Origin: Candidatus Cloacimonadota bacterium
GTDB lineage: Bacteria; Cloacimonadota; Cloacimonadia; Cloacimonadales; JAIOQZ01
Length of the DNA: 64,000 nt
Assembly: GCA_021108395.1 (NCBI GenBank)
Contig: JAIOQZ010000014.1
Location: 1 to 64,000, forward strand
Direction of reading: 5' to 3'
Position 1 is the stretch's first letter. Every line of letters starts with the position of its first letter. Position numbers and translations under genes: made by a program. The notes beneath the pieces were generated by a model. The model was not told where the DNA came from. It ran no database searches and was given only the letters and a program-made list of their open reading frames with translations. This document shows positions 1 through 64,000 of the stretch, one piece after another.

Positions 1-2
1 CG

Positions 3-1676
3 TCCGAGATGGGCCGCATCGAAGAACACATTGACGCTCTCGCCATGATAGTGCGTCTGTACGAACGCATGCGCGACTACAAAGAGACTCTCAAGGTCGG
101 CCTCGAAGCAATGCGAATATCAGAAGCGTCACACCGCAATCGCGACTTCAGCTTCTTTGCCAATGCCGTGGGTACCGCCTATCTCTACCTGGGCGACTAC
201 AGCGAGGCGTTGAACCTCTACCAGGAAGTATTGCAGGTCAACCGTCAGATCAACGACAAACATTCAATTTCCGTTGCCATCAACAATATCGGCAATGTCT
301 ATCTGCGGCTGGGCAACAATGAAAAGGCTCTCGACCATTACCTACAGTCATTGCGACTGAAGGAAGAGACGGGGGAGAGCCAGGTCAATATCATCAACAG
401 CATCGGCAACGTTTACCTGGTGATGCACGACTATGACCGTGCGCTCGAATGTCACCAGCAGGCTCTGTCGCTCTATCGTGAGAACGGCGACAACATCCGT
501 GCCATCCAGGTGATGAACAACATCGGCCTGTCACTCAAAAATCTCAAGCATTACGGCAAATCGGTGGCGATATTCCAGCAGGCTCTGGATGAAGCCGCAG
601 AACTGCCTTATGCCAACATGACTGCGCGCACCATCAACAATCTTGGCTTATTGCAGCGGGAGATGGGTGAATTCGATAAGTCCCTCGTCTCGTTCAGGCT
701 GTCGCTCGAGATGAAACGCGAGATGGATGACCCTGCCGGTCTGGCGGCATCGCTGCTCAACATCGGCCACACATTGAAATTGCGAGAGGACTTTGAAGAG
801 GCCGAAGAGGCGTTGCAGGAAGGGCTTGAGATAGCCCGTTCACTGAACTCACGTGAGATGATGCGCGAGGGCATGGAGTTACTGGCGTCGCTGCATCTGC
901 GCGAGGCGGAGCTTGCCGATGACAGTGGCTGCAGGTCTTGGTACCGCGCCGCCTGTGCAAACCTCGAGGAAGCGCTCGGCCTGGCCGACGACATCTGGCA
1001 GAGCAAAAGCAGCCGCTATCTGGTTGACATGCAGGTTCGCTTTGAAATCGAGGAACACGAGCGCGAAACAGAGCTTTATCGTCAGAAAACCGCCGCCCTT
1101 GCCGAAGCCAACGCCATGCTCGAGAAGGCCAACGAGAAGCTCGAACTGCTCGCTCTCACCGATGAGCTTACCCGACTGGCGAACCGACGTGACATGATCC
1201 TCAATCTTGAACGCGAACTGATCCGCTCGCAGCGCAGCAAGAAGCCCTTTTCGGTCATCATCTGCGACATCGACCATTTCAAGCTGTTCAACGACACCCA
1301 CGGCCACGATTGCGGCGACTACGTTCTCCAGGCTGTTTCCCAAACTCTGCGCGACACAATTCGACGCCAGGACTACATCAGCCGATGGGGTGGCGAGGAA
1401 TTCATGTTTATGCTGCCCGAAACCCTGATCAAGGGCAGCAGCATCCTGGCCAACAAGCTGCGAAGAAAAATCGACGACACGGTTTACACATGGCAGGATG
1501 AAAGCCTGCACATATCGCTGACTTTCGGGGTGGCGGAGTATCCTGGGACCGGCGAGATCGACGAAGTTATCAAGCGGGCGGATGAGGCGTTGTATGCCGG
1601 CAAGCACGACGGCCGCAACTGTGTGTTTTCATATCCAAACGATTGTGCTCAACCTCAGCGGCACAACCCAAGCTGA
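3..1676 (+). CDS. TPR-GGDEF diguanylate cyclase, left end cut by the window
   Basis: Makes c-di-GMP from GTP; probably a cytoplasmic sensor. The first roughly 340 residues are tandem tetratricopeptide repeats (for example INNIGNVYLRLGNNEKAL), followed by a coiled-coil linker (residues 350-380, counted from the first ATG at 9) and a GGDEF domain. The active-site loop reads GGEEF (461-465), and an inhibitory RxxD site (RRQD, 452-455) sits exactly five residues before it, so catalysis and product inhibition both look intact. The reading frame is open to the left edge. The ATG at 9 has no spaced ribosome-binding site and falls at a helix that looks like a mid-array TPR, so the true start is probably outside the window. 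The TPR input suggests control by a protein partner (inference). Confidence 0.9.
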   Translation, partial: SEMGRIEEHIDALAMIVRLYERMRDYKETLKVGLEAMRISEASHRNRDFSFFANAVGTAYLYLGDYSEALNLYQEVLQVNRQINDKHSISVAINNIGNVYLRLGNNEKALDHYLQSLRLKEETGESQVNIINSIGNVYLVMHDYDRALECHQQALSLYRENGDNIRAIQVMNNIGLSLKNLKHYGKSVAIFQQALDEAAELPYANMTARTINNLGLLQREMGEFDKSLVSFRLSLEMKREMDDPAGLAASLLNIGHTLKLREDFEEAEEALQEGLEIARSLNSREMMREGMELLASLHLREAELADDSGCRSWYRAACANLEEALGLADDIWQSKSSRYLVDMQVRFEIEEHERETELYRQKTAALAEANAMLEKANEKLELLALTDELTRLANRRDMILNLERELIRSQRSKKPFSVIICDIDHFKLFNDTHGHDCGDYVLQAVSQTLRDTIRRQDYISRWGGEEFMFMLPETLIKGSSILANKLRRKIDDTVYTWQDESLHISLTFGVAEYPGTGEIDEVIKRADEALYAGKHDGRNCVFSYPNDCAQPQRHNPS

Positions 1677-1693
1677 ACGATACGCTTCTGCAA

Positions 1694-2269
1694 TCAATCT
1701 TCCTGAACTAATTCCTCCAGCGTCTTTTGGGCGTATTCATTGCCCCTCAAAGCCGCTCTTTCAAACCACTTGACGAGCCCTTCACGATCATCCCGCAGCC
1801 AGCAGGCGAATCCTGCATTGAGACATGCAGACTCGATAGTTTCGTCCAGAGCGAAAGCGCGGCGGCAATGTTCGAGAGCAAGCTCTGGCTGGCTGGTTTT
1901 TACATAGGCGGCGCCGAGATTGGCGTGAGCCTCGGCCAGCGCCGGGTTCAGCTCGATGGCCTTCTTGAAGTGCTCTATCGCAGCGACAAAATCCTGGTTG
2001 CGAGTGCAGATTTCTCCCATCAGGTTATGTGGCTCGGGCAGGTTTGGCTTCAGGCGCAAGGCAAGCTGGCAGTAATCTTGGCCGGTTTCGTCTTGTTGCT
2101 GCCCGATGTATGCTTCAGCCATTACGCAATAGGCTATGGCAAGTTTGGGGTTGAGGCTGAGGGCGTGCTTGTAGTTGCCATGCTTGATGGAGGCGAATCC
2201 GGTGTCGTTGTAATGCTGGGCCATCGGTGCGAGCATATTTATCCTTGTTCTTCGTTCACTTTCTTCCAT
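1694..2269 (-). CDS. TPR-repeat protein
   Basis: A 191-residue soluble protein made almost wholly of tetratricopeptide repeats (for example LAEAHANLGAAYVKTSQPEL), with no signal peptide and no attached catalytic domain. TPR arrays are protein-protein interaction scaffolds; no specific partner can be named. It converges on the GGDEF gene, whose stop lies 17 nt away, and may be transcribed after coaE, though a 49-nt gap separates them. An internal methionine at residue 12 (MLAPMAQHYN) is an alternative start. Function unknown. Confidence 0.75.
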   Translation of the reverse strand: MEESERRTRINMLAPMAQHYNDTGFASIKHGNYKHALSLNPKLAIAYCVMAEAYIGQQQDETGQDYCQLALRLKPNLPEPHNLMGEICTRNQDFVAAIEHFKKAIELNPALAEAHANLGAAYVKTSQPELALEHCRRAFALDETIESACLNAGFACWLRDDREGLVKWFERAALRGNEYAQKTLEELVQED

Positions 2270-2318
2270 AGTTTACTCGATGGAAGAGGCGGCGGCAAAT
2301 CGAAAACAGCAAACGCTT

Positions 2319-2960
2319 TTACAAAAAGTGGGTGAGGTTCAGAGGGGGAACCCCTGCTCTTCTCATTTCAGCCAGCCACTGGCGTAGCGACTTCACCTCA
2401 TCGGCCAGGCCGTCCGGCGTCATGGGGTTGCGCAGGACGCGGTCGGCGCGGCGGATGCGCTCGTCTTCGTCGAGCTGCGCTTGCAGACGCGCCTTTGCCT
2501 GGTGACGGTCAAGACCATCGCGGCGCATGAGCGCGGACAATCGCTTGTCCCTGTCCGCCTCGACGGTGATGGTGACGTCAAAGCGGTTGGCCAGGCCGCT
2601 CTCGAACAGCAGCGGTATCTCGATGAGCAGCACTTTGTCCTTGCTTGCGGCCACAATCTCGTCAAGCCGCCGTAGCACATGCGGATGGACGATTGCGTTG
2701 AGGTCGTGGCGGGCGGTTCCGTCCTCGAAGACGATGTCGCCGAGGCGTTTGCGGTCAACCACGCCGTCGCGCAGGATGCCGCTGCCAAAGCGCCGGGCCA
2801 GTTCGAGGCAAACATCCTCCCGCCGTAGCGCCTCATGCGCGACAGAGTCGGCTTGCACTACGCGCAGGCCCTCTTGTTGCAGCAGAGAGGCGACGGTGGT
2901 TTTGCCTGCGGCGATACCGCCCGTCAGTCCGATGAGAAGCGGACGGTCAGCGGGTGGCAT
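2319..2960 (-). CDS. coaE: dephospho-CoA kinase
   Basis: Last step of coenzyme A synthesis: ATP-dependent phosphorylation of the 3'-hydroxyl of dephospho-CoA, in the cytoplasm. The N-terminus has the P-loop GLTGGIAAGKTTVASLL; the CoaE signature follows (QADSVAHEAL, then IVHPHVLRRLDE and the lid-region IPLLFESG). The 213-residue length is normal for the family. The frame stays open upstream, but the start at MPPADRPLLIGLTGG places the P-loop correctly and gives a 14-nt overlap with the upstream cdaA gene, so translational coupling is likely. Third gene of a folP-cdaA-coaE operon. Confidence 0.93.
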   Translation of the reverse strand: MPPADRPLLIGLTGGIAAGKTTVASLLQQEGLRVVQADSVAHEALRREDVCLELARRFGSGILRDGVVDRKRLGDIVFEDGTARHDLNAIVHPHVLRRLDEIVAASKDKVLLIEIPLLFESGLANRFDVTITVEADRDKRLSALMRRDGLDRHQAKARLQAQLDEDERIRRADRVLRNPMTPDGLADEVKSLRQWLAEMRRAGVPPLNLTHFL

Positions 2961-3690
2961 CGGCGATAATCTGGGCGAGTTCTTCGGTGGAGAGGTCTGT
3001 GAAGATGCTGCCGTTCTGCGCCGCCGAGATGCGGCCTGTTTCTTCGGACACCACCACCGCCAGACAGTCGGTTTCTTCGGTGACGCCGATAGCCGCCAGG
3101 TGGCGGGTGCCGAACTTCTGCACATACTCGACATTGCGCGACAGCCGCAGTAGCGCTTTCACGGCAAAGATGCGATTGCCCCGGAGCACCGCGGCGCCGT
3201 CATGCAGGATAGTGCGCCGGTTGAAGATGGTGAGCAGCAGCTTGCTTGTCAGCAGGGCGTCGATGGTTTCGCCGGTGGCGATGTATTCGTCGAGGTTCTG
3301 GCGGTTTTCGATGAGGATGAGCGCGCCGGTTTTGCGGAACGACATCGAGGTGACAGCCTCGAGCAGGGGTGAGTAGATATATTTCTTACGCGGCGAGAAC
3401 ATCGATTTGAGGCCGCTGTGGCGCCCCATGCGGTTGATCATGTTGCGCAGCTCCGGCTGAAACAGCACCACGAAGGCGAGCAGCCAGTAGTTTCGCACCA
3501 GTTGGAACAGCGAAGTCATCAGTTTGAGGTCGAGCAGGGCGGAGACGAAGTATAGAAGCAGGATGAGCGCAAGCCCGATGAGCACCTGCACGCCGCCACG
3601 ACGCTGCACGGTGGCGAGCACGCGGAAGAGGATGGCCGCCACCAGCAGAATATCGACGATGTCCTTGATACCTGGGATAAGAAAGCTCAT
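2947..3690 (-). CDS. cdaA: membrane diadenylate cyclase (CdaA/DacA type)
   Basis: Makes c-di-AMP from two ATP at the inner membrane; c-di-AMP commonly controls potassium, osmotic and wall homeostasis. Three hydrophobic segments fill residues 8-80, followed by a DAC (DisA_N) domain. The DGA motif is present (LHDGAAV, 164-166). The second signature, usually RHR, reads RHLAA (196-200), with Leu in the third place. The length (247) is near the normal 270 or so. It overlaps the folP stop by 4 nt and coaE by 14 nt. A folP-cdaA pair is common in Bacteroidetes-like genomes. No CdaR (YbbR) partner or glmM lies next to it. Confidence 0.92.
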   Translation of the reverse strand: MSFLIPGIKDIVDILLVAAILFRVLATVQRRGGVQVLIGLALILLLYFVSALLDLKLMTSLFQLVRNYWLLAFVVLFQPELRNMINRMGRHSGLKSMFSPRKKYIYSPLLEAVTSMSFRKTGALILIENRQNLDEYIATGETIDALLTSKLLLTIFNRRTILHDGAAVLRGNRIFAVKALLRLSRNVEYVQKFGTRHLAAIGVTEETDCLAVVVSEETGRISAAQNGSIFTDLSTEELAQIIADATR

Positions 3691-4880
3691 CGCACCTCCA
3701 GAATAGCCAGCGCAGTTTGCAGCGACTGTTGGTTGGCGGACACGTCATGCACTCGCAGGATGTCGGCGGCGCCCTGTGCGGCCAGAGCGGTAACGGCCAG
3801 CGTCCCCGGCAGGCGGTCGCCTGTATCACTCCCGTCGATGCGTCCCAGAAAGCTCTTGCGGCTGGCGCCCAGCGCCACTGGCAGACCGAACGTGCGCAGT
3901 TCACGCAGCTTTTTCAGCAGGATGAGGTTGTCCTCGTGCCGCTTGCCAAAGCCGATGCCGGGGTCGAGCAGTAGACGCTCCCGCGAGATACCGCCCTCGA
4001 CACACGCCTCGATACGGCGGGCGAAGAAGCCCAGCACTTCATGCACGGTGTCGTCATAATGGGGATGGAGCTGCATATTGCCCGGCTCGCCCTGCATGTG
4101 CATGAGGATGACGGGAACATCCGCCTGTTCGCGCAGCAGTGGTAGCATGTCGGGGTCGTGGCGCAAAGCGCTGATGTCGTTGACAATGTGTGCGCCGGCT
4201 TCGAGCGCGGCGGAGGCCACAGCGGCCTTGCGCGTGTCGATGCAGAGCGGCGCGTCCACTGACTGCGCCAGCGCCCGGATTACCGGCGTCACCCGTGCAA
4301 TTTCCTCGTCGGCAGAAACAACCGTAGCGCCGGGGCGGGTGCTCTCGCCACCAATGTCGAGCAGGGCGGCGCCCTCGCTCACCATGCGGCGGCCATGTTC
4401 GATGGCTTTGTCGGGGTCGAGCCAGTGCCCGCCATCGGAGAAGCTGTCTGGCGTGACGTTGAGAACGCCCATGAGAACCGGACGGCAGAGGTCGAGCTTG
4501 CGTCCGCGGCAGTTCAGTATGCGCTTGCGCCGGTCGTCTGTCACAGTGCGCAGCCAGTCGGCGATGCCCGGCAGGCCAAAGATGGTTTGATGTTCAAGTT
4601 TGCGGATAAGTTTGCCCAGTTTGGCGGGGTTGCCCAGCAGAATCACGTCGCTCACGGCAACGCGGCCCTCGACCACGCCCCGGGCAACGGCGGCGTCGCC
4701 ACCAATGCCGAGCATCTCTTGCTTGAGGATATTGGCCGCGCCCACGCGTACGTCGCAGAGCTTGACGGCAAACCCCAGCGCCTTGGGCGCCATCACCTCG
4801 ACGCCCTGGCCAGACACGCCGATTTTGCGCAGTTCGGCGCGAGCGTCGTCAAGGCTGTGTATCACGAGAACCCGGTGCAT
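3687..4880 (-). CDS. folP: dihydropteroate synthase with N-terminal extension
   Basis: Condenses 6-hydroxymethyl-dihydropterin pyrophosphate with p-aminobenzoate to dihydropteroate (folate pathway, cytoplasm). The DHPS barrel is the C-terminal two thirds: MGVLNVTPDSFSDGG, then DIGGESTRPGA, a pterin-site segment ending ILMHMQGEP, and GIGFGKRHEDN near the end. In front is a domain of about 130 residues (IGVSGQGVEVMAPKALGFAV onward), also found in some archaeal and bacterial DHPS and of unclear function. I chose the ATG at 4880 because GGGGG lies five bases upstream; a GTG at 4904 is the alternative. First gene of the operon, with a promoter at 4908-4936; its stop overlaps the cdaA start by 4 nt. 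Confidence 0.93.
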   Translation of the reverse strand: MHRVLVIHSLDDARAELRKIGVSGQGVEVMAPKALGFAVKLCDVRVGAANILKQEMLGIGGDAAVARGVVEGRVAVSDVILLGNPAKLGKLIRKLEHQTIFGLPGIADWLRTVTDDRRKRILNCRGRKLDLCRPVLMGVLNVTPDSFSDGGHWLDPDKAIEHGRRMVSEGAALLDIGGESTRPGATVVSADEEIARVTPVIRALAQSVDAPLCIDTRKAAVASAALEAGAHIVNDISALRHDPDMLPLLREQADVPVILMHMQGEPGNMQLHPHYDDTVHEVLGFFARRIEACVEGGISRERLLLDPGIGFGKRHEDNLILLKKLRELRTFGLPVALGASRKSFLGRIDGSDTGDRLPGTLAVTALAAQGAADILRVHDVSANQQSLQTALAILEVR

Positions 4881-4907
4881 AATACCCCCGATAATGTGGC
4901 TCACACC

Positions 4908-4936
4908 AAGCTATTCACCGACGGCAATTCTGTCAA
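4908..4936 (-). promoter_or_regulatory. candidate sigma-70 promoter of folP-cdaA-coaE
   Basis: On the minus strand a perfect TTGACA (4931-4936) is followed, 17 nt on, by TAGCTT (4908-4913). The start site would fall about 20 nt before the folP ATG. The -10 is weak, as at the other candidate promoters here. Confidence 0.5.
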
Positions 4937-4954
4937 TAAGAAGGGGCTTTAAGA

Positions 4955-5176
4955 AGGGGCGCTGCCCCTATCCCCGCTCACTTTTTGCAAAAAGTGAGAT
5001 CAAAAATTCTTGCGGAAACTGCGTTTCCTATGCACAAAACATATAGTAAATAATTTCTTGCACATAGGATGCGTCAGCATCCGTTAGAAGTTTTTGATCC
5101 AAACTTTTTACAAAAAGTTTGGTGGGGTTAGTCGCGTAGCGAAGCGAAGTGAGCCTTCAAAGGGGGGCGCTGCCCC
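4955..5176. repeat. multi-hairpin interspersed repeat, copy 1
   Basis: This fills the 300-nt gap between alr and folP. The core (4977-5122) holds four perfect hairpins: 4977-4998 (CTCACTTTTT arm), 5014-5028 (GGAAAC arm), 5067-5082 (GGATGC arm) and 5099-5122 (CCAAACTTTTT arm). The outer hairpins are joined to the core by inverted GATCAAAAA/TTTTTGATC stretches. The same palindrome, GGGGCGCTGCCCC, flanks both sides (4956-4968 and 5164-5176). Copy 2 is at 16464-16602 with its core flipped. No gene was found in it; it may end alr transcription. Confidence 0.85.
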
Positions 5177-5179
5177 ATC

Positions 5180-7075
5180 TTAATATGTGAAGACGATGCC
5201 GCTGTTGGGCAGAACCCACTCATCGGGGTCTGTGCTTACGGTGTGGCAGCCGGGGGTTGACTTGATATGCGGAAAACGGGTGCGGCCGGCGAACACCGGC
5301 ACCACCTGGACCTGCGAAATGCTTTCCGGCGGACAGTGGAAGCTTACGTCCACGCCCTGGGTCGGCTCGGTGATGAACACGCTCAGTTGGTGCGAGCGCC
5401 GGGGATAGTATGTTCGCGTGTCGATGCGGAAGGAAACTTCCTCGCCCACCAGGCTTTCCATTGATGGATGGCTACAGCCTATCTCGATGCAGCCGTTCAC
5501 GAGCCGGCTCTCGATATCGAGTTCGAGGTCGTTCACCTGCACACCCGTCACCTCGAACCAGCGGCTGTCGAGGGTGAGCTTGTCGTCCAGCAGCCAGCGG
5601 TATTCGCAGTCGCGCCGAGTGAAGTAGCGCTCCAACATGGCCGGGTTTGTGGCGCAGGCGACGACAAAGCGCCCAGCCTGCAAGCGCTTGTGGAACTCCA
5701 GTTTGGTGCGGGTGAGCCAATGGTCGGGCTGGGAGGGGTCGTCGGAGAAGGTGAGCGTGTGGCGGAAGTCGCGGCGATAGTGGATGTCGCGGTCGTGGTC
5801 GGCAAAGAAATACTTGAGCAGCTTGTCGTACAACAGCGCGGCAATCTCCTTGCTTTGCAGCCGCTGGCTGATTGATGCCTCGATGACGCGGTCGAGGCCG
5901 TCGTCGCTGAAGTCGGGCGCGTGGAACTCGCGGCGAGCCAGTGGGGTCGAGGCCACCACGCGGCCATCCTGCCGGTAGTAGCGGCGCGCTCTTCTGCCAA
6001 GCTGGCACAACAGTTCATAGGGGTTGCCGCCGTAACGCGCTGCCAGTTTCTCGGCTCGCAATTCCTCGTGGCCGGCGCCCAACACTGTCGCTTCATCACC
6101 GGGCTTCACCGACATATCGTCGTCCAGCCCGATAGTGGTCATGTCCATGCTCACCTTGCCCAGCACGGGGCAGAGGCGGTCATGCAGCAACACCACACCC
6201 TTGCCGGAGAGCAGGAAGTCATAGCCGTCGGCGTAGCCAACAGGCAGAATAGCATATGAGTGGTCACGGGTGGCGGTGTAGGTGCGGTTATAGCCGATTG
6301 AAGCGCCCCTGCTCACGCGGCGCACCATGCTCACGGTTGTCTTGAAGGTCATCACGGGTCGCAGGTTGATGCGTTGTCGCAGGCTGTCATCGGGGTAGAT
6401 GCCATAGGAAAGCAGGCCCAGGCGCACCAGGTTGGTGAGGTGGTCTGGCTGGGTGACAGCCGCCGGGCTGTTTGCGATGTGAACCCAGCGTGGCCGCTGG
6501 GGCAAGCTGCGGACAAGGCGCTCGAACCTGGCCAACTGCTGCCGCGAGAAATCGTCGTCGCATTCGGAGGCGCTGTAGTGGCTGAACACGCCATCCACCA
6601 CCAGCCCCGGCAACTCGTGCAGTATGTTCAGGAAATCGTGGGCGTTTTCGGGCGCTACACCGCTGCGGCCCATGCCGGTGTCGAGATTGACGTGCGCCAC
6701 GCCGGGGTTGTCGCCGCAGGCGCTCGACCATGCTCTGGCGAAGTCGAGGTCGCTGAGTGTGGGCACGAGGTTGTAATCGCGCAGCAGGCCGATCTCATCG
6801 ATGAGTGAGGGCGACAGCACGAGAATGGGCAGTTCGATACCGCGATAGCGCAGAACGGCGCCTTCTTCGGCGTTGGCCACGCCAAGCCAGGCCACGCCTT
6901 CCTGCTCGGCCCGGCGGGAGATTTCCCAGGCGCCGTGGCCATAGGCGTCTGCCTTGACAATCTGCATCAGGGCCTGGTTGGAGTGGAGGAAAGCGCGCAG
7001 CTCGGACAGGTTGAGGGCGTAGGCGTCCAAATCGATCTCGGTCCAACTGCGGCTTGCCATAATGTTAGAGGACAT
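5180..7075 (-). CDS. alr: alanine racemase with a ~250-residue C-terminal extension
   Basis: PLP-dependent interconversion of L- and D-alanine for peptidoglycan. Residues 7-375 are a complete racemase: PLP lysine K41 in IVKADAYGHG, LDTGMGRSG, FSHYSASE, and catalytic Tyr262 in SIGYNRTY followed by LPVGYADGY; the domain closes with NPYELLCQLGRRARRYY. Normal racemases stop here at about 370-380 residues. This one runs on to 631 with a soluble extension (helical near LLYDKLLKYFFADHDRDI, then probably beta-rich, residues 465-631) that I do not recognise. The frame is continuous with no sign of a frameshift. It overlaps the upstream HD-GYP gene by 11 nt; an ATG at 7060 is an alternative start. Confidence 0.92.
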   Translation of the reverse strand: MSSNIMASRSWTEIDLDAYALNLSELRAFLHSNQALMQIVKADAYGHGAWEISRRAEQEGVAWLGVANAEEGAVLRYRGIELPILVLSPSLIDEIGLLRDYNLVPTLSDLDFARAWSSACGDNPGVAHVNLDTGMGRSGVAPENAHDFLNILHELPGLVVDGVFSHYSASECDDDFSRQQLARFERLVRSLPQRPRWVHIANSPAAVTQPDHLTNLVRLGLLSYGIYPDDSLRQRINLRPVMTFKTTVSMVRRVSRGASIGYNRTYTATRDHSYAILPVGYADGYDFLLSGKGVVLLHDRLCPVLGKVSMDMTTIGLDDDMSVKPGDEATVLGAGHEELRAEKLAARYGGNPYELLCQLGRRARRYYRQDGRVVASTPLARREFHAPDFSDDGLDRVIEASISQRLQSKEIAALLYDKLLKYFFADHDRDIHYRRDFRHTLTFSDDPSQPDHWLTRTKLEFHKRLQAGRFVVACATNPAMLERYFTRRDCEYRWLLDDKLTLDSRWFEVTGVQVNDLELDIESRLVNGCIEIGCSHPSMESLVGEEVSFRIDTRTYYPRRSHQLSVFITEPTQGVDVSFHCPPESISQVQVVPVFAGRTRFPHIKSTPGCHTVSTDPDEWVLPNSGIVFTY

Positions 7076-8267
7076 CCTCGATATTGCCCATGAGGCGGAA
7101 GTCGGTGTTCAGCTCGACGATGGTGTCGTCCATCTCCTTGAGCGGCAGGGTCGAGTCATCGCGGCACAGTGTATGGTCGGCGGTGATGAGAACCTTGATC
7201 AGCGGGTTGAGCAGGTCGTCGGCATAGAAACCGGCGATGATGGCGGTGCGGCCGCTGGCCAGCTTGATGACGCTGCCGATGGGGTAGATGCCGATGATTT
7301 TGATGAAATGAAACACGAGGCGGCGGTCGAACTTGATATTGGATGTGGAATTGACAATACTGATTGCCTCGGGCGGCGTAATCTTTTTCTTGTAACTGCG
7401 CACGGTTGTGAGGGCGTCATAGAAATCCGCGATCGAGACGATGGCGGCAAACTTGCTGATCTGGGTGTGGTCGATGCCCTCAGGATAGCCGCTGCCGTTG
7501 TAGGCCTCGTGGTGGTGGCGCACGATGTCGAGGATGAGCGAGTCGTCGAAGTGTTCGCTGAGGCAGATGTCAACGCCATAGTCGGGGTGATGCTGGACGG
7601 TCTCGAATTCTTCCTGAGTGAGGCTGCCGGCCTTGTTGATGATGTGCATCGGTATCCTGGCTTTGCCAACATCGTGCATGAGTCCGCCGATGCCGATGAT
7701 TTCTATTAGGTGCGGCTCGAAGGAAAGGTGATTGGCGAGAGCCACCGAGATTGCGGCGACATTGACCGAATGGCGGAAGGTGTAGTCATCCAGGCGTTTC
7801 AGGTTGGCAATACTGAGCAGGGCGTGCGGGTTGCGCAAAACGCTCTTTACCAGATCCCGCGCCGTTGACTTAACCGCCTCGTTGTTGATGTGCTTTCCCA
7901 TGCGCACATCCGACATCACATTCTCGATCACGCGACTGGCGGACTTGTATACCTCACGGGCCACCACCAGTTCTTTTTTCATCTCCGAGACGAATTCCTG
8001 TGGCGATTTGCGTATGGGCGCCGGTTCGCTTCTCGTACCGGTTTTCCGGTTGGGCGTCTGCTGTGGCGCGGCGTTGTCCCCTGTGTCAATGAGAAGCCGC
8101 TGCACGCCTTGACCAATCAGTCGCTCGAGCTGACTACTCGACTTGATGACCGTGCCGGCGTCGAGCATTTTAACGCCGTTGCGATTGTAGGCAGGACTAC
8201 CCAGCTTCATGCCTGGAGTGGCATCGATTATGGGAACAATCAGTAGTCCGTCCTTCTGGGTTGTCAT
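7065..8267 (-). CDS. HD-GYP domain protein, putative c-di-GMP phosphodiesterase
   Basis: HD-GYP proteins hydrolyse c-di-GMP (family knowledge). Residues 8-60 resemble the short beta-rich N-terminal module seen before some HD-GYP domains (VPIIDATPGMKLGSPAY). The catalytic domain has HSVNVAA (166), HDVGK (198-202), HHPDYG, HHHEAYNGSGYP (251-262) and IADFYDAL. The GYP and metal ligands are all present, and a separate 100-residue tail follows. I chose the ATG at 8267, five nt after the phoH-like stop; the open frame further upstream overlaps that gene and has no protein-like character. Middle gene of a phoH-like / HD-GYP / alr operon. Confidence 0.9.
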   Translation of the reverse strand: MTTQKDGLLIVPIIDATPGMKLGSPAYNRNGVKMLDAGTVIKSSSQLERLIGQGVQRLLIDTGDNAAPQQTPNRKTGTRSEPAPIRKSPQEFVSEMKKELVVAREVYKSASRVIENVMSDVRMGKHINNEAVKSTARDLVKSVLRNPHALLSIANLKRLDDYTFRHSVNVAAISVALANHLSFEPHLIEIIGIGGLMHDVGKARIPMHIINKAGSLTQEEFETVQHHPDYGVDICLSEHFDDSLILDIVRHHHEAYNGSGYPEGIDHTQISKFAAIVSIADFYDALTTVRSYKKKITPPEAISIVNSTSNIKFDRRLVFHFIKIIGIYPIGSVIKLASGRTAIIAGFYADDLLNPLIKVLITADHTLCRDDSTLPLKEMDDTIVELNTDFRLMGNIEDVL

Positions 8268-8272
8268 AGCGA

Positions 8273-9616
8273 TTAGAAGTACTTGGCGGCTATCTCCGCC
8301 AATTGGGAGCGCTCGCCTTTTATCAGGGTCATATGGCCGACGATGGCCTCGTGTTTCAGTTTCTCGACGGCCATCGAAAGGCCGTTGGACTCGCTGTCGA
8401 GATAGGGGATGTCGATCTGGTATGGGTCGCCGGTGAGCACAATCTTGGTGCCTTCGCCGGCGCGGGTAATAATCGTTTTCATCTCGTGCGGAGTGAGGTT
8501 TTGCGCCTCGTCGATGATGATGAACTGATTGGGCAGGCTGCGTCCGCGGATGTAGGTGAGCGGTTCGAGTTCGATGAACCCGTATTCGAGGTATTCGTCG
8601 AGGCTGGCGCGTTTCTTGCCGAAGATGCGGCCATTGTTGTTGTTCTCCGACTCGTTGTGCCCCATGAGAAGGATTTCCATATTGTCGTAGATGGGCTGCA
8701 TCCACGGGTTGAACTTCTCGGCCTTGGAACCCGGCAGGAACCCCAGGTCTTTGCCCAACGGCGAGATGGGACGCGAGATGACCAGCCTGGTGTAGTTGTT
8801 ATCTTCGACCACTTGGTTTAGCCCGGCCGCCATGGCCAGCAGCGTCTTGCCCGTACCGGCGATGCCTGCGAGACTCACCAGGCGTACATCGTTGTCTAAC
8901 AACAGATCGAATGCCATGCGTTGCTCTTCGTTGCGCGGCTGGATGCCGAACACCGGCTGGCCGGTGTAATGCGTCAGCGGGTAGAAGGCTTTGTTCTCGT
9001 GTGAGTAGCGAGCCAGCACGTTGTCGCCTTTGCGTCGCTTGTTCACCAGGCGCACGAACTCATTGGGGTAAAGATTCTGTTTGCCTGCCGCGAGAAAGCC
9101 TTCCTGCCCGAACGCCTGATAGTTCTTCTCAGTCACCTCAATCTCGCTGATGCCGGTGAAAAGCTCCTCGAAGTTGACTTTGTCGCTCTCGTAGTTCTCG
9201 GCGGTGAGGCCAACGGCATCCGCTTTGATGCGGACGTTGGCGTCCTTGGAGACGAGCACGACCTCGTCGCCGGGATTGCACTGCTTTTCATACAGCGCCG
9301 TGCCGATGATGAGGTTGTCGTTGGTGTCGGTGATGAGGACATCGCTGGCGGCGGAAACCTTGCGGGACAGCGCTACCTTGATGACGCCGCCCTTTTCGGT
9401 GGGTACGCCGTCGCGGAGGCTGCCCTGTTTGCGCAGATTGTCCAGATACCGCCCTATCTGCCGGGCATTGCGGCCTTTTTCGTCCAGGCCTTTCTTGAAC
9501 TGGTCAACCTCTTCGATGACGGTGATGGGTACTACCACGACGTTGTCGTCGAACGAGAAGAGAGCCTTGGGATTGTGAATGAGCACGTTTGTGTCGAGCA
9601 CGAATATCTTGGTCAT
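8273..9616 (-). CDS. PIN-PhoH family ATPase/ribonuclease
   Basis: An N-terminal PIN nuclease domain (FVLDTNVLIHNPKAL, with later acidic residues in LITDTNDNLIIGTAL) is joined to a PhoH helicase-like ATPase: Walker A LAGIAGTGKTLLAMAAG and Walker B FIIIDEAQNLTPHEMK, followed by TGDPYQIDIPYLD. Proteins with this arrangement (YlaK or PhoH2 type) are proposed RNA helicase-nucleases. The start at 9616 is set by GGAG five bases upstream; a GTG two codons earlier is possible. First gene of a three-gene operon with a good promoter at 9659-9686. The RNA target is unknown. Confidence 0.92.
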   Translation of the reverse strand: MTKIFVLDTNVLIHNPKALFSFDDNVVVVPITVIEEVDQFKKGLDEKGRNARQIGRYLDNLRKQGSLRDGVPTEKGGVIKVALSRKVSAASDVLITDTNDNLIIGTALYEKQCNPGDEVVLVSKDANVRIKADAVGLTAENYESDKVNFEELFTGISEIEVTEKNYQAFGQEGFLAAGKQNLYPNEFVRLVNKRRKGDNVLARYSHENKAFYPLTHYTGQPVFGIQPRNEEQRMAFDLLLDNDVRLVSLAGIAGTGKTLLAMAAGLNQVVEDNNYTRLVISRPISPLGKDLGFLPGSKAEKFNPWMQPIYDNMEILLMGHNESENNNNGRIFGKKRASLDEYLEYGFIELEPLTYIRGRSLPNQFIIIDEAQNLTPHEMKTIITRAGEGTKIVLTGDPYQIDIPYLDSESNGLSMAVEKLKHEAIVGHMTLIKGERSQLAEIAAKYF

Positions 9617-9658
9617 ATACACTCCGAGGGTGATGTCACCTTGAACGCAATTTTCTAA

Positions 9659-9686
9659 AATCTACTATCAGGGGAATGAATGTCAA
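9659..9686 (-). promoter_or_regulatory. candidate promoter of the phoH-like / HD-GYP / alr operon
   Basis: On the minus strand, TTGACA (9681-9686), a 16-nt spacer and TAGATT (9659-9664, 4 of 6 matches to TATAAT). It lies 43 nt upstream of the chosen ATG. Confidence 0.55.
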
Positions 9687-9705
9687 CGAAAACCTGTGCT
9701 TTCTT

Positions 9706-10320
9706 TCACTTGTCGGGTTCGTCACCCTCGCGTAATATAGTGGGTATGTCGGCGGGCGTGTTCCAGTTGTGCAGCGTCGCAGGGTCGTTCACGGGCACCC
9801 TGCGCACATTTGCGCAGGCCAGTAGTTCATCGCGAAGATTGCTGGTTGCCGGTCTCTGTCGCAGCCGATGCGCGAAGTCCGCCGACAACAGCACAGGGTG
9901 GCCGCCGCGTTCGCCCAGCGCCGGCGCTGCGGCGTCGTCGCCGGGCTGTAGGGCAGCCAGCAGGCAGCGATACACTTCAGGGCGCACCAGTGGTTGGTCG
10001 GCTGGCTGCACGAACACAAGCGCGCCACGCGGCACGATGGCCAGCCCTGTCTGAACGCTGCTGAACATCCCGCGCTGCGGCTGCGGGTTCACCGCCAGTC
10101 GAACACGATGCGCCTGCGGATGCGCCGCCACCACCGGCGCCACGGCGTCGTAGTTGGCGCCCAGCGCCAGCGCCACGTTCTCGCAAACGCTGAGCGCTGT
10201 ATCCAGTAGCAGGAGGATGGCCGCTTTGCCATCGATGGGCAGCAACAGCTTGTCGCTGCCCATGCGACTGCTGCGCCCCGCGCCGAGGATGATTGCCCAG
10301 GGGTTAGGGGTCGTTTTCAT
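9706..10320 (-). CDS. MobA-like NTP transferase
   Basis: A 204-residue GT-A fold nucleotidyltransferase of the MobA/MocA family, which attaches CMP or GMP to molybdopterin; other members act on different substrates. The N-terminus has the nucleotide-binding loop AIILGAGRSSRMGSDKLLLP; the metal-binding aspartate is in FVQPADQPLV, followed by GHPVLLS. No molybdenum cofactor or xanthine dehydrogenase gene is near, so the substrate cannot be fixed. It follows the isochorismatase-like gene by 24 nt and has a weak ribosome-binding site. Confidence 0.85.
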   Translation of the reverse strand: MKTTPNPWAIILGAGRSSRMGSDKLLLPIDGKAAILLLLDTALSVCENVALALGANYDAVAPVVAAHPQAHRVRLAVNPQPQRGMFSSVQTGLAIVPRGALVFVQPADQPLVRPEVYRCLLAALQPGDDAAAPALGERGGHPVLLSADFAHRLRQRPATSNLRDELLACANVRRVPVNDPATLHNWNTPADIPTILREGDEPDK

Positions 10321-10344
10321 GTGTAACTCAGAAGTAGCCAGTGG

Positions 10345-10881
10345 CTACTTTATCAGCTTGCTGAGGGCACGGAAGGCGGGGTGATCGGCGTTGTCGAGCA
10401 GCTCGAACAGCGCCATCTCGGTGGTGGAGACGACAACGCCGGCATGGGCGAGGCGGTCGAGGGCGCGGTCGCGGTTGGCTGTGGTGCGGCTGCCGACGGC
10501 GTCGGCAACAACCTGTACGCGCCAGCCACGCTGGATGGCTTCGAGGGCCGACTGCAACACGCACACATGCGTCTCGATGCCATACAGCACGAGCCAGTCG
10601 CGCTCCTGGCGAACCAGCCAGTCGTGAATGGGCGGCTCGAAGATGGAGAAGCGCTTTTTCTCGAAGCGGGTTGCAGCGGCGGGCACGAAGATTTCGTCAC
10701 AGGTGCGGCCCAGGCCTTCGGGGTATTGCTCGGTGACCAGCAGCGGCATCTCCAGCCGCTCGGCTACGCGGTTGAGAATGCCTGCGTTGCGGGCTACGGT
10801 GTCGATGGCGTCGATGGCGGGCCGAAAGCGTTCCTGGATGTCAATCATGACGAAAAGCGTGTTGTCGGGTGCAATCTTCAT
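10345..10881 (-). CDS. isochorismatase-family cysteine hydrolase
   Basis: Member of the isochorismatase-like (nicotinamidase/YcaC type) hydrolases. The catalytic triad is readable: Asp in FVMIDIQERF, Lys in FEKKRFSIF and the nucleophilic Cys in GIETHVCVLQSAL. The 178-residue length suits the small YcaC-like subgroup. No siderophore or NAD salvage genes are adjacent, so the substrate is unknown. The start is supported by a strong GGGAGG six bases before the ATG. Divergent from the GAF-HD-GYP gene. Confidence 0.88.
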   Translation of the reverse strand: MKIAPDNTLFVMIDIQERFRPAIDAIDTVARNAGILNRVAERLEMPLLVTEQYPEGLGRTCDEIFVPAAATRFEKKRFSIFEPPIHDWLVRQERDWLVLYGIETHVCVLQSALEAIQRGWRVQVVADAVGSRTTANRDRALDRLAHAGVVVSTTEMALFELLDNADHPAFRALSKLIK

Positions 10882-10912
10882 GTCACCTCCCTATTGTTGT
10901 TCAGGAAAATCG

Positions 10913-10941
10913 TTGACACGAATCAATGTCTCGGCCAATAT
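10913..10941 (+). promoter_or_regulatory. candidate promoter of the GAF-HD-GYP gene
   Basis: TTGACA (10913-10918), a 17-nt spacer and CAATAT (10936-10941) in the 97-nt divergent intergenic region, 37 nt before the ATG. Confidence 0.5.
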
Positions 10942-10978
10942 TCATTTCTGGCAATAAAAAAACATAACGGAGCGTCGC

Positions 10979-12649
10979 ATGGCCGAGCAGAAAAGCCTGA
11001 ACTCCAACCCGCAGCTCAATCGCTTGCTCAACGATATCGTCGAGTCGGTGAACCATTACGCCGAGGTGCAGCTGGCTCATATCCGCAGTCTGACGCAGAT
11101 TGGGATCGCTCTGTCCAGCGAATCCGACATCAACAAGATTTTCGACCTCATCCTCGAAGAAGCGTTGACGTACACCAATGCCGATGGCGCCACCATCTAT
11201 TCTGTGTCCGATGACAAGCGTTTCCTCGATTTTCAGATTGTGTACAATCGCACGATGAAGCTGCGTATGGGCGGCGCCTACGGCCCCATCAGTTGGCCCA
11301 GTATTCCGCTCTACCAGGAAGACGGCAGCAAGCAGATGCGCAATCTGGCCACCTATGTGGCCCACACCGGCACTCTGCAGATTATCGAAGACGTGTATGA
11401 TCAGACGATATTCGACAACAGCGGTACCCGCAAGGTGGACCAGCAGAACAAGTATCGCAGCAAGTCGATGATTGCCATTCCGCTGAAGGACCACGAGGAC
11501 GAGGTGCTGGGCGTGGTGCAGCTCATCAACGCCATGAACCCCGAGGGCGAGGTGGTGGGCTTCACCAACGAGCACATGGCCATGCTGACATCGCTGGCCT
11601 CCATAGCGGCCATCATTCTCACCAACAAGAAACTGGTCGTCGGCCTCGAAACCCTGTTGCATCAGTTTATTCGCGCAAACGCCAACGCAATTGACCGCAA
11701 GAGTCCGTATTCCGGCGGACACATCACCCGAGTGGCCAGTCTCACCGAGGCCCTCGCCGAGCATATCCAGAAGTGCGAGGTCGGCGCCTTCGCCGACATC
11801 GAGTTCACCGACGATGAGATGGAAGAAATCGCGCTGTCGGGCTGGATGCACGATCTGGGCAAGATCGTCACGCCGGTGTACATTATGGACAAGGCGACAA
11901 AGCTGGAGACAATCTTTGATCGCATCGAACTGGTGCGCACTCGCTTCGAGCTGATGCAGGCGGTTATCGAGCGTGACATCCTGCGCCTTGAGCAGGGGGG
12001 CAAAGATGCAGCCCGGCAGCGAGAACTCGTGGAGCAGCTCGGCCGAGACCTCGCGTTCATCGAGGTGTCCAATATCGGCGGCGAGTTTATGAAAGACGAG
12101 GATATGGCGGCGCTCGACCGCATCGGAAAGTGTATCTACAAATCGGAGGGCAAGAGCTACTTCCTGCTTTCAGATGACGAGGTGAAGAATCTCTCGATTC
12201 GTCGAGGTACCCTGTTACCCGAAGAATTCGCCATCATGCAGGAGCACGCCACCATCACCGCCGAAATGCTCGACCAGCTCACCTTCCCCAAAAAATACCG
12301 TCATGTGCCGCTGTACGCCAGCTCGCACCACGAGAAGCTGAACGGCAAGGGCTATCCCAATCAGCTTTCGGGCGATGAGATGCCCCTACAGGCGCGCATC
12401 ATTGCCATAGCAGACCTCTTTGAGGCGCTCACCGCCGCCGACAGGCCATACAAGAAGTGGAAAACCCTCACCGAGAGCTTGCGCATCATGGGTTTCTGCG
12501 CCAAGGACGGCGAGATTGACAAAGACATCTTGAATCTGTTCATCGACAGTGGGTTATACCTTAAATACGCCAATGAATACCTCAAGCCCAAGCAGATAGA
12601 TGACGTCGATACCGACAAGATCAAATCGATGTACAACCCCTCCGAGTAG
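10979..12649 (+). CDS. GAF-HD-GYP protein, putative c-di-GMP phosphodiesterase
   Basis: A cytoplasmic two-domain sensor. Residues 38-220 form a GAF domain (small-molecule sensing), followed by an HD-GYP domain: GGHITRVASL (247-256), HDLGK (291-295), H423 in EHATIT and HHEKLNGKGYP (450-460), then IADLFEAL. All metal-ligand motifs are there, but about 125 residues separate HDLGK from the next histidine where a compact HD-GYP has about 30; the extra part starts at TKLETIFDRIEL. I have seen this phrase in other long HD-GYP proteins, so it is a subfamily trait, not damage. Ribosome-binding site CGGAG upstream. Likely co-transcribed with the methyltransferase gene 9 nt later. Confidence 0.9.
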   Translation: MAEQKSLNSNPQLNRLLNDIVESVNHYAEVQLAHIRSLTQIGIALSSESDINKIFDLILEEALTYTNADGATIYSVSDDKRFLDFQIVYNRTMKLRMGGAYGPISWPSIPLYQEDGSKQMRNLATYVAHTGTLQIIEDVYDQTIFDNSGTRKVDQQNKYRSKSMIAIPLKDHEDEVLGVVQLINAMNPEGEVVGFTNEHMAMLTSLASIAAIILTNKKLVVGLETLLHQFIRANANAIDRKSPYSGGHITRVASLTEALAEHIQKCEVGAFADIEFTDDEMEEIALSGWMHDLGKIVTPVYIMDKATKLETIFDRIELVRTRFELMQAVIERDILRLEQGGKDAARQRELVEQLGRDLAFIEVSNIGGEFMKDEDMAALDRIGKCIYKSEGKSYFLLSDDEVKNLSIRRGTLLPEEFAIMQEHATITAEMLDQLTFPKKYRHVPLYASSHHEKLNGKGYPNQLSGDEMPLQARIIAIADLFEALTAADRPYKKWKTLTESLRIMGFCAKDGEIDKDILNLFIDSGLYLKYANEYLKPKQIDDVDTDKIKSMYNPSE

Positions 12650-12658
12650 CCGCGCTGC

Positions 12659-13399
12659 ATGAATGAGCTGTCCAACAGCCAACTGAAGGAACGGGCGCGT
12701 CTGGCAGGCAGAAAGTTTCGCCAACTCGAGGGTTGCGTCATCGTCGAGGGTGAACGCTGCCTGGCGCAGCTTGCCGCCGTCGGCATGAAACCGCGGGAAC
12801 TCTATCTCGCCCCGAACGCACCGCCTGGCCACCTCATCACCGCTCTGGTCGATGTCGAGGCGACCTACACCGTCACCTTGCGCCAGCTCGAACGCCTGAG
12901 CCGCTCGGTAAGCCCGCCACCCATCGCCGCGCTGTTCGATACGCTCAGTCCGCCACTGCCGGAACGCGGCCTGCTGCTCTACCTCGATGGCATCCGCGAC
13001 CCCGGCAACCTCGGCGCCATTCTGCGTTCTGCTGTGGCCCTGGGCGCGGCAGGCGTCGCCCTTTCGCCCGATTGCTGCGAAGTGTTCAACCCCAAGGTGG
13101 TGCAGTCGGCTCTGGGCGCGCCGTTCTACTTTGCCTGCCAAACCCGTGACCGCGACTGGGCCACAGCCTTTGCTGGCGCAGTGCTGGCCGCCGACATGCG
13201 CGGAACACCGCTGAGCGAGGCTCCATCCATCACCGGCGATGCGCTGCTGGTCATCGGCAGCGAAGCGCACGGCGTAAGCGACACGCTGTTGCAACGGGCA
13301 GACGCTCGCCTCAGCATCCCGCTGTCCGGGCGCATGGAGTCGCTCAACGCAGCCGTAGCCGCAGGGATTCTGCTGTATGCTCTTGCCAGCGCTTGCTGA
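12659..13399 (+). CDS. SpoU/TrmH-family rRNA or tRNA 2'-O-methyltransferase
   Basis: SAM-dependent ribose 2'-O-methylation of structured RNA by a knotted SPOUT enzyme. A substrate-binding N-terminal domain is followed by the three SpoU motifs: DGIRDPGNLGAILRSA (N and R), LLVIGSEAHGVS and IPLSGRMESLNAAVAAGILL. The length (246) fits the RlmB/TrmH-like group; the exact nucleotide target cannot be read. It starts 9 nt after the HD-GYP stop and its end overlaps dus by 23 nt. No clear ribosome-binding site, consistent with translational coupling. Confidence 0.92.
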   Translation: MNELSNSQLKERARLAGRKFRQLEGCVIVEGERCLAQLAAVGMKPRELYLAPNAPPGHLITALVDVEATYTVTLRQLERLSRSVSPPPIAALFDTLSPPLPERGLLLYLDGIRDPGNLGAILRSAVALGAAGVALSPDCCEVFNPKVVQSALGAPFYFACQTRDRDWATAFAGAVLAADMRGTPLSEAPSITGDALLVIGSEAHGVSDTLLQRADARLSIPLSGRMESLNAAVAAGILLYALASAC

Positions 13400-14366
13400 A
13401 CTGGTTGACGACAAGGTATGGCTGGCACCGTTGGCCGGCGTCACCGACAAAGCGTTTCGCGCAGTGTGCAAACGCATGGGCGCTGATGTGATGGTGAGCG
13501 AAATGGTGAGCGCCGACGGTCTGTTGCACAAGCCTGCCCCCAGTCTGGCAAATGCCCGTTTTGACGATTCCCAGCGCCCGTTCGGTATCCAGCTTTTCGG
13601 TTCCAGGCCCGACATCATGGCCAGGGCGTTGGACGTCGTTTTGCCCCTGCGCCCCGACTTTATCGATGTCAACATGGGCTGCCCGGTGAAGAAGGTGGTC
13701 AATCGCGGGGCCGGGTCTGCCTTGATGCGTGAGCCGCAGCGCGCCGCCGACATCGTGCGCGCCATGAAAAACGCTCTTGCCGGCGCCGGCCTGCCGTTGA
13801 GCGTCAAGTTCCGCTCCGGCTGGGACACGCACAGCGTCAACGCCGTCGAGTTTGGTCTGCGTATGCAGGAAGCAGGGGCGGACATCCTGGTGTTGCACGC
13901 TCGCACCCGCACCCAGATGTATGGCGGCAAGGCAGACTGGGCGCTCATCGCCGCTCTGGCGCTGGCTGTGGATGTGCCTGTAGTGGGCAACGGCGACATC
14001 TGGGAGCCTGAAGACGTTGACGACATGCGTCGGCAAACAGGCTGTAGCGCCGTCATGGTGGGCCGCGGCGTCATGGGCAGGCCCTGGTTGTTCGCGCAGA
14101 TTGCCCGTTTTCGCTTGACAGGCCAGGCTGACGTGATATCTTGCAAACTAAAGGTGGAGTGCATTCGAGACCACTATCGCATGACTATGGCCGACAAGGG
14201 CGAAGTGACCGCCATGAAGGAAATGCGTTCTCACCTGGCCTGGTACACAAAGGGTTATGCCGGTGGCGCGGCTGTGCGCAGGCTGGTCAACCGCAGCGAC
14301 GACAGGGAAGAGGCGCTGGCCGCAGTGGAGGCGTTGCTGCTCACACAGGAAACCGATGGCAGTTAA
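13377..14366 (+). CDS. dus: tRNA-dihydrouridine synthase
   Basis: FMN- and NADPH-dependent reduction of uridine in the tRNA D-loop. TIM-barrel with WLAPLAGVTDKAFR at the N-terminus, the catalytic cysteine in DVNMGCPVKKVVNRGAGSAL, then ILVLHARTRTQMYGGKADW and VVGNGDIWEPEDV for phosphate and FMN binding. The 329 residues match the DusB-like class. The ATG lies inside the SpoU gene (23-nt overlap); a later start would cut the first barrel strand. A TPR gene follows after 2 nt. Confidence 0.93.
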   Translation: MLLPALAELVDDKVWLAPLAGVTDKAFRAVCKRMGADVMVSEMVSADGLLHKPAPSLANARFDDSQRPFGIQLFGSRPDIMARALDVVLPLRPDFIDVNMGCPVKKVVNRGAGSALMREPQRAADIVRAMKNALAGAGLPLSVKFRSGWDTHSVNAVEFGLRMQEAGADILVLHARTRTQMYGGKADWALIAALALAVDVPVVGNGDIWEPEDVDDMRRQTGCSAVMVGRGVMGRPWLFAQIARFRLTGQADVISCKLKVECIRDHYRMTMADKGEVTAMKEMRSHLAWYTKGYAGGAAVRRLVNRSDDREEALAAVEALLLTQETDGS

Positions 14367-14368
14367 TA

Positions 14369-15307
14369 ATGGATAAACTTGAAAACATCATCTGGCAATC
14401 GAAGTTCGAGCGCAAACGGAACTGGCTGAAAGCGGTCAAAATTCTCGAGGCCGGCATTCCCGAGTTTGGCGGCGAAGCGTCGCTTTACGAAGAGATGGCT
14501 GAAATCTATGCCTCGAAGAAGCTGAATAAGAAGGCGATCGAGCTGTATCAGAAAGCGCTCGAACACAAGCCAGACGACCCCAACATCACCTTCCGGCTGG
14601 GCAACTGCTATCTCTCTATCAGCGAACTAAAGATTGCGATGTATCACTATAATCGTATCGCCGAGCCGTTCCCCGAAGCGCAATATAACAAAGCTATCAC
14701 CCTGGCGCGTTTGGGGGACTCGGAAACCTGTGTGGGGCTGCTCGAAGAGATACTGGCCACGCAACCGGAGAGCGAGCTACCCTATTTCTTTCTCGTCGAG
14801 CAGTATCTGGCAAGCAAGGAATATGGCAAGGCCATCGACAGACTCATGGCTATCGAGGCCACCTTCGGCAAGCGTGGCAGAATCTATTTCCTGCGCGGGG
14901 TGTCCTATACCTATCAGAAAAACTGGCTCAAGGCTTACATGGAGTTTCAGCAGGCCGAGAAGATGAACTTCAAGTCGGTCAATTTCTATCGCGCCTACGG
15001 CATCGCCAGCGAGCGCATCGGCAAGTCGGGCCAGGCCATCGAGTACCTGCTGAAGTCGATACGCCTCGAACCGTTCAATATCTCGGCCTACCTCGACCTC
15101 ATCAACCTCTACATCGCCCACGAACGTTTGGTCGAGGCGCATCAGATTGTCGAGCATGCCCGCCGCATCGGGCCGTTCACCTCGGCGCTCTCGCTCATTC
15201 ACAGCAAGATACTTCATCTCATCAAGGCCAAGTATGGCAACGATGACGTGCTGAAGGAGATGCGCGACATCGATCCGCGCCATCTGCCGCCGCTGGACAA
15301 ATCTTAG
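14369..15307 (+). CDS. TPR-repeat protein
   Basis: 312 residues of tetratricopeptide or related helical repeats (AIELYQKALEHKPDDPNITF; later GQAIEYLLKSIRLEPFNISA). No signal peptide or catalytic domain. I chose the start MDKLENIIWQSKF because it begins 2 nt after the dus stop; the frame open further upstream overlaps dus and looks like its shadow. Interaction scaffold of unknown partner, probably expressed with dus. Confidence 0.85.
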   Translation: MDKLENIIWQSKFERKRNWLKAVKILEAGIPEFGGEASLYEEMAEIYASKKLNKKAIELYQKALEHKPDDPNITFRLGNCYLSISELKIAMYHYNRIAEPFPEAQYNKAITLARLGDSETCVGLLEEILATQPESELPYFFLVEQYLASKEYGKAIDRLMAIEATFGKRGRIYFLRGVSYTYQKNWLKAYMEFQQAEKMNFKSVNFYRAYGIASERIGKSGQAIEYLLKSIRLEPFNISAYLDLINLYIAHERLVEAHQIVEHARRIGPFTSALSLIHSKILHLIKAKYGNDDVLKEMRDIDPRHLPPLDKS

Positions 15308-15316
15308 GGAAACCGG

Positions 15317-15345
15317 TTGACGGGAACGCTTTTTGCATATACCTT
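15317..15345 (+). promoter_or_regulatory. candidate promoter of the Omp28-like gene
   Basis: TTGACG (15317-15322), a 17-nt spacer, then TACCTT (15340-15345) with TATA just before it. About 70 nt separate it from the chosen ATG. Confidence 0.4.
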
Positions 15346-15415
15346 GTGAACAAGGTTGGCTCAACGACATTCAAGCGAACCGAACATAGATGTGAACAAA
15401 CTCAAGGAGACCGCT

Positions 15416-16393
15416 ATGAAACGCTTTCTGGCGTTGGCGATGCTGTTGCAGCTCGCCATTCTGGCGGCCACGCCTGTGAACGTGGTGGGGGAAATCTTCA
15501 CCGAGGTTTGCAGTGGCTGCGGCGGTGACTATTCTGTAGCGCGGTCTGCGCTCATTCAGTTATCGCAAGAAAACGAACGACTCTATCCCGTAATCTGGCA
15601 AATGACGGACCCACAAAGTCCGGGCGCCCAGGACCGGTACGACTGGTACAATGGTAGTGTCTTTCCCCATGCCGTTTTTGGCGGCACGACGGTTGTGGCG
15701 GGCGAATATGACCCGCTGAACGACTACTATGATGCCTACATGGAAGTATTCGAGTTGGAAAGCCCGCTCGAAATCGCCATCGAGGCGCATCGTACCGCTA
15801 CCGGTGACATGCAGATTCTGGCCGACGTTGCCGTGACCGGCGACGTTACCACCAACGACAACCAGGTGTTCTTTCTGGTTACGCAGAACGACCTGTCGAA
15901 CTATCACGGGCTGGTTGTCGCCAGAAGCAGCAACGAGGCCATCAACCTTGCCGGTCGCACCGAGATCGAGCACACCTTCGACTGGGACGCTTCCTGGGAC
16001 GAGGGCGACCTGCGCGGACTGGTGATTGTGCAGAGCTACGACACCGGCGAGGTGTTACAGTCGGCGCAGGCCAAGATTACCGTAGTCGGCGTGGACGACA
16101 CGGACATCGAGCCGGCTCACGGCCAATCGATGCGCGTGTGGCCCAACCCGTTCAATCCCGAAACGACGGTGCGATTCAGTTTGGCGCAGGGCGGCGAAAC
16201 CACGCTTGCCGTTTACAACGTACGCGGGCAACGCGTGCGCAGCCTGGTGAACGAACCGCTGGAAGCGGGAACGCACAGCGTTGTGTGGGACGGCAAGAAT
16301 ACCAGCGGCGAGCCGGTGGCTTCGGGCGTGTATTTCGTGCGGCTTACGGCTGGCGATTATGTCATAACACACAAGATGGCGCTGCTCAAATAG
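15416..16393 (+). CDS. secreted Omp28-like thioredoxin-fold protein with C-terminal sorting domain
   Basis: A signal peptide (MKRFLALAMLLQLAILAATP) is followed by an Omp28-type domain: EIFTEVCSGCGGDYSVAR holds a CxxC-like pair in a thioredoxin-like position, and FPHAVFGGTT resembles the cis-proline region. A beta-rich middle leads to a FlgD-like or type IX-style C-terminal domain (WPNPFNPETTVRFSL, VYNVRGQRVRSL, WDGKNTSGEPVASGVYFVRL, ending KMALLK). It is probably exported and surface-attached; the redox role is unproven. The start is set by AAGGAGA before the ATG. A strong terminator follows. Confidence 0.85.
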   Translation: MKRFLALAMLLQLAILAATPVNVVGEIFTEVCSGCGGDYSVARSALIQLSQENERLYPVIWQMTDPQSPGAQDRYDWYNGSVFPHAVFGGTTVVAGEYDPLNDYYDAYMEVFELESPLEIAIEAHRTATGDMQILADVAVTGDVTTNDNQVFFLVTQNDLSNYHGLVVARSSNEAINLAGRTEIEHTFDWDASWDEGDLRGLVIVQSYDTGEVLQSAQAKITVVGVDDTDIEPAHGQSMRVWPNPFNPETTVRFSLAQGGETTLAVYNVRGQRVRSLVNEPLEAGTHSVVWDGKNTSGEPVASGVYFVRLTAGDYVITHKMALLK

Positions 16394-16416
16394 TGTCACG
16401 ACAGGAATAACATGAA

Positions 16417-16445
16417 GGGAGCGCCGTACGGCGCTCCCTTTTTTT
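16417..16445 (+). terminator. rho-independent terminator after the Omp28-like gene
   Basis: A perfect palindrome (GGGAGCGCC / GGCGCTCCC, loop GTAC) followed by seven T residues, 24 nt past the stop. Confidence 0.9.
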
Positions 16446-16463
16446 CGAGAGAAAGGGGACAAG

Positions 16464-16602
16464 CTCACTTTTTTGTAAAAAGTGAGATCAAAAACTTTTG
16501 GCGGATGCTAACGCATCCTTGTGTCATAAGAGTCTTCTTTGAGCGAAAGGAAACGAAGTTTCCGCAAAAGTTTTTGATCCAAACTTTTTACAAAAAGTTT
16601 GG
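16464..16602. repeat. multi-hairpin interspersed repeat, copy 2 (core inverted)
   Basis: Same outer hairpins as the copy at 4977-5122: CTCACTTTTT arm (16464-16486) and CCAAACTTTTT arm (16579-16602). The inner hairpins are swapped: GGATGC arm (16503-16518) comes first, GGAAAC arm (16549-16563) second. GATCAAAAACTTTTGGC on the left and GCAAAAGTTTTTGATC on the right form a near-perfect inverted repeat around the core. It lies between two convergent genes, 6 nt from the stop of the VWA gene. Confidence 0.85.
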
Positions 16603-16608
16603 TGGGCG

Positions 16609-18627
16609 CTACAGCAGCCCCCAGCGTTTGCGCAGGAAGAGTTCGAGGCCGAAGGCGATGAGGAACAGGGCGATGATGTACCACTTCTTGTAGAGCGCCA
16701 GTTCGCTGTGCCAGGCTATAGCTATCGGTTCGGCGGCAGGCCAGGCGGACAGGCTGTCGGTGTGCAGCGTGCCGCCTGAACGCTGGGCGAGCCAGGCCAG
16801 CATCGAGCGGTTTATGCCTCGATCCTGCTGCTCGCTGCCAATGCCCGCCACGGCGAAGTCGCCCTCGGCGTGCTGTCCGGTGCGTTCATCGGTGATGGAA
16901 TAGCGGTAGCGTCCGGCTGGGAGGTCGTCGAGGCGCAGGGCATAGACGCCGTCATCGTCGGCATGCAGATAGCCACTGGCGCGTTCGATGCCGGTGGAGT
17001 CGAGCACAACCGCCTGTGGTTGCAGGTCGCGCTGGCGGTTCATGCGCTCGTCGAACGCATGGAGGCGCAGGCGTACCGGTTCGCCCAGGCGGTATCCGGC
17101 GCGGTCGGTGAAGGCGGCGAAGCGTTGTGCCGCCGGGTGTCCCAGCCAGTTGGCGACATCGCCCATGAACGCGAAACAGGCGTCCTGCTCACCCCAGAGT
17201 TGCCAGCGCCACCAGCCCAGGCAGGCCAGCCACAGCACACGGCCTTCTCCTCGACGCCATGTGAGCGCCAGTGGCGACTGCTCGGGATTGACGGCGGCTG
17301 CCAGCGTCTCAGCGCCGGCCGAGGCAGTCACGTAGCGGTAGTCGAGGGGCGGGATGTCGCGTTCGATGCCGTGAAGACGGCGAAAGGTCTCGTAGCGGCG
17401 CGCTTCTGGCGTGAGCAACAGGCTGCTCTCAAACCACTGCCGGATGTTCGACGAACCGCCGGGAAGCAGGTCTCGCAGCTCTGTGATGTGCGCTCCCAGC
17501 AGCAGCAGGCCGCCGCCGTTCTCGACGAATCGTTCAATGCGGGACACATCTTCGCCGGCGAACCGCAGATCGCCATGATTGAGCAATACCAGCAGGCGTG
17601 TCGAGTCGTCTAACAGTGAGGTGAGCGCAACCCGTCGTGGACCGTGCCGCCAGCGGCCACGGTCGGCCTGCCACACGGCGGCTTCCCAGCCGGGCAGTCG
17701 CCCGATGCCCTGCAACAGCAGCGCTGTGTCCCAGTCCGGGCGGTCACACAGAATGCGTGCCTGCGGGTGGTTGTTGCGCACGTGAAGCGCTACCGGCAGC
17801 GCGTTGTTGCCCGTGTCCGGCTCGTCGGGAGCGTGCTCGGAGGCTGTAAGCCGGGCTTCGAGCGTGTGCAGTCCGGGCTTGTCGAGGGCGACAGCCAGCT
17901 CGATCCGCTGATGCGCGCCGGTGGAGAAATCGATGGTGCGGGCCGCCACGCTACGGTCGTTCACATACACGGTCAGTCTGGCGTCACCGGTATAGCCCTG
18001 GGCTGTCATATCGACGGCGAGAGGCGCTTCCTCACCCACGAACACCTCGTCGGGCGCGTGCAGGCGGGTGAGCCGCAGGTCGAAGGTAGTGTCTTGCCAG
18101 GCGGGCAGCCAGGCGTCCAGTGGCACCCCCAGTTCGAGGGCGTCGTCTGGCCGCGTGTCCTTCAGCCAGCCATCACTGAACAGTACAACGCGGCTGAGAT
18201 GATCGGTGCCGTGAATCTCTGCGGCCTGGGCCAGAGCATCGGCCAGTCGGGTGGACTGTATATCGAGACTGTCACCGCCGAAGGTCAGTCCCGCGGCGAA
18301 TGAAAGCTCGACTGGCTCGAAGCCGCTACGACGTAACTGTGACAGGGTTTGCTCGAGCGCCGGCTCGAACAGGCCGGCCTTGTCGAGACCGGCTGCGGGT
18401 TGGCTCATGCTCAGGCTCACATCCCGCAGCAGCCACACGACTGGCTTCTGGTGCCGTTCGCCTTCGCGGCGCAGGACAGGGTTGAGCAGCAGCATTATCA
18501 GTACCCAGAGGGTGATGATGCGCAGACAGAGCAACAGCAGGCGACGAGGACGCGAAACGCCGGGCACGGTGCGGCGGTAAAACCACCAGGCCACCAGCCC
18601 GGCCAGTATCAAGCTCAGAAAGATCAA
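16609..18627 (-). CDS. membrane protein with VWA domain and amidotransferase-like fold
   Basis: Two N-terminal membrane segments (IFLSLILAGLVAWWF; LLLLCLRIITLWVLIMLLL) and one near the C-terminus (WYIIALFLIAFGLELFL) anchor a large periplasmic region. This has a VWA-like domain with a metal site (RDVSLSMS and VVLFSDGW), a beta-sandwich stretch, and a segment like class I glutamine amidotransferase folds (LLVLLNHGDL, IERFVENGGGLLLLGAH) without a clear catalytic triad. Related to BatA/YeaA-like membrane VWA proteins; function unknown. I chose the TTG at 18627: GGAG lies nine bases upstream and it overlaps the upstream stop as TTGA. A GTG at 18654 is possible. Last gene of its cluster. Confidence 0.8.
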   Translation of the reverse strand: MIFLSLILAGLVAWWFYRRTVPGVSRPRRLLLLCLRIITLWVLIMLLLNPVLRREGERHQKPVVWLLRDVSLSMSQPAAGLDKAGLFEPALEQTLSQLRRSGFEPVELSFAAGLTFGGDSLDIQSTRLADALAQAAEIHGTDHLSRVVLFSDGWLKDTRPDDALELGVPLDAWLPAWQDTTFDLRLTRLHAPDEVFVGEEAPLAVDMTAQGYTGDARLTVYVNDRSVAARTIDFSTGAHQRIELAVALDKPGLHTLEARLTASEHAPDEPDTGNNALPVALHVRNNHPQARILCDRPDWDTALLLQGIGRLPGWEAAVWQADRGRWRHGPRRVALTSLLDDSTRLLVLLNHGDLRFAGEDVSRIERFVENGGGLLLLGAHITELRDLLPGGSSNIRQWFESSLLLTPEARRYETFRRLHGIERDIPPLDYRYVTASAGAETLAAAVNPEQSPLALTWRRGEGRVLWLACLGWWRWQLWGEQDACFAFMGDVANWLGHPAAQRFAAFTDRAGYRLGEPVRLRLHAFDERMNRQRDLQPQAVVLDSTGIERASGYLHADDDGVYALRLDDLPAGRYRYSITDERTGQHAEGDFAVAGIGSEQQDRGINRSMLAWLAQRSGGTLHTDSLSAWPAAEPIAIAWHSELALYKKWYIIALFLIAFGLELFLRKRWGLL

Positions 18628-19877
18628 TATTTGAGTCTCCAGTCTAACGCCCACCCCAGACTCATGTCTTCGCCGGAGGGGAAGATGCCGTCGGGGCAGA
18701 CCGAGATGTCTATTTCGTACTTGGGGTTGCGATAGCCGAGGCTGACGTTGAGGCGGCCTTTGCGGTCGCGGTTGCCCGACCAGCCAAGCCGCAGCGGCAG
18801 TTGCTCGATGGGCAGGTATTCGGCAGCCATGCTCAGCGTTGGTTTTGCGTTGCCGATGGGTGATTCGTTGACCCTGTGCTGCCAGTCGAGAGAGTAACTG
18901 GTGTTTCGCCAGGCATATAACGCGCCCAGGTTGAGAGTGACCGGCAGCATGGAGATGAAGCCGTCGTTGTCTAACTTCACCCGTTTCTCGTTGATTACCG
19001 TATCGTCGATGTCCGCCAGCAGTATGCTGTCGGCAATGACAGTGTAGCGGCGTTTCTGCGATTTGCCCTGCCAGCTTATCAGGCCGAGGATATTGTCCAA
19101 TGTCAGGCCGACGGAGAGGTTGTCGTCAATCTGGCTGGAAACGCCGGCCAATCCCTTGAACCCGTATCCGCCGAGACCGAGGCGCATGTCGATGGTCTGG
19201 TTGAGGCTGAGGCCGTCCTCAGTCGTTTCGAGGCTGCCATAGAACCGGCTGCTCTCGACAGACGCTATCCCCACCAGAATGCTGGCCGCGTAGCCAAAGC
19301 TCGTTTCGGGCAGCCAGGAGATGCCGGGCAGCCAGTCATTGACGCTGTATCCACCCACGCCGTATGTAATATCGGCAAAGGTGAACGCCTCGAACATGTT
19401 ATGTGGATTATCGAATGTATAGGCGTGGTTGTACTCGTTGCCGCGGAACATCAGCTCGAGGTATTCCCGCTGAAAAGCGCTCTTGCCATAAGCATGCGTG
19501 CTTATACAGATGGCCATGTTGTCTTGCGACCAGCCGATGAACTGCGAATGGCCCTCGCCCGAAAAACACAGCAGCGCAGGTGCGTCGTTCAGCAAATCGT
19601 CCTCGTCCGCGGTTGACAATACAGTGCCCGTCATGTCGTTATACTCGCTAATCGTCAGGAAGTTGTTGTCCAGTCTATAGCCCAGATTCAGGGCGACAAA
19701 GTCGCCGTGTCGGAGGTTGCCGTTGCCGATGTTGGCGGGATTCCAGTAGAGCGCGTGCACGCCGTCGCTTCGTTGCAGAAAGCTGTTGCCATATTGCATC
19801 GAGCGTGAAGTGGGCAGAGCGGCGGAAAGCGACGTGAGCAGGAGGGCAAGGACAGCGGTGAGTGCTATGCGTGTCAT
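18624..19877 (-). CDS. outer-membrane beta-barrel protein, PorV/PorQ-like
   Basis: Signal peptide (MTRIALTAVLALLLTSLSAA) then a beta-rich chain in which YWNPANIGNGN recalls the NPA motif of FadL/PorV-type barrels of the FCB group; alternating strands continue to the aromatic C-terminus (LDWRLKY) typical of barrels recognised by BAM. In PorV-like families such barrels help surface attachment of type IX cargo; here that role is only inferred. Strong GGAGG five bases before the ATG. It follows the lipoprotein gene by 10 nt. Confidence 0.72.
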   Translation of the reverse strand: MTRIALTAVLALLLTSLSAALPTSRSMQYGNSFLQRSDGVHALYWNPANIGNGNLRHGDFVALNLGYRLDNNFLTISEYNDMTGTVLSTADEDDLLNDAPALLCFSGEGHSQFIGWSQDNMAICISTHAYGKSAFQREYLELMFRGNEYNHAYTFDNPHNMFEAFTFADITYGVGGYSVNDWLPGISWLPETSFGYAASILVGIASVESSRFYGSLETTEDGLSLNQTIDMRLGLGGYGFKGLAGVSSQIDDNLSVGLTLDNILGLISWQGKSQKRRYTVIADSILLADIDDTVINEKRVKLDNDGFISMLPVTLNLGALYAWRNTSYSLDWQHRVNESPIGNAKPTLSMAAEYLPIEQLPLRLGWSGNRDRKGRLNVSLGYRNPKYEIDISVCPDGIFPSGEDMSLGWALDWRLKY

Positions 19878-19887
19878 GTCGGCCTCC

Positions 19888-21432
19888 CTACTCGTTATCG
19901 ATGAACAGGATGATGCGTGTGCGGCCGATTAGCCCCATGTAATCCTGCGGCGCTATGTAGATGTCGCCCTGTGTCTGGTCGAAGGTGAATTTCATGCCCA
20001 GGTAGATAGTCGGGTTGGTGAAGAAGAGGATGTCCTCCTGCGTCAGCTCGTACTTGAGCGAATCGCTGTCCATGGCGGGGACGTAATTCGCCTCGCCGTC
20101 ACGCGGGAAGTGCAGCATCGGGTGGTCGTACAGGCTGTCCTCGTCGGCGCTGGTGGAGAGATAGATATCGACCTCAGACGCCGCCGGGTACATATTCTCA
20201 ACCAGGAAAATGACATGTCCCCCTCTAGCGTATTTCTCTATCTGCTCACGGTTGGTCGATGAAATATCGCTGACTTCCGGCTCGGGCAAGCGCATTGGGT
20301 GACCGGTGAGACGGAAGAGAAACGGCAACCTGCCGGTCAATGTACCCCGTGCATCGGAGCCGCTGTAGGCGAATCCGGTTTCCTGGGTGTCGAGACCCAC
20401 GATGAACCAGGCATCCGTCAGTTCGATGCGGGATGGTAAGATGTTCAGCAGCCAGCCGACTGAATCGCGCATGGTCTGCATCGAGTTCACCGGCTCGTAC
20501 ATGGTGGTGGCGGCGTCGAAGACCATGTGGTCAGTCTCGTCGAAAAAGATAGTACGCGACTCGCCGTCATCGTTGTAGGCGGTGAAGCGGCCACGCAGCT
20601 CGACGGGGAACCCCAGATGGTTACATATCTCCACATCCATGCGTGCGCCGTCTTCAGAGATAATGATAGCGCTGTCGGCGCCGACTGGGTAGTCGAGGCT
20701 GAGTTCGATGGTGTGGTCCTCGATGGGCAGGATTTTATGGAAGGCCATCCCCTCCATCAGGTTGAGGGAGATTGAGTTTTGGAAGAGAATTTTCATCTCG
20801 GCGACTGGGGACGGTGCTCCAGCGTCGGACTGGGTCTGCACGGTGAAGGAGAGGCTGTCATAGAGCGTCGTGTTGCCCGGCAGGCCGATGGAGTAGTATT
20901 CTCCACTGTAGGCGTCGAGGCTGACCTGCGTAGTTACGTCGAACGAGGATATGTTGACACTGAGCGGCTGACCGGCGGGCGTGTAGATGTCGTCAAAAGT
21001 AACGCTTACCGTTTGCAGCGCCGGATCGACGTTCTGGAAGGCGAACTCGAGTGTCCATTCCTCGATGAGAGCGTAGGACACGGCGAGATCATCGCTCCCG
21101 ACGCCCGTCTCGTCGATGCCGAGCGCCCCCGCGAACGTGGTCTCAGGCGGCAGAGGCAGCCAGACAAAGTTGTTCGGGCGCGCGTTTATTCCCATCTGCT
21201 CGCCCAGATCGGCGCTGTTGACATTGCCGTGTTGCAGGAAGAAGAGCGAGTCGTTCTCGATGATGAAATCCGTCGAATCTTCCAGCTCCCACGCATAGTA
21301 GATCTTGTTGAGCAACGGCAGATTCAGTTCCGTTTCCCATGAAGGCGCTTGCGGTGATTTTATGCAACCGGCCACTGCTAGCACACTCACCAGAATACAT
21401 AACAAAGGGCATATCATGTGTTTCAAAGTCAT
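19888..21432 (-). CDS. predicted lipoprotein of unknown function
   Basis: A lipoprotein signal (ILVSVLAVAGC, lipobox VAGC) heads a 514-residue beta-rich protein of no recognised family. Aspartates and aromatic residues are frequent, and the C-terminal part (YLGMKFTFDQTQGDIYI) looks like a barrel or sandwich. GGAG abuts the ATG; a TTG two codons later would have a six-base spacing and may be the true start. It sits between the radical SAM gene and the barrel gene and may form an envelope unit with the latter and the VWA protein. Confidence 0.7.
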   Translation of the reverse strand: MTLKHMICPLLCILVSVLAVAGCIKSPQAPSWETELNLPLLNKIYYAWELEDSTDFIIENDSLFFLQHGNVNSADLGEQMGINARPNNFVWLPLPPETTFAGALGIDETGVGSDDLAVSYALIEEWTLEFAFQNVDPALQTVSVTFDDIYTPAGQPLSVNISSFDVTTQVSLDAYSGEYYSIGLPGNTTLYDSLSFTVQTQSDAGAPSPVAEMKILFQNSISLNLMEGMAFHKILPIEDHTIELSLDYPVGADSAIIISEDGARMDVEICNHLGFPVELRGRFTAYNDDGESRTIFFDETDHMVFDAATTMYEPVNSMQTMRDSVGWLLNILPSRIELTDAWFIVGLDTQETGFAYSGSDARGTLTGRLPFLFRLTGHPMRLPEPEVSDISSTNREQIEKYARGGHVIFLVENMYPAASEVDIYLSTSADEDSLYDHPMLHFPRDGEANYVPAMDSDSLKYELTQEDILFFTNPTIYLGMKFTFDQTQGDIYIAPQDYMGLIGRTRIILFIDNE

Positions 21433-21447
21433 CTCCAGTCACCAACA

Positions 21448-22419
21448 TCAGCTTGGCGTTGATTTCACTGACAACATCGTACCAGACTTGATTTCGCTGT
21501 CAAACATAATCGGGATTTTAACGCCTGCCCGCTCGTAAATTTCCCGCAGCAGCCAGCCGCCCTCGCCTCGCAGCAGCGAGACATCGCGGCTCGAAAAGGT
21601 GAGCGAGTCGCCGCTCCCCAGAGACCCAGGCAGGCGCAGCAGAAGCAGTTGCCGTCGCACATGCTCGCCAAACGCAGGATGCCACGGACCCGCCAGCACG
21701 GCATCCGGGGCGAGGTCGCCGTGCAGGCCGATCTTGGCCACGGCGATGCCCTCTGCCTCGAAGGCCTGCACAGCCTGGACGCATTGTCGTGTGGCCTCGT
21801 CGAGGGTGAGCGGCGTGTACCGTCCCTGCCGCCACATCGTCTCCAGCGCGGTTCCGCGCAGCGTCACCAGCGGATAGAGCCGCACGAAGCTGGGACGCAG
21901 CCGCAACGTGGCATCGATAGTGTGTCGCCAGCCGGACGCGGAGCTTTCCGGCAGGCCGGGCATCAGTTGCACCCCCAGCTCGAACCCGTTGCGTAGCGCC
22001 TCGCGGCAGGCCTGCTGGGCGACTGTGGCGGTATAGCCGCGACTGGTGGCGCTCAGTTCGGCGTCCGCAAAGCTCTGTACGCCCAGCTCGATGGTGCGCA
22101 CCCCGCGCCGCTTCAGCCAGTCCAGATGCACAGGCTCGATGCAGTCCGGCCTGGTGGAGAGGCGAATGCCGTCCAATTGCGGCAACCAGGGCGCTATCAG
22201 ATCGAGCCAGCGTGATTGCTCATCGCGTGGCAGCGCGGTGAACGTGCCGCCATAGAAGGCAACCTGGCGGGGGCGGCTGGAGCTTGTGGTGCAGAATGCG
22301 TCGAGGCGTACGGTAAGCTCGTCGGGGCTCGGCGCCGGTTCACCGATGGCGTGTTGGTCGCAGTAGATGCACTGAAAAGGGCAACCTCGGTGCGGCAAAA
22401 AGACCGCGAGGATGTTCAT
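21448..22419 (-). CDS. Elp3-like radical SAM protein
   Basis: The N-terminus carries the 4Fe-4S signature CPFQCIYC (CxxxCxxC), followed by VAFYGGTFTALP and LSTRPDC, typical of the Elp3/MiaB/NifB-type radical SAM fold; GVRTIELGVQSFAD and LMPGLPESS continue the barrel. At 323 residues it lacks the acetyltransferase half of true Elp3. Bacterial homologues often sit beside rnc, as here; their substrate is not known to me. The start overlaps the rnc stop by 4 nt. Confidence 0.87.
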   Translation of the reverse strand: MNILAVFLPHRGCPFQCIYCDQHAIGEPAPSPDELTVRLDAFCTTSSSRPRQVAFYGGTFTALPRDEQSRWLDLIAPWLPQLDGIRLSTRPDCIEPVHLDWLKRRGVRTIELGVQSFADAELSATSRGYTATVAQQACREALRNGFELGVQLMPGLPESSASGWRHTIDATLRLRPSFVRLYPLVTLRGTALETMWRQGRYTPLTLDEATRQCVQAVQAFEAEGIAVAKIGLHGDLAPDAVLAGPWHPAFGEHVRRQLLLLRLPGSLGSGDSLTFSSRDVSLLRGEGGWLLREIYERAGVKIPIMFDSEIKSGTMLSVKSTPS

Positions 22420-23192
22420 TTCAGCTTGAGTTGGCGGCAGGCGTCGCGAGCGGCGCTCTGCTCGGCCAGTTTCTTGCTGCTTCCCCTGCCGCTGCCCTGC
22501 CGCTCGTCATTGATGAGCGCCTCGACCGTAAACGTCTTGCGGTGGTCGGGGCCCGACTCATGGGTGACGACGTATTCTGGCGTGTTCTGGTAACGCGACT
22601 GGGTGAACTCTTGCAGGATGCTCTTGAAGTTGATGAGCGAGACGTGTGTCACCGCTGTCTCGAAATCCTTGAGGATATGATTCTTGATGAAGCGGCGCAC
22701 ACGGGTCAGGTTGGAATCGAGATAGATGGCGCAGATGAGCGATTCCATGGCGTCCGAGAGGATGGAACTGCGGTTGCGACCACCGGCGCGATCCTCCTCG
22801 CCGCTCAACAGCAGGCACTGCCCGAGGTTGATGTCACTCGCCTTGAGCGCCAGAAATGTCTCGGACACAATCTTCGACTTGAGCTTGGAGAGCTTGCCTT
22901 CGGGGCTGTCGGGATAGCGCATGAACAGCTCTTCGGCCACCACCAGTCCCAGAATGGAATCGCCCAGAAACTCCATGCGCTCGAAGGCGCTGGTGCTGTG
23001 GGCGTTTTCGGCCTGGCGACGGAAGTGGGAGAGATGTGTCATGGCGGCATGCAGCAGTGAGACATTGTCGAATGTATAGCCGATACGTGCCTGGAATGCT
23101 TGTGCTGTCTCGCTCCAGGCCGGCTCGATAGCGGTGTCGGCGCCGCCGCGACTCACGAGGTATTCGATGATCGAGCGCAGAACGCGTTTCAT
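22416..23192 (-). CDS. rnc: ribonuclease III
   Basis: Endonuclease for double-stranded RNA (rRNA maturation, mRNA decay, antisense control). The RNase III signature is ERMEFLGDSILGLVVAEEL, with the second catalytic acidic cluster near SDAMESLICAIYLD. A double-stranded RNA-binding domain ends the protein (FKSILQEFTQSRYQNTPEY; SSKKLAEQSAARDAC). The 258 residues include a short extra N-terminus. The ATG follows a stable hairpin by eight bases and no Shine-Dalgarno is visible between them. Confidence 0.95.
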   Translation of the reverse strand: MKRVLRSIIEYLVSRGGADTAIEPAWSETAQAFQARIGYTFDNVSLLHAAMTHLSHFRRQAENAHSTSAFERMEFLGDSILGLVVAEELFMRYPDSPEGKLSKLKSKIVSETFLALKASDINLGQCLLLSGEEDRAGGRNRSSILSDAMESLICAIYLDSNLTRVRRFIKNHILKDFETAVTHVSLINFKSILQEFTQSRYQNTPEYVVTHESGPDHRKTFTVEALINDERQGSGRGSSKKLAEQSAARDACRQLKLK

Positions 23193-23222
23193 AAGAAAAT
23201 GGGGAGAGCGATTGCCCTCCCC
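23193..23222 (-). terminator. hairpin between fabF and rnc: terminator or RNase III control site
   Basis: On the minus strand GGGGAGGGC and GCTCTCCCC (one mismatch, loop AATC) form a stem at 23201-23222, followed by ATTTTCTT and then the rnc ATG. It could be a leaky terminator of the fab operon or a structure controlling rnc. Confidence 0.65.
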
Positions 23223-23228
23223 GATGGT

Positions 23229-24461
23229 TTATTCGAATGCCCGCAGGCAGACGACCGCGTTGTGGCCGCCAAAGCCCAGCGAATTGCTGATGGCTGTGCG
23301 AACGGTCTTTTCGATGGCCTTGTTGGGCACATAGTTCAGGTCGCATTCGGGGTCTGGATGCTCGTAGTTGATGGTGGGATGCACCACGCCAGTCTGGATG
23401 GCCTTGATGCAGGCAATGGCCTCGATGGCCGCCGCCGCGCCCAGGGTGTGGCCTGTCATCGACTTGGTCGATGAGATGAGCACACTGTGCGCATACTCGC
23501 CGAACACCGTCTTGATGCTGGCGGTTTCGGTTTTGTCGTTCAGCGGAGTCGAGGTGCCGTGCGCGTTGATGTAGTTAACTTCCGCAGGCTCGACTCCAGC
23601 GTCCTTCAGCGCCATGTTCATGGCGCGGGCGCCGCCTTCGCCGCTTTCGACCGGGGCCGTGATGTGGTAGGCATCGGCTGTAGCGCCAAATCCGGCGACT
23701 TCGCAATAGATGCGAGCGCCACGGGCACGGGCATGTTCGAGTTCTTCAAACACCAGAACGCCGGCGCCTTCGCCCATGACGAAACCGTCACGCATGGCGT
23801 CGAATGGACGCGAGGAGCGCACCGGGTCGTCATTGTTGGTCGATAGCGCTTTCATGGCGCAGAACCCGCCCACTGCCATCGGGGTCACGGCCGCTTCGCA
23901 CCCGCCGGTGAGGATGATGTCGGCGTCACCGTACTGAATGGCGCGCAACGCCGAACCAATGGCGTGATTGGCGGATGCGCAGGCCGTCACCGTGTTGAAG
24001 TTGACGCCCTTGAGGTTGTGCTCGATTGAGAGGTGGGCTGCGGCGATGTTGGTGATCATTTTGGGGATGAAAAACGGGCTGATGCGCCGGGGGCCTTTTT
24101 CGACCAGCTTGCGCACTTCGTTTTCAAAGGTCAGCATCCCGCCGATGCCAGACCCGAGGATAACGCCGAAGCGTTCGGGGTCAAACGAATCAAACGCGGC
24201 GTCTGTCATGGCCTCCCTGGCTGCGATAATGCAGAACTGGGTGTAGGGGTCTATCTTCTTGATCTGCTTTTTCTCGAAATATTCCAGCGGGTCATAGTTC
24301 TTTATTTCAGCGGCGATTTTGCTGTTGAACTCGGTTGGATCGAACCTGGTTATCAGGGCGATACCGCTTTTGCCGTTGACAAGGCTTTCCCATGTTTCGG
24401 CAACGTTGTGGCCAATGGCGTTGATGGCGCCCAGGCCGGTTACGACAATCCTTCGTTTCAT
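23229..24461 (-). CDS. fabF: beta-ketoacyl-ACP synthase II
   Basis: Elongating condensing enzyme of fatty-acid synthesis (acyl-ACP plus malonyl-ACP). The catalytic triad is complete: Cys161 in NTVTACASANHAIGSA, His301 in INAHGTSTPLND and His338 in KSMTGHTLGAA, with Lys333. Length 410, normal. GAGG stands six bases before the ATG. Last fab gene in the operon, 128 nt after acpP with a weak hairpin between. Confidence 0.96.
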   Translation of the reverse strand: MKRRIVVTGLGAINAIGHNVAETWESLVNGKSGIALITRFDPTEFNSKIAAEIKNYDPLEYFEKKQIKKIDPYTQFCIIAAREAMTDAAFDSFDPERFGVILGSGIGGMLTFENEVRKLVEKGPRRISPFFIPKMITNIAAAHLSIEHNLKGVNFNTVTACASANHAIGSALRAIQYGDADIILTGGCEAAVTPMAVGGFCAMKALSTNNDDPVRSSRPFDAMRDGFVMGEGAGVLVFEELEHARARGARIYCEVAGFGATADAYHITAPVESGEGGARAMNMALKDAGVEPAEVNYINAHGTSTPLNDKTETASIKTVFGEYAHSVLISSTKSMTGHTLGAAAAIEAIACIKAIQTGVVHPTINYEHPDPECDLNYVPNKAIEKTVRTAISNSLGFGGHNAVVCLRAFE

Positions 24462-24532
24462 ATTATCCTCACTTGAGTTTCGTCACGCTTGTAGATTGAA
24501 CCTGGCAGTTGTGGCTGTTGGACACAAATAAG

Positions 24533-24554
24533 GCGAAAGGGAGCCGCAGCTCCC
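24533..24554 (-). terminator. weak hairpin between acpP and fabF
   Basis: On the minus strand GGGAGC-TGCG-GCTCCC followed by TTTCG. The short T run suggests partial termination, which would let acpP be expressed above fabF, as is usual for acyl carrier protein. Confidence 0.5.
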
Positions 24555-24589
24555 TCCGCAGCGTCTCGGAAAGATCGCGTGGGGTGTAA

Positions 24590-24823
24590 TCAGCCCAGCT
24601 TCTCTTTCAGATAATCGATGGCGGTACCAACGGTGTTAAGCTTTTCGGCGTCATCATCGGGGATATCGATTTCAAACTCTTCCTCGAACTTCATGATCAG
24701 CTCGACAGTGTCGAGAGAATCGGCGCCCAAGTCCTCGATGAACTTGGCCTGTTCCGTCACTTCGCTTTCATTGACATCGAGCTCCTGCACGATGATTTCC
24801 TTAACCTTGGCTGCAACGTCCAT
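24590..24823 (-). CDS. acpP: acyl carrier protein
   Basis: A 77-residue acidic four-helix carrier. Ser36 in [14 protein letters not shown] is the phosphopantetheine site. GGAGG five bases before the ATG. It lies between fabG (36 nt upstream) and fabF, the standard order. Confidence 0.97.
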
Positions 24824-24859
24824 TGTGTCCTCCTGTTATGGGTTCGATCGGTTGGTTGG

Positions 24860-25603
24860 CTACATTATGAGGCCGCCGTCGCAGTGCAGTGTCTGGCCGG
24901 TGATGTAATTCGCCTCGTTCGAGGCGAGAAACACGACCAGCGACGCCACATCGGACGGCTTGCCCATGCGCCCCAGCGGGATGCCGGCGGCATAATTCTC
25001 GACAACCTTCTGTGGAAGGCTGGCGGTCATTTCTGTTTCGATGAATCCCGGCGCGATGGCGTTCACCCGCACGCCGCGACCGGCGGCTTCGCGCGCGGCA
25101 GACTTGGTGAGCGCAATGAGCCCGCCTTTGCTGGCGGCGTAGTTGGCCTGCCCCGCGTTGCCCATCACCCCGATAACCGAGGCGATATTGATGATGGCGC
25201 CGCTCCGTTGCTTCAGCATTGGGCGAAGCGTCTTTTGAGTGCACAGGAATGCGCCTTTCAGGTTCACGTCGAGCACCATGTCCCAGTCGCTTTCTTTCAT
25301 TTTGAGCAAGAGGCCGTCGCGGGTGACGCCGGCGTTGTTGACTAAGATGTCGATGCGCTGGTGACGGGCAATGATGTCTTTGACGGCGGCGGCAACCATA
25401 TCTGCGTCTGTAACGTTTACGGCCATGCCTTCGGCTTTCAGGCCTTCTGCGGCGAGCGTGGCCACAGCGGCATCGACGTCTTCGCGGCGGATGTCGAAGA
25501 TGATGGGCAGCGCGCCTTCCTGAGCCAGACCGCGCGCAATGGCCAGTCCGATACCCCTGGCAGCGCCGGTTACAATGGCGATACTGTCGGTCAGTCGCTG
25601 CAT
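24860..25603 (-). CDS. fabG: 3-oxoacyl-ACP reductase
   Basis: NADPH-dependent reduction of beta-ketoacyl-ACP in fatty-acid elongation. Short-chain dehydrogenase with the glycine-rich loop VTGAARGIGLAIA, NNAG at 89-92, Ser142, and the YxxxK pair Tyr155/Lys159 in NYAASKGG. 247 residues, normal. Its start overlaps the fabD end by 13 nt. Confidence 0.96.
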   Translation of the reverse strand: MQRLTDSIAIVTGAARGIGLAIARGLAQEGALPIIFDIRREDVDAAVATLAAEGLKAEGMAVNVTDADMVAAAVKDIIARHQRIDILVNNAGVTRDGLLLKMKESDWDMVLDVNLKGAFLCTQKTLRPMLKQRSGAIINIASVIGVMGNAGQANYAASKGGLIALTKSAAREAAGRGVRVNAIAPGFIETEMTASLPQKVVENYAAGIPLGRMGKPSDVASLVVFLASNEANYITGQTLHCDGGLIM

Positions 25604-26553
25604 ATTTCCTCCAGCTTCTCGATCATAGCGGGAACATCGTCCAGTTTATCGACGCTCAAAATCCTGGCTTGCTTGTCGATCTTACGCATCATTCCAGCAA
25701 GCACACGTTGCGGGCCAAATTCTAAGAACACGGGGTTCCAGTTGTCAATAATAAATTTCATCGACTCGACCCAGCGGACGGACGAGGTCACCTGTTGCGC
25801 CAGATTTCGCTTGATCTGGTCGAGGTCGGTGGTGGGACGGGCGCTCACGTTGCTCACCAGCGGGATGTCGCTCTGGGTGAAGTCGAGCTTGCCGATTTCC
25901 TCGGCCAGCCAGCCCCGCGCTTTTTCGATGAGCGGGGAATGAAACGGGCCGCCCACAGCCAGCGGCACGATGCGCTTGGCTCTGGCTTCCTGCGCAATCT
26001 CGCAGGCTCGCGCCACACCAGACGCGCTGCCGCTGATGACTGTCTGAACCGGTGTGTTATAGTTGGCCGCAATCACGATGCCCTTTTCCGAGGCCATCTC
26101 GCAGATTTCTTTCACGTGGTTGGGGCCAAGCCCCAGAATGGCTGCCATCGCAAACGGCTTGTCTTCGTTGGCTTCAATCATGAACTGGCCGCGACGGTGG
26201 ACCAGATACATCGCTTCGTCGGGCGAGAGGATGCCGGCGGCAACCAGCGCCGTGAACTCGCCAAGCGAGTGGCCGGCCACAATGTCCGGCTGCACGGGCA
26301 GTTTCTGTTGCAACGCCTGCATGGCGGCGACGCTGTGAAACAGGATGGCCGGCTGGGTGAAGCGGGTTTCCTTGAGCGCCTCTTCGGGGCCCTCGTTCAT
26401 AATGGAAAACAGATCGACGCCATTCTGGCTGTCGAAGCTGCGCAACACGTTCTCCAGACGCGGCTCGGCTGCAATGTAGTCCATGGCCATGCCGACGTAC
26501 TGAGCGCCCTGGCCCGGAAAAATAAACGCGAGGTTGCGGCCTTTATATGGCAT
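25591..26553 (-). CDS. fabD: malonyl-CoA:ACP transacylase
   Basis: Loads malonate on ACP. FPGQGAQYVGM at the N-terminus, nucleophile Ser96 in AGHSLGEFTAL and His205 in GGPFHSPL. 320 residues, normal. 26 nt after fabH; GGAG upstream of the ATG. Confidence 0.96.
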   Translation of the reverse strand: MPYKGRNLAFIFPGQGAQYVGMAMDYIAAEPRLENVLRSFDSQNGVDLFSIMNEGPEEALKETRFTQPAILFHSVAAMQALQQKLPVQPDIVAGHSLGEFTALVAAGILSPDEAMYLVHRRGQFMIEANEDKPFAMAAILGLGPNHVKEICEMASEKGIVIAANYNTPVQTVISGSASGVARACEIAQEARAKRIVPLAVGGPFHSPLIEKARGWLAEEIGKLDFTQSDIPLVSNVSARPTTDLDQIKRNLAQQVTSSVRWVESMKFIIDNWNPVFLEFGPQRVLAGMMRKIDKQARILSVDKLDDVPAMIEKLEEICSD

Positions 26554-26579
26554 AAGTGTCTCCTGTGTGTGCTGTGCGA

Positions 26580-27575
26580 TCAGAAACGAATGAGCATGGC
26601 GCCCGATGTGAGCCCGGCGCCAAAGGCGGTCATGAGCACAACGTCGCCGCGGCGGATTTTACCCGCCCGCACCGCTTCGTCCAGCGCTATCGGGATGGAC
26701 GCCGCCGAAGTGTTGGCATACTTCTCGATATTGATAATCACCTTTTTCGGGTCAATCTTCAGCTTGTTGCCCAGAGATTCGATGATGCGCAGGTTCGCCT
26801 GGTGGCTGATGAGCCAGTCAATCGATTTGACGTCCCAGTTGTTGCGCTTCAACACCGTCTCGCACTGGTTGTACATCGATTTGACAGCCAGCTTGAAGAT
26901 GCGGTTGCCTTCCATGTGAACGGTATGCTTGTGTTCGCGCACGGTTTCATCTGTAGCGGGCAGACGCGAGCCGCCTGCCGGCTGAATGAGCAGATTGCCA
27001 TAGGTGCCGTCAGCTTCCATGTGGGTGTCGATGATGCGGCCAATGTCGGTGCTTTTGGCGCGTGATATCATCGCTGCGCCGCTGCCGTCGCCAAAAAGAA
27101 CGCAGGTACCCCGGTCTTCCCAGTTGGTAAAGCGTGACAGCACCTCAACGCCAATCACCAGCGCATGCTCGACGCTGCCGTTCTCGATGAACTGCCGAGC
27201 GATGTCGGAAGCGTACAGGAAGCCCGAGCAGCCTGCCGAGACGTCGAAAGCCATGCAGCTCTTGGCGCCGAGGTTTTTCTGCACAATGCAGGCTGTGGAG
27301 GGAAAGGCGTGGTCTGAAGTAACCGAGCCAACGATGATGAGGTCGATGTCGCGCACACGGAGTTTGGCGGCTTCGAGCGCTTTGTGGGCGGCGTGTGTCG
27401 CCAGGTCGGAAGCGGCTTCGTCGTCGGCGACGAAATGACGCTCGAACATGCCGGTGCGGGTGCGAATCCACTCATCGGAGGTGTCCACCATCTTTTCGAG
27501 GTCGAAATTGTTGACGATGCGCTTGGGCGCATACATGCCGGTGCCGGCGATCTTGGCTGTATATTGCATATTCAT
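26580..27575 (-). CDS. fabH: beta-ketoacyl-ACP synthase III
   Basis: Starts fatty-acid synthesis by condensing an acyl-CoA with malonyl-ACP. Catalytic residues Cys116 (DVSAGCSGFLYA), His258 (LISHQANLRI) and Asn288 (EKYANTSAAS) are present, with DTSDEWIRTRTGM near the N-terminus. 331 residues, normal. Its start overlaps the plsX stop by 4 nt. Confidence 0.96.
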   Translation of the reverse strand: MNMQYTAKIAGTGMYAPKRIVNNFDLEKMVDTSDEWIRTRTGMFERHFVADDEAASDLATHAAHKALEAAKLRVRDIDLIIVGSVTSDHAFPSTACIVQKNLGAKSCMAFDVSAGCSGFLYASDIARQFIENGSVEHALVIGVEVLSRFTNWEDRGTCVLFGDGSGAAMISRAKSTDIGRIIDTHMEADGTYGNLLIQPAGGSRLPATDETVREHKHTVHMEGNRIFKLAVKSMYNQCETVLKRNNWDVKSIDWLISHQANLRIIESLGNKLKIDPKKVIINIEKYANTSAASIPIALDEAVRAGKIRRGDVVLMTAFGAGLTSGAMLIRF

Positions 27576-28576
27576 GAGGCCTTCTCCTCTTCGTAATAAG
27601 CGCGAGCATGCTCAAGAAATCCTGATTCGGCGATGCGCGCGGCAAATTTGACAGCGTTTTTGATGGCGACATCGTTGGATGAGCCGTGCGACACTATCGG
27701 GTTGCCCCGCAGTCCCACCAGCAGCGCTCCGCCATACTCGTTATGATCCAGTTTGCGTCGCAGGTAGCCATAGGCCGGATACGAAAGCATCGCGCCCACC
27801 TTGGCAATCCAGTCGCGCCGCATTTGTTCCTTCAAAGCCTTGAAGACAAAGCGCGCCGTGCCCTCGATAGTCTTCAGGATAACATTGCCCACGAAGCCGT
27901 CACACACGATCACGTCGGCGGCGCCGTCGAAGATGCTCTTGGGCTCGACGTTACCCACGAAATTGATGTCGGTGCGTTCGGCCAGAAACTTGTGCGTCGC
28001 CTTGGACAGCTCGTTGCCCTTCATGCTCTCTTCACCGATGTTCAGCAGAGAGACTTCCGGGTTCTCGACACCATAGAAAAAGTGGGAGTAGAGACTGCCG
28101 AGCTTGGCGAACTGGATGAGATGTTCGGGAAGGCAATCTACGTTAGCGCCCATATCGAGCATGATGGCAGGTTTGCCAAGCGTTGGCAGGCTGAGCGCAA
28201 TGGCCGGCCGCAACACGTTTTTGATGCGCCCCAGCGTGAACAGGTTGGCAGCCATGACAGCGCCTGTATTGCCGGCGCTCACCACTGCATCGGCCATGCC
28301 ATCCTTGTGCAGTTTTATGGCGCGCACCAGCGATGAATCCTTTTTGGTGCGCACCGTGGAGGCGGCCTTGTCGTTCATGAGTATCACTTCGGAGGCGTGC
28401 ACCACCTCGATGCGCTCTTTGGGGTAGGAAAACCTGCCCAGCTCGCGCTCGAGTTCATCCTTGCGGCCCACAAGATAAATCTTGCTGCAAGCATCCTCTT
28501 TAATGGCGAGTACGGCACCTTCCACCTCGGGAAGCGGTGCGTTGTCGCTCCCGAATGCGTCGAGGGCTATCTTCAT
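27572..28576 (-). CDS. plsX: phosphate acyltransferase
   Basis: Converts acyl-ACP to acyl-phosphate for phospholipid synthesis. Recognisable by MKIALDAFGSDNAPLPEVEG, VSAGNTGAVMAA, MLDMGANVDC, VCDGFVGNVILK and the C-terminal YGGALLVGLRG. 334 residues, normal. It begins 3 nt after rpmF and overlaps fabH by 4 nt, the standard rpmF-plsX-fab arrangement. Confidence 0.96.
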   Translation of the reverse strand: MKIALDAFGSDNAPLPEVEGAVLAIKEDACSKIYLVGRKDELERELGRFSYPKERIEVVHASEVILMNDKAASTVRTKKDSSLVRAIKLHKDGMADAVVSAGNTGAVMAANLFTLGRIKNVLRPAIALSLPTLGKPAIMLDMGANVDCLPEHLIQFAKLGSLYSHFFYGVENPEVSLLNIGEESMKGNELSKATHKFLAERTDINFVGNVEPKSIFDGAADVIVCDGFVGNVILKTIEGTARFVFKALKEQMRRDWIAKVGAMLSYPAYGYLRRKLDHNEYGGALLVGLRGNPIVSHGSSNDVAIKNAVKFAARIAESGFLEHARAYYEEEKAS

Positions 28577-28579
28577 AGC

Positions 28580-28762
28580 CTACTTCTGCTTGACCTCGAT
28601 GACCTGGACGCCTTTATACTGGCCGCAATGCGGGCAAACGTGATGCATGCGAACCGCCTCGCCGCACTGGGCGCAATGGGTCCATGAAGGCATGGGCGCC
28701 TTGTAGTGCGTTCTGCGTTTATCGCGACGGGACTTTGATACCTTTTTTTTCGGTACTGCCAT
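28580..28762 (-). CDS. rpmF: 50S ribosomal protein L32
   Basis: 60 residues. N-terminal MAVPKKKVSKSRRDKRR and two CxxC pairs (CAQC, CPHC) that make the zinc-binding form of L32. First gene of the lipid operon, with a promoter at 28853-28880. Confidence 0.97.
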   Translation of the reverse strand: MAVPKKKVSKSRRDKRRTHYKAPMPSWTHCAQCGEAVRMHHVCPHCGQYKGVQVIEVKQK

Positions 28763-28852
28763 TATAGACTCCTTACTCCAGCCACCTCACGGTAGCGTAT
28801 AACATTATATATTTCAATCTCTTAGCTTGCACCAGCGTCGGCGCAGTCTCCC

Positions 28853-28880
28853 AAATTATAACCTTCGGGTTCTATGTCAA
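28853..28880 (-). promoter_or_regulatory. candidate promoter of the rpmF-plsX-fab operon
   Basis: On the minus strand, TTGACA (28875-28880), a 16-nt spacer and TAATTT (28853-28858); a consensus TATAAT overlaps at 28855-28860 but at only 14-nt spacing. The leader to rpmF would be about 85 nt. Confidence 0.5.
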
Positions 28881-28907
28881 GCAATTTAGTCCGCTCTGTC
28901 TTCGTGT

Positions 28908-30212
28908 TCAGGACTCGCTGGTGCAGGTCTCCAGCACAACGGGAACGGCCTCTGGCCGCTCTGGTGACACCCGATACGCTGCCGCGATGCGGCCCGCTGC
29001 TTCTTCTCCCGCTGCTCGCTCACTGCAATAGACCTTGCCTATCAAGTCGCTCGGGCGCAGCTCGTCGCCCAGCTTGCGCGGCAGCCAGGCGCCGGCGCCA
29101 TAGTCGAGCGTATCGCCCAGCTTGCGCCGTCCCGCGCCGATGCCCACCAGCGCATAGCCCACGGCCTGGCTGTTAACGCCGGCCAGGTAGCCGCCGTTGG
29201 CAGCGAGGATGGGTATCTCGTGCGGCGCGACGGGCAGCAGGCTGGGGTCGTCAACCACACGGGGGTCGCCGCCCTGTGCGGCAATCATGCGCCCAAAGAC
29301 CTCGGCCGCCTCGCTACGCAGAAGCTGCTCGAAGCGGTCATCGGTGGCCTGAGCTTGCTGTCCAGCCAGCAGTAGCATTTGACGCCACAGCTCGCGGGTG
29401 AGGTTAAACTGGTCGGCGATGCGCGATTCGCCCCGCAGGAAGGCAATCGTCTCGCGCACTTCGAGGGCGTTGCCCACCCACTCGCCCAGAGGGGCGTTCA
29501 TGTCGCTGAAAACGACGTGCACGCGCTGGCCGAATGCCTCGCCGGTGCGCATGAGCAGCGCGGCCAGCTTGCGGGCTGTGTCGATGTCCTTCATAAATGC
29601 GCCGCTGCCCACCTTGAGGTCGATGACCAGTCCGCGTGCGCCCTCGGCAATCTTTTTGCTCATGATGCTGGCGGTGATGAGCGGCAGGCTTTCGACCGTG
29701 CCGGTAACGTCTCGCAGGGCATAGATGCGTTTGTCGGCGGGCACCAGGCGCTCCGATTGTGCCACGATAGCACAGCCCACCTCATCCACCAGCCGCTTGA
29801 AGTCGGCCACGCTGAAGCCGGTGCGGAAGCCTGGGATGGATTCGAGCTTGTCGAGGGTGCCGCCGGTATGGCCCAGTCCGCGACCGGAAATCATCGGTAC
29901 GCGGCAGCCGCAGGCAACGGCCAGCGGGGCCAGCATGAGCGAAAGTTTGTCGCCTACGCCGCCGGTTGAATGCTTGTCAACTGTCGGCCAGTGAGCGGGG
30001 AAGGCGATGCGTTCCCCAGAGTCGATATAGACGCCGGTGAGCGTCTGCACCTCGTCGGGCGTCATTCCGGCGAAGAAAATTGCCATGAGCATGGCCGACA
30101 TCTGATATTCGGGGATTTCGCTCTCGATGTAGCCGGTGACGAAGCCTTCGAGTTCGTCGTGAGAGAGTGACTTGCCGCCGCGTTTGCGGATGATGAGTTC
30201 GACCGGGTTCAA
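28908..30212 (-). CDS. thymidine/pyrimidine-nucleoside phosphorylase
   Basis: Phosphorolysis of thymidine (and possibly uridine) to the base and (deoxy)ribose 1-phosphate, for nucleoside salvage. The family signature is SGRGLGHTGGTLDKLESIPG, with the phosphate site KHSTGGVGDKLS and ALRDVTGTVESLPLITASIM. 434 residues, normal. Whether it is deoA-like (thymidine only) or pdp-like (thymidine and uridine) cannot be told by eye. Expressed after the aminotransferase (15-nt gap). Confidence 0.93.
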   Translation of the reverse strand: MNPVELIIRKRGGKSLSHDELEGFVTGYIESEIPEYQMSAMLMAIFFAGMTPDEVQTLTGVYIDSGERIAFPAHWPTVDKHSTGGVGDKLSLMLAPLAVACGCRVPMISGRGLGHTGGTLDKLESIPGFRTGFSVADFKRLVDEVGCAIVAQSERLVPADKRIYALRDVTGTVESLPLITASIMSKKIAEGARGLVIDLKVGSGAFMKDIDTARKLAALLMRTGEAFGQRVHVVFSDMNAPLGEWVGNALEVRETIAFLRGESRIADQFNLTRELWRQMLLLAGQQAQATDDRFEQLLRSEAAEVFGRMIAAQGGDPRVVDDPSLLPVAPHEIPILAANGGYLAGVNSQAVGYALVGIGAGRRKLGDTLDYGAGAWLPRKLGDELRPSDLIGKVYCSERAAGEEAAGRIAAAYRVSPERPEAVPVVLETCTSES

Positions 30213-30227
30213 CAGAGGCCTCCGTGA

Positions 30228-31469
30228 TTACGCGTTCAGTTCGTGGCCAATGAGAATGGCCAGCCGTTCGACTCCCACCTCGATTTGTTCGACCGTGGGA
30301 TAGGAGAAGTTGAGGCGCAGTGAATTGGGCTGCTCACAACCAGGCGGAAAGAACTTGCTGCCTGGCAAAAAGGCGACCTTGTGCGCCCTGGCTATCTCGA
30401 ACAGCGCGTCGGCGTCGATGCCGGCGGGCAGGTTCAGCCACACGAACATGCCGCCCTGGGGGTGCGTCCAGGTGACACCGGAGGGCATGTGTTGTTCGAG
30501 GGTGTTCAGCATGGCGTGAAGGCGTGGACGATAGATGCTCTTGATGTGCTCGATCTGGCCAGGCAGCAGCCCCTCGGCGATGAACCGCCCAATCACGCGC
30601 TGGGTGATGCAATCGACGCTCACATTCACCTTTTGCAGCCACGAACTCAACTTGGCGATGAGGTTTTCTGTGCCGATGACATAGGCCAGTCGGAGGCCAG
30701 GCCCCAAGACCTTCGAGAACGACTTCACGAGCGTCACGAGGTCGTCACGCCCCATTTCCTCGCGGGCAATCTGGAACATCGGCGGCAGCGACTCGCCATC
30801 GTAGCGCAACGCGCCGTAGGGGTCGTCTTCGAGCACGAAGAAACTGTGCCGGGCGGCTACTGCCAGAATCTGTCGGCGTCGTTCGAGACTGGTGGTGATG
30901 CCGGTGGGATTCTGGAAGTCGGGGATGACATAGCAGAATTTTATGGTTTTGCCGCTTGCTTTCGCTGTGGCGATGGCGGCTTCGAGCGCCTCGATGCGCA
31001 TGCCATCCTCGTCCATCTCGACCCCCACAAGCTCGGCGCCGGTGCCCTCGAAGGCCACCAGCGAGCCAAGAAAGCTGGGCGCTTCGGTGAGGATGATGTC
31101 GCCCTCGTCGATGAAGGTCTTGGCAAAGAGAAAGATGCCGTTGGTGGCGCCGCAGGTGATGAGCAACTGGTCATCGGGCAGGTCTGGCAGGTTTTCGAGC
31201 TGCTTGATTTCGTGCTTCAGTTTTGCGTCGCCTTCGCTCGAACCATATTGCAAGATGTCCGCACCGTCGGTAAGAATAACCTCGCGGTAGAGTTCGGCAA
31301 GCTTGGCAACCGGGAAAGTGAGAGGTGAGGGGAATCCGCCGGCGAGAGAGATAAGTCCGGGGATACCTTTGGTGGATGCGACCAGCTCGCGGATCATCGA
31401 CGATTTCATGCGCGCAGTCATGCGCGAAAAGTGCTTGTGAATCTGACACTCCCGCTCTCGATTCTGCAT
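30228..31469 (-). CDS. PLP-dependent class I/II aminotransferase (2-aminoadipate/LysN or MocR-like)
   Basis: Fold type I aminotransferase. PLP-binding features: TCGATNGIFLFAKTF, DFQNPTGITTSLERR, LEDDPYGALRYDG, and the Schiff-base lysine in LVKSFSKVLGPGLRLAYV; RLNFSYP supplies the carboxylate-binding Arg. The first 25 residues precede the usual start, but GGAG sits five bases before this ATG. No winged-helix DNA-binding domain is attached, so it is an enzyme and not a MocR regulator. Relatives act on 2-aminoadipate, aromatic or branched substrates; the specific one is not readable. Confidence 0.9.
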   Translation of the reverse strand: MQNRERECQIHKHFSRMTARMKSSMIRELVASTKGIPGLISLAGGFPSPLTFPVAKLAELYREVILTDGADILQYGSSEGDAKLKHEIKQLENLPDLPDDQLLITCGATNGIFLFAKTFIDEGDIILTEAPSFLGSLVAFEGTGAELVGVEMDEDGMRIEALEAAIATAKASGKTIKFCYVIPDFQNPTGITTSLERRRQILAVAARHSFFVLEDDPYGALRYDGESLPPMFQIAREEMGRDDLVTLVKSFSKVLGPGLRLAYVIGTENLIAKLSSWLQKVNVSVDCITQRVIGRFIAEGLLPGQIEHIKSIYRPRLHAMLNTLEQHMPSGVTWTHPQGGMFVWLNLPAGIDADALFEIARAHKVAFLPGSKFFPPGCEQPNSLRLNFSYPTVEQIEVGVERLAILIGHELNA

Positions 31470-31496
31470 TTGAGCTCCTCGTCAGCCGTTTTTGGC

Positions 31497-31525
31497 AAGA
31501 AACGCTCCGAACGCTGGAATGTCAA
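31497..31525 (-). promoter_or_regulatory. weak candidate promoter of the aminotransferase gene
   Basis: On the minus strand TTGACA (31520-31525), 17-nt spacer, TTTCTT (31497-31502). Only the -35 is convincing. The rest of the 146-nt divergent region shows no other clear signal for the plus-strand amidohydrolase. Confidence 0.35.
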
Positions 31526-31615
31526 ATGAAAAGCGAACAAGCTCCCACAATATAGAATTCTGTTGCCAATTATAACGCGGAACGTTTGCTTGTCGAAAAG
31601 CGGACATGAGGTTTT

Positions 31616-33181
31616 ATGAAGACACTCTTTCGTGGTGGCAGCGTGTGGACGATGAATCCGGCGCAGCCACGCGCCGCGGCGGTGGTGGTCGAGGATGGCC
31701 GCGTTCGCTACGTCGGCGACGACCCCGGTTTCGTCCCTGGCGCCACCGTCATCGACCTCGACGGACGGCTTCTGCTACCCGCTTTCACCGACACCCATAC
31801 GCATTTCATGGAGGTTGCACGTCTCAAGTTCGACATCGACCTGTCCGACTGCGCCAGCCTGAATGAGGTGCGCACCGCGCTCATCGCCTTTCGGGATCGC
31901 TGGGATGGCCGCATGTCGTGGCTGGGCGGGGTTGGCTGGAACAAGAACGTCTGGCCCTCGCTCGAAGGCTTCGACCGCACCTTCCTGGATGACATCTTCG
32001 GCGATCAGCCCGTCACCTTCAAGAGCAAAGACCTGCACACCAAGTGGTGCAACACAGCCGCCCTGCGCGCCGCCGGCATTACCCGGCACACACCAGACCC
32101 GCCGGGCGGGCGCATTGGCCGCGACGCCCGAGGCGAGCCTGACGGTTTTCTGGGCGAGCGCGCCTGGCTGCTGCTGCAACCGTTCATTCCGCCTGTTGGC
32201 CACGAGCAACTGAAGCAGGCCGCCCGTGACACTGTGCGCCAGATGTGGCCGCTGGGACTGGCCGGCGTGCACATGATGGAAGGCGAGGATGCCTGGAAGC
32301 TGTTCGAGGAGCTTGCGGACGAGGGGCAGCGCTTCCGCTATGTTTTCCACCCGCCGCTGTCCATGCTCGACGAACTCATTGAGCGGGGATTGCGCTCATA
32401 CACGAGTGTAAACCAGTGGTTCGACATCGGCGGCATCAAGCTCTTCATGGACGGTTCGATTGGCTCGCAGACTGCCTGCATGTACGACCCATATCCGGAC
32501 ACCGGCGACAACGGTTATCTGCTGATGCAGCCCGACGAGTTTGAACGGCTGGTGAACCGCGCAGCAGATGCCGGACTGGGCAGCGCCGTTCACGCCATCG
32601 GTGACCGCACGGTTCACATCGTCGCTCAGGCGCTGGCCAGAGCGCGCCGGAAGCGCCCCGAGTTGTTGCAACGCATCGAGCACGCGCAGTGCGTTCATCC
32701 CGACGACGTCGCCGTCCTTGCCCGCGAGCAGATATACTGCGCCATGCAGCCGATACACATCGCCATGGACACGAAGATAACCCCGCATCACTGGCCGGTT
32801 GCGGCGCAATACAGCTATCCGGTGCGTACGCTGCTGAATGCCGGGGTGCCCGTAGGCTTCGGTTCCGATGCGCCTGTCGAGACCATCAATCCATTTCACG
32901 GCATCTACGCGGCCCTGCGGCGCAGGTATCGCAACGACCCCTCCGAGCCAATCTGGATGCCGCACGAGGCGGTGAGCGTGGAACAGGCCCTGGCCGCGTA
33001 CACCACAGGCGCGGCGCAGGGCGCAGGCGCTCAGAACCGTCAGGGGCGCATCGCGGCGGGCATGGCGGCAGACCTGATTGTCCTCGACGACTTCACCGCG
33101 CAACCCGACGAGTTCTGGCTCGGCGCCCGTTCGCGCTTGACAATGGTCGGTGGCGAGATAGTCTGGCAAGACATTGATTGA
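31616..33181 (+). CDS. YtcJ-like metal-dependent amidohydrolase
   Basis: Amidohydrolase_3 family enzyme (521 residues). The metal-binding HxH is in PAFTDTHTHFMEVA; further ligands are likely in MDGSIGSQTA, GSAVHAIGDRTV and IEHAQCVHPDDV, and GFGSDAPVETINPFHGIYAA is the C-terminal aspartate region. C-terminal beta-strands (GRIAAGMAADLIVLDDF) are typical of the composite domain. The substrate is unknown, as for most of this family. GAGG four bases before the ATG. A ferredoxin-type aldo/keto reductase follows after 15 nt. Confidence 0.88.
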   Translation: MKTLFRGGSVWTMNPAQPRAAAVVVEDGRVRYVGDDPGFVPGATVIDLDGRLLLPAFTDTHTHFMEVARLKFDIDLSDCASLNEVRTALIAFRDRWDGRMSWLGGVGWNKNVWPSLEGFDRTFLDDIFGDQPVTFKSKDLHTKWCNTAALRAAGITRHTPDPPGGRIGRDARGEPDGFLGERAWLLLQPFIPPVGHEQLKQAARDTVRQMWPLGLAGVHMMEGEDAWKLFEELADEGQRFRYVFHPPLSMLDELIERGLRSYTSVNQWFDIGGIKLFMDGSIGSQTACMYDPYPDTGDNGYLLMQPDEFERLVNRAADAGLGSAVHAIGDRTVHIVAQALARARRKRPELLQRIEHAQCVHPDDVAVLAREQIYCAMQPIHIAMDTKITPHHWPVAAQYSYPVRTLLNAGVPVGFGSDAPVETINPFHGIYAALRRRYRNDPSEPIWMPHEAVSVEQALAAYTTGAAQGAGAQNRQGRIAAGMAADLIVLDDFTAQPDEFWLGARSRLTMVGGEIVWQDID

Positions 33182-33196
33182 CAAGGAGGCCTTTTC

Positions 33197-34354
33197 GTGA
33201 AGTACCGTTCGCATCCCCGCATTGACTTTCAGCCCAGCGCATTGGGATTCGGCTGCATGCGTCTGCCCGTCATCGACCGCGACCAGTCGCGCATCGACGA
33301 CGAACTGGCCATCCCGATGGTGCGCCACGCGATTGACCAGGGCGTCAACTATCTCGATACCGCCTGGCCATATCACAACGGAACCAGCGAGGCGTTTGTG
33401 TCCAGGGTGGTGAAGGACGGCTATCGCGAGAAGGTGAAGATTGCCGACAAATATCCCACCTGGGAGAAGATCGAATCGCTCGCCGACGCCGACCGCATTT
33501 TCGATGAACAACTCAAGCGCCTCGACGACGATCACATAGATTTCTACATGCTGCACGCTTTGTGCTGGCCATTCTGGCAGAAAGTGAAGCAGTTTGACCT
33601 TATCGACTGGATTGCCCGCAAGAAACAGGATGGCCTCGTCTCTCATGTGGGCTTCTCGTTTCACGACCAGTTACCGCTTTTCAAAGAGATTCTCGATGCG
33701 CACGACTGGGACTTCTGCCAGATTCAGTACAACTACATGGACATCGGCTACCAGGCTGGGCGCGAGGGACTGCGTTACGCTCATGGCAAGGGCATTCCCG
33801 TCATTGTCATGGAGCCACTGCGCGGCGGCGACCTCGTCCGCAACATCCCGTCGGACGTACAAGCCGTGTTCGACGGAGCGCCCGTGAAGCGCAGCCTTGC
33901 CGAATGGGCTTTGCGCTGGCTGTGGGATCAGGAGGAAGTGTGGATGGCGCTTTCTGGCATGTCGGCCATGAGCGAGGCGGTCGAGAATGTGTCACTGGCC
34001 GCCAGTTGCGAGACAGGTGGCATGAGCGACAAAGAGAAGTCCATCATCGCCCGCGCACGGGAGCTTTATCTGGCGCGTGGTCCCGTGGGCTGCACCGGCT
34101 GCCGCTACTGCATGCCCTGTCCGCAAGGAGTGGACATCCAAAGATTGCTGGGTTTGCTCAACGAATGGCGCATGTTTGAAAACAGGGGGAAACTACGTTT
34201 CTTTTTGGGTACAGTTAGTGGCGATGCGCGGCCCGATAAATGCAACGCCTGCGGCGAGTGCCTCGAAAAGTGCCCACAGCATCTCGACATCCCTGCGCTA
34301 ATGAGGGAGCTTGTCGAGCTGTACGAACTGCTCAAGGTGCCAGAACCGCAATGA
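33197..34354 (+). CDS. aldo/keto reductase with C-terminal double 4Fe-4S domain
   Basis: An N-terminal aldo/keto reductase barrel (Asp and Tyr in YLDTAWPYHNGTSE, Lys in IADKYPTWEK, His in DFYMLHALCWPFW) is joined to two cysteine clusters near the C-terminus: CTGCRYCMPCPQGV and CNACGECLEKCPQHLDIP. Proteins of this type (COG1453) are thought to use ferredoxin-like electron transfer and are frequent in anaerobes. Start at GTG 33197, set by AAGGAGG eight bases upstream. Its stop overlaps the tsaB start by 4 nt. The substrate is unknown. Confidence 0.9.
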   Translation: MKYRSHPRIDFQPSALGFGCMRLPVIDRDQSRIDDELAIPMVRHAIDQGVNYLDTAWPYHNGTSEAFVSRVVKDGYREKVKIADKYPTWEKIESLADADRIFDEQLKRLDDDHIDFYMLHALCWPFWQKVKQFDLIDWIARKKQDGLVSHVGFSFHDQLPLFKEILDAHDWDFCQIQYNYMDIGYQAGREGLRYAHGKGIPVIVMEPLRGGDLVRNIPSDVQAVFDGAPVKRSLAEWALRWLWDQEEVWMALSGMSAMSEAVENVSLAASCETGGMSDKEKSIIARARELYLARGPVGCTGCRYCMPCPQGVDIQRLLGLLNEWRMFENRGKLRFFLGTVSGDARPDKCNACGECLEKCPQHLDIPALMRELVELYELLKVPEPQ

Positions 34355-35052
34355 GAGTGCTCGCGCTCGAAACCACTTCGACCAGCGGCAGCGTGGCCGT
34401 GGCCGACGAAACCGGCCTGTGCGCCGCCGCCTTTCTCGACATCCGCGTGACTCACTCCGAGCGGCTGATGCCGCAGGTGGCGCAGTGCCTCGAACAGGCC
34501 GGGCTGGCCATCGCCGACATCGACTTGGTGGCGGTCTCGGCGGGGCCGGGCAGCTTCACCGGCGTCCGCATCGGGTTGGCCACGGCAAAAGGTCTGTGCG
34601 CCGCTCGTGAGATACCGCTGTGGCCGGTCAACACGCTCGACCTGCTGGCGCACAACGCATGGGGGAGTGGCTTGCCTGTGCTGGCCTGCATCGATGCCCG
34701 CATGGACGAGGTTTACGCCGCGCTCTATGACACCGAGATGAATCCGCTGCTACCGCCCTGCAACGCCCTGACAGATGAATTCATCGCCAGAGTGACAGCC
34801 CCGGCTGTTCTGGCTGTGGGCAGCGGCGCGCTGTTGTATGCCGACAAGCTGGCGGCAGCCCCATTCGACGTGCGACTGGGGTTGGCGCATATGCACTCAC
34901 CGCAGGCTACGGTGCTGGCTTCGCTGGCGCTGGCGCTGCCTTCGCCGCCGGTATTTGATTGGGACGAGGTGGCTGCGCTGGAGCCGTACTATCTGCGGCG
35001 CTCGCAGGCGGAGGTTGCTCTGGAGGTGAGGGAGAGGGACGGGGGAACGTAG
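34351..35052 (+). CDS. tsaB: tRNA t6A biosynthesis protein TsaB
   Basis: ASKHA-fold partner of TsaD in making threonylcarbamoyl-adenosine at tRNA position 37. The start MRVLALETTSTSGSVAV is typical, followed by THSERLMPQVAQCLEQAGL and VSAGPGSFTGVRIGLATAKGL. 233 residues, normal. The ATG overlaps the upstream TGA (ATGA). tsaD and tsaE are not in the window. Confidence 0.93.
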   Translation: MRVLALETTSTSGSVAVADETGLCAAAFLDIRVTHSERLMPQVAQCLEQAGLAIADIDLVAVSAGPGSFTGVRIGLATAKGLCAAREIPLWPVNTLDLLAHNAWGSGLPVLACIDARMDEVYAALYDTEMNPLLPPCNALTDEFIARVTAPAVLAVGSGALLYADKLAAAPFDVRLGLAHMHSPQATVLASLALALPSPPVFDWDEVAALEPYYLRRSQAEVALEVRERDGGT

Positions 35053-35055
35053 ACA

Positions 35056-35071
35056 AAACGCCCTGTGGGCG
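35056..35071 (-). terminator. terminator of the GLUG gene pair
   Basis: On the minus strand CGCCC-ACA-GGGCG followed by TTTTG, directly after the stop at 35073. It is nearly symmetric and may also serve tsaB. Confidence 0.6.
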
Positions 35072-35072
35072 A

Positions 35073-36383
35073 CTATTTCAGCAGGGCCATCTTCCGCACT
35101 TGTTGTGCGCTGTCGGACTGCAAGCGATAGAGATACACGCCGGAGGCCACGCCGCGCCCGCTGTTGTCGGCGCCATCCCACACCACTTCGTGGTTACCGC
35201 CTGCGAACGCCGGGTAGCTCTTCACCAGCTGCCCTCGCAGGTTGAATATCTTCAACGTGGCGCTCTGTCGCTTCGCCACGCTGAACTTGATGGTCGTCGT
35301 GGGGTTGAAGGGGTTGGGGAAGGCGGGGTGCAGCGTGATTGCGGAGATTGGTTCTGGTACAGCCCCATCGTCGTCGATACCGACTGGAACGTCCGTCAAG
35401 AATGGGTAGCCGCTGTTGGTGGTTCCGTCAATATCCCAATAATCCTCGTTACCGATGTCGTCGAAGGGGTTGCCGATAAAGTCCCAGGGCGAGTCCAGCC
35501 CTGGCGTTGCCAGGCTGGTGTAGGTGGCCACATCCTGCATTTCGGCGGTTGTTTTGCCTGTGCCGTCGGCGCTTGAGGATTGCCCTGATGTTTCGGTGTC
35601 CCAGAAGCAGTTGTTGACGGATGTGCTGGTGAATCCAACCAGTCCGCCGACGTCTTCAACTCCGTTCACACTGCCGGTGCAATAGCAGTTGCTCACATAG
35701 GAATCGTCATTCCAGGCCACCAGTCCGCCGACAGTTTCAACTCCGTTCACACTGCCGGTGCTATAGCAGTTGTTCACATAGGATTCGCTATTCCAGCCCA
35801 CCAGGCCGCCGACATCATATTCTCCATTTACACTTCCAGTGCTGTAGCAGTTGCTGACAGTGGAATTGTCTCCGTTGAGGCCCACCAGACCGCCGGTGTC
35901 GAAATTTCCGCTCATACTGCCAGTGCTGTAGCAGTTGGAAATGATGGAGTTTTCGCTGGCTCCTATCAGGCCTCCGGTGCAATAATACCCGGTCACATCA
36001 ACGTTGGTGATTCCAAGATTCTCGATTATAGCGCCTGCCGTATTGCCCAGAAAAGCTTGATAGTAGGTCGATGGTCGGTTAATATACAGGTCGTCAATAA
36101 CATGCATCTGCCCATTATAGGCGCCGGTAAAAGTTGCCATTTCGATACCTATCGGGCTGAAACCCTCTCCGTCGTTCCAGTTCTGGGTGTCGGTGGCGTC
36201 TATGTCGGCGGTCTGGACGAAGTGGCTGGTCCAGGAGCTGTCGTTTGTGCTCACCCACAGCAGGTTGTCGAGTGTGGCCACCTGGTAGGGGTCGTCCTCG
36301 GCGCCGGAGCCATCGGGCTGCACGCCGTCGGCCCAAAGGCCAGTAACGGCCAGCAGCAACGCAAACAGTAATAGCTTTCTCAT
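35073..36383 (-). CDS. secreted GLUG-repeat protein with C-terminal sorting domain (5 repeats)
   Basis: Signal peptide (MRKLLLFALLLAVTGLWADG), then a conserved N-terminal region (GSGAEDDPYQVATLDNLL), five GLUG repeats of about 28 residues at 35561-35981 (pattern VGGLVGWNSESYVNNCYSTG), a linker, and a FlgD-like C-terminal domain (PAFPNPFNPTTTIKFSV, WDGADNSGRGVASGVYLYRL, ending KMALLK). GLUG proteins are beta-helical surface adhesins or enzymes of the IgA-peptidase type; no protease domain is attached here. GGAG six bases before the ATG. Paralogue of the gene 28 nt upstream and probably co-transcribed with it. Confidence 0.87.
   Translation of the reverse strand: MRKLLLFALLLAVTGLWADGVQPDGSGAEDDPYQVATLDNLLWVSTNDSSWTSHFVQTADIDATDTQNWNDGEGFSPIGIEMATFTGAYNGQMHVIDDLYINRPSTYYQAFLGNTAGAIIENLGITNVDVTGYYCTGGLIGASENSIISNCYSTGSMSGNFDTGGLVGLNGDNSTVSNCYSTGSVNGEYDVGGLVGWNSESYVNNCYSTGSVNGVETVGGLVAWNDDSYVSNCYCTGSVNGVEDVGGLVGFTSTSVNNCFWDTETSGQSSSADGTGKTTAEMQDVATYTSLATPGLDSPWDFIGNPFDDIGNEDYWDIDGTTNSGYPFLTDVPVGIDDDGAVPEPISAITLHPAFPNPFNPTTTIKFSVAKRQSATLKIFNLRGQLVKSYPAFAGGNHEVVWDGADNSGRGVASGVYLYRLQSDSAQQVRKMALLK
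35561..35981 (-). repeat. five tandem GLUG repeats inside the coding sequence
   Basis: Units of about 84-87 nt encode the GGLVG...NCYSTG...VNG pattern. The central units are nearly identical at DNA level (for example tccgttcacactgccggtg recurs), which favours slippage or recombination. Confidence 0.8.
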
Positions 36384-36411
36384 ATTCGTCTCCTCGATGA
36401 TTGTATGTTGC

Positions 36412-38142
36412 CTATTTGAGAAGCACCATCTTCCGCACTTGCTGCGTGCCGGCTGACTGCAAGCGATAGAGATACACGCCCGAACCTACGCCGCGCCCGC
36501 TGTTGTCGGCGCCGTCCCAGACCACCTCATGCTCGCCTGCTGCGAATACCGCATAGCTCTTCACCAGCTGCCCCCGCAGGTTGAATATTTGTAGCGTAGC
36601 GCTCTGTCGCTTCGCCACGCTGAACCTGATGGTGGTCGTGGGGTTGAAGGGGTTGGGGAAGGCGGGGTGCAGCGTGATGGCTGATGTCGGCGCAGGGACA
36701 GCTTCTTCGTCACCGATGCCGACACCAGCGTCTGACAGAAACGGGTAGCCGCTGTTGGTGGTTCCATCAATATCCCAGTAATCCTCGTTACCGATGTCGT
36801 CGAAGGGGTTGCCCGCGAAGTCCCAGGGCGCGTCCAGGCCGGGCGTTGCCAGACTGGTGTAGGTGGCCACATCCTGCATTTCGGCGGTGGTTTTGCCAGT
36901 GCCGCCGGCGCTGGTGGCTTGCCCGGAGGTTTCGATGTTCCAGAAGGAACTGCTGACAGTGGAATCCTCATTCATCCCCACCAAGCCGCCGACATCGGTA
37001 TTTCCGCTCACATTGCCAATGCTATAGCACTGGCTTATAGTGGAACATCCGTGAAATCCAAGCAGGCCGCCGACGTCGTCGTCTCCGCTCACATTTCCGG
37101 TGCAATAGCTGTTGTTGATGATGGCCACATTAGTATTCAACCCAACCAAACCGCCGACGAAAACATCTCCCTCAACATTGCCGGTGCAATAGCAGTTACT
37201 GATTATGGAAGCTATAACATGTCCTCCCGCCAGGCCGCCGACTTTGCTACCACCACTCACATTGCCTGTGGCGTAGCAGTCAATATTTGTGGACTCATAG
37301 TTGTGCCCCACCAAGCCGCCGACACTGCTGCCTCCGCTCACATTGCCCGTGCTGTAACAGTTACTGATAGAAGAATCCCAGGAATTACACCCGGCCAGGC
37401 CGCCGGTATGGCTACCCCCACTCACATTGCCGGTACTGTAGCTGTCACTGACTGTGGACTGTTCATTGCGCCCCACCAAGCCGCCGGCAGGATAATCACC
37501 GCTCACATTTCCGGTGCTATGGCAGCCATTGATGGTGGAATGAAAGCTATTTCCCACCAAGCCGCCGACGTCACCTTCTCCGCTCACACCGACGGTGCTG
37601 TGGCAGTCGGTGACAGTGGAATTTCCTCGACTTTTCCCTACCAGGCCGCCGACTTCTTCATTTCCGCTCACACTGCCGGTACTGTAGCAGGCGCTAATGA
37701 AGGAATCATCATGATTTTCCCCCACCAGACCGCCGACTTTCCCTTGGCCGATCACATTAACATTGATAACTCCAAGATTCTCAATCGTTGCGCCGTTTGT
37801 TTTGCCAAACAGACCCATATAATCAAGTGTCGGTCGGTTCATATACAAACCGTCAATCGTGTGCTCCTGCCCATTATAGGCGCCGGTAAAACGAATGTCA
37901 TTGAATCCTATCGGGCTGAACCCCTCTCCGCCGTTCCAGTTCTGGGTGTCGGTTGCGTCAATGTCGGCTGTCTGAATGAAGTGGCTGGCCCAGGAACTGT
38001 CGGTTGTGCTCACCCAGAGCAAGTTATCCAACGTCTCCACTTGGTATGGGTCGGCCTCTGTGCCGGAACCGTCGGGCTGTACGCCGTCGGCCAACAAACC
38101 CGTAGTCACCAGCAATAGCGCAAATAGAAATAGCTTTTTCAT
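36412..38142 (-). CDS. secreted GLUG-repeat protein with C-terminal sorting domain (10 repeats)
   Basis: Same plan as its neighbour but longer: signal peptide (MKKLFLFALLLVTTGLLADG), region GTEADPYQVETLDNLL, about ten GLUG repeats at 36925-37740, a linker and a FlgD-like C-terminal domain ending KMVLLK. The N-terminal and C-terminal parts are almost the same as in the 35073-36383 gene, also at DNA level, so the two come from a recent duplication. Start at 38142: GGAG stands six bases upstream and the signal peptide begins there. Its promoter is at 38173-38201. Confidence 0.87.
   Translation of the reverse strand: MKKLFLFALLLVTTGLLADGVQPDGSGTEADPYQVETLDNLLWVSTTDSSWASHFIQTADIDATDTQNWNGGEGFSPIGFNDIRFTGAYNGQEHTIDGLYMNRPTLDYMGLFGKTNGATIENLGVINVNVIGQGKVGGLVGENHDDSFISACYSTGSVSGNEEVGGLVGKSRGNSTVTDCHSTVGVSGEGDVGGLVGNSFHSTINGCHSTGNVSGDYPAGGLVGRNEQSTVSDSYSTGNVSGGSHTGGLAGCNSWDSSISNCYSTGNVSGGSSVGGLVGHNYESTNIDCYATGNVSGGSKVGGLAGGHVIASIISNCYCTGNVEGDVFVGGLVGLNTNVAIINNSYCTGNVSGDDDVGGLLGFHGCSTISQCYSIGNVSGNTDVGGLVGMNEDSTVSSSFWNIETSGQATSAGGTGKTTAEMQDVATYTSLATPGLDAPWDFAGNPFDDIGNEDYWDIDGTTNSGYPFLSDAGVGIGDEEAVPAPTSAITLHPAFPNPFNPTTTIRFSVAKRQSATLQIFNLRGQLVKSYAVFAAGEHEVVWDGADNSGRGVGSGVYLYRLQSAGTQQVRKMVLLK
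36925..37740 (-). repeat. about ten tandem GLUG repeats inside the coding sequence
   Basis: Units of about 81-87 nt; on the plus strand each holds a version of ccgctcacattgccggtg followed by caccaagccgccgac. Twice the number found in the neighbouring paralogue. Confidence 0.8.
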
Positions 38143-38172
38143 GTTCATCTCCTCTGATATTGTATTTGTCAA

Positions 38173-38201
38173 ATTAGCTGTGAGAATGCATGGGATGTCA
38201 A
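38173..38201 (-). promoter_or_regulatory. candidate promoter of the GLUG gene pair
   Basis: On the minus strand TTGACA (38196-38201), 17-nt spacer, GCTAAT (38173-38178, 4 of 6). Divergent from the EF-G-like promoter 38 nt away. Confidence 0.55.
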
Positions 38202-38238
38202 GCAAGAAAGCCGAAGAAGCCTGGCGCTCGCTTAATCA

Positions 38239-38266
38239 TTGACAAGAATGCTTGCGAGGCAATAAT
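38239..38266 (+). promoter_or_regulatory. candidate promoter of the EF-G-like gene
   Basis: TTGACA (38239-38244), 16-nt spacer, AATAAT (38261-38266, 5 of 6). The best-matching promoter in the window; it gives a leader of about 105 nt. Confidence 0.65.
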
Positions 38267-38376
38267 GTCTTTTTACAGTCGATAATAGCCAAAATACCGT
38301 CCGAATTGCGCATGGATTTACAATAATTGAATTGATAACGATACACATAAATACCATCACGGGGGACAGAGGACAG

Positions 38377-40428
38377 ATGAAACAATACGACATGGCCAAC
38401 ATTCGCAATGTGGCGCTGCTCGGTTCGAGCGGGTCAGGCAAAACCACTCTCGTCGAGCACATCCTGCACAACGCGGGGGAGATTAACCGCGTGGGCAAGG
38501 TGGAAGACGGCAACACCACCATGGACTTCGAGCCGGACGAGATTGAGAAGACGATGTCCATCGCGCTGGCAATGGCCCACTTCGACCACAAGGACAAGCG
38601 CGTCAACCTCATCGACACGCCCGGCTATCCCGAATTCATCGGCGAGCAGATCGTCGGCATCGAGGCCGTCGAGACCGCGCTCATCACCATCAACGCCGCC
38701 GGTTCATTCGACATCGGCCTCGAACAACCCCTCGAGATGTTGGCCCAGCACGAGATGGCCAAGGCGATAGTGGTCAACCGCATGGACAACGAGCACGCCG
38801 ATTTCGCCAAGGCGCTCGAGATGATCGAGGAGAACTCCGACATCGTGCCGGCGCCGCTTTATATTCCCATTGGCCGCGAATCCAGCTTTCGCGGCATCGT
38901 AAACCTGGCCAAAGGCATTGCGCTCATCGACGGTAAACCAGCGGACATCCCCGCCGAGATGGCTGATGAAGTCGAGGAATATCGCATGAAGCTGATGGAG
39001 GCTGTGGCCGAAACCGACGACGCTCTGCTCGAGAAGTATTTCGAGGAAGGCGAGTTGACTGCCGAGGAGCTTACAAAGGGCCTGAAGAGTGGTATCCTCG
39101 CCGGCAAACTCGTGCCGGTATTCGCTTGCTCGGCCGCCCGCAATATCGGTGTGACCGCGCTTATGGACGCCATCGCCGAATACATGCCGTCTCCCGCCGA
39201 CCGCCCCAAGGTGAAGGTTGTCGAGGATGGCAAAGAGATGCTGCTGGCCTGCGACCCCGACGGCGACCTGCTGGCCTTCATATTCAAGTCTTTCTCCGAC
39301 CCCAATCTGGGTGACGTGGCCTATGTGCGCGTGTTCAGCGGTACGCTCAAGAGCGGCATGGACGTATTCGTGCCCGAGCGCGACAGCAAGGACAAGGTCG
39401 GCAATATGTATCACATCATGGGCAAGCGCCGCAGCGACACCAGCGAGCTGCGCCCCGGCGAGATGGGCGGCCTGGTGAAGCTCAAGGCGGCTCATGGTCT
39501 CAATACGTTGGTCAACGTGGGCGCCGACTACGCCTATCCGGCCCTCAAGCTGCCGACTCCAGTCTATTGGAAGGCCATCTACGCTGTCAACCAGCACGAC
39601 GACGACAAGATTGGCACCTCGCTCAACCGCCTGCTGGACGAAGATCCCACCATTCACAGCGAGATTGACCACGAGACCAAGCAACAACTGCTCAGCGCCA
39701 TGGGCGAGCAGCAGCTCTGGCTCATCATCAAACGCCTGAAGAGCCGTTTCAAGGTCGAAGCCGAGCTGAAAAGCCCGCGCATCCCTTACCGCGAGACTCT
39801 CACCGGCAGCGTTGACAACAAGTATCGCCACAAAAAGCAGACCGGCGGGCGCGGACAGTACGGCGAGGTCTATTTCAAGATTCGCCCGCAGGAGCGCGGC
39901 GCGGGCTTTGAATTCATCAACGCCATCGTTGGCGGCACGATTCCCAGCAAGTTTATCCCGGCCATCGAGAAGGGTATTCGCGAGACTATGGAGAAGGGCA
40001 TTATCGCCGGTTGCCGCGTGGTGGACATCGCAGTCGAGGTTTACTACGGCAGCTACCACGACGTGGACTCTTCCGAAATGGCCTTCAAGATTGCCTCCAG
40101 CCAGTGCCTCAGGATTGGTTTCAACGAATGCGGCCCCATTCTGCTCGAACCCATCCACGACATCGACATCATCATTCCCAACGAATATATGGGCGACGTG
40201 ATGGGCGACATCAGCACCCGTCGCGGCAAGATTCAGGGCATGGAGCAGAAGGGCAAGAAGCAGTACCTCAAGGCGCAGCTTCCCCTGGCCGAGTTATATG
40301 GCTATTTCCCGGCGCTCAAGTCCCTCACCCAGGGGCGTGGCCGGTTTACCCAAACGTTCAGTCACTACGAGCGCGTACCCCACGATGTGGCCCAGAAGGT
40401 CATTGCCGAGTACAACGAGCAGGACTGA
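38377..40428 (+). CDS. EF-G paralogue (FusA2-like translational GTPase)
   Basis: Five-domain elongation factor G architecture, but not a canonical FusA. The P-loop is LLGSSGSGKTTLVEHIL where EF-G has AHIDAGKTT; G3 is DTPGYPEF and G4 NRMD. The switch I region (FEPDEIEKTMSIALA) lacks the usual RGITI. Domain IV has the conserved TGGRGQYGEVYFKI. Such EF-G-like proteins occur beside a standard EF-G in many bacteria, and their ribosomal role is unclear. I chose the ATG at 38377 (AGAGGAC upstream); an in-frame TTG at 38332 has no ribosome-binding site. yebC follows after 15 nt. Confidence 0.9.
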   Translation: MKQYDMANIRNVALLGSSGSGKTTLVEHILHNAGEINRVGKVEDGNTTMDFEPDEIEKTMSIALAMAHFDHKDKRVNLIDTPGYPEFIGEQIVGIEAVETALITINAAGSFDIGLEQPLEMLAQHEMAKAIVVNRMDNEHADFAKALEMIEENSDIVPAPLYIPIGRESSFRGIVNLAKGIALIDGKPADIPAEMADEVEEYRMKLMEAVAETDDALLEKYFEEGELTAEELTKGLKSGILAGKLVPVFACSAARNIGVTALMDAIAEYMPSPADRPKVKVVEDGKEMLLACDPDGDLLAFIFKSFSDPNLGDVAYVRVFSGTLKSGMDVFVPERDSKDKVGNMYHIMGKRRSDTSELRPGEMGGLVKLKAAHGLNTLVNVGADYAYPALKLPTPVYWKAIYAVNQHDDDKIGTSLNRLLDEDPTIHSEIDHETKQQLLSAMGEQQLWLIIKRLKSRFKVEAELKSPRIPYRETLTGSVDNKYRHKKQTGGRGQYGEVYFKIRPQERGAGFEFINAIVGGTIPSKFIPAIEKGIRETMEKGIIAGCRVVDIAVEVYYGSYHDVDSSEMAFKIASSQCLRIGFNECGPILLEPIHDIDIIIPNEYMGDVMGDISTRRGKIQGMEQKGKKQYLKAQLPLAELYGYFPALKSLTQGRGRFTQTFSHYERVPHDVAQKVIAEYNEQD

Positions 40429-40443
40429 TAATCTGGAGGAACC

Positions 40444-41187
40444 ATGTCCGGACACAGCAAATGGAGCACGATAAAGCATAAAAAGGGCGCCGCCGACGCC
40501 AAGCGCGGCAGGCTTTTTACTAAACTGGTGCGCGAGATCATCGTCTCGGCCCGCGAAGGCGGCGGCGATATCGATTCGAACCCGCGTCTGCGTTCAGCCA
40601 TCAAGACAGCCCAGGGCGCTAACATGCCCTCGGCAAACGTCGAGCGTGCCATCAAGCGCGGCACGGGCGAGATTGAGGGCATCAAGTACGAGGAATACAC
40701 CTACGAGGGCTATGGCCCCGGCGGGGTTGCGGTGCTGGTGGATGTGATGACCGACAACCGCAATCGCACCGTGAGCGAAGTGCGCCATGTGTTCTCGAAA
40801 TACGATGGCAACATGGCCGAATCCGGCGCGGTGGCCTGGAACTTCGATCAGAAGGGCCTGCTGCTCGTGTCCGTCGGCGACCTCGACGAGGACGAGTTCA
40901 TGATGACCGCCCTCGATGCCGGCGCCGAAGATGTCATCCACGAAGAAGACTTCTTCCATGTTTACACCTCATCCAGTGACCTGCACACCGTAGCGCGGGC
41001 TTTGGACAGCTTCGAGGTAGAAAAGGCCGAGCTCACCCGCGTACCCAAGAACTCAGTCAAGGCCGATGAGGTTGCCGGCAAGCTCTTTCGCTTGCTCGAA
41101 AAGCTCGAAGACCTTGACGATGTGCAGAAGGTTTACGCCAATTTCGAGGTGTCCGACGAAGTGATGGAAAGGTTGGCCGCCGATTGA
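40444..41187 (+). CDS. yebC: YebC/PmpR family protein
   Basis: Conserved cytoplasmic family described as transcriptional regulators or, like mitochondrial TACO1, as translation factors acting at difficult stretches. MSGHSKWSTIKHKKGAADAK at the N-terminus and YEGYGPGGVAVLVDVMTDN are diagnostic. 247 residues, normal. GGAGGAA before the ATG. The stop overlaps the ruvC start by 4 nt; a yebC-ruvC-ruvA order is widespread. Confidence 0.95.
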   Translation: MSGHSKWSTIKHKKGAADAKRGRLFTKLVREIIVSAREGGGDIDSNPRLRSAIKTAQGANMPSANVERAIKRGTGEIEGIKYEEYTYEGYGPGGVAVLVDVMTDNRNRTVSEVRHVFSKYDGNMAESGAVAWNFDQKGLLLVSVGDLDEDEFMMTALDAGAEDVIHEEDFFHVYTSSSDLHTVARALDSFEVEKAELTRVPKNSVKADEVAGKLFRLLEKLEDLDDVQKVYANFEVSDEVMERLAAD

Positions 41188-41672
41188 TAATTCTGGGCAT
41201 TGACCCTGGCAGCCGCTTCTGTGGCTATGGTCTGTTGCAGGTGGAAAACCGCCGCATAGTGGCCGCCGGCAGCGACACCATCCGCATTCCGGCGCGCTGG
41301 CCACTCGAACGCAAACTGGTGCGGCTGCGCGAGGAAATTGCGAAGGTGATTGCCGAGCACAAACCCGACGCCGCTGCCGTCGAGACGATATACTTTGGCA
41401 AAAACGTGCGCACAGCCTTCACTCAGGGGCATGTGCGGGGCGTTATTCTGCTCGCGCTGGCCGAGGCCGGCGTAACAGTGTATGACTACACCCCCAGTGA
41501 GATAAAAAAAGCCGTGGTGGGCAACGGCAGAGCCAGCAAACAGCAGGTGCGCTATATGGTGCAACAGATACTCGGCCTCAGTACGCCCCCCGAAACCGAA
41601 GATGCCGCCGACGCCCTCGCCATCGCCCTATGCCACAACAACCACAGGCAGGCCACAGGTCTGTTCAAGTAA
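41184..41672 (+). CDS. ruvC: Holliday junction resolvase RuvC
   Basis: Endonuclease that cuts four-way junctions in recombinational repair. Acidic residues of the RNase H fold are visible in ILGIDPGSRFCGYGL, AAAVETIYFGKN and EDAADALAIALCH. 162 residues, normal. It starts at a TTG that overlaps the yebC TGA (TTGA), so it is translationally coupled. Confidence 0.94.
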   Translation: MIILGIDPGSRFCGYGLLQVENRRIVAAGSDTIRIPARWPLERKLVRLREEIAKVIAEHKPDAAAVETIYFGKNVRTAFTQGHVRGVILLALAEAGVTVYDYTPSEIKKAVVGNGRASKQQVRYMVQQILGLSTPPETEDAADALAIALCHNNHRQATGLFK

Positions 41673-41695
41673 CGGGCATAGGCTGTCACGGATTC

Positions 41696-41748
41696 TTACC
41701 CTCCCTTATGCAGGGGAGGGTGGTCGCGTAGCGGTCGGGTGGGGTGAT
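41696..41748 (+). repeat. REP-like palindromic repeat between ruvC and ruvA
   Basis: Stem CCCTCCC / GGGAGGG around TTATGCAG, then a G-rich tail ending GGTGGGGTGA. Related copies are at 44593-44640 (opposite strand) and 44661-44715. Confidence 0.75.
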
Positions 41749-41780
41749 TCCGACAAATCCCAATTCCTCTTTGAAAATCC

Positions 41781-41809
41781 TTGACACACAATCGTTCGTA
41801 CTACATTAT
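41781..41809 (+). promoter_or_regulatory. candidate promoter of ruvA-rsmB
   Basis: TTGACA (41781-41786), 17-nt spacer, CATTAT (41804-41809) within an A/T-rich run (to 41815). It lies after the REP-like repeat, so ruvA has its own start. Confidence 0.6.
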
Positions 41810-41854
41810 ATATACATATGACAAACTACCGTTCTTCGCGCAAGGTAGGCTGAA

Positions 41855-42457
41855 TTGTTCGCATATCTGGAAGGCATGCTGGCCGATAAGCGCCCCACAG
41901 CCGTAGTCATCGATTGCGGCGGCGTGGGCTACGATGTGGCCGTGCCCATGTCAACGTTCGATAAGCTGTCTGCCGTCGGCAAGCCCCAGAAGCTGTGGAT
42001 ACACCCCAGCTATGCCGATGACGGCCTGCGCCTCTTCGGGTTCGCCACCCTCGACGAACGTAACCTTTTCCGGCTGCTCATCGCTGTCAGCGGCATCGGG
42101 CCAAAGCTGGCTCTGGCGGCGCTGTCCGGCCTCAGCGTATCCGATCTCACCGGCGCCATCGCCAATGCTGACGTGACGCTCATCTCGCAGGTGCCGGGCA
42201 TCGGCAAGAAGACCGCCGAGCGCCTCATCATCGATCTGCGCGACAAGCTGGCGCCGTTTGCGGCTTCCCGCGATACGACCCTGGGCGGCGTGCCGCTCAC
42301 CAGTGTTCACGACGAAGCCGAGGCAGCCTTGCTCACGCTGGGCTACTCTTTGCAGTCAGTGCGCAAGGCCTGGAAGAAATTACTCGGCGACACCGAGTAC
42401 GCCGACGCCCAAACATTGGTGAAAGCCACCATCAAAGCCTTCTATAAAAAACGCTGA
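41855..42457 (+). CDS. ruvA: Holliday junction branch migration protein RuvA
   Basis: Binds the four-way junction and guides the RuvB motor. OB-fold N-terminus (MFAYLEGMLADKRPTAVVID), then helix-hairpin-helix motifs (LIAVSGIGPKLALAAL and ISQVPGIGKKTAERLII), and a C-terminal RuvB-binding domain (DEAEAALLTLGYS). 200 residues, normal. The start is a TTG with AAGGTAGG upstream. ruvB is not in the window. rsmB begins 1 nt after the stop. Confidence 0.94.
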   Translation: MFAYLEGMLADKRPTAVVIDCGGVGYDVAVPMSTFDKLSAVGKPQKLWIHPSYADDGLRLFGFATLDERNLFRLLIAVSGIGPKLALAALSGLSVSDLTGAIANADVTLISQVPGIGKKTAERLIIDLRDKLAPFAASRDTTLGGVPLTSVHDEAEAALLTLGYSLQSVRKAWKKLLGDTEYADAQTLVKATIKAFYKKR

Positions 42458-42458
42458 T

Positions 42459-43781
42459 ATGGTTGACCCCCGCGAAGAAGCCTACCACGTCATAGTCAAA
42501 GTACTGAAGAAGGGCGTTTTCAGCAGCAACCTGCTGGACAAGGCAGGTCGCAAGCTCGAAAAGGCCGGCGCCGACCACAATCTTTTCTACACCCTTGTTA
42601 AAGGCGTCATAAAAATGCAGCGCAATCTCGACTGGGTAGCTGCCGCCTATGCCGCCGACCGCGACAAATATGAAGCGACCAACCTCAAGATACGCATTCT
42701 GCTGTTCATGGCGCTCTATCAGCTTCGCCACTGCGACCACATCCCCGACCACGCCGCGCTGCATGAAACTGTTGAGATGGCCAAGCGGCTGTATAATAAG
42801 GGAGTGGCCGACTGGGTGAACGGCATGGCGCGGTCGGTGCAGCGCGATCCAGACCGCGTTGCCTACCCCGATGACCCGGTGCGGCGGCTGGCGCTCGAAC
42901 ATTCGTTTCCCGACGACATGGTGCGTAGCTGGATGGACGAGTGGGGCGAGGACGAGACCGAGATGCTGTGCATGTATTTCAACGATGTGCCGCGACTGAA
43001 TATCCGCGCCAATCTGCTGGCGACCACGCCCAGGCGTCTGTCGGCATACTTCGCTCGGCGTGAAGTGAAACTCGAGCACAGCGGCGTGAGTCCTAACATG
43101 CTGTTTACGCGGCAGCCGCGCCAGGTATTGCGCGATGTGGCTCACCAAGAGGGCTATTTCTCGATTCAAGACCCCTCGGCGGCGCTCATCGTAGAGTTGC
43201 TGCAACCTCATCCGGGGCATTCGGTTCTCGATCTTTTCGCCGGCCCTGGCGGCAAGTGCACCTACATCGCCGAGCTGATGGACAACGAGGGCGAGGTTAT
43301 CGCCGTTGACAAGATACCCAACAAGGTGAAGAAGCTCAAGCAGGCGGCCCATCGGCTTCAGATAGGCATTATCCAGACGGTGACTGAGGATTGTTTCAGA
43401 TATGGCCCTGTCGCCCCTGCATACGACCGTGTTCTGCTCGATGTGCCATGCAGCGGCTGGGGCGTGTTGCAAAAGAAAGCCGAGTTGCGTTGGCAGGCAG
43501 CGCAAGACATGGGCGAGCTGCAAAAGCTTCAGGAGGCGGCTATCGAGCATGGCGCTCGCTTCGTAAAGTCTGGCGGGCTGCTGGTTTACAGCACCTGCAC
43601 GGTCAACCGTGCCGAGAACGAAGACCGGGTGCGCAACTTCCTGGGACGCCACAGCGAGTACTCGCTGGTTGATGCCGCCACGGTGGCGCCGAGCGAGTTC
43701 ACCTCGGAAGGCTTCCTGAAAACGATTCCGCACCGTCACCACGTTGACGGCGCCTTTGCGGCGCTGCTGCTGCGAAAATGA
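42459..43781 (+). CDS. rsmB: 16S rRNA cytosine-C5 methyltransferase (RsmB/Sun)
   Basis: SAM-dependent methylation of C967 (E. coli numbering) in 16S rRNA. A NusB-like helical domain (residues 1-140) is followed by the methyltransferase fold: VLDLFAGPGGKCTYIAEL for SAM, LLDVPCSGWGVLQKK with the first catalytic Cys and LLVYSTCTVNRAENE with the second. 440 residues, normal. Starts directly after ruvA (TGAtATG). A PASTA protein follows after 72 nt. Confidence 0.94.
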   Translation: MVDPREEAYHVIVKVLKKGVFSSNLLDKAGRKLEKAGADHNLFYTLVKGVIKMQRNLDWVAAAYAADRDKYEATNLKIRILLFMALYQLRHCDHIPDHAALHETVEMAKRLYNKGVADWVNGMARSVQRDPDRVAYPDDPVRRLALEHSFPDDMVRSWMDEWGEDETEMLCMYFNDVPRLNIRANLLATTPRRLSAYFARREVKLEHSGVSPNMLFTRQPRQVLRDVAHQEGYFSIQDPSAALIVELLQPHPGHSVLDLFAGPGGKCTYIAELMDNEGEVIAVDKIPNKVKKLKQAAHRLQIGIIQTVTEDCFRYGPVAPAYDRVLLDVPCSGWGVLQKKAELRWQAAQDMGELQKLQEAAIEHGARFVKSGGLLVYSTCTVNRAENEDRVRNFLGRHSEYSLVDAATVAPSEFTSEGFLKTIPHRHHVDGAFAALLLRK

Positions 43782-43853
43782 TGCCGAGACGAAAGCATTT
43801 GACACTGTGAGCCGAGCGACGGATTGTGGCTGCGACGAGTGGAGGAGAGCCAG

Positions 43854-44450
43854 ATGAAACTGCAAGAGATGGGTGTTTGGGCTATAGCCGCGATTATCGC
43901 GCTACTGCTGTTGGGCGTGGTGTTCGCTCTGGGCTTTTTTGGCATCACTATTTACATGAAACACTTCACCGGGCACAGCAACGAGGTTGTAGTTCCCGAT
44001 GTAGAAGGTTTGCTGTTCGACGTGGCTCGCAAAGAATGCCGGAGCATCAATCTCTATGTGCAGCAATTTGACAGCCAGCACAGCGACACAGTCGAGAAAG
44101 GCTATATCATCTCGCAGAACCCCAAGGCAGGTTTCTCCGCCAAGTCGGGACGCGCTATCGAGGTGGTGGTGAGCGCCGGGCCGGAAACCGTCGATGTGCC
44201 TTCGCTGTTCAATCTCACTGTCGCCGCGGCCACCGACGTTTTGCTGGCGTCCGGCCTCAAGCCCGGACAGGAGATACATCAGTTCAACGACAGAGTTAAC
44301 TCAGGGCACATATTTTACAGCGAACCCACCACCGGCACCGAGGTTGGCCGGGGCTCGTTCGTGAAGCTCTACATAAGCAGTGGCGACTGGCCAAGCGGCA
44401 CCCGTCCCCGGCTCGACCACCAGCGCCTGCTGGACGACGCCGGCAACTGA
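43854..44450 (+). CDS. membrane-anchored PASTA-domain protein
   Basis: Short cytoplasmic N-terminus, one membrane helix (VWAIAAIIALLLLGVVFALG) and two PASTA domains in the periplasm (VVVPDVEGLLFDVARKECRS; VDVPSLFNLTVAAATDVLLA). PASTA domains bind peptidoglycan or muropeptides. There is no kinase or transpeptidase domain, so this is a stand-alone PASTA protein of the kind often next to rsmB in FCB genomes. GGAGGAG before the ATG sets the start. A terminator follows. Confidence 0.88.
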   Translation: MKLQEMGVWAIAAIIALLLLGVVFALGFFGITIYMKHFTGHSNEVVVPDVEGLLFDVARKECRSINLYVQQFDSQHSDTVEKGYIISQNPKAGFSAKSGRAIEVVVSAGPETVDVPSLFNLTVAAATDVLLASGLKPGQEIHQFNDRVNSGHIFYSEPTTGTEVGRGSFVKLYISSGDWPSGTRPRLDHQRLLDDAGN

Positions 44451-44544
44451 GAAGGGGCCTTGCCCGACCTATTTAGGCTCACTACGCTATAGAAGCGCAC
44501 TCCGGCCAAAGCGGAATAACTGCGAGCGCCGAGTAATATTGAAG

Positions 44545-44569
44545 CTGCTCCCGATGGGCAGTTTTTTTT
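44545..44569 (+). terminator. rho-independent terminator 1 after the PASTA gene
   Basis: CTGCTC-CCGAT-GGGCAG followed by eight T. Ends the ruvA-rsmB-PASTA unit. Confidence 0.8.
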
Positions 44570-44592
44570 GCGCAAACCTGTTTCAGGACGGG

Positions 44593-44640
44593 ACACCCCA
44601 TCCCCGGCCCTTCCCCTGCGCAAGGGAAGGGAGTCCGACC
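44593..44640 (-). repeat. REP-like palindromic repeat, inverted copy
   Basis: Read on the minus strand: CCCTTCCC / GGGGAAGGG around TTGCGCA, then a tail ending GGGGTGTC. Tail-to-tail with the copy at 44661-44715. Confidence 0.7.
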
Positions 44641-44660
44641 GTGTGCCAGATTCGCAGCAT

Positions 44661-44715
44661 TTCTTACCCTCTCCAATGCAGGAGAGGGTCGGCGGTACTC
44701 CGACGGGGTGAGGTG
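44661..44715 (+). repeat. REP-like palindromic repeat
   Basis: CCCTCTCC / GGAGAGGG around AATGCA, then TCGG...CCGA and GGGGTGAGG. Same family as 41696-41748. With the copy at 44593 it forms an inverted pair. Confidence 0.75.
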
Positions 44716-44757
44716 TCTTCGGGCTGCCGCAGCTTGCTGACTTCGTCAATAATCTGA

Positions 44758-44784
44758 AGCTGTCCATTCGGGGCGGCTTTTTTT
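44758..44784 (+). terminator. rho-independent terminator 2
   Basis: AGCTGTCC-ATTCG-GGGCGGCT (two G-T pairs) with seven T. It resembles terminator 1 (both begin GAAGCTG), so the two may be a duplicated pair around the REP repeats. Confidence 0.7.
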
Positions 44785-45081
44785 GTTGGCAAATCAGCGT
44801 GTCGCCGTATGTTTTTTGGGAGGCTGCGCTGTTTCGCCACGGATTACGCAATAAAAAAGATCTGTTATTTCTACAATGGCAATTCTTTATGTATCAGAAA
44901 GCTGTCATTGGAAAGGCTATATTCGCGAGTTGCCTGGCTCAGGCGCTAAGAGCTTGATGGGCAAGAGAATATGGCCACGCGCCTTTTTGCTCCGGCGTGA
45001 CAGTATCGGAATTATGTGCAAAACAGACCGCAAGTAGCGTTGTCACTGGAATAAAAAACACCCGCTTGCAGGAAAACAAGC
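44785..45081. other. non-coding stretch with no feature seen
   Basis: About 300 nt, more A/T-rich than its surroundings, between the second terminator and the promoter of the porin-like gene. I found no open frame with coding character, tRNA-like cloverleaf or clear repeat. Confidence 0.5.
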
Positions 45082-45110
45082 TTGACAAACCTGTAGCGGA
45101 TTTTATTGAT
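45082..45110 (+). promoter_or_regulatory. candidate promoter of the porin-like gene
   Basis: TTGACA (45082-45087), 17-nt spacer, ATTGAT (45105-45110). A leader of about 50 nt ends in AGGAGG before the ATG. Confidence 0.5.
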
Positions 45111-45165
45111 AGTCACAAATACTCGGAAGTAGTGAATTAAGACTCAAACCCTAACAGGAGGAATC

Positions 45166-46404
45166 ATGAAGAAAGCTTATCTGTTGATCATTGTAATGGC
45201 CATGTTTGTGGCCTCGTCCTGGGCAGTCACCATCACAACCACCGGCCGTGTGCTCATGGAAACGGTGTACGAAAACAACATCGATGACTGGACCGATTTT
45301 GATGAAGACAACGCAGCAACCACAAACGACAAAGACATCTTTGGCCGTGCCCGTGTCGATCTCGGCTTCAAGGCTCAGATTACCGACAACATCCTGGCCC
45401 GCATCAACACCCGCTTCGAAGGCGACCACGCCAACCAGAAGTGGATGTATTGGGGCGCCAACAACATCGAAGCCGGCGAGCAGCTTGGCGACGCCGAGCT
45501 GACACTTCAGGAAGCCTACATTCAGTATACGGGAATGATGCTTCCCATCACCTGGGAGATTGGCCGCAAGACCTACGTCTATGGCGTCTCCAACATCGTG
45601 GGCGCCGCCGACAAGCTTGACGGCTGGCACATCGTCTATAACGCCGACGCCTTCTACGTCAACTTGCACGACGTCATTCGCGCCCGTAACGAGCACAACG
45701 ATGATGGCGACTACGTCGTGAACAGCAAGTTGTTTGGTATCAATGGCGGTACCGCGAACGACATGATGGACATCAACGCCTACTTCTGGATGCAGACAAC
45801 GCCAGAAACCGATGATGACAAGTGGAGCAACATGGTCTTTGGCGCCCGTGGCGAGTTCGTGCTGATGGAAGGCATGGTTCAGCCGTTCGTCGAGTTTGCC
45901 ATGCAGAGCGGCACCAGTGATGCCGCTGATGCCGACTTCGGCGGTATGCTCGTCGATGTCGGCTCGAAGTTCGACTTCGAGCTTGGCAGCGGCAATATGG
46001 ACGCTCTCGTCCAGTTCCTGATGAGTTCCGGCCAGGATGCCGATGAAACAGACGGCACCACGTTCTGGGGCGTTGGCCTTTCCGACAACCTTCAGGGTTA
46101 CAACGAGGCTAACGTGGCCGCCGGTGGTGTGCAAATGATCAAGATCGAAGCCGGTTTCACCCCGATGGCCATGCAGGCTCTGCGCATGTACTTCGATTTC
46201 TGGATGTTCAACGACAACTCCAAGAATATCGACGATGTCTCTGGTGAGAACATATACAACGAGTTTGCCGTCGGCACCGAGCTGACCCTGAATGCGAACG
46301 CCAACATCTACATGGGATTCAACTACCTGATGCCCAACGAGGACATGGTGGGTGGCGAAGACGCCGCCATGGCCTTCACCTTCGGCACACAGGTCAAGTG
46401 GTAA
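45166..46404 (+). CDS. porin-like outer-membrane beta-barrel protein
   Basis: A 20-residue signal peptide (MKKAYLLIIVMAMFVASSWA) precedes a 390-residue chain of alternating beta-strands with many Asp, Asn and aromatic residues (FGRARVDLGFKAQITDNILA; AYIQYTGMMLPITWEIGRK), ending in FTFGTQVKW with an aromatic terminal residue, as BAM substrates do. It looks like an alginate-export/OprO-type porin, but the family is not certain. AGGAGGAATC before the ATG, a dedicated promoter and a strong terminator point to a highly expressed single-gene unit. Confidence 0.85.
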   Translation: MKKAYLLIIVMAMFVASSWAVTITTTGRVLMETVYENNIDDWTDFDEDNAATTNDKDIFGRARVDLGFKAQITDNILARINTRFEGDHANQKWMYWGANNIEAGEQLGDAELTLQEAYIQYTGMMLPITWEIGRKTYVYGVSNIVGAADKLDGWHIVYNADAFYVNLHDVIRARNEHNDDGDYVVNSKLFGINGGTANDMMDINAYFWMQTTPETDDDKWSNMVFGARGEFVLMEGMVQPFVEFAMQSGTSDAADADFGGMLVDVGSKFDFELGSGNMDALVQFLMSSGQDADETDGTTFWGVGLSDNLQGYNEANVAAGGVQMIKIEAGFTPMAMQALRMYFDFWMFNDNSKNIDDVSGENIYNEFAVGTELTLNANANIYMGFNYLMPNEDMVGGEDAAMAFTFGTQVKW

Positions 46405-46431
46405 CCAACACGGCTTAACACCGTTCAATAC

Positions 46432-46458
46432 GCGCCTCCTTCGGGGGGCGCATTTTTT
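46432..46458 (+). terminator. rho-independent terminator of the porin-like gene
   Basis: GCGCCTCC-TTCG-GGGGGCGC followed by A and six T. Confidence 0.9.
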
Positions 46459-46484
46459 CATCCCATCCACGGCCTTTTTCTTTG

Positions 46485-46513
46485 TTGACAATCCGCTTGC
46501 CGCATCTTCAATT
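46485..46513 (+). promoter_or_regulatory. candidate promoter of ftsY-addB-addA
   Basis: TTGACA (46485-46490), 17-nt spacer, TCAATT (46508-46513). Only the -35 matches well; it ends 14 nt before the ATG, leaving a very short leader. Confidence 0.4.
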
Positions 46514-46527
46514 CGAGCGAGGTGACT

Positions 46528-47469
46528 ATGGCGATGTTTCAATCACTGCGTAAGAAACTGGCGCGCACCAAGAGCCGCTTTGTGGGCCGACTGGCCGAGA
46601 CAATCCGCCTGCGCGGCAAGGTTGACGAGGAACTGATGGAGAACCTCGAAGAGACGCTCATCGAGGGCGACATCGGTATCGACCTGGCGATGGATATTGT
46701 CGAGCGGCTGCGCGAGGAAGTGCGGCTGCACAAGATTACCGAAGCGGACGAGGTGCAACAGGCGCTCACAGATATTCTCTTCGGGTTTTTCCTTTCCGAG
46801 GGCGACGCTGAGCCGGAGCCGCTACGCCCCACCAGTAAGCCCTGGGTGGCGCTGTTCGTGGGCGTGAACGGCGTGGGCAAGACCACCACCATCGGCAAGC
46901 TGGCGCGTCGCCTGCGCGACGAGGGCAAGAGCGTGTCGCTGGTGGCCGCCGACACCTTTCGCGCCGCCGCCATCGAACAACTGGGCATCTGGGCCGAGCG
47001 CGCCGACGCCCACATCGTGCGCCAGCAACAGGGCGCCGACCCTTCGTCTGTGGTGTTTGACGGCCTGAAACACGCCTTGCACAACGACATCGATGTCGTG
47101 CTCATCGACACCGCAGGCCGCCAGCACACGAAGGTGAACCTGATGAACGAGCTGGCCAAGGTGAACCGCACCATCCGCAAGCTCGTCCCCGACGGTCCCC
47201 ACGAGTGCATCCTGGTGATTGACGCCACCACCGGCCAGAACGCCATCCAGCAGACACGGCTGTTCAACGCGGCAGCCCCGCTCACCGGACTCGCCCTCAC
47301 CAAGCTCGACGGCACCGCCAAGGGCGGCATCGTGCTGGGCATTCGCCATACCCTGGATGTGCCCGTGCGCCTCATTGGCGTGGGAGAGGCGGTGGAAGAC
47401 CTGCGCGACTTCGAACCACGCGCCTTCGCCGAGGCGCTGTTTGGCGTCGAGGCGGGGGACGAGGCATGA
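46528..47469 (+). CDS. ftsY: signal recognition particle receptor FtsY
   Basis: SRP receptor GTPase that brings ribosomes making membrane proteins to the translocon. The helical N domain (FQSLRKKLARTKSRFVGRLA) is followed by the G domain: FVGVNGVGKTTTIGKLARRL, LVAADTFRAAAIEQL, LIDTAGRQHTKVNLM and LTKLDGTAKGGIVLGI. There is no long acidic A domain, as in many non-enteric FtsY. Start at ATG 46528: GAGG is six bases upstream; a GTG two codons earlier is less likely. Confidence 0.95.
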   Translation: MAMFQSLRKKLARTKSRFVGRLAETIRLRGKVDEELMENLEETLIEGDIGIDLAMDIVERLREEVRLHKITEADEVQQALTDILFGFFLSEGDAEPEPLRPTSKPWVALFVGVNGVGKTTTIGKLARRLRDEGKSVSLVAADTFRAAAIEQLGIWAERADAHIVRQQQGADPSSVVFDGLKHALHNDIDVVLIDTAGRQHTKVNLMNELAKVNRTIRKLVPDGPHECILVIDATTGQNAIQQTRLFNAAAPLTGLALTKLDGTAKGGIVLGIRHTLDVPVRLIGVGEAVEDLRDFEPRAFAEALFGVEAGDEA

Positions 47470-47497
47470 CGCACTCCACCGGCGTGAACTGACCATC

Positions 47498-50125
47498 ATG
47501 CTGCGTCATTTCGTCCCGCTATGCGACAACCTTTTTTCCGCTCTGTGGCGTCTGCGGCCTGACGACAAGACGCTTATCGTCACCCCGAACACGAGCGCCG
47601 CGCATGCCGCCGCCCGTCAGTGGCAGCGGGTTTGCACAGGAACTCACCCCACCTTTCTCAGCCTGGTGCAGCTAAAGGAGCGCCTGCTGACTCCAGACAG
47701 TCCGCTGCTGCCGCCGTTTTTGCGCGTTCATGTGCTCGACGGCCTGCTCGATGACACTCTGCGCAGCCGGTTTCACATCTACGGAGAATCTGGGCTGCAA
47801 CGCTTTGCCGACCGCTTTTTCTGGCTGTTCGAGAGCTTTCGTGAGCAGCGCGTCTCGCCGCGCATCGACTGGGGCATGCTGGCGCATGCGGTGGTCGAAA
47901 CGGTGGATTGGAAGCGCGAGACGTGGGAGGCTTTGCTTGGCCTGCGGCGCAGCTACGCGCAGGAGCTTGAACGCCTGCGGCTCACCGACCTCTGCCTGCT
48001 GCCGGACACCCCCGACTTTGCCGGCATTTCATGGTCGCGCTGCCTGCTGGTGAACCTCGTGGCCGCCACCCCGCTCGAACGCGAACTGCTGCGCCGACTC
48101 GAAGATGTCTGCACGCTCGAAGCGGTCTATCAGATGCCGGTACAGTGGCTTGACGGCGACAGCCTGCGCGTGGAGCCGCTGGCGCATCCGCCCAGAGCCC
48201 GCACGAAGCGTCTCGAAGTGGTGCGCGTGCCAGACGAAACCACGCTCGTTACCGCGCTGTTGCAGCGGCTCGACACGGAGATGCAGGTCACGGTGATCGA
48301 TGATAGCTTCGACCAGCGACCCTGGTCAGGCTGTCTTAACCCTGCGCTGCTTTCGCCGTTACGTGGGGCTTCATTGCGCCACACGCCGGTTTACCGCCTA
48401 CTGTCCGACCTTGCGGCCCTGGCCGCTGGACGCGAGCAGGTCGAGGGCGAGTGGCTGCTGCCGGCAATGCTGGTGGAACAGGCGCTGGGCGGCCCTGTGG
48501 GCAAGGCGTGGCTGGGTGACGATGCCGTGCCTGCCTGGCGCAGGGTGAACAAACTGCGCGAGCGGCGGTTCTACCTGCGAGACAGCCTGCCCGATGTTGC
48601 CGGTGCCTCGAAGCTGGCGGCGTTTGTGCGCAAGTTGGCAAGAGACATGAGCTGGCGCGACCTGCGTAACTGGCTGTGGGAGCTGCCCGTGCCGCCCGAG
48701 TCGCAGACCGGCAGGGAATGGGAGCAATACTTTTCTACGCTGGCTTCGTTCGAGGCGGCAACCGAGCGGATGGGCAGGCTGGCTCCGGCGCTTGTGCTAC
48801 TGCAACGCCTGGTGTCGCTGCTGGGCGCTGTGCGTCCTGGCTCGGCGCAAGACCCCGCCGCGCCCTGGCAGTTGCTACGTCTCGCCGACGGCCTGGCAGC
48901 GCCTGCTGCTTCCACTGTTACCCTGCTCGATCTGGTTGAAGGCCGCATCCCCGCGCAAGCGCCGCCTCGTTTGTTGTTCAGTCAGCAGGAGGCGCTACGC
49001 CTGGGCTTCGATGACATCGAGGTGACGCGGCAATGGCAGCGCTACGCCTTCTGGCGCATGATTTGCCAGAGCGAAAGAGCCGTGCTGGTTGTGCGCGAGA
49101 ACATCGACGAGAACGTGATGCCCTCCGGCTTGGTCGAAGAGGCGATCCTGTGGGCGCGTCAGCAGGGCATCGAACTTTCCGACGAGTCGGTTTCGCCGCA
49201 GGGCCTGTCGCTGCGCGGATTGGGCAAGGTATTGCATGGCAGGGAAGCGCCCTTTGCAGGCCGCCGATCAGACGAGCTGCACCTGCCTTTTGAGCCGACG
49301 CGAGACGGGGGTGCAGAGGCGCGGCGGCTTTCGCCCAGCGCGTTGGCCGCCACCAGCGCCAATCCGGCGTCGTTCTTTCTGCGCACCTGCATTGGGCTGC
49401 GGCGTCGCGAGCCGCTCACCTCGCTGGATGCGCGCCTTTCGGGTACCATCATTCACACCGTCATCGAACGGCTCATCCGCGACACCGCGCCTGAGCGCAT
49501 ACTGTCTTTGCTTTCCGACGAGGCCGCCCTGCTGCGGGCGCTGCAAGCAACAGCGGAGTTCATCTGGCGTCCGGGCGAGAAGGATTCCTATCACCTGGTG
49601 GCGCCTGCCGGTTTCGAGCGCGTCTTTTTTGACAGCGTACTGCTGCCGTTCGCTCTTGCGGGCGCGGCGGCGCTGTTGGCTCAGTTGGCCGCCGACTGGC
49701 TTGCCGAAGGGGCGCCACGCCTTCAGGCAGAGCAGGCGGCGGAATTGATGTTGAGCGAGGGGCTGCCGTTTCCGCTGCTGCTGCACGGGCGAGTGGATTT
49801 GCTGGTGCAAACGGCGGCGGGACGCTGGCTGGTGGATGTGAAGACCGGCAAGGCCACTGATCCGCCGTTTGCGCAATTGCGCTGCTACGAAGCGCTGTTT
49901 GCCGGCGATGAGGCTGTCACCAGTCGCTTTGCCTATGTGCTGTGGCGGCAGTTGCTCCGCCCCGACAACCGCGATCACCCCCTCGAAGAAATACTGCGCG
50001 AGCTGTTTGCAGCCGTGAGCGAGGAAGGCGCGTGGTCGCCTCCGAAGACGGCGAGAACCTACGACGAGTTTGCTCCGCTCTATCGCCTTGACCTGCGCCA
50101 AAGGGACGAGGAGAGCGGCAAATGA
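47498..50125 (+). CDS. addB: AddB/RexB-like nuclease of the AddAB recombination complex
   Basis: 875 residues. The C-terminus is a PD-(D/E)XK nuclease: the metal-binding Asp in LLLHGRVDLLV, the DxK pair in GRWLVDVKTGKA and Q/Y residues in QLRCYEAL. The N-terminal part is an inactivated helicase-like region (LIVTPNTSAAHAAARQWQ at the place of a P-loop without GKT). This is the plan of AddB/RexB, partner of AddA in processing double-strand breaks. Iron-sulphur cysteines of classical AddB are not apparent. It begins 28 nt after ftsY, and addA overlaps its end by 4 nt. Sequence is diverged, so the call rests on domains and neighbour. Confidence 0.82.
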   Translation: MLRHFVPLCDNLFSALWRLRPDDKTLIVTPNTSAAHAAARQWQRVCTGTHPTFLSLVQLKERLLTPDSPLLPPFLRVHVLDGLLDDTLRSRFHIYGESGLQRFADRFFWLFESFREQRVSPRIDWGMLAHAVVETVDWKRETWEALLGLRRSYAQELERLRLTDLCLLPDTPDFAGISWSRCLLVNLVAATPLERELLRRLEDVCTLEAVYQMPVQWLDGDSLRVEPLAHPPRARTKRLEVVRVPDETTLVTALLQRLDTEMQVTVIDDSFDQRPWSGCLNPALLSPLRGASLRHTPVYRLLSDLAALAAGREQVEGEWLLPAMLVEQALGGPVGKAWLGDDAVPAWRRVNKLRERRFYLRDSLPDVAGASKLAAFVRKLARDMSWRDLRNWLWELPVPPESQTGREWEQYFSTLASFEAATERMGRLAPALVLLQRLVSLLGAVRPGSAQDPAAPWQLLRLADGLAAPAASTVTLLDLVEGRIPAQAPPRLLFSQQEALRLGFDDIEVTRQWQRYAFWRMICQSERAVLVVRENIDENVMPSGLVEEAILWARQQGIELSDESVSPQGLSLRGLGKVLHGREAPFAGRRSDELHLPFEPTRDGGAEARRLSPSALAATSANPASFFLRTCIGLRRREPLTSLDARLSGTIIHTVIERLIRDTAPERILSLLSDEAALLRALQATAEFIWRPGEKDSYHLVAPAGFERVFFDSVLLPFALAGAAALLAQLAADWLAEGAPRLQAEQAAELMLSEGLPFPLLLHGRVDLLVQTAAGRWLVDVKTGKATDPPFAQLRCYEALFAGDEAVTSRFAYVLWRQLLRPDNRDHPLEEILRELFAAVSEEGAWSPPKTARTYDEFAPLYRLDLRQRDEESGK

Positions 50126-53100
50126 ACACCACCGCACGCATTTTGACCGCCAGCGCCGGTACCGGCAAGACCTTCCGTCTGTCACTCGAATACGTGCGCC
50201 TGGCGCTGGAGATTGGCCGCCACACCGGCTGGGCCGACCCTGCCGAGTGCGCCGCCATTCTGGTGGTTACGTTCACGCGCAAGGCCACCGCCGAAATCCG
50301 CCAGGGCATTCTGGCGCATCTCTCTACGCTTGTGGCAGGCGGCGAGAAAGGCGCGCAACTGGAGCGGACGCTACGCGCTATCGGTACACCTGCATTGACA
50401 CAGCGAGACCGTGACTGGCTGCTGGCAGTGCATCGCGGCCTCTTGCGCAGCAGCCAGAACTTCCGCGTCAGCACCATCGACGGCTTTGTCGGCTCGCTGT
50501 TCGCCGAGTTAATCGCTCCCTGGTATGGCCTGCTGGACTGGACACTCGAAACCCAAACCCCCGAAGAGGTCTATCGCGATACATTGCGGGTCATTCTGGG
50601 CGCTCCGGCGGCGAGGAAGCGGTTCGGGCGCGTGTTCGAGCGTTATGTGCGTCACGGTCGCAGTCTCGACAGCTACATTGCCCTGGTGCAGGCGATTGTG
50701 CAGCAACGCTGGCTGCTGCGCCTCATGCGGCCACCCAGCGCTATCTCGCTGCCCGCAGGCGAGTCTCGCCATCTCGGCGCATACCGTGACAAGTTCGTGG
50801 GCCTGTTGCGCACCCTGAGTGATGCCGGCAAGAAACCACTGGGCGCAATCAGCAATGCGCGCAACGCCACCGCCCAGGCCATGCGTGAGCTTGTTCAAAC
50901 CCACATCATCGGCACGGACGGCTTCGACGCCCTGGCAGCCGCCCTGAGCGACGACTTTCTGCGTACACATCGCATCAAGCTCGAAAAGGTGGTGCTGAAC
51001 AGCTCGATAGAATATGTTGTCGGCAGCGGTTTCTATACCGATAAAGTTTTCGCCTCGATGCTCACCAGCGCCGTCGCCGCCGTTGCCGATGAACAGCCCC
51101 TGCTGCTCGAAGTGGCCGATGTCGTGCTCGACGCCTACGATTCGGTGCGGCTGGGCAGCGGCAGGCTGTCGCATGAGGATGTGACGCAATATACCTGGGA
51201 GGCTCTGCACCTCGCCCCCCATAGCCTGGCGCCGCTGTTCTACGAGAGCATCACGCGGCAAACGCGGTTCCTGCTCATCGACGAGTTCCAGGACACCAGC
51301 GTGGCGCAGTTTCAGATCATGCGCCCCATCATCGACGAGGTGGTGAGTGGCCGGGGCGCGCGGGACTGGGGCGGCTTTGTCATCGTGGGTGACGAGAAGC
51401 AGTCCATCTACGGCTGGCGTGGGGGGGAGAGTGAACTGCTCACGCGCCTGCCCGCAATGTATGCCGACCGCGTACCCAGGCTGGAGACCGTTCCGCTGGA
51501 CGCCAACTGGCGCAGCGCTCGTGTGGTGAACGAGTTTGTGAACCTGTTGTTTGGCGGGCTGTCGGAAAGATTGCGGTACCGGGGCGTCGAGTGGAACTAC
51601 CAGCCGGTGAAAACGGCGCGAACCGAGCTCGATGGCTACGTCGAGGTGCGCTTCGCAGATCCGCGCACAGGCGGCAAAGACGGCCCTGGCGCGTTTGTGC
51701 GGGATATGGTGCAACCGGCCTGGGAGAGCGGCGCTCTCTGGGGCGAGGTGGCCATCCTGGCCTCGCGCAACAATGAACTGAGCGCCATCTCCGCCGCGCT
51801 GAACGAAGCCGGCATTCCTCACAGCCACAACGACCGGCGCATGTTGCTCGACCACCCGCTCATCAAACCGCTGAAAGCGCTTTTGCTGTGGATCGAGCGT
51901 CGCGACGTGCTCGACCTGCTCGCCTTTCTGCGCTCCGACTGGGTGGGGCTGGACAGCCTCGCCTTCAAAGAGCTGCTGTTTGCCCTGCGCGATCGCCCCG
52001 AAGACCTCGACCTGCGCGACGCCAACGTTCTGGCGCGGTTGGCCACCACCCCCGACCTGCGCGCCCTGGGTGAACGCATGGCCGCCTGGTGCGAGCATAC
52101 AGAGCCGGCGCTCCTGCTGGACGCAGCGCTGCATGACCTCGGCATGAGCGCGATTTGCTCCCGTGAGGATGACCTGCGTACGGTGGAAACCTTTCTGCAC
52201 GAGGCGCGGCGATTCGAGCGCGAGAGTGGCGCACAGTCAATCGCGGCGTTCATGGATTGGCTCGATGAGCAGGAAGCCCAGAACGCTTTGCCGTTGCCCG
52301 CCCGCCAGGACAGCCGCGGCCCTGTGCTCATGAGCATCCATCAGTCCAAGGGGCTGGGGTTCGACCATGTGTTGGTGTATGAGTCTTTTCAACACATCGG
52401 GGCGCGGGTGAACGACCTGCAGGCTGTGGCCTGCAAGCGCTTTGATGAGCGCTATGAGAGCCTGGATGAGTGGCTGCTGTACGCTGGAGTGCACGAGTCG
52501 GCCATCAACCGGGTTGTGAAGGCGCACCTGCCCGAATGCAAACAGCTTACCGAACTGAAAACCTATGCCGACACGCGCAATCTGATAGATAAATTCAACG
52601 CCATATATGTGGCGCTCACCCGCGCCGTGCACGGGCTGTATCTCTTCAACTGGATACCGTATCAAGCCAAAAGCTGGTCGGCCTACACGCTACAGAATCA
52701 TGGCCATCGCGTGGCCTACCCTTGGATGTGGAAAATACTTAATCCGATAGAAGGCCCCTGCGATGGGCAGTTGGGCGTCTGGGAGCCGCTGGAGAGCGTC
52801 TGGCGTTGCGGTTCGCCGCCTGCCGCCCCGGAGGTGGAGAAATCTGCCGTCACGCCACCTGATGTCTCGTCGCCGCACATACCGGATTGGCAACGCTTGT
52901 TCGTAGCCACATGCCCCTCGCTGGATGCGCCATCAACAGACGACGCTCTGCGCCGCATGAGGACGTCGTTCCGGCGGCAGGCGCCGGAGCTTGGCGAGCT
53001 TGTGCACGACTGGCTGGCAATGGTGTCTCGCGGCGAGGCCGACGAAATGTCCCATGCCGACAGAGCCGTCATTGCCCGTTGGGGGGCGCGCTTTGATGTG

Positions 53101-53415
53101 GCCTACATTGGCAGAGTGTGTGAGTGGTTGAAACAAAAGGTTGCGAACAGCGAACTGTTTGCCGAGCGCTGGACGCAGGTTCTCACCGAGCACGCGGTGT
53201 TCGACGAAGCAGGCAGGCTCTACCGCATCGACCGTATTCTGGTGGACGAAACAGCGGGCGAAGTATTGGTGATTGACTTCAAGACCGGCGATGTGGGCGA
53301 CCGGTGGCAGGAAGCACGCTACACTCAGCTTGTGAAGGCCTTGCCCTGGGCGCTGCCCCAGTGGCGCGTCAGCTTCCGCTACATCACCTTCGACGTCAAC
53401 GAAGTGGCGCAGTGA
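50122..53415 (+). CDS. addA: AddA-like UvrD-family helicase-nuclease
   Basis: 1097-residue superfamily 1A helicase: Walker A TASAGTGKTFRLSLEY, VVTFTRKATAEIR, Walker B LLIDEFQDTSVAQFQIM, motif III VGDEKQSIYGWRGG, then MSIHQSKGLGFDHVLVYE and IYVALTRAVHGLYLF. A C-terminal nuclease region (LYRIDRILVDETAGEVLVID, then FKTGD) gives the second cutting activity. With addB it would resect DNA ends for RecA loading. Overlaps addB by 4 nt. No terminator seen before the convergent C25 gene 15 nt away. Confidence 0.9.
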   Translation: MNTTARILTASAGTGKTFRLSLEYVRLALEIGRHTGWADPAECAAILVVTFTRKATAEIRQGILAHLSTLVAGGEKGAQLERTLRAIGTPALTQRDRDWLLAVHRGLLRSSQNFRVSTIDGFVGSLFAELIAPWYGLLDWTLETQTPEEVYRDTLRVILGAPAARKRFGRVFERYVRHGRSLDSYIALVQAIVQQRWLLRLMRPPSAISLPAGESRHLGAYRDKFVGLLRTLSDAGKKPLGAISNARNATAQAMRELVQTHIIGTDGFDALAAALSDDFLRTHRIKLEKVVLNSSIEYVVGSGFYTDKVFASMLTSAVAAVADEQPLLLEVADVVLDAYDSVRLGSGRLSHEDVTQYTWEALHLAPHSLAPLFYESITRQTRFLLIDEFQDTSVAQFQIMRPIIDEVVSGRGARDWGGFVIVGDEKQSIYGWRGGESELLTRLPAMYADRVPRLETVPLDANWRSARVVNEFVNLLFGGLSERLRYRGVEWNYQPVKTARTELDGYVEVRFADPRTGGKDGPGAFVRDMVQPAWESGALWGEVAILASRNNELSAISAALNEAGIPHSHNDRRMLLDHPLIKPLKALLLWIERRDVLDLLAFLRSDWVGLDSLAFKELLFALRDRPEDLDLRDANVLARLATTPDLRALGERMAAWCEHTEPALLLDAALHDLGMSAICSREDDLRTVETFLHEARRFERESGAQSIAAFMDWLDEQEAQNALPLPARQDSRGPVLMSIHQSKGLGFDHVLVYESFQHIGARVNDLQAVACKRFDERYESLDEWLLYAGVHESAINRVVKAHLPECKQLTELKTYADTRNLIDKFNAIYVALTRAVHGLYLFNWIPYQAKSWSAYTLQNHGHRVAYPWMWKILNPIEGPCDGQLGVWEPLESVWRCGSPPAAPEVEKSAVTPPDVSSPHIPDWQRLFVATCPSLDAPSTDDALRRMRTSFRRQAPELGELVHDWLAMVSRGEADEMSHADRAVIARWGARFDVAYIGRVCEWLKQKVANSELFAERWTQVLTEHAVFDEAGRLYRIDRILVDETAGEVLVIDFKTGDVGDRWQEARYTQLVKALPWALPQWRVSFRYITFDVNEVAQ

Positions 53416-53429
53416 GCGTCGTAGCGCAG

Positions 53430-56400
53430 TCAGCGCAGCAGCAGCAGCTTGCGGGCAATGTCGCCACGTTGTGTCCGCAGGCGAACGAGATAGACACCTG
53501 AACCCACTGTGTGTCCCTGGTCGTCTCGCAAGTCCCAGCGCAGGGCGTGGTCGCCGGCCGCAAACTCCTCATGCACCAACCCGCGCACACGCTGCCCGCG
53601 CACATTGAAAACGCTCAGTTCACAGGCTGCGGCGGCAGGCAGACTGAAATGCAACGCCACGTTTGTGCCGTAGCGCACAGGGTTGGGCCATATGGCCAGT
53701 CCGTTGCCGCCGGCAAGCTCTTCATCCTCCACAGATACCAGGCCGTCCACCGTCCAGGCGAAGTCATCCAGAAAGACGCCGATGTCGGGCATGCTGCCAT
53801 ATTCGTTGAAGTCCTCGATTAAGTTTCCCATGTTGAAACGCAGAATGAAGCCCACCATCTCACCGGCAAGCGGCGGTGTTGTCATGGACTCGTCCAACAC
53901 CACTTCATATGGCGCCCAGCCGCTTTCGATGTACACCAGCGGGTCACGGTCTCCGGGCGGCAGCGCGCCACCGGCGCCCAGAAACAGCAGGGTGTCTTGC
54001 GTACCGCTGTGCTCGGCCAGCAGATAGACCCCATCCATGCCGTACATGGGCATGCGGTAGCGGTAAGCAAACGCTATTGCCGCGCCGGGCACATAGGGGA
54101 ACAAGGACGTGGCCAGCTCGTATGTGCCGGTGACGTCGGGACGGCACGACAGGCTGCGCTCGCCGCTGAAGGCGTGAGTTGTCACCCGCTGCCAGGAGTC
54201 GCTGCCTTCCCAGCCGGGGTCTGTCTCGAAGTCGGCGAGATAACTTGCAGGCGTCAATGGCAGGTAAAAGTCTGGGGTGAAGGCATAGCTTTGGGCGCCA
54301 TGCGAGGCTGTCAGGCTCAACTCCAATATGGCGATGTGCTCTGGCGGCGCGGTGGCGGCTACACTCACTGTGCGCTGCACCTGCGCATATTGCCCTGGTT
54401 GCAGCGGCGTGGAGATTTCAAAAGGCAGCGGCGGGGTGATGTGAGGCGAGGCGCTGTTGAAGCAGCCCTGCACCTCTGTGGCCGTGCGGCTGCCGCGGTT
54501 CACCAACACGCAGGCAAGCTGGATGTCGCCGTTGTCCGTGTATCTGGGATTGACCGCGTGAAGATCGATCTGCGGGGCTGCCGTGTGCAGCGTTATCGGC
54601 GTGCTGCACAGCAGGCTGTCGGCGGCGTTGCGAACCCGCAACCACACCACCGCTGGTTGGCCGTCGGGCTGCTGGCCCACTTCGGCAATGGAACGCATCA
54701 GCACGGACACCGGCAGCAGGCCGACGGATTCCCCAGCCGGAACCGAGCCGCTCTGGGGCAAGGTTTGCACCAGCGTCAGCGAGTCGGCGGCCACAGCCTC
54801 GAAGGTGTAGCTCAGTGGCTGAGTGGTGGGGTTGTGCAGCCGAGCGAACACCTCTGCGGTCTCGCCCTGGGCGCAGGCCGCGTCAACTGGCTGGGTGGCG
54901 ATGTTTCCCAGGAACGGCAGCATGTAGTGCCCGGGGTCGAAGTCGTCCTGCCAGTGAGTGATGTATCCAGGCGCATAGACGCTGAGCGGGCCGCTCAGGG
55001 CAGCGGCGTTCGGTAGCAGGGCAAAGCCGTTGGCGTCGGTGCGCTGCTGCACATCGCCGCAGGTCACTACCGCATCGACCACTGCCAGGCCGCCGCTGTG
55101 CGTGTGCACCACCAGTGTGTCGCCGTGCACGGCCAGGCTAACCTCAAGAGGCAGCGGCTCGTGCGTGAACAGCCTTGCGGCGACATCGCCGAGGGCGTTG
55201 AGCTGGTATGCGCACCACTTATAGACCGAAGTGCCGGAGTAATATGGCACGAAGGGCAGCTTCTGCTGCACATTCAGCGCCCCAATCTCGAAAACGTCGT
55301 CTTGCAGCAGCAGGCGGAAGCACTCCTTTTGATAAAACTCGCTGAAACCGAACCCGGCCGCGCCGGGGGCGCCCCAGCCATAGCGGCTGTTGCCGATGTA
55401 ACCCAGCAGGCCGCCGGAATCCGGCGTCACGCCTGTCTCGCCAACGCTTGTATAGTCCAACGCCGCCGACCAGCAGCCAATCGAGTACATCATGCCGGCC
55501 CAGTCGCAGGGGAGCGCGTTCATATCGCTCACGGTCAGGTAACCCTCGGTGAGCGACAGCACCGTGTAGTGGGCGTGGCCGGTGTGTTGAATCAGGTTGG
55601 GATTTGCGCAGAAAGCCTGCACCGCGTTGTCGTGGGTGTTTTCTTCGCCCCAGAGGAAATCGATGTCCCAGTCATCGAAATACATGTCATAGATGTGCTG
55701 TTGAGCGACATAGCTGTGCGCTCCGGGCCACAGTTCCATCGAGAAACCCAGGGCGCGTGTGTAGTCGGTGTGCAGGCCTTGTTCGTAGTCCCGCAGCCGC
55801 TGGATGTAGGCAGACAGTTGACTGCTGTCCGTTGCGGGGATGCGCCCCACGTTTAGCTCGGGCAGCCAGTCTGGTTCGTCCTCATCCTCGCCATACACAC
55901 CGTCGCCGTCGGCGTCCCAGTCGCCGTCCAGAGCGGCATAGTAGATGTCGGCTGGGAGGTCGTTCTCATCCTCGTGCGCGCCGAATTCGCAGTCGAAGGC
56001 GAACAGTTTGCGATCCGGCACAAAGACGACGTCGGCGGCCAGCGTCACCAGGCTCACCTCGTGCAGCAGATAGTACTCAGTGATGCAGGCACGGATGCGC
56101 TCCTGAAGGTCGATGCCGGGATAGGCGGTTTCGATGGACTCGACACTGCGAAAGAACGTGCTCATGCCCTGGCGTCGCCGCCAATCCAGCAAAGGCTGGC
56201 AGTCGCCTTCCCACACCTGCGGCGCAATGACGAGATAGCTGGGTTCTGTGCGCACCTGGCCGGGCGAGAGGTTCAGCGCGGTCATCATCGAAGCGGTGGC
56301 GGCGGTTTCGGGGCGCGGCGTCCAGCCGTCATCGGGAGCGGTAATCCATTCGAGCCGGAAGGCTGAAGGCGCCAGCAGCGTGTTGGCGTCGGCATCCCAG

Positions 56401-56834
56401 CGGGCGGAATACAGCGCCGCCCAGGCCACGTTGTGCTCACCCAGGCGTCCCCAGCCGCTGCCGTGCAGGTGCACTGCGGGCAAGACGCCGGCGTAGTTGG
56501 CATGAGAGAACGCGGCGTCTGCCAGCATAGACAGCGGAGCGGGCTTTTGCAGCGGTATCGGCGGTGATGGCAGCGGCATCGGCTTCTCGTCCAGCGGAAT
56601 GACGTTCATGCCCACCAGACGTGTGCCTCTGGGTAACTGGACCCAGGCGGACAGCAGCGGGATGGCCGGTTGACCGGGGGCGCCGTCCATCACGGCGGGC
56701 GTACCGTCGGCGAAGGCGAGCTCGGTGTATTCGCCGTTGCGGGCGGTGGACAGGGCGGGCACCTCGATGGAGGTGGTGACCGCTGACAGCGTGAGGGCAA
56801 TCAGCAGGGCTGGCAGAAGCATCTTGAGGCGCAT
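53430..56834 (-). CDS. secreted C25 (gingipain-type) cysteine peptidase with sorting domain
   Basis: Signal peptide (MLLPALLIALTLSAVTTS), a propeptide-like region, then a C25 peptidase: YLVIAPQVW, ADIYYAALDGDWDADGDGVY (a likely calcium loop), ELNVGRIPATD, catalytic His in IQHTGHAHYTVL (about residue 420) and Cys in MMYSIGCWSAAL (about 454). Several Ig-like domains follow, and the C-terminus is FlgD-like (IWPNPVRYGTNVAL, VFNVRGQRVRGL, VGSGVYLVRL, ending in a leucine-rich LLLLR). Such enzymes are type IX cargo in Bacteroidetes. Start: GGAG lies eight bases before ATG 56834, or five before GTG 56837. Confidence 0.9.
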   Translation of the reverse strand: MRLKMLLPALLIALTLSAVTTSIEVPALSTARNGEYTELAFADGTPAVMDGAPGQPAIPLLSAWVQLPRGTRLVGMNVIPLDEKPMPLPSPPIPLQKPAPLSMLADAAFSHANYAGVLPAVHLHGSGWGRLGEHNVAWAALYSARWDADANTLLAPSAFRLEWITAPDDGWTPRPETAATASMMTALNLSPGQVRTEPSYLVIAPQVWEGDCQPLLDWRRRQGMSTFFRSVESIETAYPGIDLQERIRACITEYYLLHEVSLVTLAADVVFVPDRKLFAFDCEFGAHEDENDLPADIYYAALDGDWDADGDGVYGEDEDEPDWLPELNVGRIPATDSSQLSAYIQRLRDYEQGLHTDYTRALGFSMELWPGAHSYVAQQHIYDMYFDDWDIDFLWGEENTHDNAVQAFCANPNLIQHTGHAHYTVLSLTEGYLTVSDMNALPCDWAGMMYSIGCWSAALDYTSVGETGVTPDSGGLLGYIGNSRYGWGAPGAAGFGFSEFYQKECFRLLLQDDVFEIGALNVQQKLPFVPYYSGTSVYKWCAYQLNALGDVAARLFTHEPLPLEVSLAVHGDTLVVHTHSGGLAVVDAVVTCGDVQQRTDANGFALLPNAAALSGPLSVYAPGYITHWQDDFDPGHYMLPFLGNIATQPVDAACAQGETAEVFARLHNPTTQPLSYTFEAVAADSLTLVQTLPQSGSVPAGESVGLLPVSVLMRSIAEVGQQPDGQPAVVWLRVRNAADSLLCSTPITLHTAAPQIDLHAVNPRYTDNGDIQLACVLVNRGSRTATEVQGCFNSASPHITPPLPFEISTPLQPGQYAQVQRTVSVAATAPPEHIAILELSLTASHGAQSYAFTPDFYLPLTPASYLADFETDPGWEGSDSWQRVTTHAFSGERSLSCRPDVTGTYELATSLFPYVPGAAIAFAYRYRMPMYGMDGVYLLAEHSGTQDTLLFLGAGGALPPGDRDPLVYIESGWAPYEVVLDESMTTPPLAGEMVGFILRFNMGNLIEDFNEYGSMPDIGVFLDDFAWTVDGLVSVEDEELAGGNGLAIWPNPVRYGTNVALHFSLPAAAACELSVFNVRGQRVRGLVHEEFAAGDHALRWDLRDDQGHTVGSGVYLVRLRTQRGDIARKLLLLR

Positions 56835-56879
56835 CACAGTGACTCCATTATCAGTTGTTTCTCTTCACAAGTATTTTGG

Positions 56880-58433
56880 TTACCGGCTCATTGTGTCGGA
56901 ACCGTTATCGTAGTCGTTTTCCCAGTTGTAGTGCAGCGAATAATTGTCCCAGCTGGTAATCTCGACATGGACGGTGTATTCGGTGGAAGGTACATAGTAG
57001 GTGAAAGTCAGGCTGCCATCCGAGTATTCCTGGGAGCGAACAGGGTAGCGTTCGCCATCGTCGAGGTCAACGATTGACATGACGCTGAACATGTCGCCGT
57101 GCCCATCGATGACGTACTCGGTGTTGGATCCATCGGAAATCCACGTCCCGGCAAGGTCGTCGCAGGCAGTATCCCCCGAACGCAGCCGCTCGATGCCATG
57201 ACCGTATTCGTTATCCCATGTGCACACCAGGATGCCGTTCAGCAGGGCGTTCGCCCAGTAGGTGATGTGCGCCTCCGTTTCCTCGATATATATCTCCCAG
57301 CGAAGTACGCCGTCTTCGCTCCAATAGCTTTCCATCACTTCGATCTCGCTCTCGATGTCGTTATCGAACGCCTTGCTCACAGTGGGCCGACTCCGAACTG
57401 ATTCGACGGTGAACGTGATGTCGATGTCGGTGTCTGTCCATTCACCGATGATGGAGGAAGCGGAAACCAGCGGGTTGTCAATTTTGATTACATCGTCCTC
57501 ACCCGATGAGCCGGTGTCGTTCCACCAGTCGGTGTGCAGGCTCGTCCCGTCGAGGCCGGTTGTGCGGTATGTCAATACCGTTGCGGGTAGATCGATGGTC
57601 CACTCGAGTACGCCGTCGATCCAACTCTGCTCGGTCACTTCATATTCGAGCATCTCGTCGGTGTCATAAACAAAGGTGACGGCCGGTTCGCCGGCTGTGA
57701 TGTAGATGTAGAACAGCACGTCGATGCTGGGGTCTGACCACACGCCCACGAGGTCAGCCGCGTTGACGGGCTCGCCTCCCCCTTCTCTTTCTCCTCCTCC
57801 TTCGCCCTCGAGATGCAGGGCGTCCTCACCGCTGTTACCCATGTCGTTTTCCCAGGTGACCTCGAGCGTGTTGCCGTCGCGGCGACTGGCCGAGTAGGTC
57901 AGGTTCACATCGGTGCTGGAAATATTGAACGTCCAGGTGAGTACGCCGTCTTCATAGCTTTGGCTCCCAATCTCGTAGTCAATGCCGTCGTCACGGTCTT
58001 CCACCCTTGTGACGATGTAACCATCCGAGGTTTGCTCGATGGTGTTATAGACGTTGATGTCGGTGTCTGCCCAGACACCGGAGAAGCCATAGCGATAGAG
58101 GGTTTCGGCGCCATCGCTCCAGTTATTCTGCCAGGTTGTATTCATCCTGTCGCCCTGCATCGACAGCCCGCTGTAGGACAGCGTAACCTCGGTGTCGGCG
58201 ATGTAGATGGTCCAGGACAGCTGGCCGTCTTCCCACTGTGAGCGCACGACATCGTTGGTTGTGTTGTCGTCCAGGTCGAGGGAAGAGATGACCGTGGGGG
58301 TTTCCCCTCGCAACTCGACGGTGAAGACTGTCTGCGTGTCCTCGTCAATCCACTGGCCGACCCAGTCCTCGGTGGCGGCGGTCAGGCCTGTTGCAAACGT
58401 AAGCAAGAGTAAAATAGCGGTGATTTGTCTCAT
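56880..58433 (-). CDS. secreted protein of five tandem ~95-residue beta-rich domains, unknown family
   Basis: Signal peptide (MRQITAILLLLTFATGLTAA) then five copies of one domain. The pattern is: GxWxDxxxxxxFxIE, a D/N-D rich turn, VxSQxxxDGxLxWTxYIxxTE, then a strand with YS, then WxNDxxxGxDxLxR. Copies begin near DWVGQWIDEDTQ, FSGVWADTDINV, LVGVWSDPSIDV, IIGEWTDTDIDI and LAGTWISDGSNT. A Gly/Glu linker (GEGGGEREGGGEP) separates copies 2 and 3. The strand pattern suggests a small beta-barrel or sandwich. I do not recognise the family. Two smaller genes upstream carry two and one more copies. No C-terminal sorting domain is attached. Confidence 0.8.
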   Translation of the reverse strand: MRQITAILLLLTFATGLTAATEDWVGQWIDEDTQTVFTVELRGETPTVISSLDLDDNTTNDVVRSQWEDGQLSWTIYIADTEVTLSYSGLSMQGDRMNTTWQNNWSDGAETLYRYGFSGVWADTDINVYNTIEQTSDGYIVTRVEDRDDGIDYEIGSQSYEDGVLTWTFNISSTDVNLTYSASRRDGNTLEVTWENDMGNSGEDALHLEGEGGGEREGGGEPVNAADLVGVWSDPSIDVLFYIYITAGEPAVTFVYDTDEMLEYEVTEQSWIDGVLEWTIDLPATVLTYRTTGLDGTSLHTDWWNDTGSSGEDDVIKIDNPLVSASSIIGEWTDTDIDITFTVESVRSRPTVSKAFDNDIESEIEVMESYWSEDGVLRWEIYIEETEAHITYWANALLNGILVCTWDNEYGHGIERLRSGDTACDDLAGTWISDGSNTEYVIDGHGDMFSVMSIVDLDDGERYPVRSQEYSDGSLTFTYYVPSTEYTVHVEITSWDNYSLHYNWENDYDNGSDTMSR

Positions 58434-58554
58434 AGCGCATATCCTTTGTTTTCAGTCCGTGCGGCAGGTTGCCGCCGCGATGGAGCCACATGTTGCAGGT
58501 TACAGAACTTTTTTCAAATTTATCTGGCGTCACCAGGATTGCGGAGATGTGCGC

Positions 58555-59211
58555 TCACTGGAAACGCATCAATATTTCATCGCCTTTGTCAAACTCCGTT
58601 TCCCAGTTGACGTTCAATTTGTCGCCGTCGAGACGCACTGTCGAGTAGTTGATCCACACGTCTGTGGACGGGATGTAGATTGTCCAGTCGAGGACGCCGT
58701 TGAAGAAGCTCTGGTCGATGATATCGAAGGCTTCGTAGTCGTCCATATCGACAGCCGAGACCACCTCGAGGCGATTGCCGCGCCGCTTCACCGTCATGTG
58801 CACGTTAATTTCTGTGTCCACCCACACGCCTTCATAGTCGGACAGCGAGCCGGAAAGGACAGATTGCTTGCGTTGCAATATCTCTTCGCCGTTATTCCAT
58901 TCGTTTTGCCAGGTGGTGTACATGCTGTCGCCGGAAAGACGGGCGCTGGTGTAGGTGAGGGTGACTTCGGACGAGCGGATGTAGATGGTCCAGGATACAT
59001 TGATGCCGTCCCAGTTGGAGCGCAGAATCTGATACACCTCGCCGGTGTCATAGTTGAACGCGGTAATCACGCTCAGGTCATCGCCGCGCTTCTCGATGCG
59101 GAAGTGGGCGTCTGTTTCGGTGTCCACCCAAACCCCTGCCCAGTCTGCCAGTTCCACGGCACCGAGTGTTGTAGTTAGAAAGATAATAAGCAGAATTACG
59201 GATTGTCTCAT
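58555..59211 (-). CDS. secreted protein of two ~95-residue beta-rich domains, same unknown family
   Basis: Signal peptide (MRQSVILLIIFLTTTLGAVE) and two copies of the domain seen five times in the next gene downstream: WAGVWVDTETDAHFRIEKRG to EWNNGEEILQR, then YEGVWVDTEINVHMTVKRRG to EFDKGDEILMR. The two copies keep VSWTIYIRSSEV and LDWTIYIPSTDV in the same place. Start at 59211: AGGAG stands four bases upstream and the signal peptide begins there. It follows the single-domain lipoprotein by only 1 nt. Function unknown. Confidence 0.8.
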   Translation of the reverse strand: MRQSVILLIIFLTTTLGAVELADWAGVWVDTETDAHFRIEKRGDDLSVITAFNYDTGEVYQILRSNWDGINVSWTIYIRSSEVTLTYTSARLSGDSMYTTWQNEWNNGEEILQRKQSVLSGSLSDYEGVWVDTEINVHMTVKRRGNRLEVVSAVDMDDYEAFDIIDQSFFNGVLDWTIYIPSTDVWINYSTVRLDGDKLNVNWETEFDKGDEILMRFQ

Positions 59212-59212
59212 A

Positions 59213-59593
59213 TCACTCCTTTGAATCCACCCGTTGCAGGATGTCTTCGCCCGACGTGAAACCGTTTGTCCAGCGAACGGACATCGAGTTATGCGTGACG
59301 CTGGACACCTCGTAGGTAACGCTGTAGCCGGTTGAGGGGACATCGATTGTCCAGGTGAAGGTGTCGTTTCTCCATCCAGAAGAGCGGACTGGATAGTCCT
59401 CGCTGTCCTGGCGACAGAAAGCCTCCACCACTCTCAGTTCGTTATTCTCCAGTCGCAGCGTGTATATGGTGTCGTCCCCGGCTTCCCACCAGCGGCCTTC
59501 CCAAGCGGTGGTTCTGCCGGTGGCGCACGCTGCCACCACGAGGGCGAGCAGGCACGAAATCGCCAGAACGAAGCGCAAACCAGTCAGTCGCAT
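59213..59593 (-). CDS. lipoprotein with one ~95-residue beta-rich domain, same unknown family
   Basis: 126 residues: a signal with lipobox (LLALVVAAC) then a single copy of the repeated domain (WEGRWWEAGDDTIYTLRLEN, VRSSGWRNDTFTWTIDVPST, RWTNGFTSGEDILQR). AGGAGAG sits just before the chosen ATG; the frame is open six codons further up. It is the first of three consecutive genes with 1, 2 and 5 copies. The acylated form may anchor the others; that is inference. Confidence 0.78.
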   Translation of the reverse strand: MRLTGLRFVLAISCLLALVVAACATGRTTAWEGRWWEAGDDTIYTLRLENNELRVVEAFCRQDSEDYPVRSSGWRNDTFTWTIDVPSTGYSVTYEVSSVTHNSMSVRWTNGFTSGEDILQRVDSKE

Positions 59594-59717
59594 TTCTCTC
59601 CTCACAAGCATGGTTCATGCATAAAACGATGTACAATTATAGAAGGTTGCACCCGGCAAGCATGTATTGTCAACAAAAAAACACAGCGCTCGGCAGTGAC
59701 GAAGATCGTGCGGCTTA

Positions 59718-60821
59718 TCAGCGCAGGCGGTAGCAGTACAGTGCGCCGTCCAGCCCGCCAATGAGAAGCGCGTTCGCGGTGATGACCGGCGAAGCTTCGA
59801 GGCCACCCTCGAACGGGATGCGCCATACCGGCTCGCCGTCGGCTGTGCGCAGGGCATACAAAAAGCCGTCTTTGCCGCCAAAGCATACCGTGCCGCCGCT
59901 GATTACGGGATCGCTGAACACAGAGCCACCGGTCTGGAACTGCCAGCGCACCTCGCCATCGAGCGTGTCCAGCGCCAGCAGCGAAGCGCCATCGTAGCTG
60001 CCGCAGAAGACGAGGCCGTCGCTCACAGCCGGATTGGCGCTGAAGAAGTCTGCCTCGCTGCGCCAGAGTTCTTCGCCGGTAGTGGCGTTGATGGCATACA
60101 GCTGCCCGGCGCCTTTGCAATATACCGCCTCATCGACGATTGCGGGCGTTCCGGTGACGGGCGCGCCGGTGTCGTGCGACCACACAATTTCCTGCTCGAA
60201 GCGGTCATAGGCGTAAATGTGGCCATCAACGCTTCCAAAGACGAGCAGATGCGCCAGGGCGGGATAATCGGCGGCGCAGGCGGGCGAGGCCGTGATGGCG
60301 TCCCCTGCGGCAAAGCGCCACAGCTCGGCGCCGGTGGCGGCATTGAGGGCGTAGAGATTGCCGTCGTCGCTGCCGGAGTATATGACGCCATCGAGCAGCA
60401 GAGGCGAGCTGTCCACGAGGAAGTCGGTGCGGAATCGCCAGATTTGCTCGCCGGTGGCGGCGTCGAGCGCGTAGATGAAGCCGTTCCAGGAGCCGAAAAA
60501 CACCATGTCGCTTCCCACCGCCGGGGTGGTGGTGATTTCATCGAGGGTGTAGAAGTTCCACAGAAGTTCGCCCGTTGCCTCGTCGAGGCAATAGAAAAAG
60601 CCGTCGGATGAGCCGAGGAAAACGCGGCCGTCTGCGATAGCGGGCGCGGCAAAGATTGCGTCGTCTGTCTGAAAGCGCCACAGCGGTTGCGGCAGGCTGG
60701 TGATGTCGGCCTCGCCAAGATAGCCGCTGCGGGCCGGGCCACCCCTGTATGACTGACGCGGCACGACAGAACAAGAGGTCACCAACAGGACGAGAACAAG
60801 AAATGGCAGTATTCGTTTCAC
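59718..60821 (-). CDS. PQQ-like beta-propeller lipoprotein (BamB-like fold)
   Basis: Lipoprotein signal (LPFLVLVLLVTSC) then seven or so WD/PQQ-like blades, each with the pattern DGRVFLGSSDGFFYCLDEAT and GELLWNF. The blades are very regular: aspartate/alanine-rich loops and a Trp that docks to the next blade. BamB has this fold in outer-membrane assembly, but similar propellers occur in many FCB lipoproteins of unknown role, so I do not name it bamB. It follows the TauE-like gene by 8 nt. Confidence 0.85.
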   Translation of the reverse strand: MKRILPFLVLVLLVTSCSVVPRQSYRGGPARSGYLGEADITSLPQPLWRFQTDDAIFAAPAIADGRVFLGSSDGFFYCLDEATGELLWNFYTLDEITTTPAVGSDMVFFGSWNGFIYALDAATGEQIWRFRTDFLVDSSPLLLDGVIYSGSDDGNLYALNAATGAELWRFAAGDAITASPACAADYPALAHLLVFGSVDGHIYAYDRFEQEIVWSHDTGAPVTGTPAIVDEAVYCKGAGQLYAINATTGEELWRSEADFFSANPAVSDGLVFCGSYDGASLLALDTLDGEVRWQFQTGGSVFSDPVISGGTVCFGGKDGFLYALRTADGEPVWRIPFEGGLEASPVITANALLIGGLDGALYCYRLR

Positions 60822-60829
60822 AGTTCCTC

Positions 60830-61588
60830 CTAAGCTTGCATCAGCAGAGCCAGCAACCAGTCGATGGCTCCCAGCAGTTTGAGACTCGCCAGCGCCGCCG
60901 CCACCACCAGCGCCAGCTTCACAATGCGTTCACCGCTTTTTATCGCCGAGTGTACGCCCAGCCACGCCCCGATGATGTTGCCCGCCGCCAGGATTAGCCC
61001 GTAGCGCCAGACAATTTTGCCGGAGATGGTGAAGATGAGCACGGACAGCGCCGTGTAGCAAAACACGATAGTCACCTTGAACGCGTTGGCGCGAACGAGG
61101 TCGTAGTTTTCGATCAGATTCAGCACAGCCAGAATGATGAGTCCGACACCAACCTGAACAAAGCCGCCATACAGTCCGATGCCGAAGAAAACGACAACCT
61201 CGACCACAGGGTGAACGCGGCGGTTTTGTCGCCGGCGGCGGGGCACAAGTATCATCGTTATCACCAGCAGCAGGATGATGGCGAGCAGAATTTCCATGAG
61301 GCGGTCACTAACCCGCACAGCGAACAGAGTGCCAATGGCGCTGCCAATGACAACCGCTATGAGTGGCCAGGTTTTGCCGCGCAGATCTATCTTGCCGGCG
61401 CGCTGGAAGTGATACACCCCCGAGCCGCTCTGCATCAGAATGGCCACGCGGTTGGTGGCGTTGGCCACTGTTGCCGGGATGCCACCCAGTGTTATGAGAA
61501 TGGGCAGCACCAGCACAGAGCCGCCTCCGGCCAGGGTATTGACGAACCCGGCGGCGAGGCCGGTCAGGAACAGGACAATGTAGGTCAA
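60830..61588 (-). CDS. TauE/SafE-family permease
   Basis: Eight or so membrane segments in 252 residues. The family signature is the N-terminal GLAAGFVNTLAGGGSVLVLP, repeated more loosely in the second half (VVFFGIGLYGGFVQVGVGL). These permeases export sulfite, sulfoacetate or other organosulfur anions; the substrate here is unknown. The start is a TTG with GAGG five bases upstream. Confidence 0.88.
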   Translation of the reverse strand: MTYIVLFLTGLAAGFVNTLAGGGSVLVLPILITLGGIPATVANATNRVAILMQSGSGVYHFQRAGKIDLRGKTWPLIAVVIGSAIGTLFAVRVSDRLMEILLAIILLLVITMILVPRRRRQNRRVHPVVEVVVFFGIGLYGGFVQVGVGLIILAVLNLIENYDLVRANAFKVTIVFCYTALSVLIFTISGKIVWRYGLILAAGNIIGAWLGVHSAIKSGERIVKLALVVAAALASLKLLGAIDWLLALLMQA

Positions 61589-61651
61589 TCGTACCTCGCT
61601 GAAGTTTTGGGAAGGCTACGGAGCTGGGCTGCTGCTGTCAACCCGGAAATC

Positions 61652-63391
61652 TCAGCGACGGTGTTTGCGGCTGGGGTTTGGCTGTTGCAGCAGGCGGGGG
61701 ATGAGGTCTTCGCGCCCTGCCTGTTGCAGAGCCTGGCGCACCTTTGTCCGGTTTTCGGGCAGGAACCACTGCACCAGCGCCTTCATCAGGCTCAGTTCGC
61801 GGCCACGCGGCACATGCAGCGGCGCTCCTGTGTCAAAGTCGCGGCCAGTGACGTACATGCAGGTGCTCAGGCTCATGGGCGTGGGGGTGAACTGCTGCAC
61901 CTGGCGCACCCTGATGCCGTGGCCATGCAGCCAAAGCGCCAGTTCGATTGTGTCAGTCAGCGTTTCGCCCGGGTGACCAATCATAATGTAGGGCAGCACA
62001 TACTGTTGCTTTCCGGCTTTTTCGCTCGCCTGCTTGAAGCGGGCGCAGAACTGCTCGTAGAGACCGGCGCCGGGCTTGCCCATTGCCGACAGCACACGCG
62101 GCGCGATATGTTCCGGCGCCAGCTTCAGATGCCCGCCGGTGAACCTTGTGGCAATGTCGTCGATGTAGGCCGGCTCGCGCAGGGCGAGGTCGAAGCGGAT
62201 GCCCGAAGCCACGAACAGGTGCTGCACCGCAGGATGGCCGGCGGCCTGGCGCAGCAGATGGCGCAGGGACTTGTGGCTGGCGTCGAGGTGCGGGCAGATG
62301 TCGGGTTGCAGGCAGCTGGGGCGCGGACAGGTGGTGGCGATGTCGCGCTTGCAGCGCATGCCATACATGTTCGCCGTAGGGCCGCCGATGTCGCTGATGG
62401 TGCCGCGAAAGGCAGGCGCTGTGGCCAGGCGGTTCACTTCGGCGAGGATGGATGCCTCGCTGCGGGAGCGGATGTGCTTGCCCTGGTGATAGCCCAGCGC
62501 GCAGAACCGGCAGCCGCCAAAACAGCCTCGGTGTGAGGTGATCGAGTCGCGGATGCGGGTGAAGGCGGGGATGTCCTGGCCTGCGTAGTCAGGATGGGGC
62601 GCTCGGGCGAACGGCAACGCATAAACGGCGTCCAGCTCATGCGTCTCTAGCGGCGCGGCTGGTGGATTGTGCCGCAGCCAGCGGCCTGCGAACGGCATAT
62701 ATAGCGTGCGGGTGAGATGATGCCGCTCGAAGACAAGATGCAGAGCGCGCAGGTCGTCGCGAGCATCGTCGGGGCCGGGCAGAACCACAGGTTCCGGCTC
62801 ATTTGGTTGAACAACGCTGCACACCGTGCCCGGTATATCGTTGAGTGGCTCGCTGTGCTGCAAACGCTCGGCGATTTCGAGGACGGCTCGCTCGCCCATG
62901 CCATAGACGATTGCATCGGCCCGGCTGTCGAAGAGCACGCTGTTGCGAACCTTCTGCTGCTGAAAATCGTAGTGAGGCAGACGTCGCAGGCTGGCCTCGA
63001 TGCCGCCCAGCACAATGGGTGTACGGGGGAAGAGGCGGCGCAACGACTGGGCATAGACAATGGTGGCGCGGTCTGGCCTGGCGCCGGCGCGGTTCCCCGG
63101 CGAGTAGGCGTCGTCGGTGCGTGGTTTGCCGGTGGGTGTGTAGTTGGCCACCACCGAGTCGATGTTGCCGGCGGTTACGCCAAAGAACAGGCGGGGCTTG
63201 CCCAGATGGGTGAAGTCGGCGTCGGAGCGCCAGTCGGGCTGGGCGATGACGCCCACGCGCAGGCCGTGCGATTCGAGCCAGCGGCCAACTATCGCCGCGC
63301 CAAAGGCGGGGTGGTCGATGTAGGCGTCGCCGGTGACGAGGATGACATCGAACGGCGTGTTGCCAGAGAGCTTCGTAGGGAGAAAAGTCAC
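61652..63391 (-). CDS. YgiQ-family radical SAM protein
   Basis: 579 residues. The N-terminal half has a B12-binding-like region (VILVTGDAYIDHPAFGAAIV) and VLGGIEASLRRLPHYDF. The radical SAM cluster is ITSHRGCFGGCRFCALGYHQ (CxxxCxxC), and the C-terminal part has the long YgiQ tail with PLHVPRGRELSLMKALVQWF. A UPF0313 member of unknown substrate. The start is GTG with AGGCAGG upstream. A 61-nt gap separates it from the TauE-like gene. Confidence 0.9.
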   Translation of the reverse strand: MTFLPTKLSGNTPFDVILVTGDAYIDHPAFGAAIVGRWLESHGLRVGVIAQPDWRSDADFTHLGKPRLFFGVTAGNIDSVVANYTPTGKPRTDDAYSPGNRAGARPDRATIVYAQSLRRLFPRTPIVLGGIEASLRRLPHYDFQQQKVRNSVLFDSRADAIVYGMGERAVLEIAERLQHSEPLNDIPGTVCSVVQPNEPEPVVLPGPDDARDDLRALHLVFERHHLTRTLYMPFAGRWLRHNPPAAPLETHELDAVYALPFARAPHPDYAGQDIPAFTRIRDSITSHRGCFGGCRFCALGYHQGKHIRSRSEASILAEVNRLATAPAFRGTISDIGGPTANMYGMRCKRDIATTCPRPSCLQPDICPHLDASHKSLRHLLRQAAGHPAVQHLFVASGIRFDLALREPAYIDDIATRFTGGHLKLAPEHIAPRVLSAMGKPGAGLYEQFCARFKQASEKAGKQQYVLPYIMIGHPGETLTDTIELALWLHGHGIRVRQVQQFTPTPMSLSTCMYVTGRDFDTGAPLHVPRGRELSLMKALVQWFLPENRTKVRQALQQAGREDLIPRLLQQPNPSRKHRR

Positions 63392-63478
63392 GCTGCCTGC
63401 CTGAATACGGCCGCTGTCACGAACATGGCCGAACAGGCCTCGCTCGTGACGCGGACATGCTTCTTGCGGTGGCCGACG

Positions 63479-63694
63479 CTATTGCACGTCGAGGCGGATG
63501 ACGTTGATCGCCTGGTTGCCCTTTTCGGTTTCCATGAGGTCGAACTGAACCCGTTCGTCCTGTTCGAGCACTCTCAGATCGTTCGGGCTTTTGGTTACAA
63601 TCGACTTCCAGTGTACGAAGTACTCCGTGCCGTCTTCGGCGAGGATAAAGCCATAACCCTTGTTGGAATTAAACCACTTAACGGTACCTGTCAT
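63479..63694 (-). CDS. cold-shock domain protein
   Basis: 71-residue OB-fold single-strand nucleic-acid chaperone. RNP1 KGYGFI and RNP2-like YFVHW motifs lie in TGTVKWFNSNKGYGFI and TEYFVHWKSI; the end is NQAINVIRL. Start at 63694 is set by AAGG five bases upstream and by the standard MTGTVKWF beginning; the frame is open 13 codons further. Confidence 0.93.
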   Translation of the reverse strand: MTGTVKWFNSNKGYGFILAEDGTEYFVHWKSIVTKSPNDLRVLEQDERVQFDLMETEKGNQAINVIRLDVQ

Positions 63695-63865
63695 AATAGC
63701 CTTCTTGTATGTGATATTCTCGCTTAGATGCACTTTTCATTCCAGTTGCCAGTTCACTCAGATAAAGTACGCGATTCGCAAAACAAAACCAACCGAAAAG
63801 CGATGCGTTACAAAAAAAACAGGGGCGCTGAGAACCAACGAGATTCAACATGCAAGATCATATCG

Positions 63866-63891
63866 AAAAAAAAGGGGAGCCGAAGCCCCCC
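63866..63891 (-). terminator. rho-independent terminator of the PPDK gene
   Basis: On the minus strand GGGGGGC-TTCG-GCTCCCC followed by eight T. Confidence 0.9.
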
Positions 63892-63906
63892 TCTTCTGAA
63901 ATGTTG

Positions 63907-64000
63907 TTACTTGCGTTGTTCCACAGCCGCCTGCGCCGCGGCCAGTCGCGCGATGGGTACGCGGTAGGGCGAACAGCTCACGTAGTTCATACCGACCTTG
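63907..64000 (-). CDS. ppdK: pyruvate phosphate dikinase, C-terminal end only
   Basis: The last 30 codons of a gene cut by the right edge. Read from the minus strand they give [19 protein letters not shown], then [10 protein letters not shown] and TAA. The [17 protein letters not shown] segment is the conserved end of PPDK, which interconverts pyruvate and phosphoenolpyruvate with ATP and phosphate; the cysteine in it is the catalytic acid/base of the pyruvate site. A strong terminator follows 16 nt after the stop. Confidence 0.88.

Follow-up and report, generated by a model that had tools for sequence, protein, structure and literature searches.

The genome of this Cloacimonadota bacterium contains a dispersed family of nested near-palindromic elements that occupy at least 113 intergenic sites, are built of modular halves with Watson-Crick DNA stems and unlike left and right sides, have TA at their ends, are often fused exactly to the stop codons of neighbouring genes, and carry a core that occurs in both orientations. 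We think it probable that this is a non-autonomous, MITE-like family that inserted at TA in the past by means of a transposase acting in trans, and whose halves reshuffle. Two copies lie in the window, the whole 64 kb stretch of DNA that was analysed. A mechanical search for a stem with hairpins on both flanks found exactly these two copies there and no hairpin-flanked stem once the sequence of the retrieved loci had been shuffled, and folding as single-stranded DNA gave z scores against shuffled sequence of -7.9 for copy 1 and -9.1 for copy 2. A preliminary description had reported both repeats, and their outer and inner hairpins were found at the positions that it gave: the outer arms carry CTCAC and then CCAAAC in both copies, the inner hairpins are swapped and reverse-complemented (GGAAAC then GGATGC in copy 1, the opposite in copy 2), and a gene 3' end adjoins each copy. 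The extent of 4977-5122 that had been assigned to copy 1 proved too short, as this copy runs from about 4952 to 5180, with a GGGGCGCTGCCCC hairpin at each end. The features of the two copies are as follows.

4952-5180: copy 1, complete element, 229 bp, termini AGAAGGGG..CCCCATCT, TA at 4950-4951 and 5181-5182
4956-4968: copy 1, outermost left hairpin GGGGCGCTGCCCC, exact match
4977-4998: copy 1, outer left hairpin CTCACTTTTTGCAAAAAGTGAG, type b (CTCAC)
4999-5006: copy 1, inner stem, left arm ATCAAAAA, pairs with 5091-5098
5014-5028: copy 1, inner left hairpin GGAAAC...GTTTCC
5029-5066: copy 1, variable tip, stem TATGCACA...TGCACATA
5067-5082: copy 1, inner right hairpin GGATGC...GCATCC
5091-5098: copy 1, inner stem, right arm TTTTTGAT
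5099-5122: copy 1, outer right hairpin CCAAACTTTTTACAAAAAGTTTGG, type c (CCAAAC)
5131-5157, minus strand: copy 1, optional module GCTCACTTCGCTTCGCTACGCGAC, near many other copies too
5164-5176: copy 1, outermost right hairpin GGGGCGCTGCCCC, exact match
16462-16606: copy 2, shorter, lacking the outermost G/C hairpins
16464-16486: copy 2, outer left hairpin, type b (CTCAC)
16487-16500: copy 2, inner stem, left arm ATCAAAAACTTTTG
16503-16518: copy 2, inner left hairpin GGATGC...GCATCC, core reversed relative to copy 1
16549-16563: copy 2, inner right hairpin GGAAAC...GTTTCC
16565-16578: copy 2, inner stem, right arm CAAAAGTTTTTGAT
16579-16602: copy 2, outer right hairpin, type c (CCAAAC)

Copy 1 lies between two codirectional minus-strand genes. 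It abuts one of them at the stop codon, its right end supplying TAA for the gene at 5180-7060 (minus strand); the other begins at a distance of about 70 bp, with copy 1 on its upstream side. Copy 2 lies between convergent genes. The genes beside the two copies are ordinary, encoding a pterin-binding enzyme, an alanine racemase and a secreted FlgD-tail protein; a further neighbouring protein gave weak matches to MG2/DUF4350 that fell below the cut-off. Elsewhere in the window, at 44640-44720, there is a hairpin repeat, ACCCTCTCCAATGCAGGAGAGGGTCGGCGGTACTCCGACGGGGTGAGGTGTCTTC, close likenesses of which adjoin elements at two other loci (L267 and L273), and which seems to be another dispersed family.

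Searching the whole 2.89 Mb genome, as the preliminary description had proposed, revealed many copies: copy 1 as DNA query gave 74 matches and copy 2 gave 76. A covariance model built on one half-element, from outer hairpin through linker to inner hairpin, matched all 150 candidates that were scored, out of 1554 found at first look, so that the family has 150 or more half-copies, spread over no fewer than 113 sites, and 40 sites are clear plus/minus pairs. Forty-one full elements could be resolved into modules, and 25 copies are complete, at 189-340 bp. Read from the outside inwards, a half consists of TA, AAGA with a G/C hairpin (e.g. GACAGGGGCGCCGCCCCTG), ACCCC, the outer hairpin, AYCAAAAACTT, the inner hairpin and a variable tip, and the full element is a nested near-palindrome of half, tip and mirror-image half, bounded by terminal inverted repeats (AAGA..GGGG / CCCC..TCTT). 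The outer hairpin has the core CTTTTTNNAAAAAG and flanks of type CTCGC, CTCAC, CCAAAC, TCCAC or CTTACC, and the inner hairpin is of type GGAAAC, GGATAC or GGATGC. Solo or degenerate halves are common, optional modules are present in some copies, and in a few the outer hairpin bears two extra hairpins. There were no recent, near-identical copies among the members of the family. In two long related copies (L245 and L258) a strong G/C hairpin of the AACAGGGG..CCCCTGTT type stands in place of the tip, which gives the impression that the element has enclosed a terminator. Separate repeats also occur close to some copies, one of the form GAACGAAAGCTTTGCCGCGAAGCGG..GAAAGTGGAG at L184, L188, L215 and L268, and one of CCCCCCTGTCAAGGGGG followed by G/C hairpins at L201, L202, L209, L213, L226, L227 and L253. 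Five contigs (C6, C16, C29, C30 and C47) start or end about 50 bp or less from an element, which suggests that the palindromes break assembly.

The placement of the elements relative to genes, called here by a simple caller trained on the window, is far from random. None of the 113 sites falls inside a called gene, and convergent, tandem and divergent settings number 39, 52 and 12 for the elements as against 4, 43 and 3 for the window, an excess of convergent settings (Fisher p 9e-5). A gene 3' end is faced by 54 of 90 termini, and at half of these junctions (27/54) the gene meets the element in a single phase, such that TA and the element's first A together form a TAA stop. The stop codons at abutting ends are accordingly TAA in 27 cases, TGA in 5 and TAG in none, against a baseline of 98, 101 and 63 (p 5e-7). 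TA also directly precedes the element in 26 of the 58 termini that are not at a stop codon (p 9e-20), and several copies at gene 5' ends abut a Shine-Dalgarno sequence. Both sides carry TA in 9 of the 25 complete copies, among which we found no target duplication longer than TA; being self-complementary, TA fits either a target duplication or the element's own terminal bases. The inner A is kept in 91% and the T in 64%. Of 9 phased ends inspected by eye, only 6 would retain a stop codon if the flanks were joined, which is near chance.

The two sides of an element are almost never alike. Outer hairpins of the same family on left and right occur in none of 41 copies, where 11.3 would be expected, and inner hairpins of the same family in one of 41, where 14.9 would be expected. 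Core orientation, by contrast, is decoupled from the outer arms, with GGATGC on the CCAAAC/TCCAC side in 18 elements and on the CTCGC/CTCAC/CTTACC side in 13. Core inversion and the exchange of halves each account for both orientations. That recombination between the arms of the inner stem turns the core round with respect to the outer hairpins, either as an ongoing switch or as a recurrent event, would be consistent with the commonness of both arrangements, with the inverted repeat of 8-14 bp that the inner-stem arms form, and with one pair of cores (L191/L271) that are flipped yet 0.79 similar. Against this, the most similar cores share the arm-core arrangement in 8 cases and are flipped in 1 (p 0.026), the arrangement becoming random at lower similarity, which implies that it is inherited and slow to change and gives no support to an active inversion switch. 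The inner stem, of only about 11-14 bp, is also far too short a repeat for RecA-type recombination, random assortment of halves, constrained only so that the two sides are unlike, predicts this same mix of close to 50:50, and the orientations are equally frequent relative to genes and so have no apparent readout. We therefore regard an invertible element as improbable. Of the original proposal, the small, apparently non-autonomous element with a modular core, present in many copies with both orientations common, is borne out; the active inversion device is not, and the structured RNA that it also envisaged is disfavoured by the pairing data and by the lack of polarity relative to transcription.

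An alignment of 139 distinct halves comprises 2046 pair cells, of which 99.2% hold standard pairs, a percentage inflated by aligning the halves by their fit to the model, which nonetheless does not favour A-C over G-U; 346 cells show double changes, and only about 11 cells are G-U. An independent count on the same halves gave 8 G-T and 13 A-C. Under selection on an RNA, G-U pairs should far outnumber A-C. The tips are essentially unconserved, and in 22 codirectional settings the outer and the inner hairpins are oriented independently of gene direction (8:10 and 9:10). The near-absence of G-T steps together with the lack of polarity places the constraint most likely on DNA rather than RNA, through protein binding, through a cruciform or single-strand hairpin, or through template-switch correction of palindromes. 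A structured RNA, or a 3'-UTR terminator working in the transcript, might have been expected from deep hairpins that directly follow stop codons, and is very improbable given so many compensated cells with almost no G-U pairs and the lack of strand polarity; in addition, a covariance-model search of Rfam gave no match to the family, and canonical terminators are found external to the elements, one example being that at 16415-16440 just beside copy 2. By a relaxed scan, imperfect at element edges, such terminators are present inside only 3 of the 41 parsed copies. This scarcity also argues against sites of the REP/BIME kind maintained by the host, in which cruciform or protein-binding palindromes at gene ends would serve chromosome architecture, supercoiling or the limiting of read-through and mobility would lie only in the past. 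Such a role would fit hairpins that remain 98-99% Watson-Crick even where the tips are unrelated, the preference for gene 3' ends and convergent genes, and the absence of an orientation preference. The elements are, however, absent from the nearest sampled relatives, so that they form no essential ancestral system, many are solo or degenerate halves, and they have no identified binding protein; we consider host maintenance rather unlikely as the main explanation. That the hairpins are strongly conserved while the tips are not does suggest a function today; a purely parasitic element would require none, and this stands against the MITE-like interpretation that we prefer. So do the lack of an autonomous partner among the transposase families searched, the lack of near-identical copies, the fact that no empty site was seen, the better retention of the inner A than of the T at the ends, and the near-chance outcome of joining the flanks. 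A secondary role of the hairpins in the host is possible.

Under the MITE-like interpretation, copies would have spread by insertion at TA dinucleotides, with a transposase acting in trans that has perhaps since been lost. As the element starts with A, insertion in the TA of a stop codon would remake TAA, and such insertions would be harmless and survive. Over evolutionary time copies may have traded halves and modules with one another, or a core may now and then have been inverted, giving rise to both orientations. Bacteria tend to delete long perfect palindromes; copies with identical sides would be such palindromes and would have been lost, leaving survivors with unlike sides. Palindrome processing by SbcCD of E. 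coli is among the subjects of two published studies (PMC3315005, PMC4245961). With regard to the mobiliser, no Y1, DDE_3/IS630 or DDE_Tnp_1 (IS4-type) transposase was found in the genome. A RAYT/REPIN origin was rejected on the lack of a Y1 transposase, and IS630 and IS4-type partners on the lack of DDE_3 and DDE_Tnp_1 matches. Three rve hits are present, and the rve proteins were rejected as mobiliser as the element's ends are absent near all three loci.

Several bacterial MITEs have TA-type ends, as does the present family. MITEs are short and non-coding, with terminal inverted repeats, intergenic dispersal and the ability to fold (PMC3049150, PMC10969869), and bacterial examples such as RUP of pneumococcus, the Correia elements and ERIC resemble our family in all these respects and in their size of 100-350 bp. 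In contrast to these, no autonomous relative of the family was found among the Y1, DDE_3, DDE_Tnp_1 and rve families searched, its interior consists of nested different hairpins rather than one long stem, and its halves reassort. BOX elements of streptococci are likewise composite and vary in module number (PMC3049150), but it is the tandem copy number of the central boxB that varies, whereas the present family swaps module types in mirror-image halves. REP, BIME and REPIN sequences resemble the family in being extragenic palindromes that come as inverted pairs close to gene 3' ends; the units described here are much larger, lie in a genome that lacks a Y1/RAYT transposase and, by eye, show no GTAG/CGTC tag of the REP type.

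The family appears restricted in its distribution, as expected of a lineage-specific gain. The DNA query gave no matches in 58 relatives, the 20-mer AAACTTTTTNNAAAAAGTTT, which forms the CCAAAC hairpin as a palindrome, has 45 occurrences in this genome and none in 117 relatives, and the family architecture was absent from 515 kb sampled from relatives. The G+C content of the window is 60%, and that of the sampled relatives mostly 30-52%. Plasmid and phage records likewise gave no matches. In viral contigs a generic arm pattern matched only acetobacter-like prophage repeats of a different layout, and an inner-half pattern matched mostly chance sites and one other repeat, presumably an IS605-type end. 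The prophage repeat (L127-L133), in which AAAAGTTTTTGG surrounds two T5/A5 hairpins, resides in a host that we take from its sequence to be acetobacter-like. The only background seen with the architecture detector was 2 matches in one viral contig (2 in 480 kb).

Across 84,980 genomes the exact arm AGTTTTTGATCCAAACTTTTTNNAAAAAGTTTGG was found in 38 stretches from five genomes, all Oscillospiraceae or Clostridia by title. In Acutalibacter sp. 1XD8-33 and other Oscillospiraceae this identical 34-nt arm, comprising inner stem and CCAAAC hairpin, sits in other multi-hairpin repeats, and all seven nested structures detected there have unlike sides (7/7). These repeats differ from our family in belonging to another phylum and in that no inner GGAAAC/GGATGC hairpins were seen; none of the other modules tested was present in them. 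The shared arm may reflect transfer of a module or convergence within a wider class. On the strength of the identical arm and the common layout in which left differs from right, we tentatively raise the idea, speculative as it is, that the family belongs to a larger class of palindromes with mirror-image halves and unlike hairpins that has moved between phyla, whose interchangeable halves recombine and for which the stop codon is a built-in landing site.

The family is a DNA-level counter-example to the assumption that covarying hairpins denote RNA. Its fusion to stop codons suggests that an inserted sequence whose first base rebuilds the stop codon can harmlessly fill a tightly packed genome, and repeats with mirror-image halves seem to survive only as long as the two sides are unlike. 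The arm shared with Oscillospiraceae raises the possibility that such repeat modules are exchanged across phyla.
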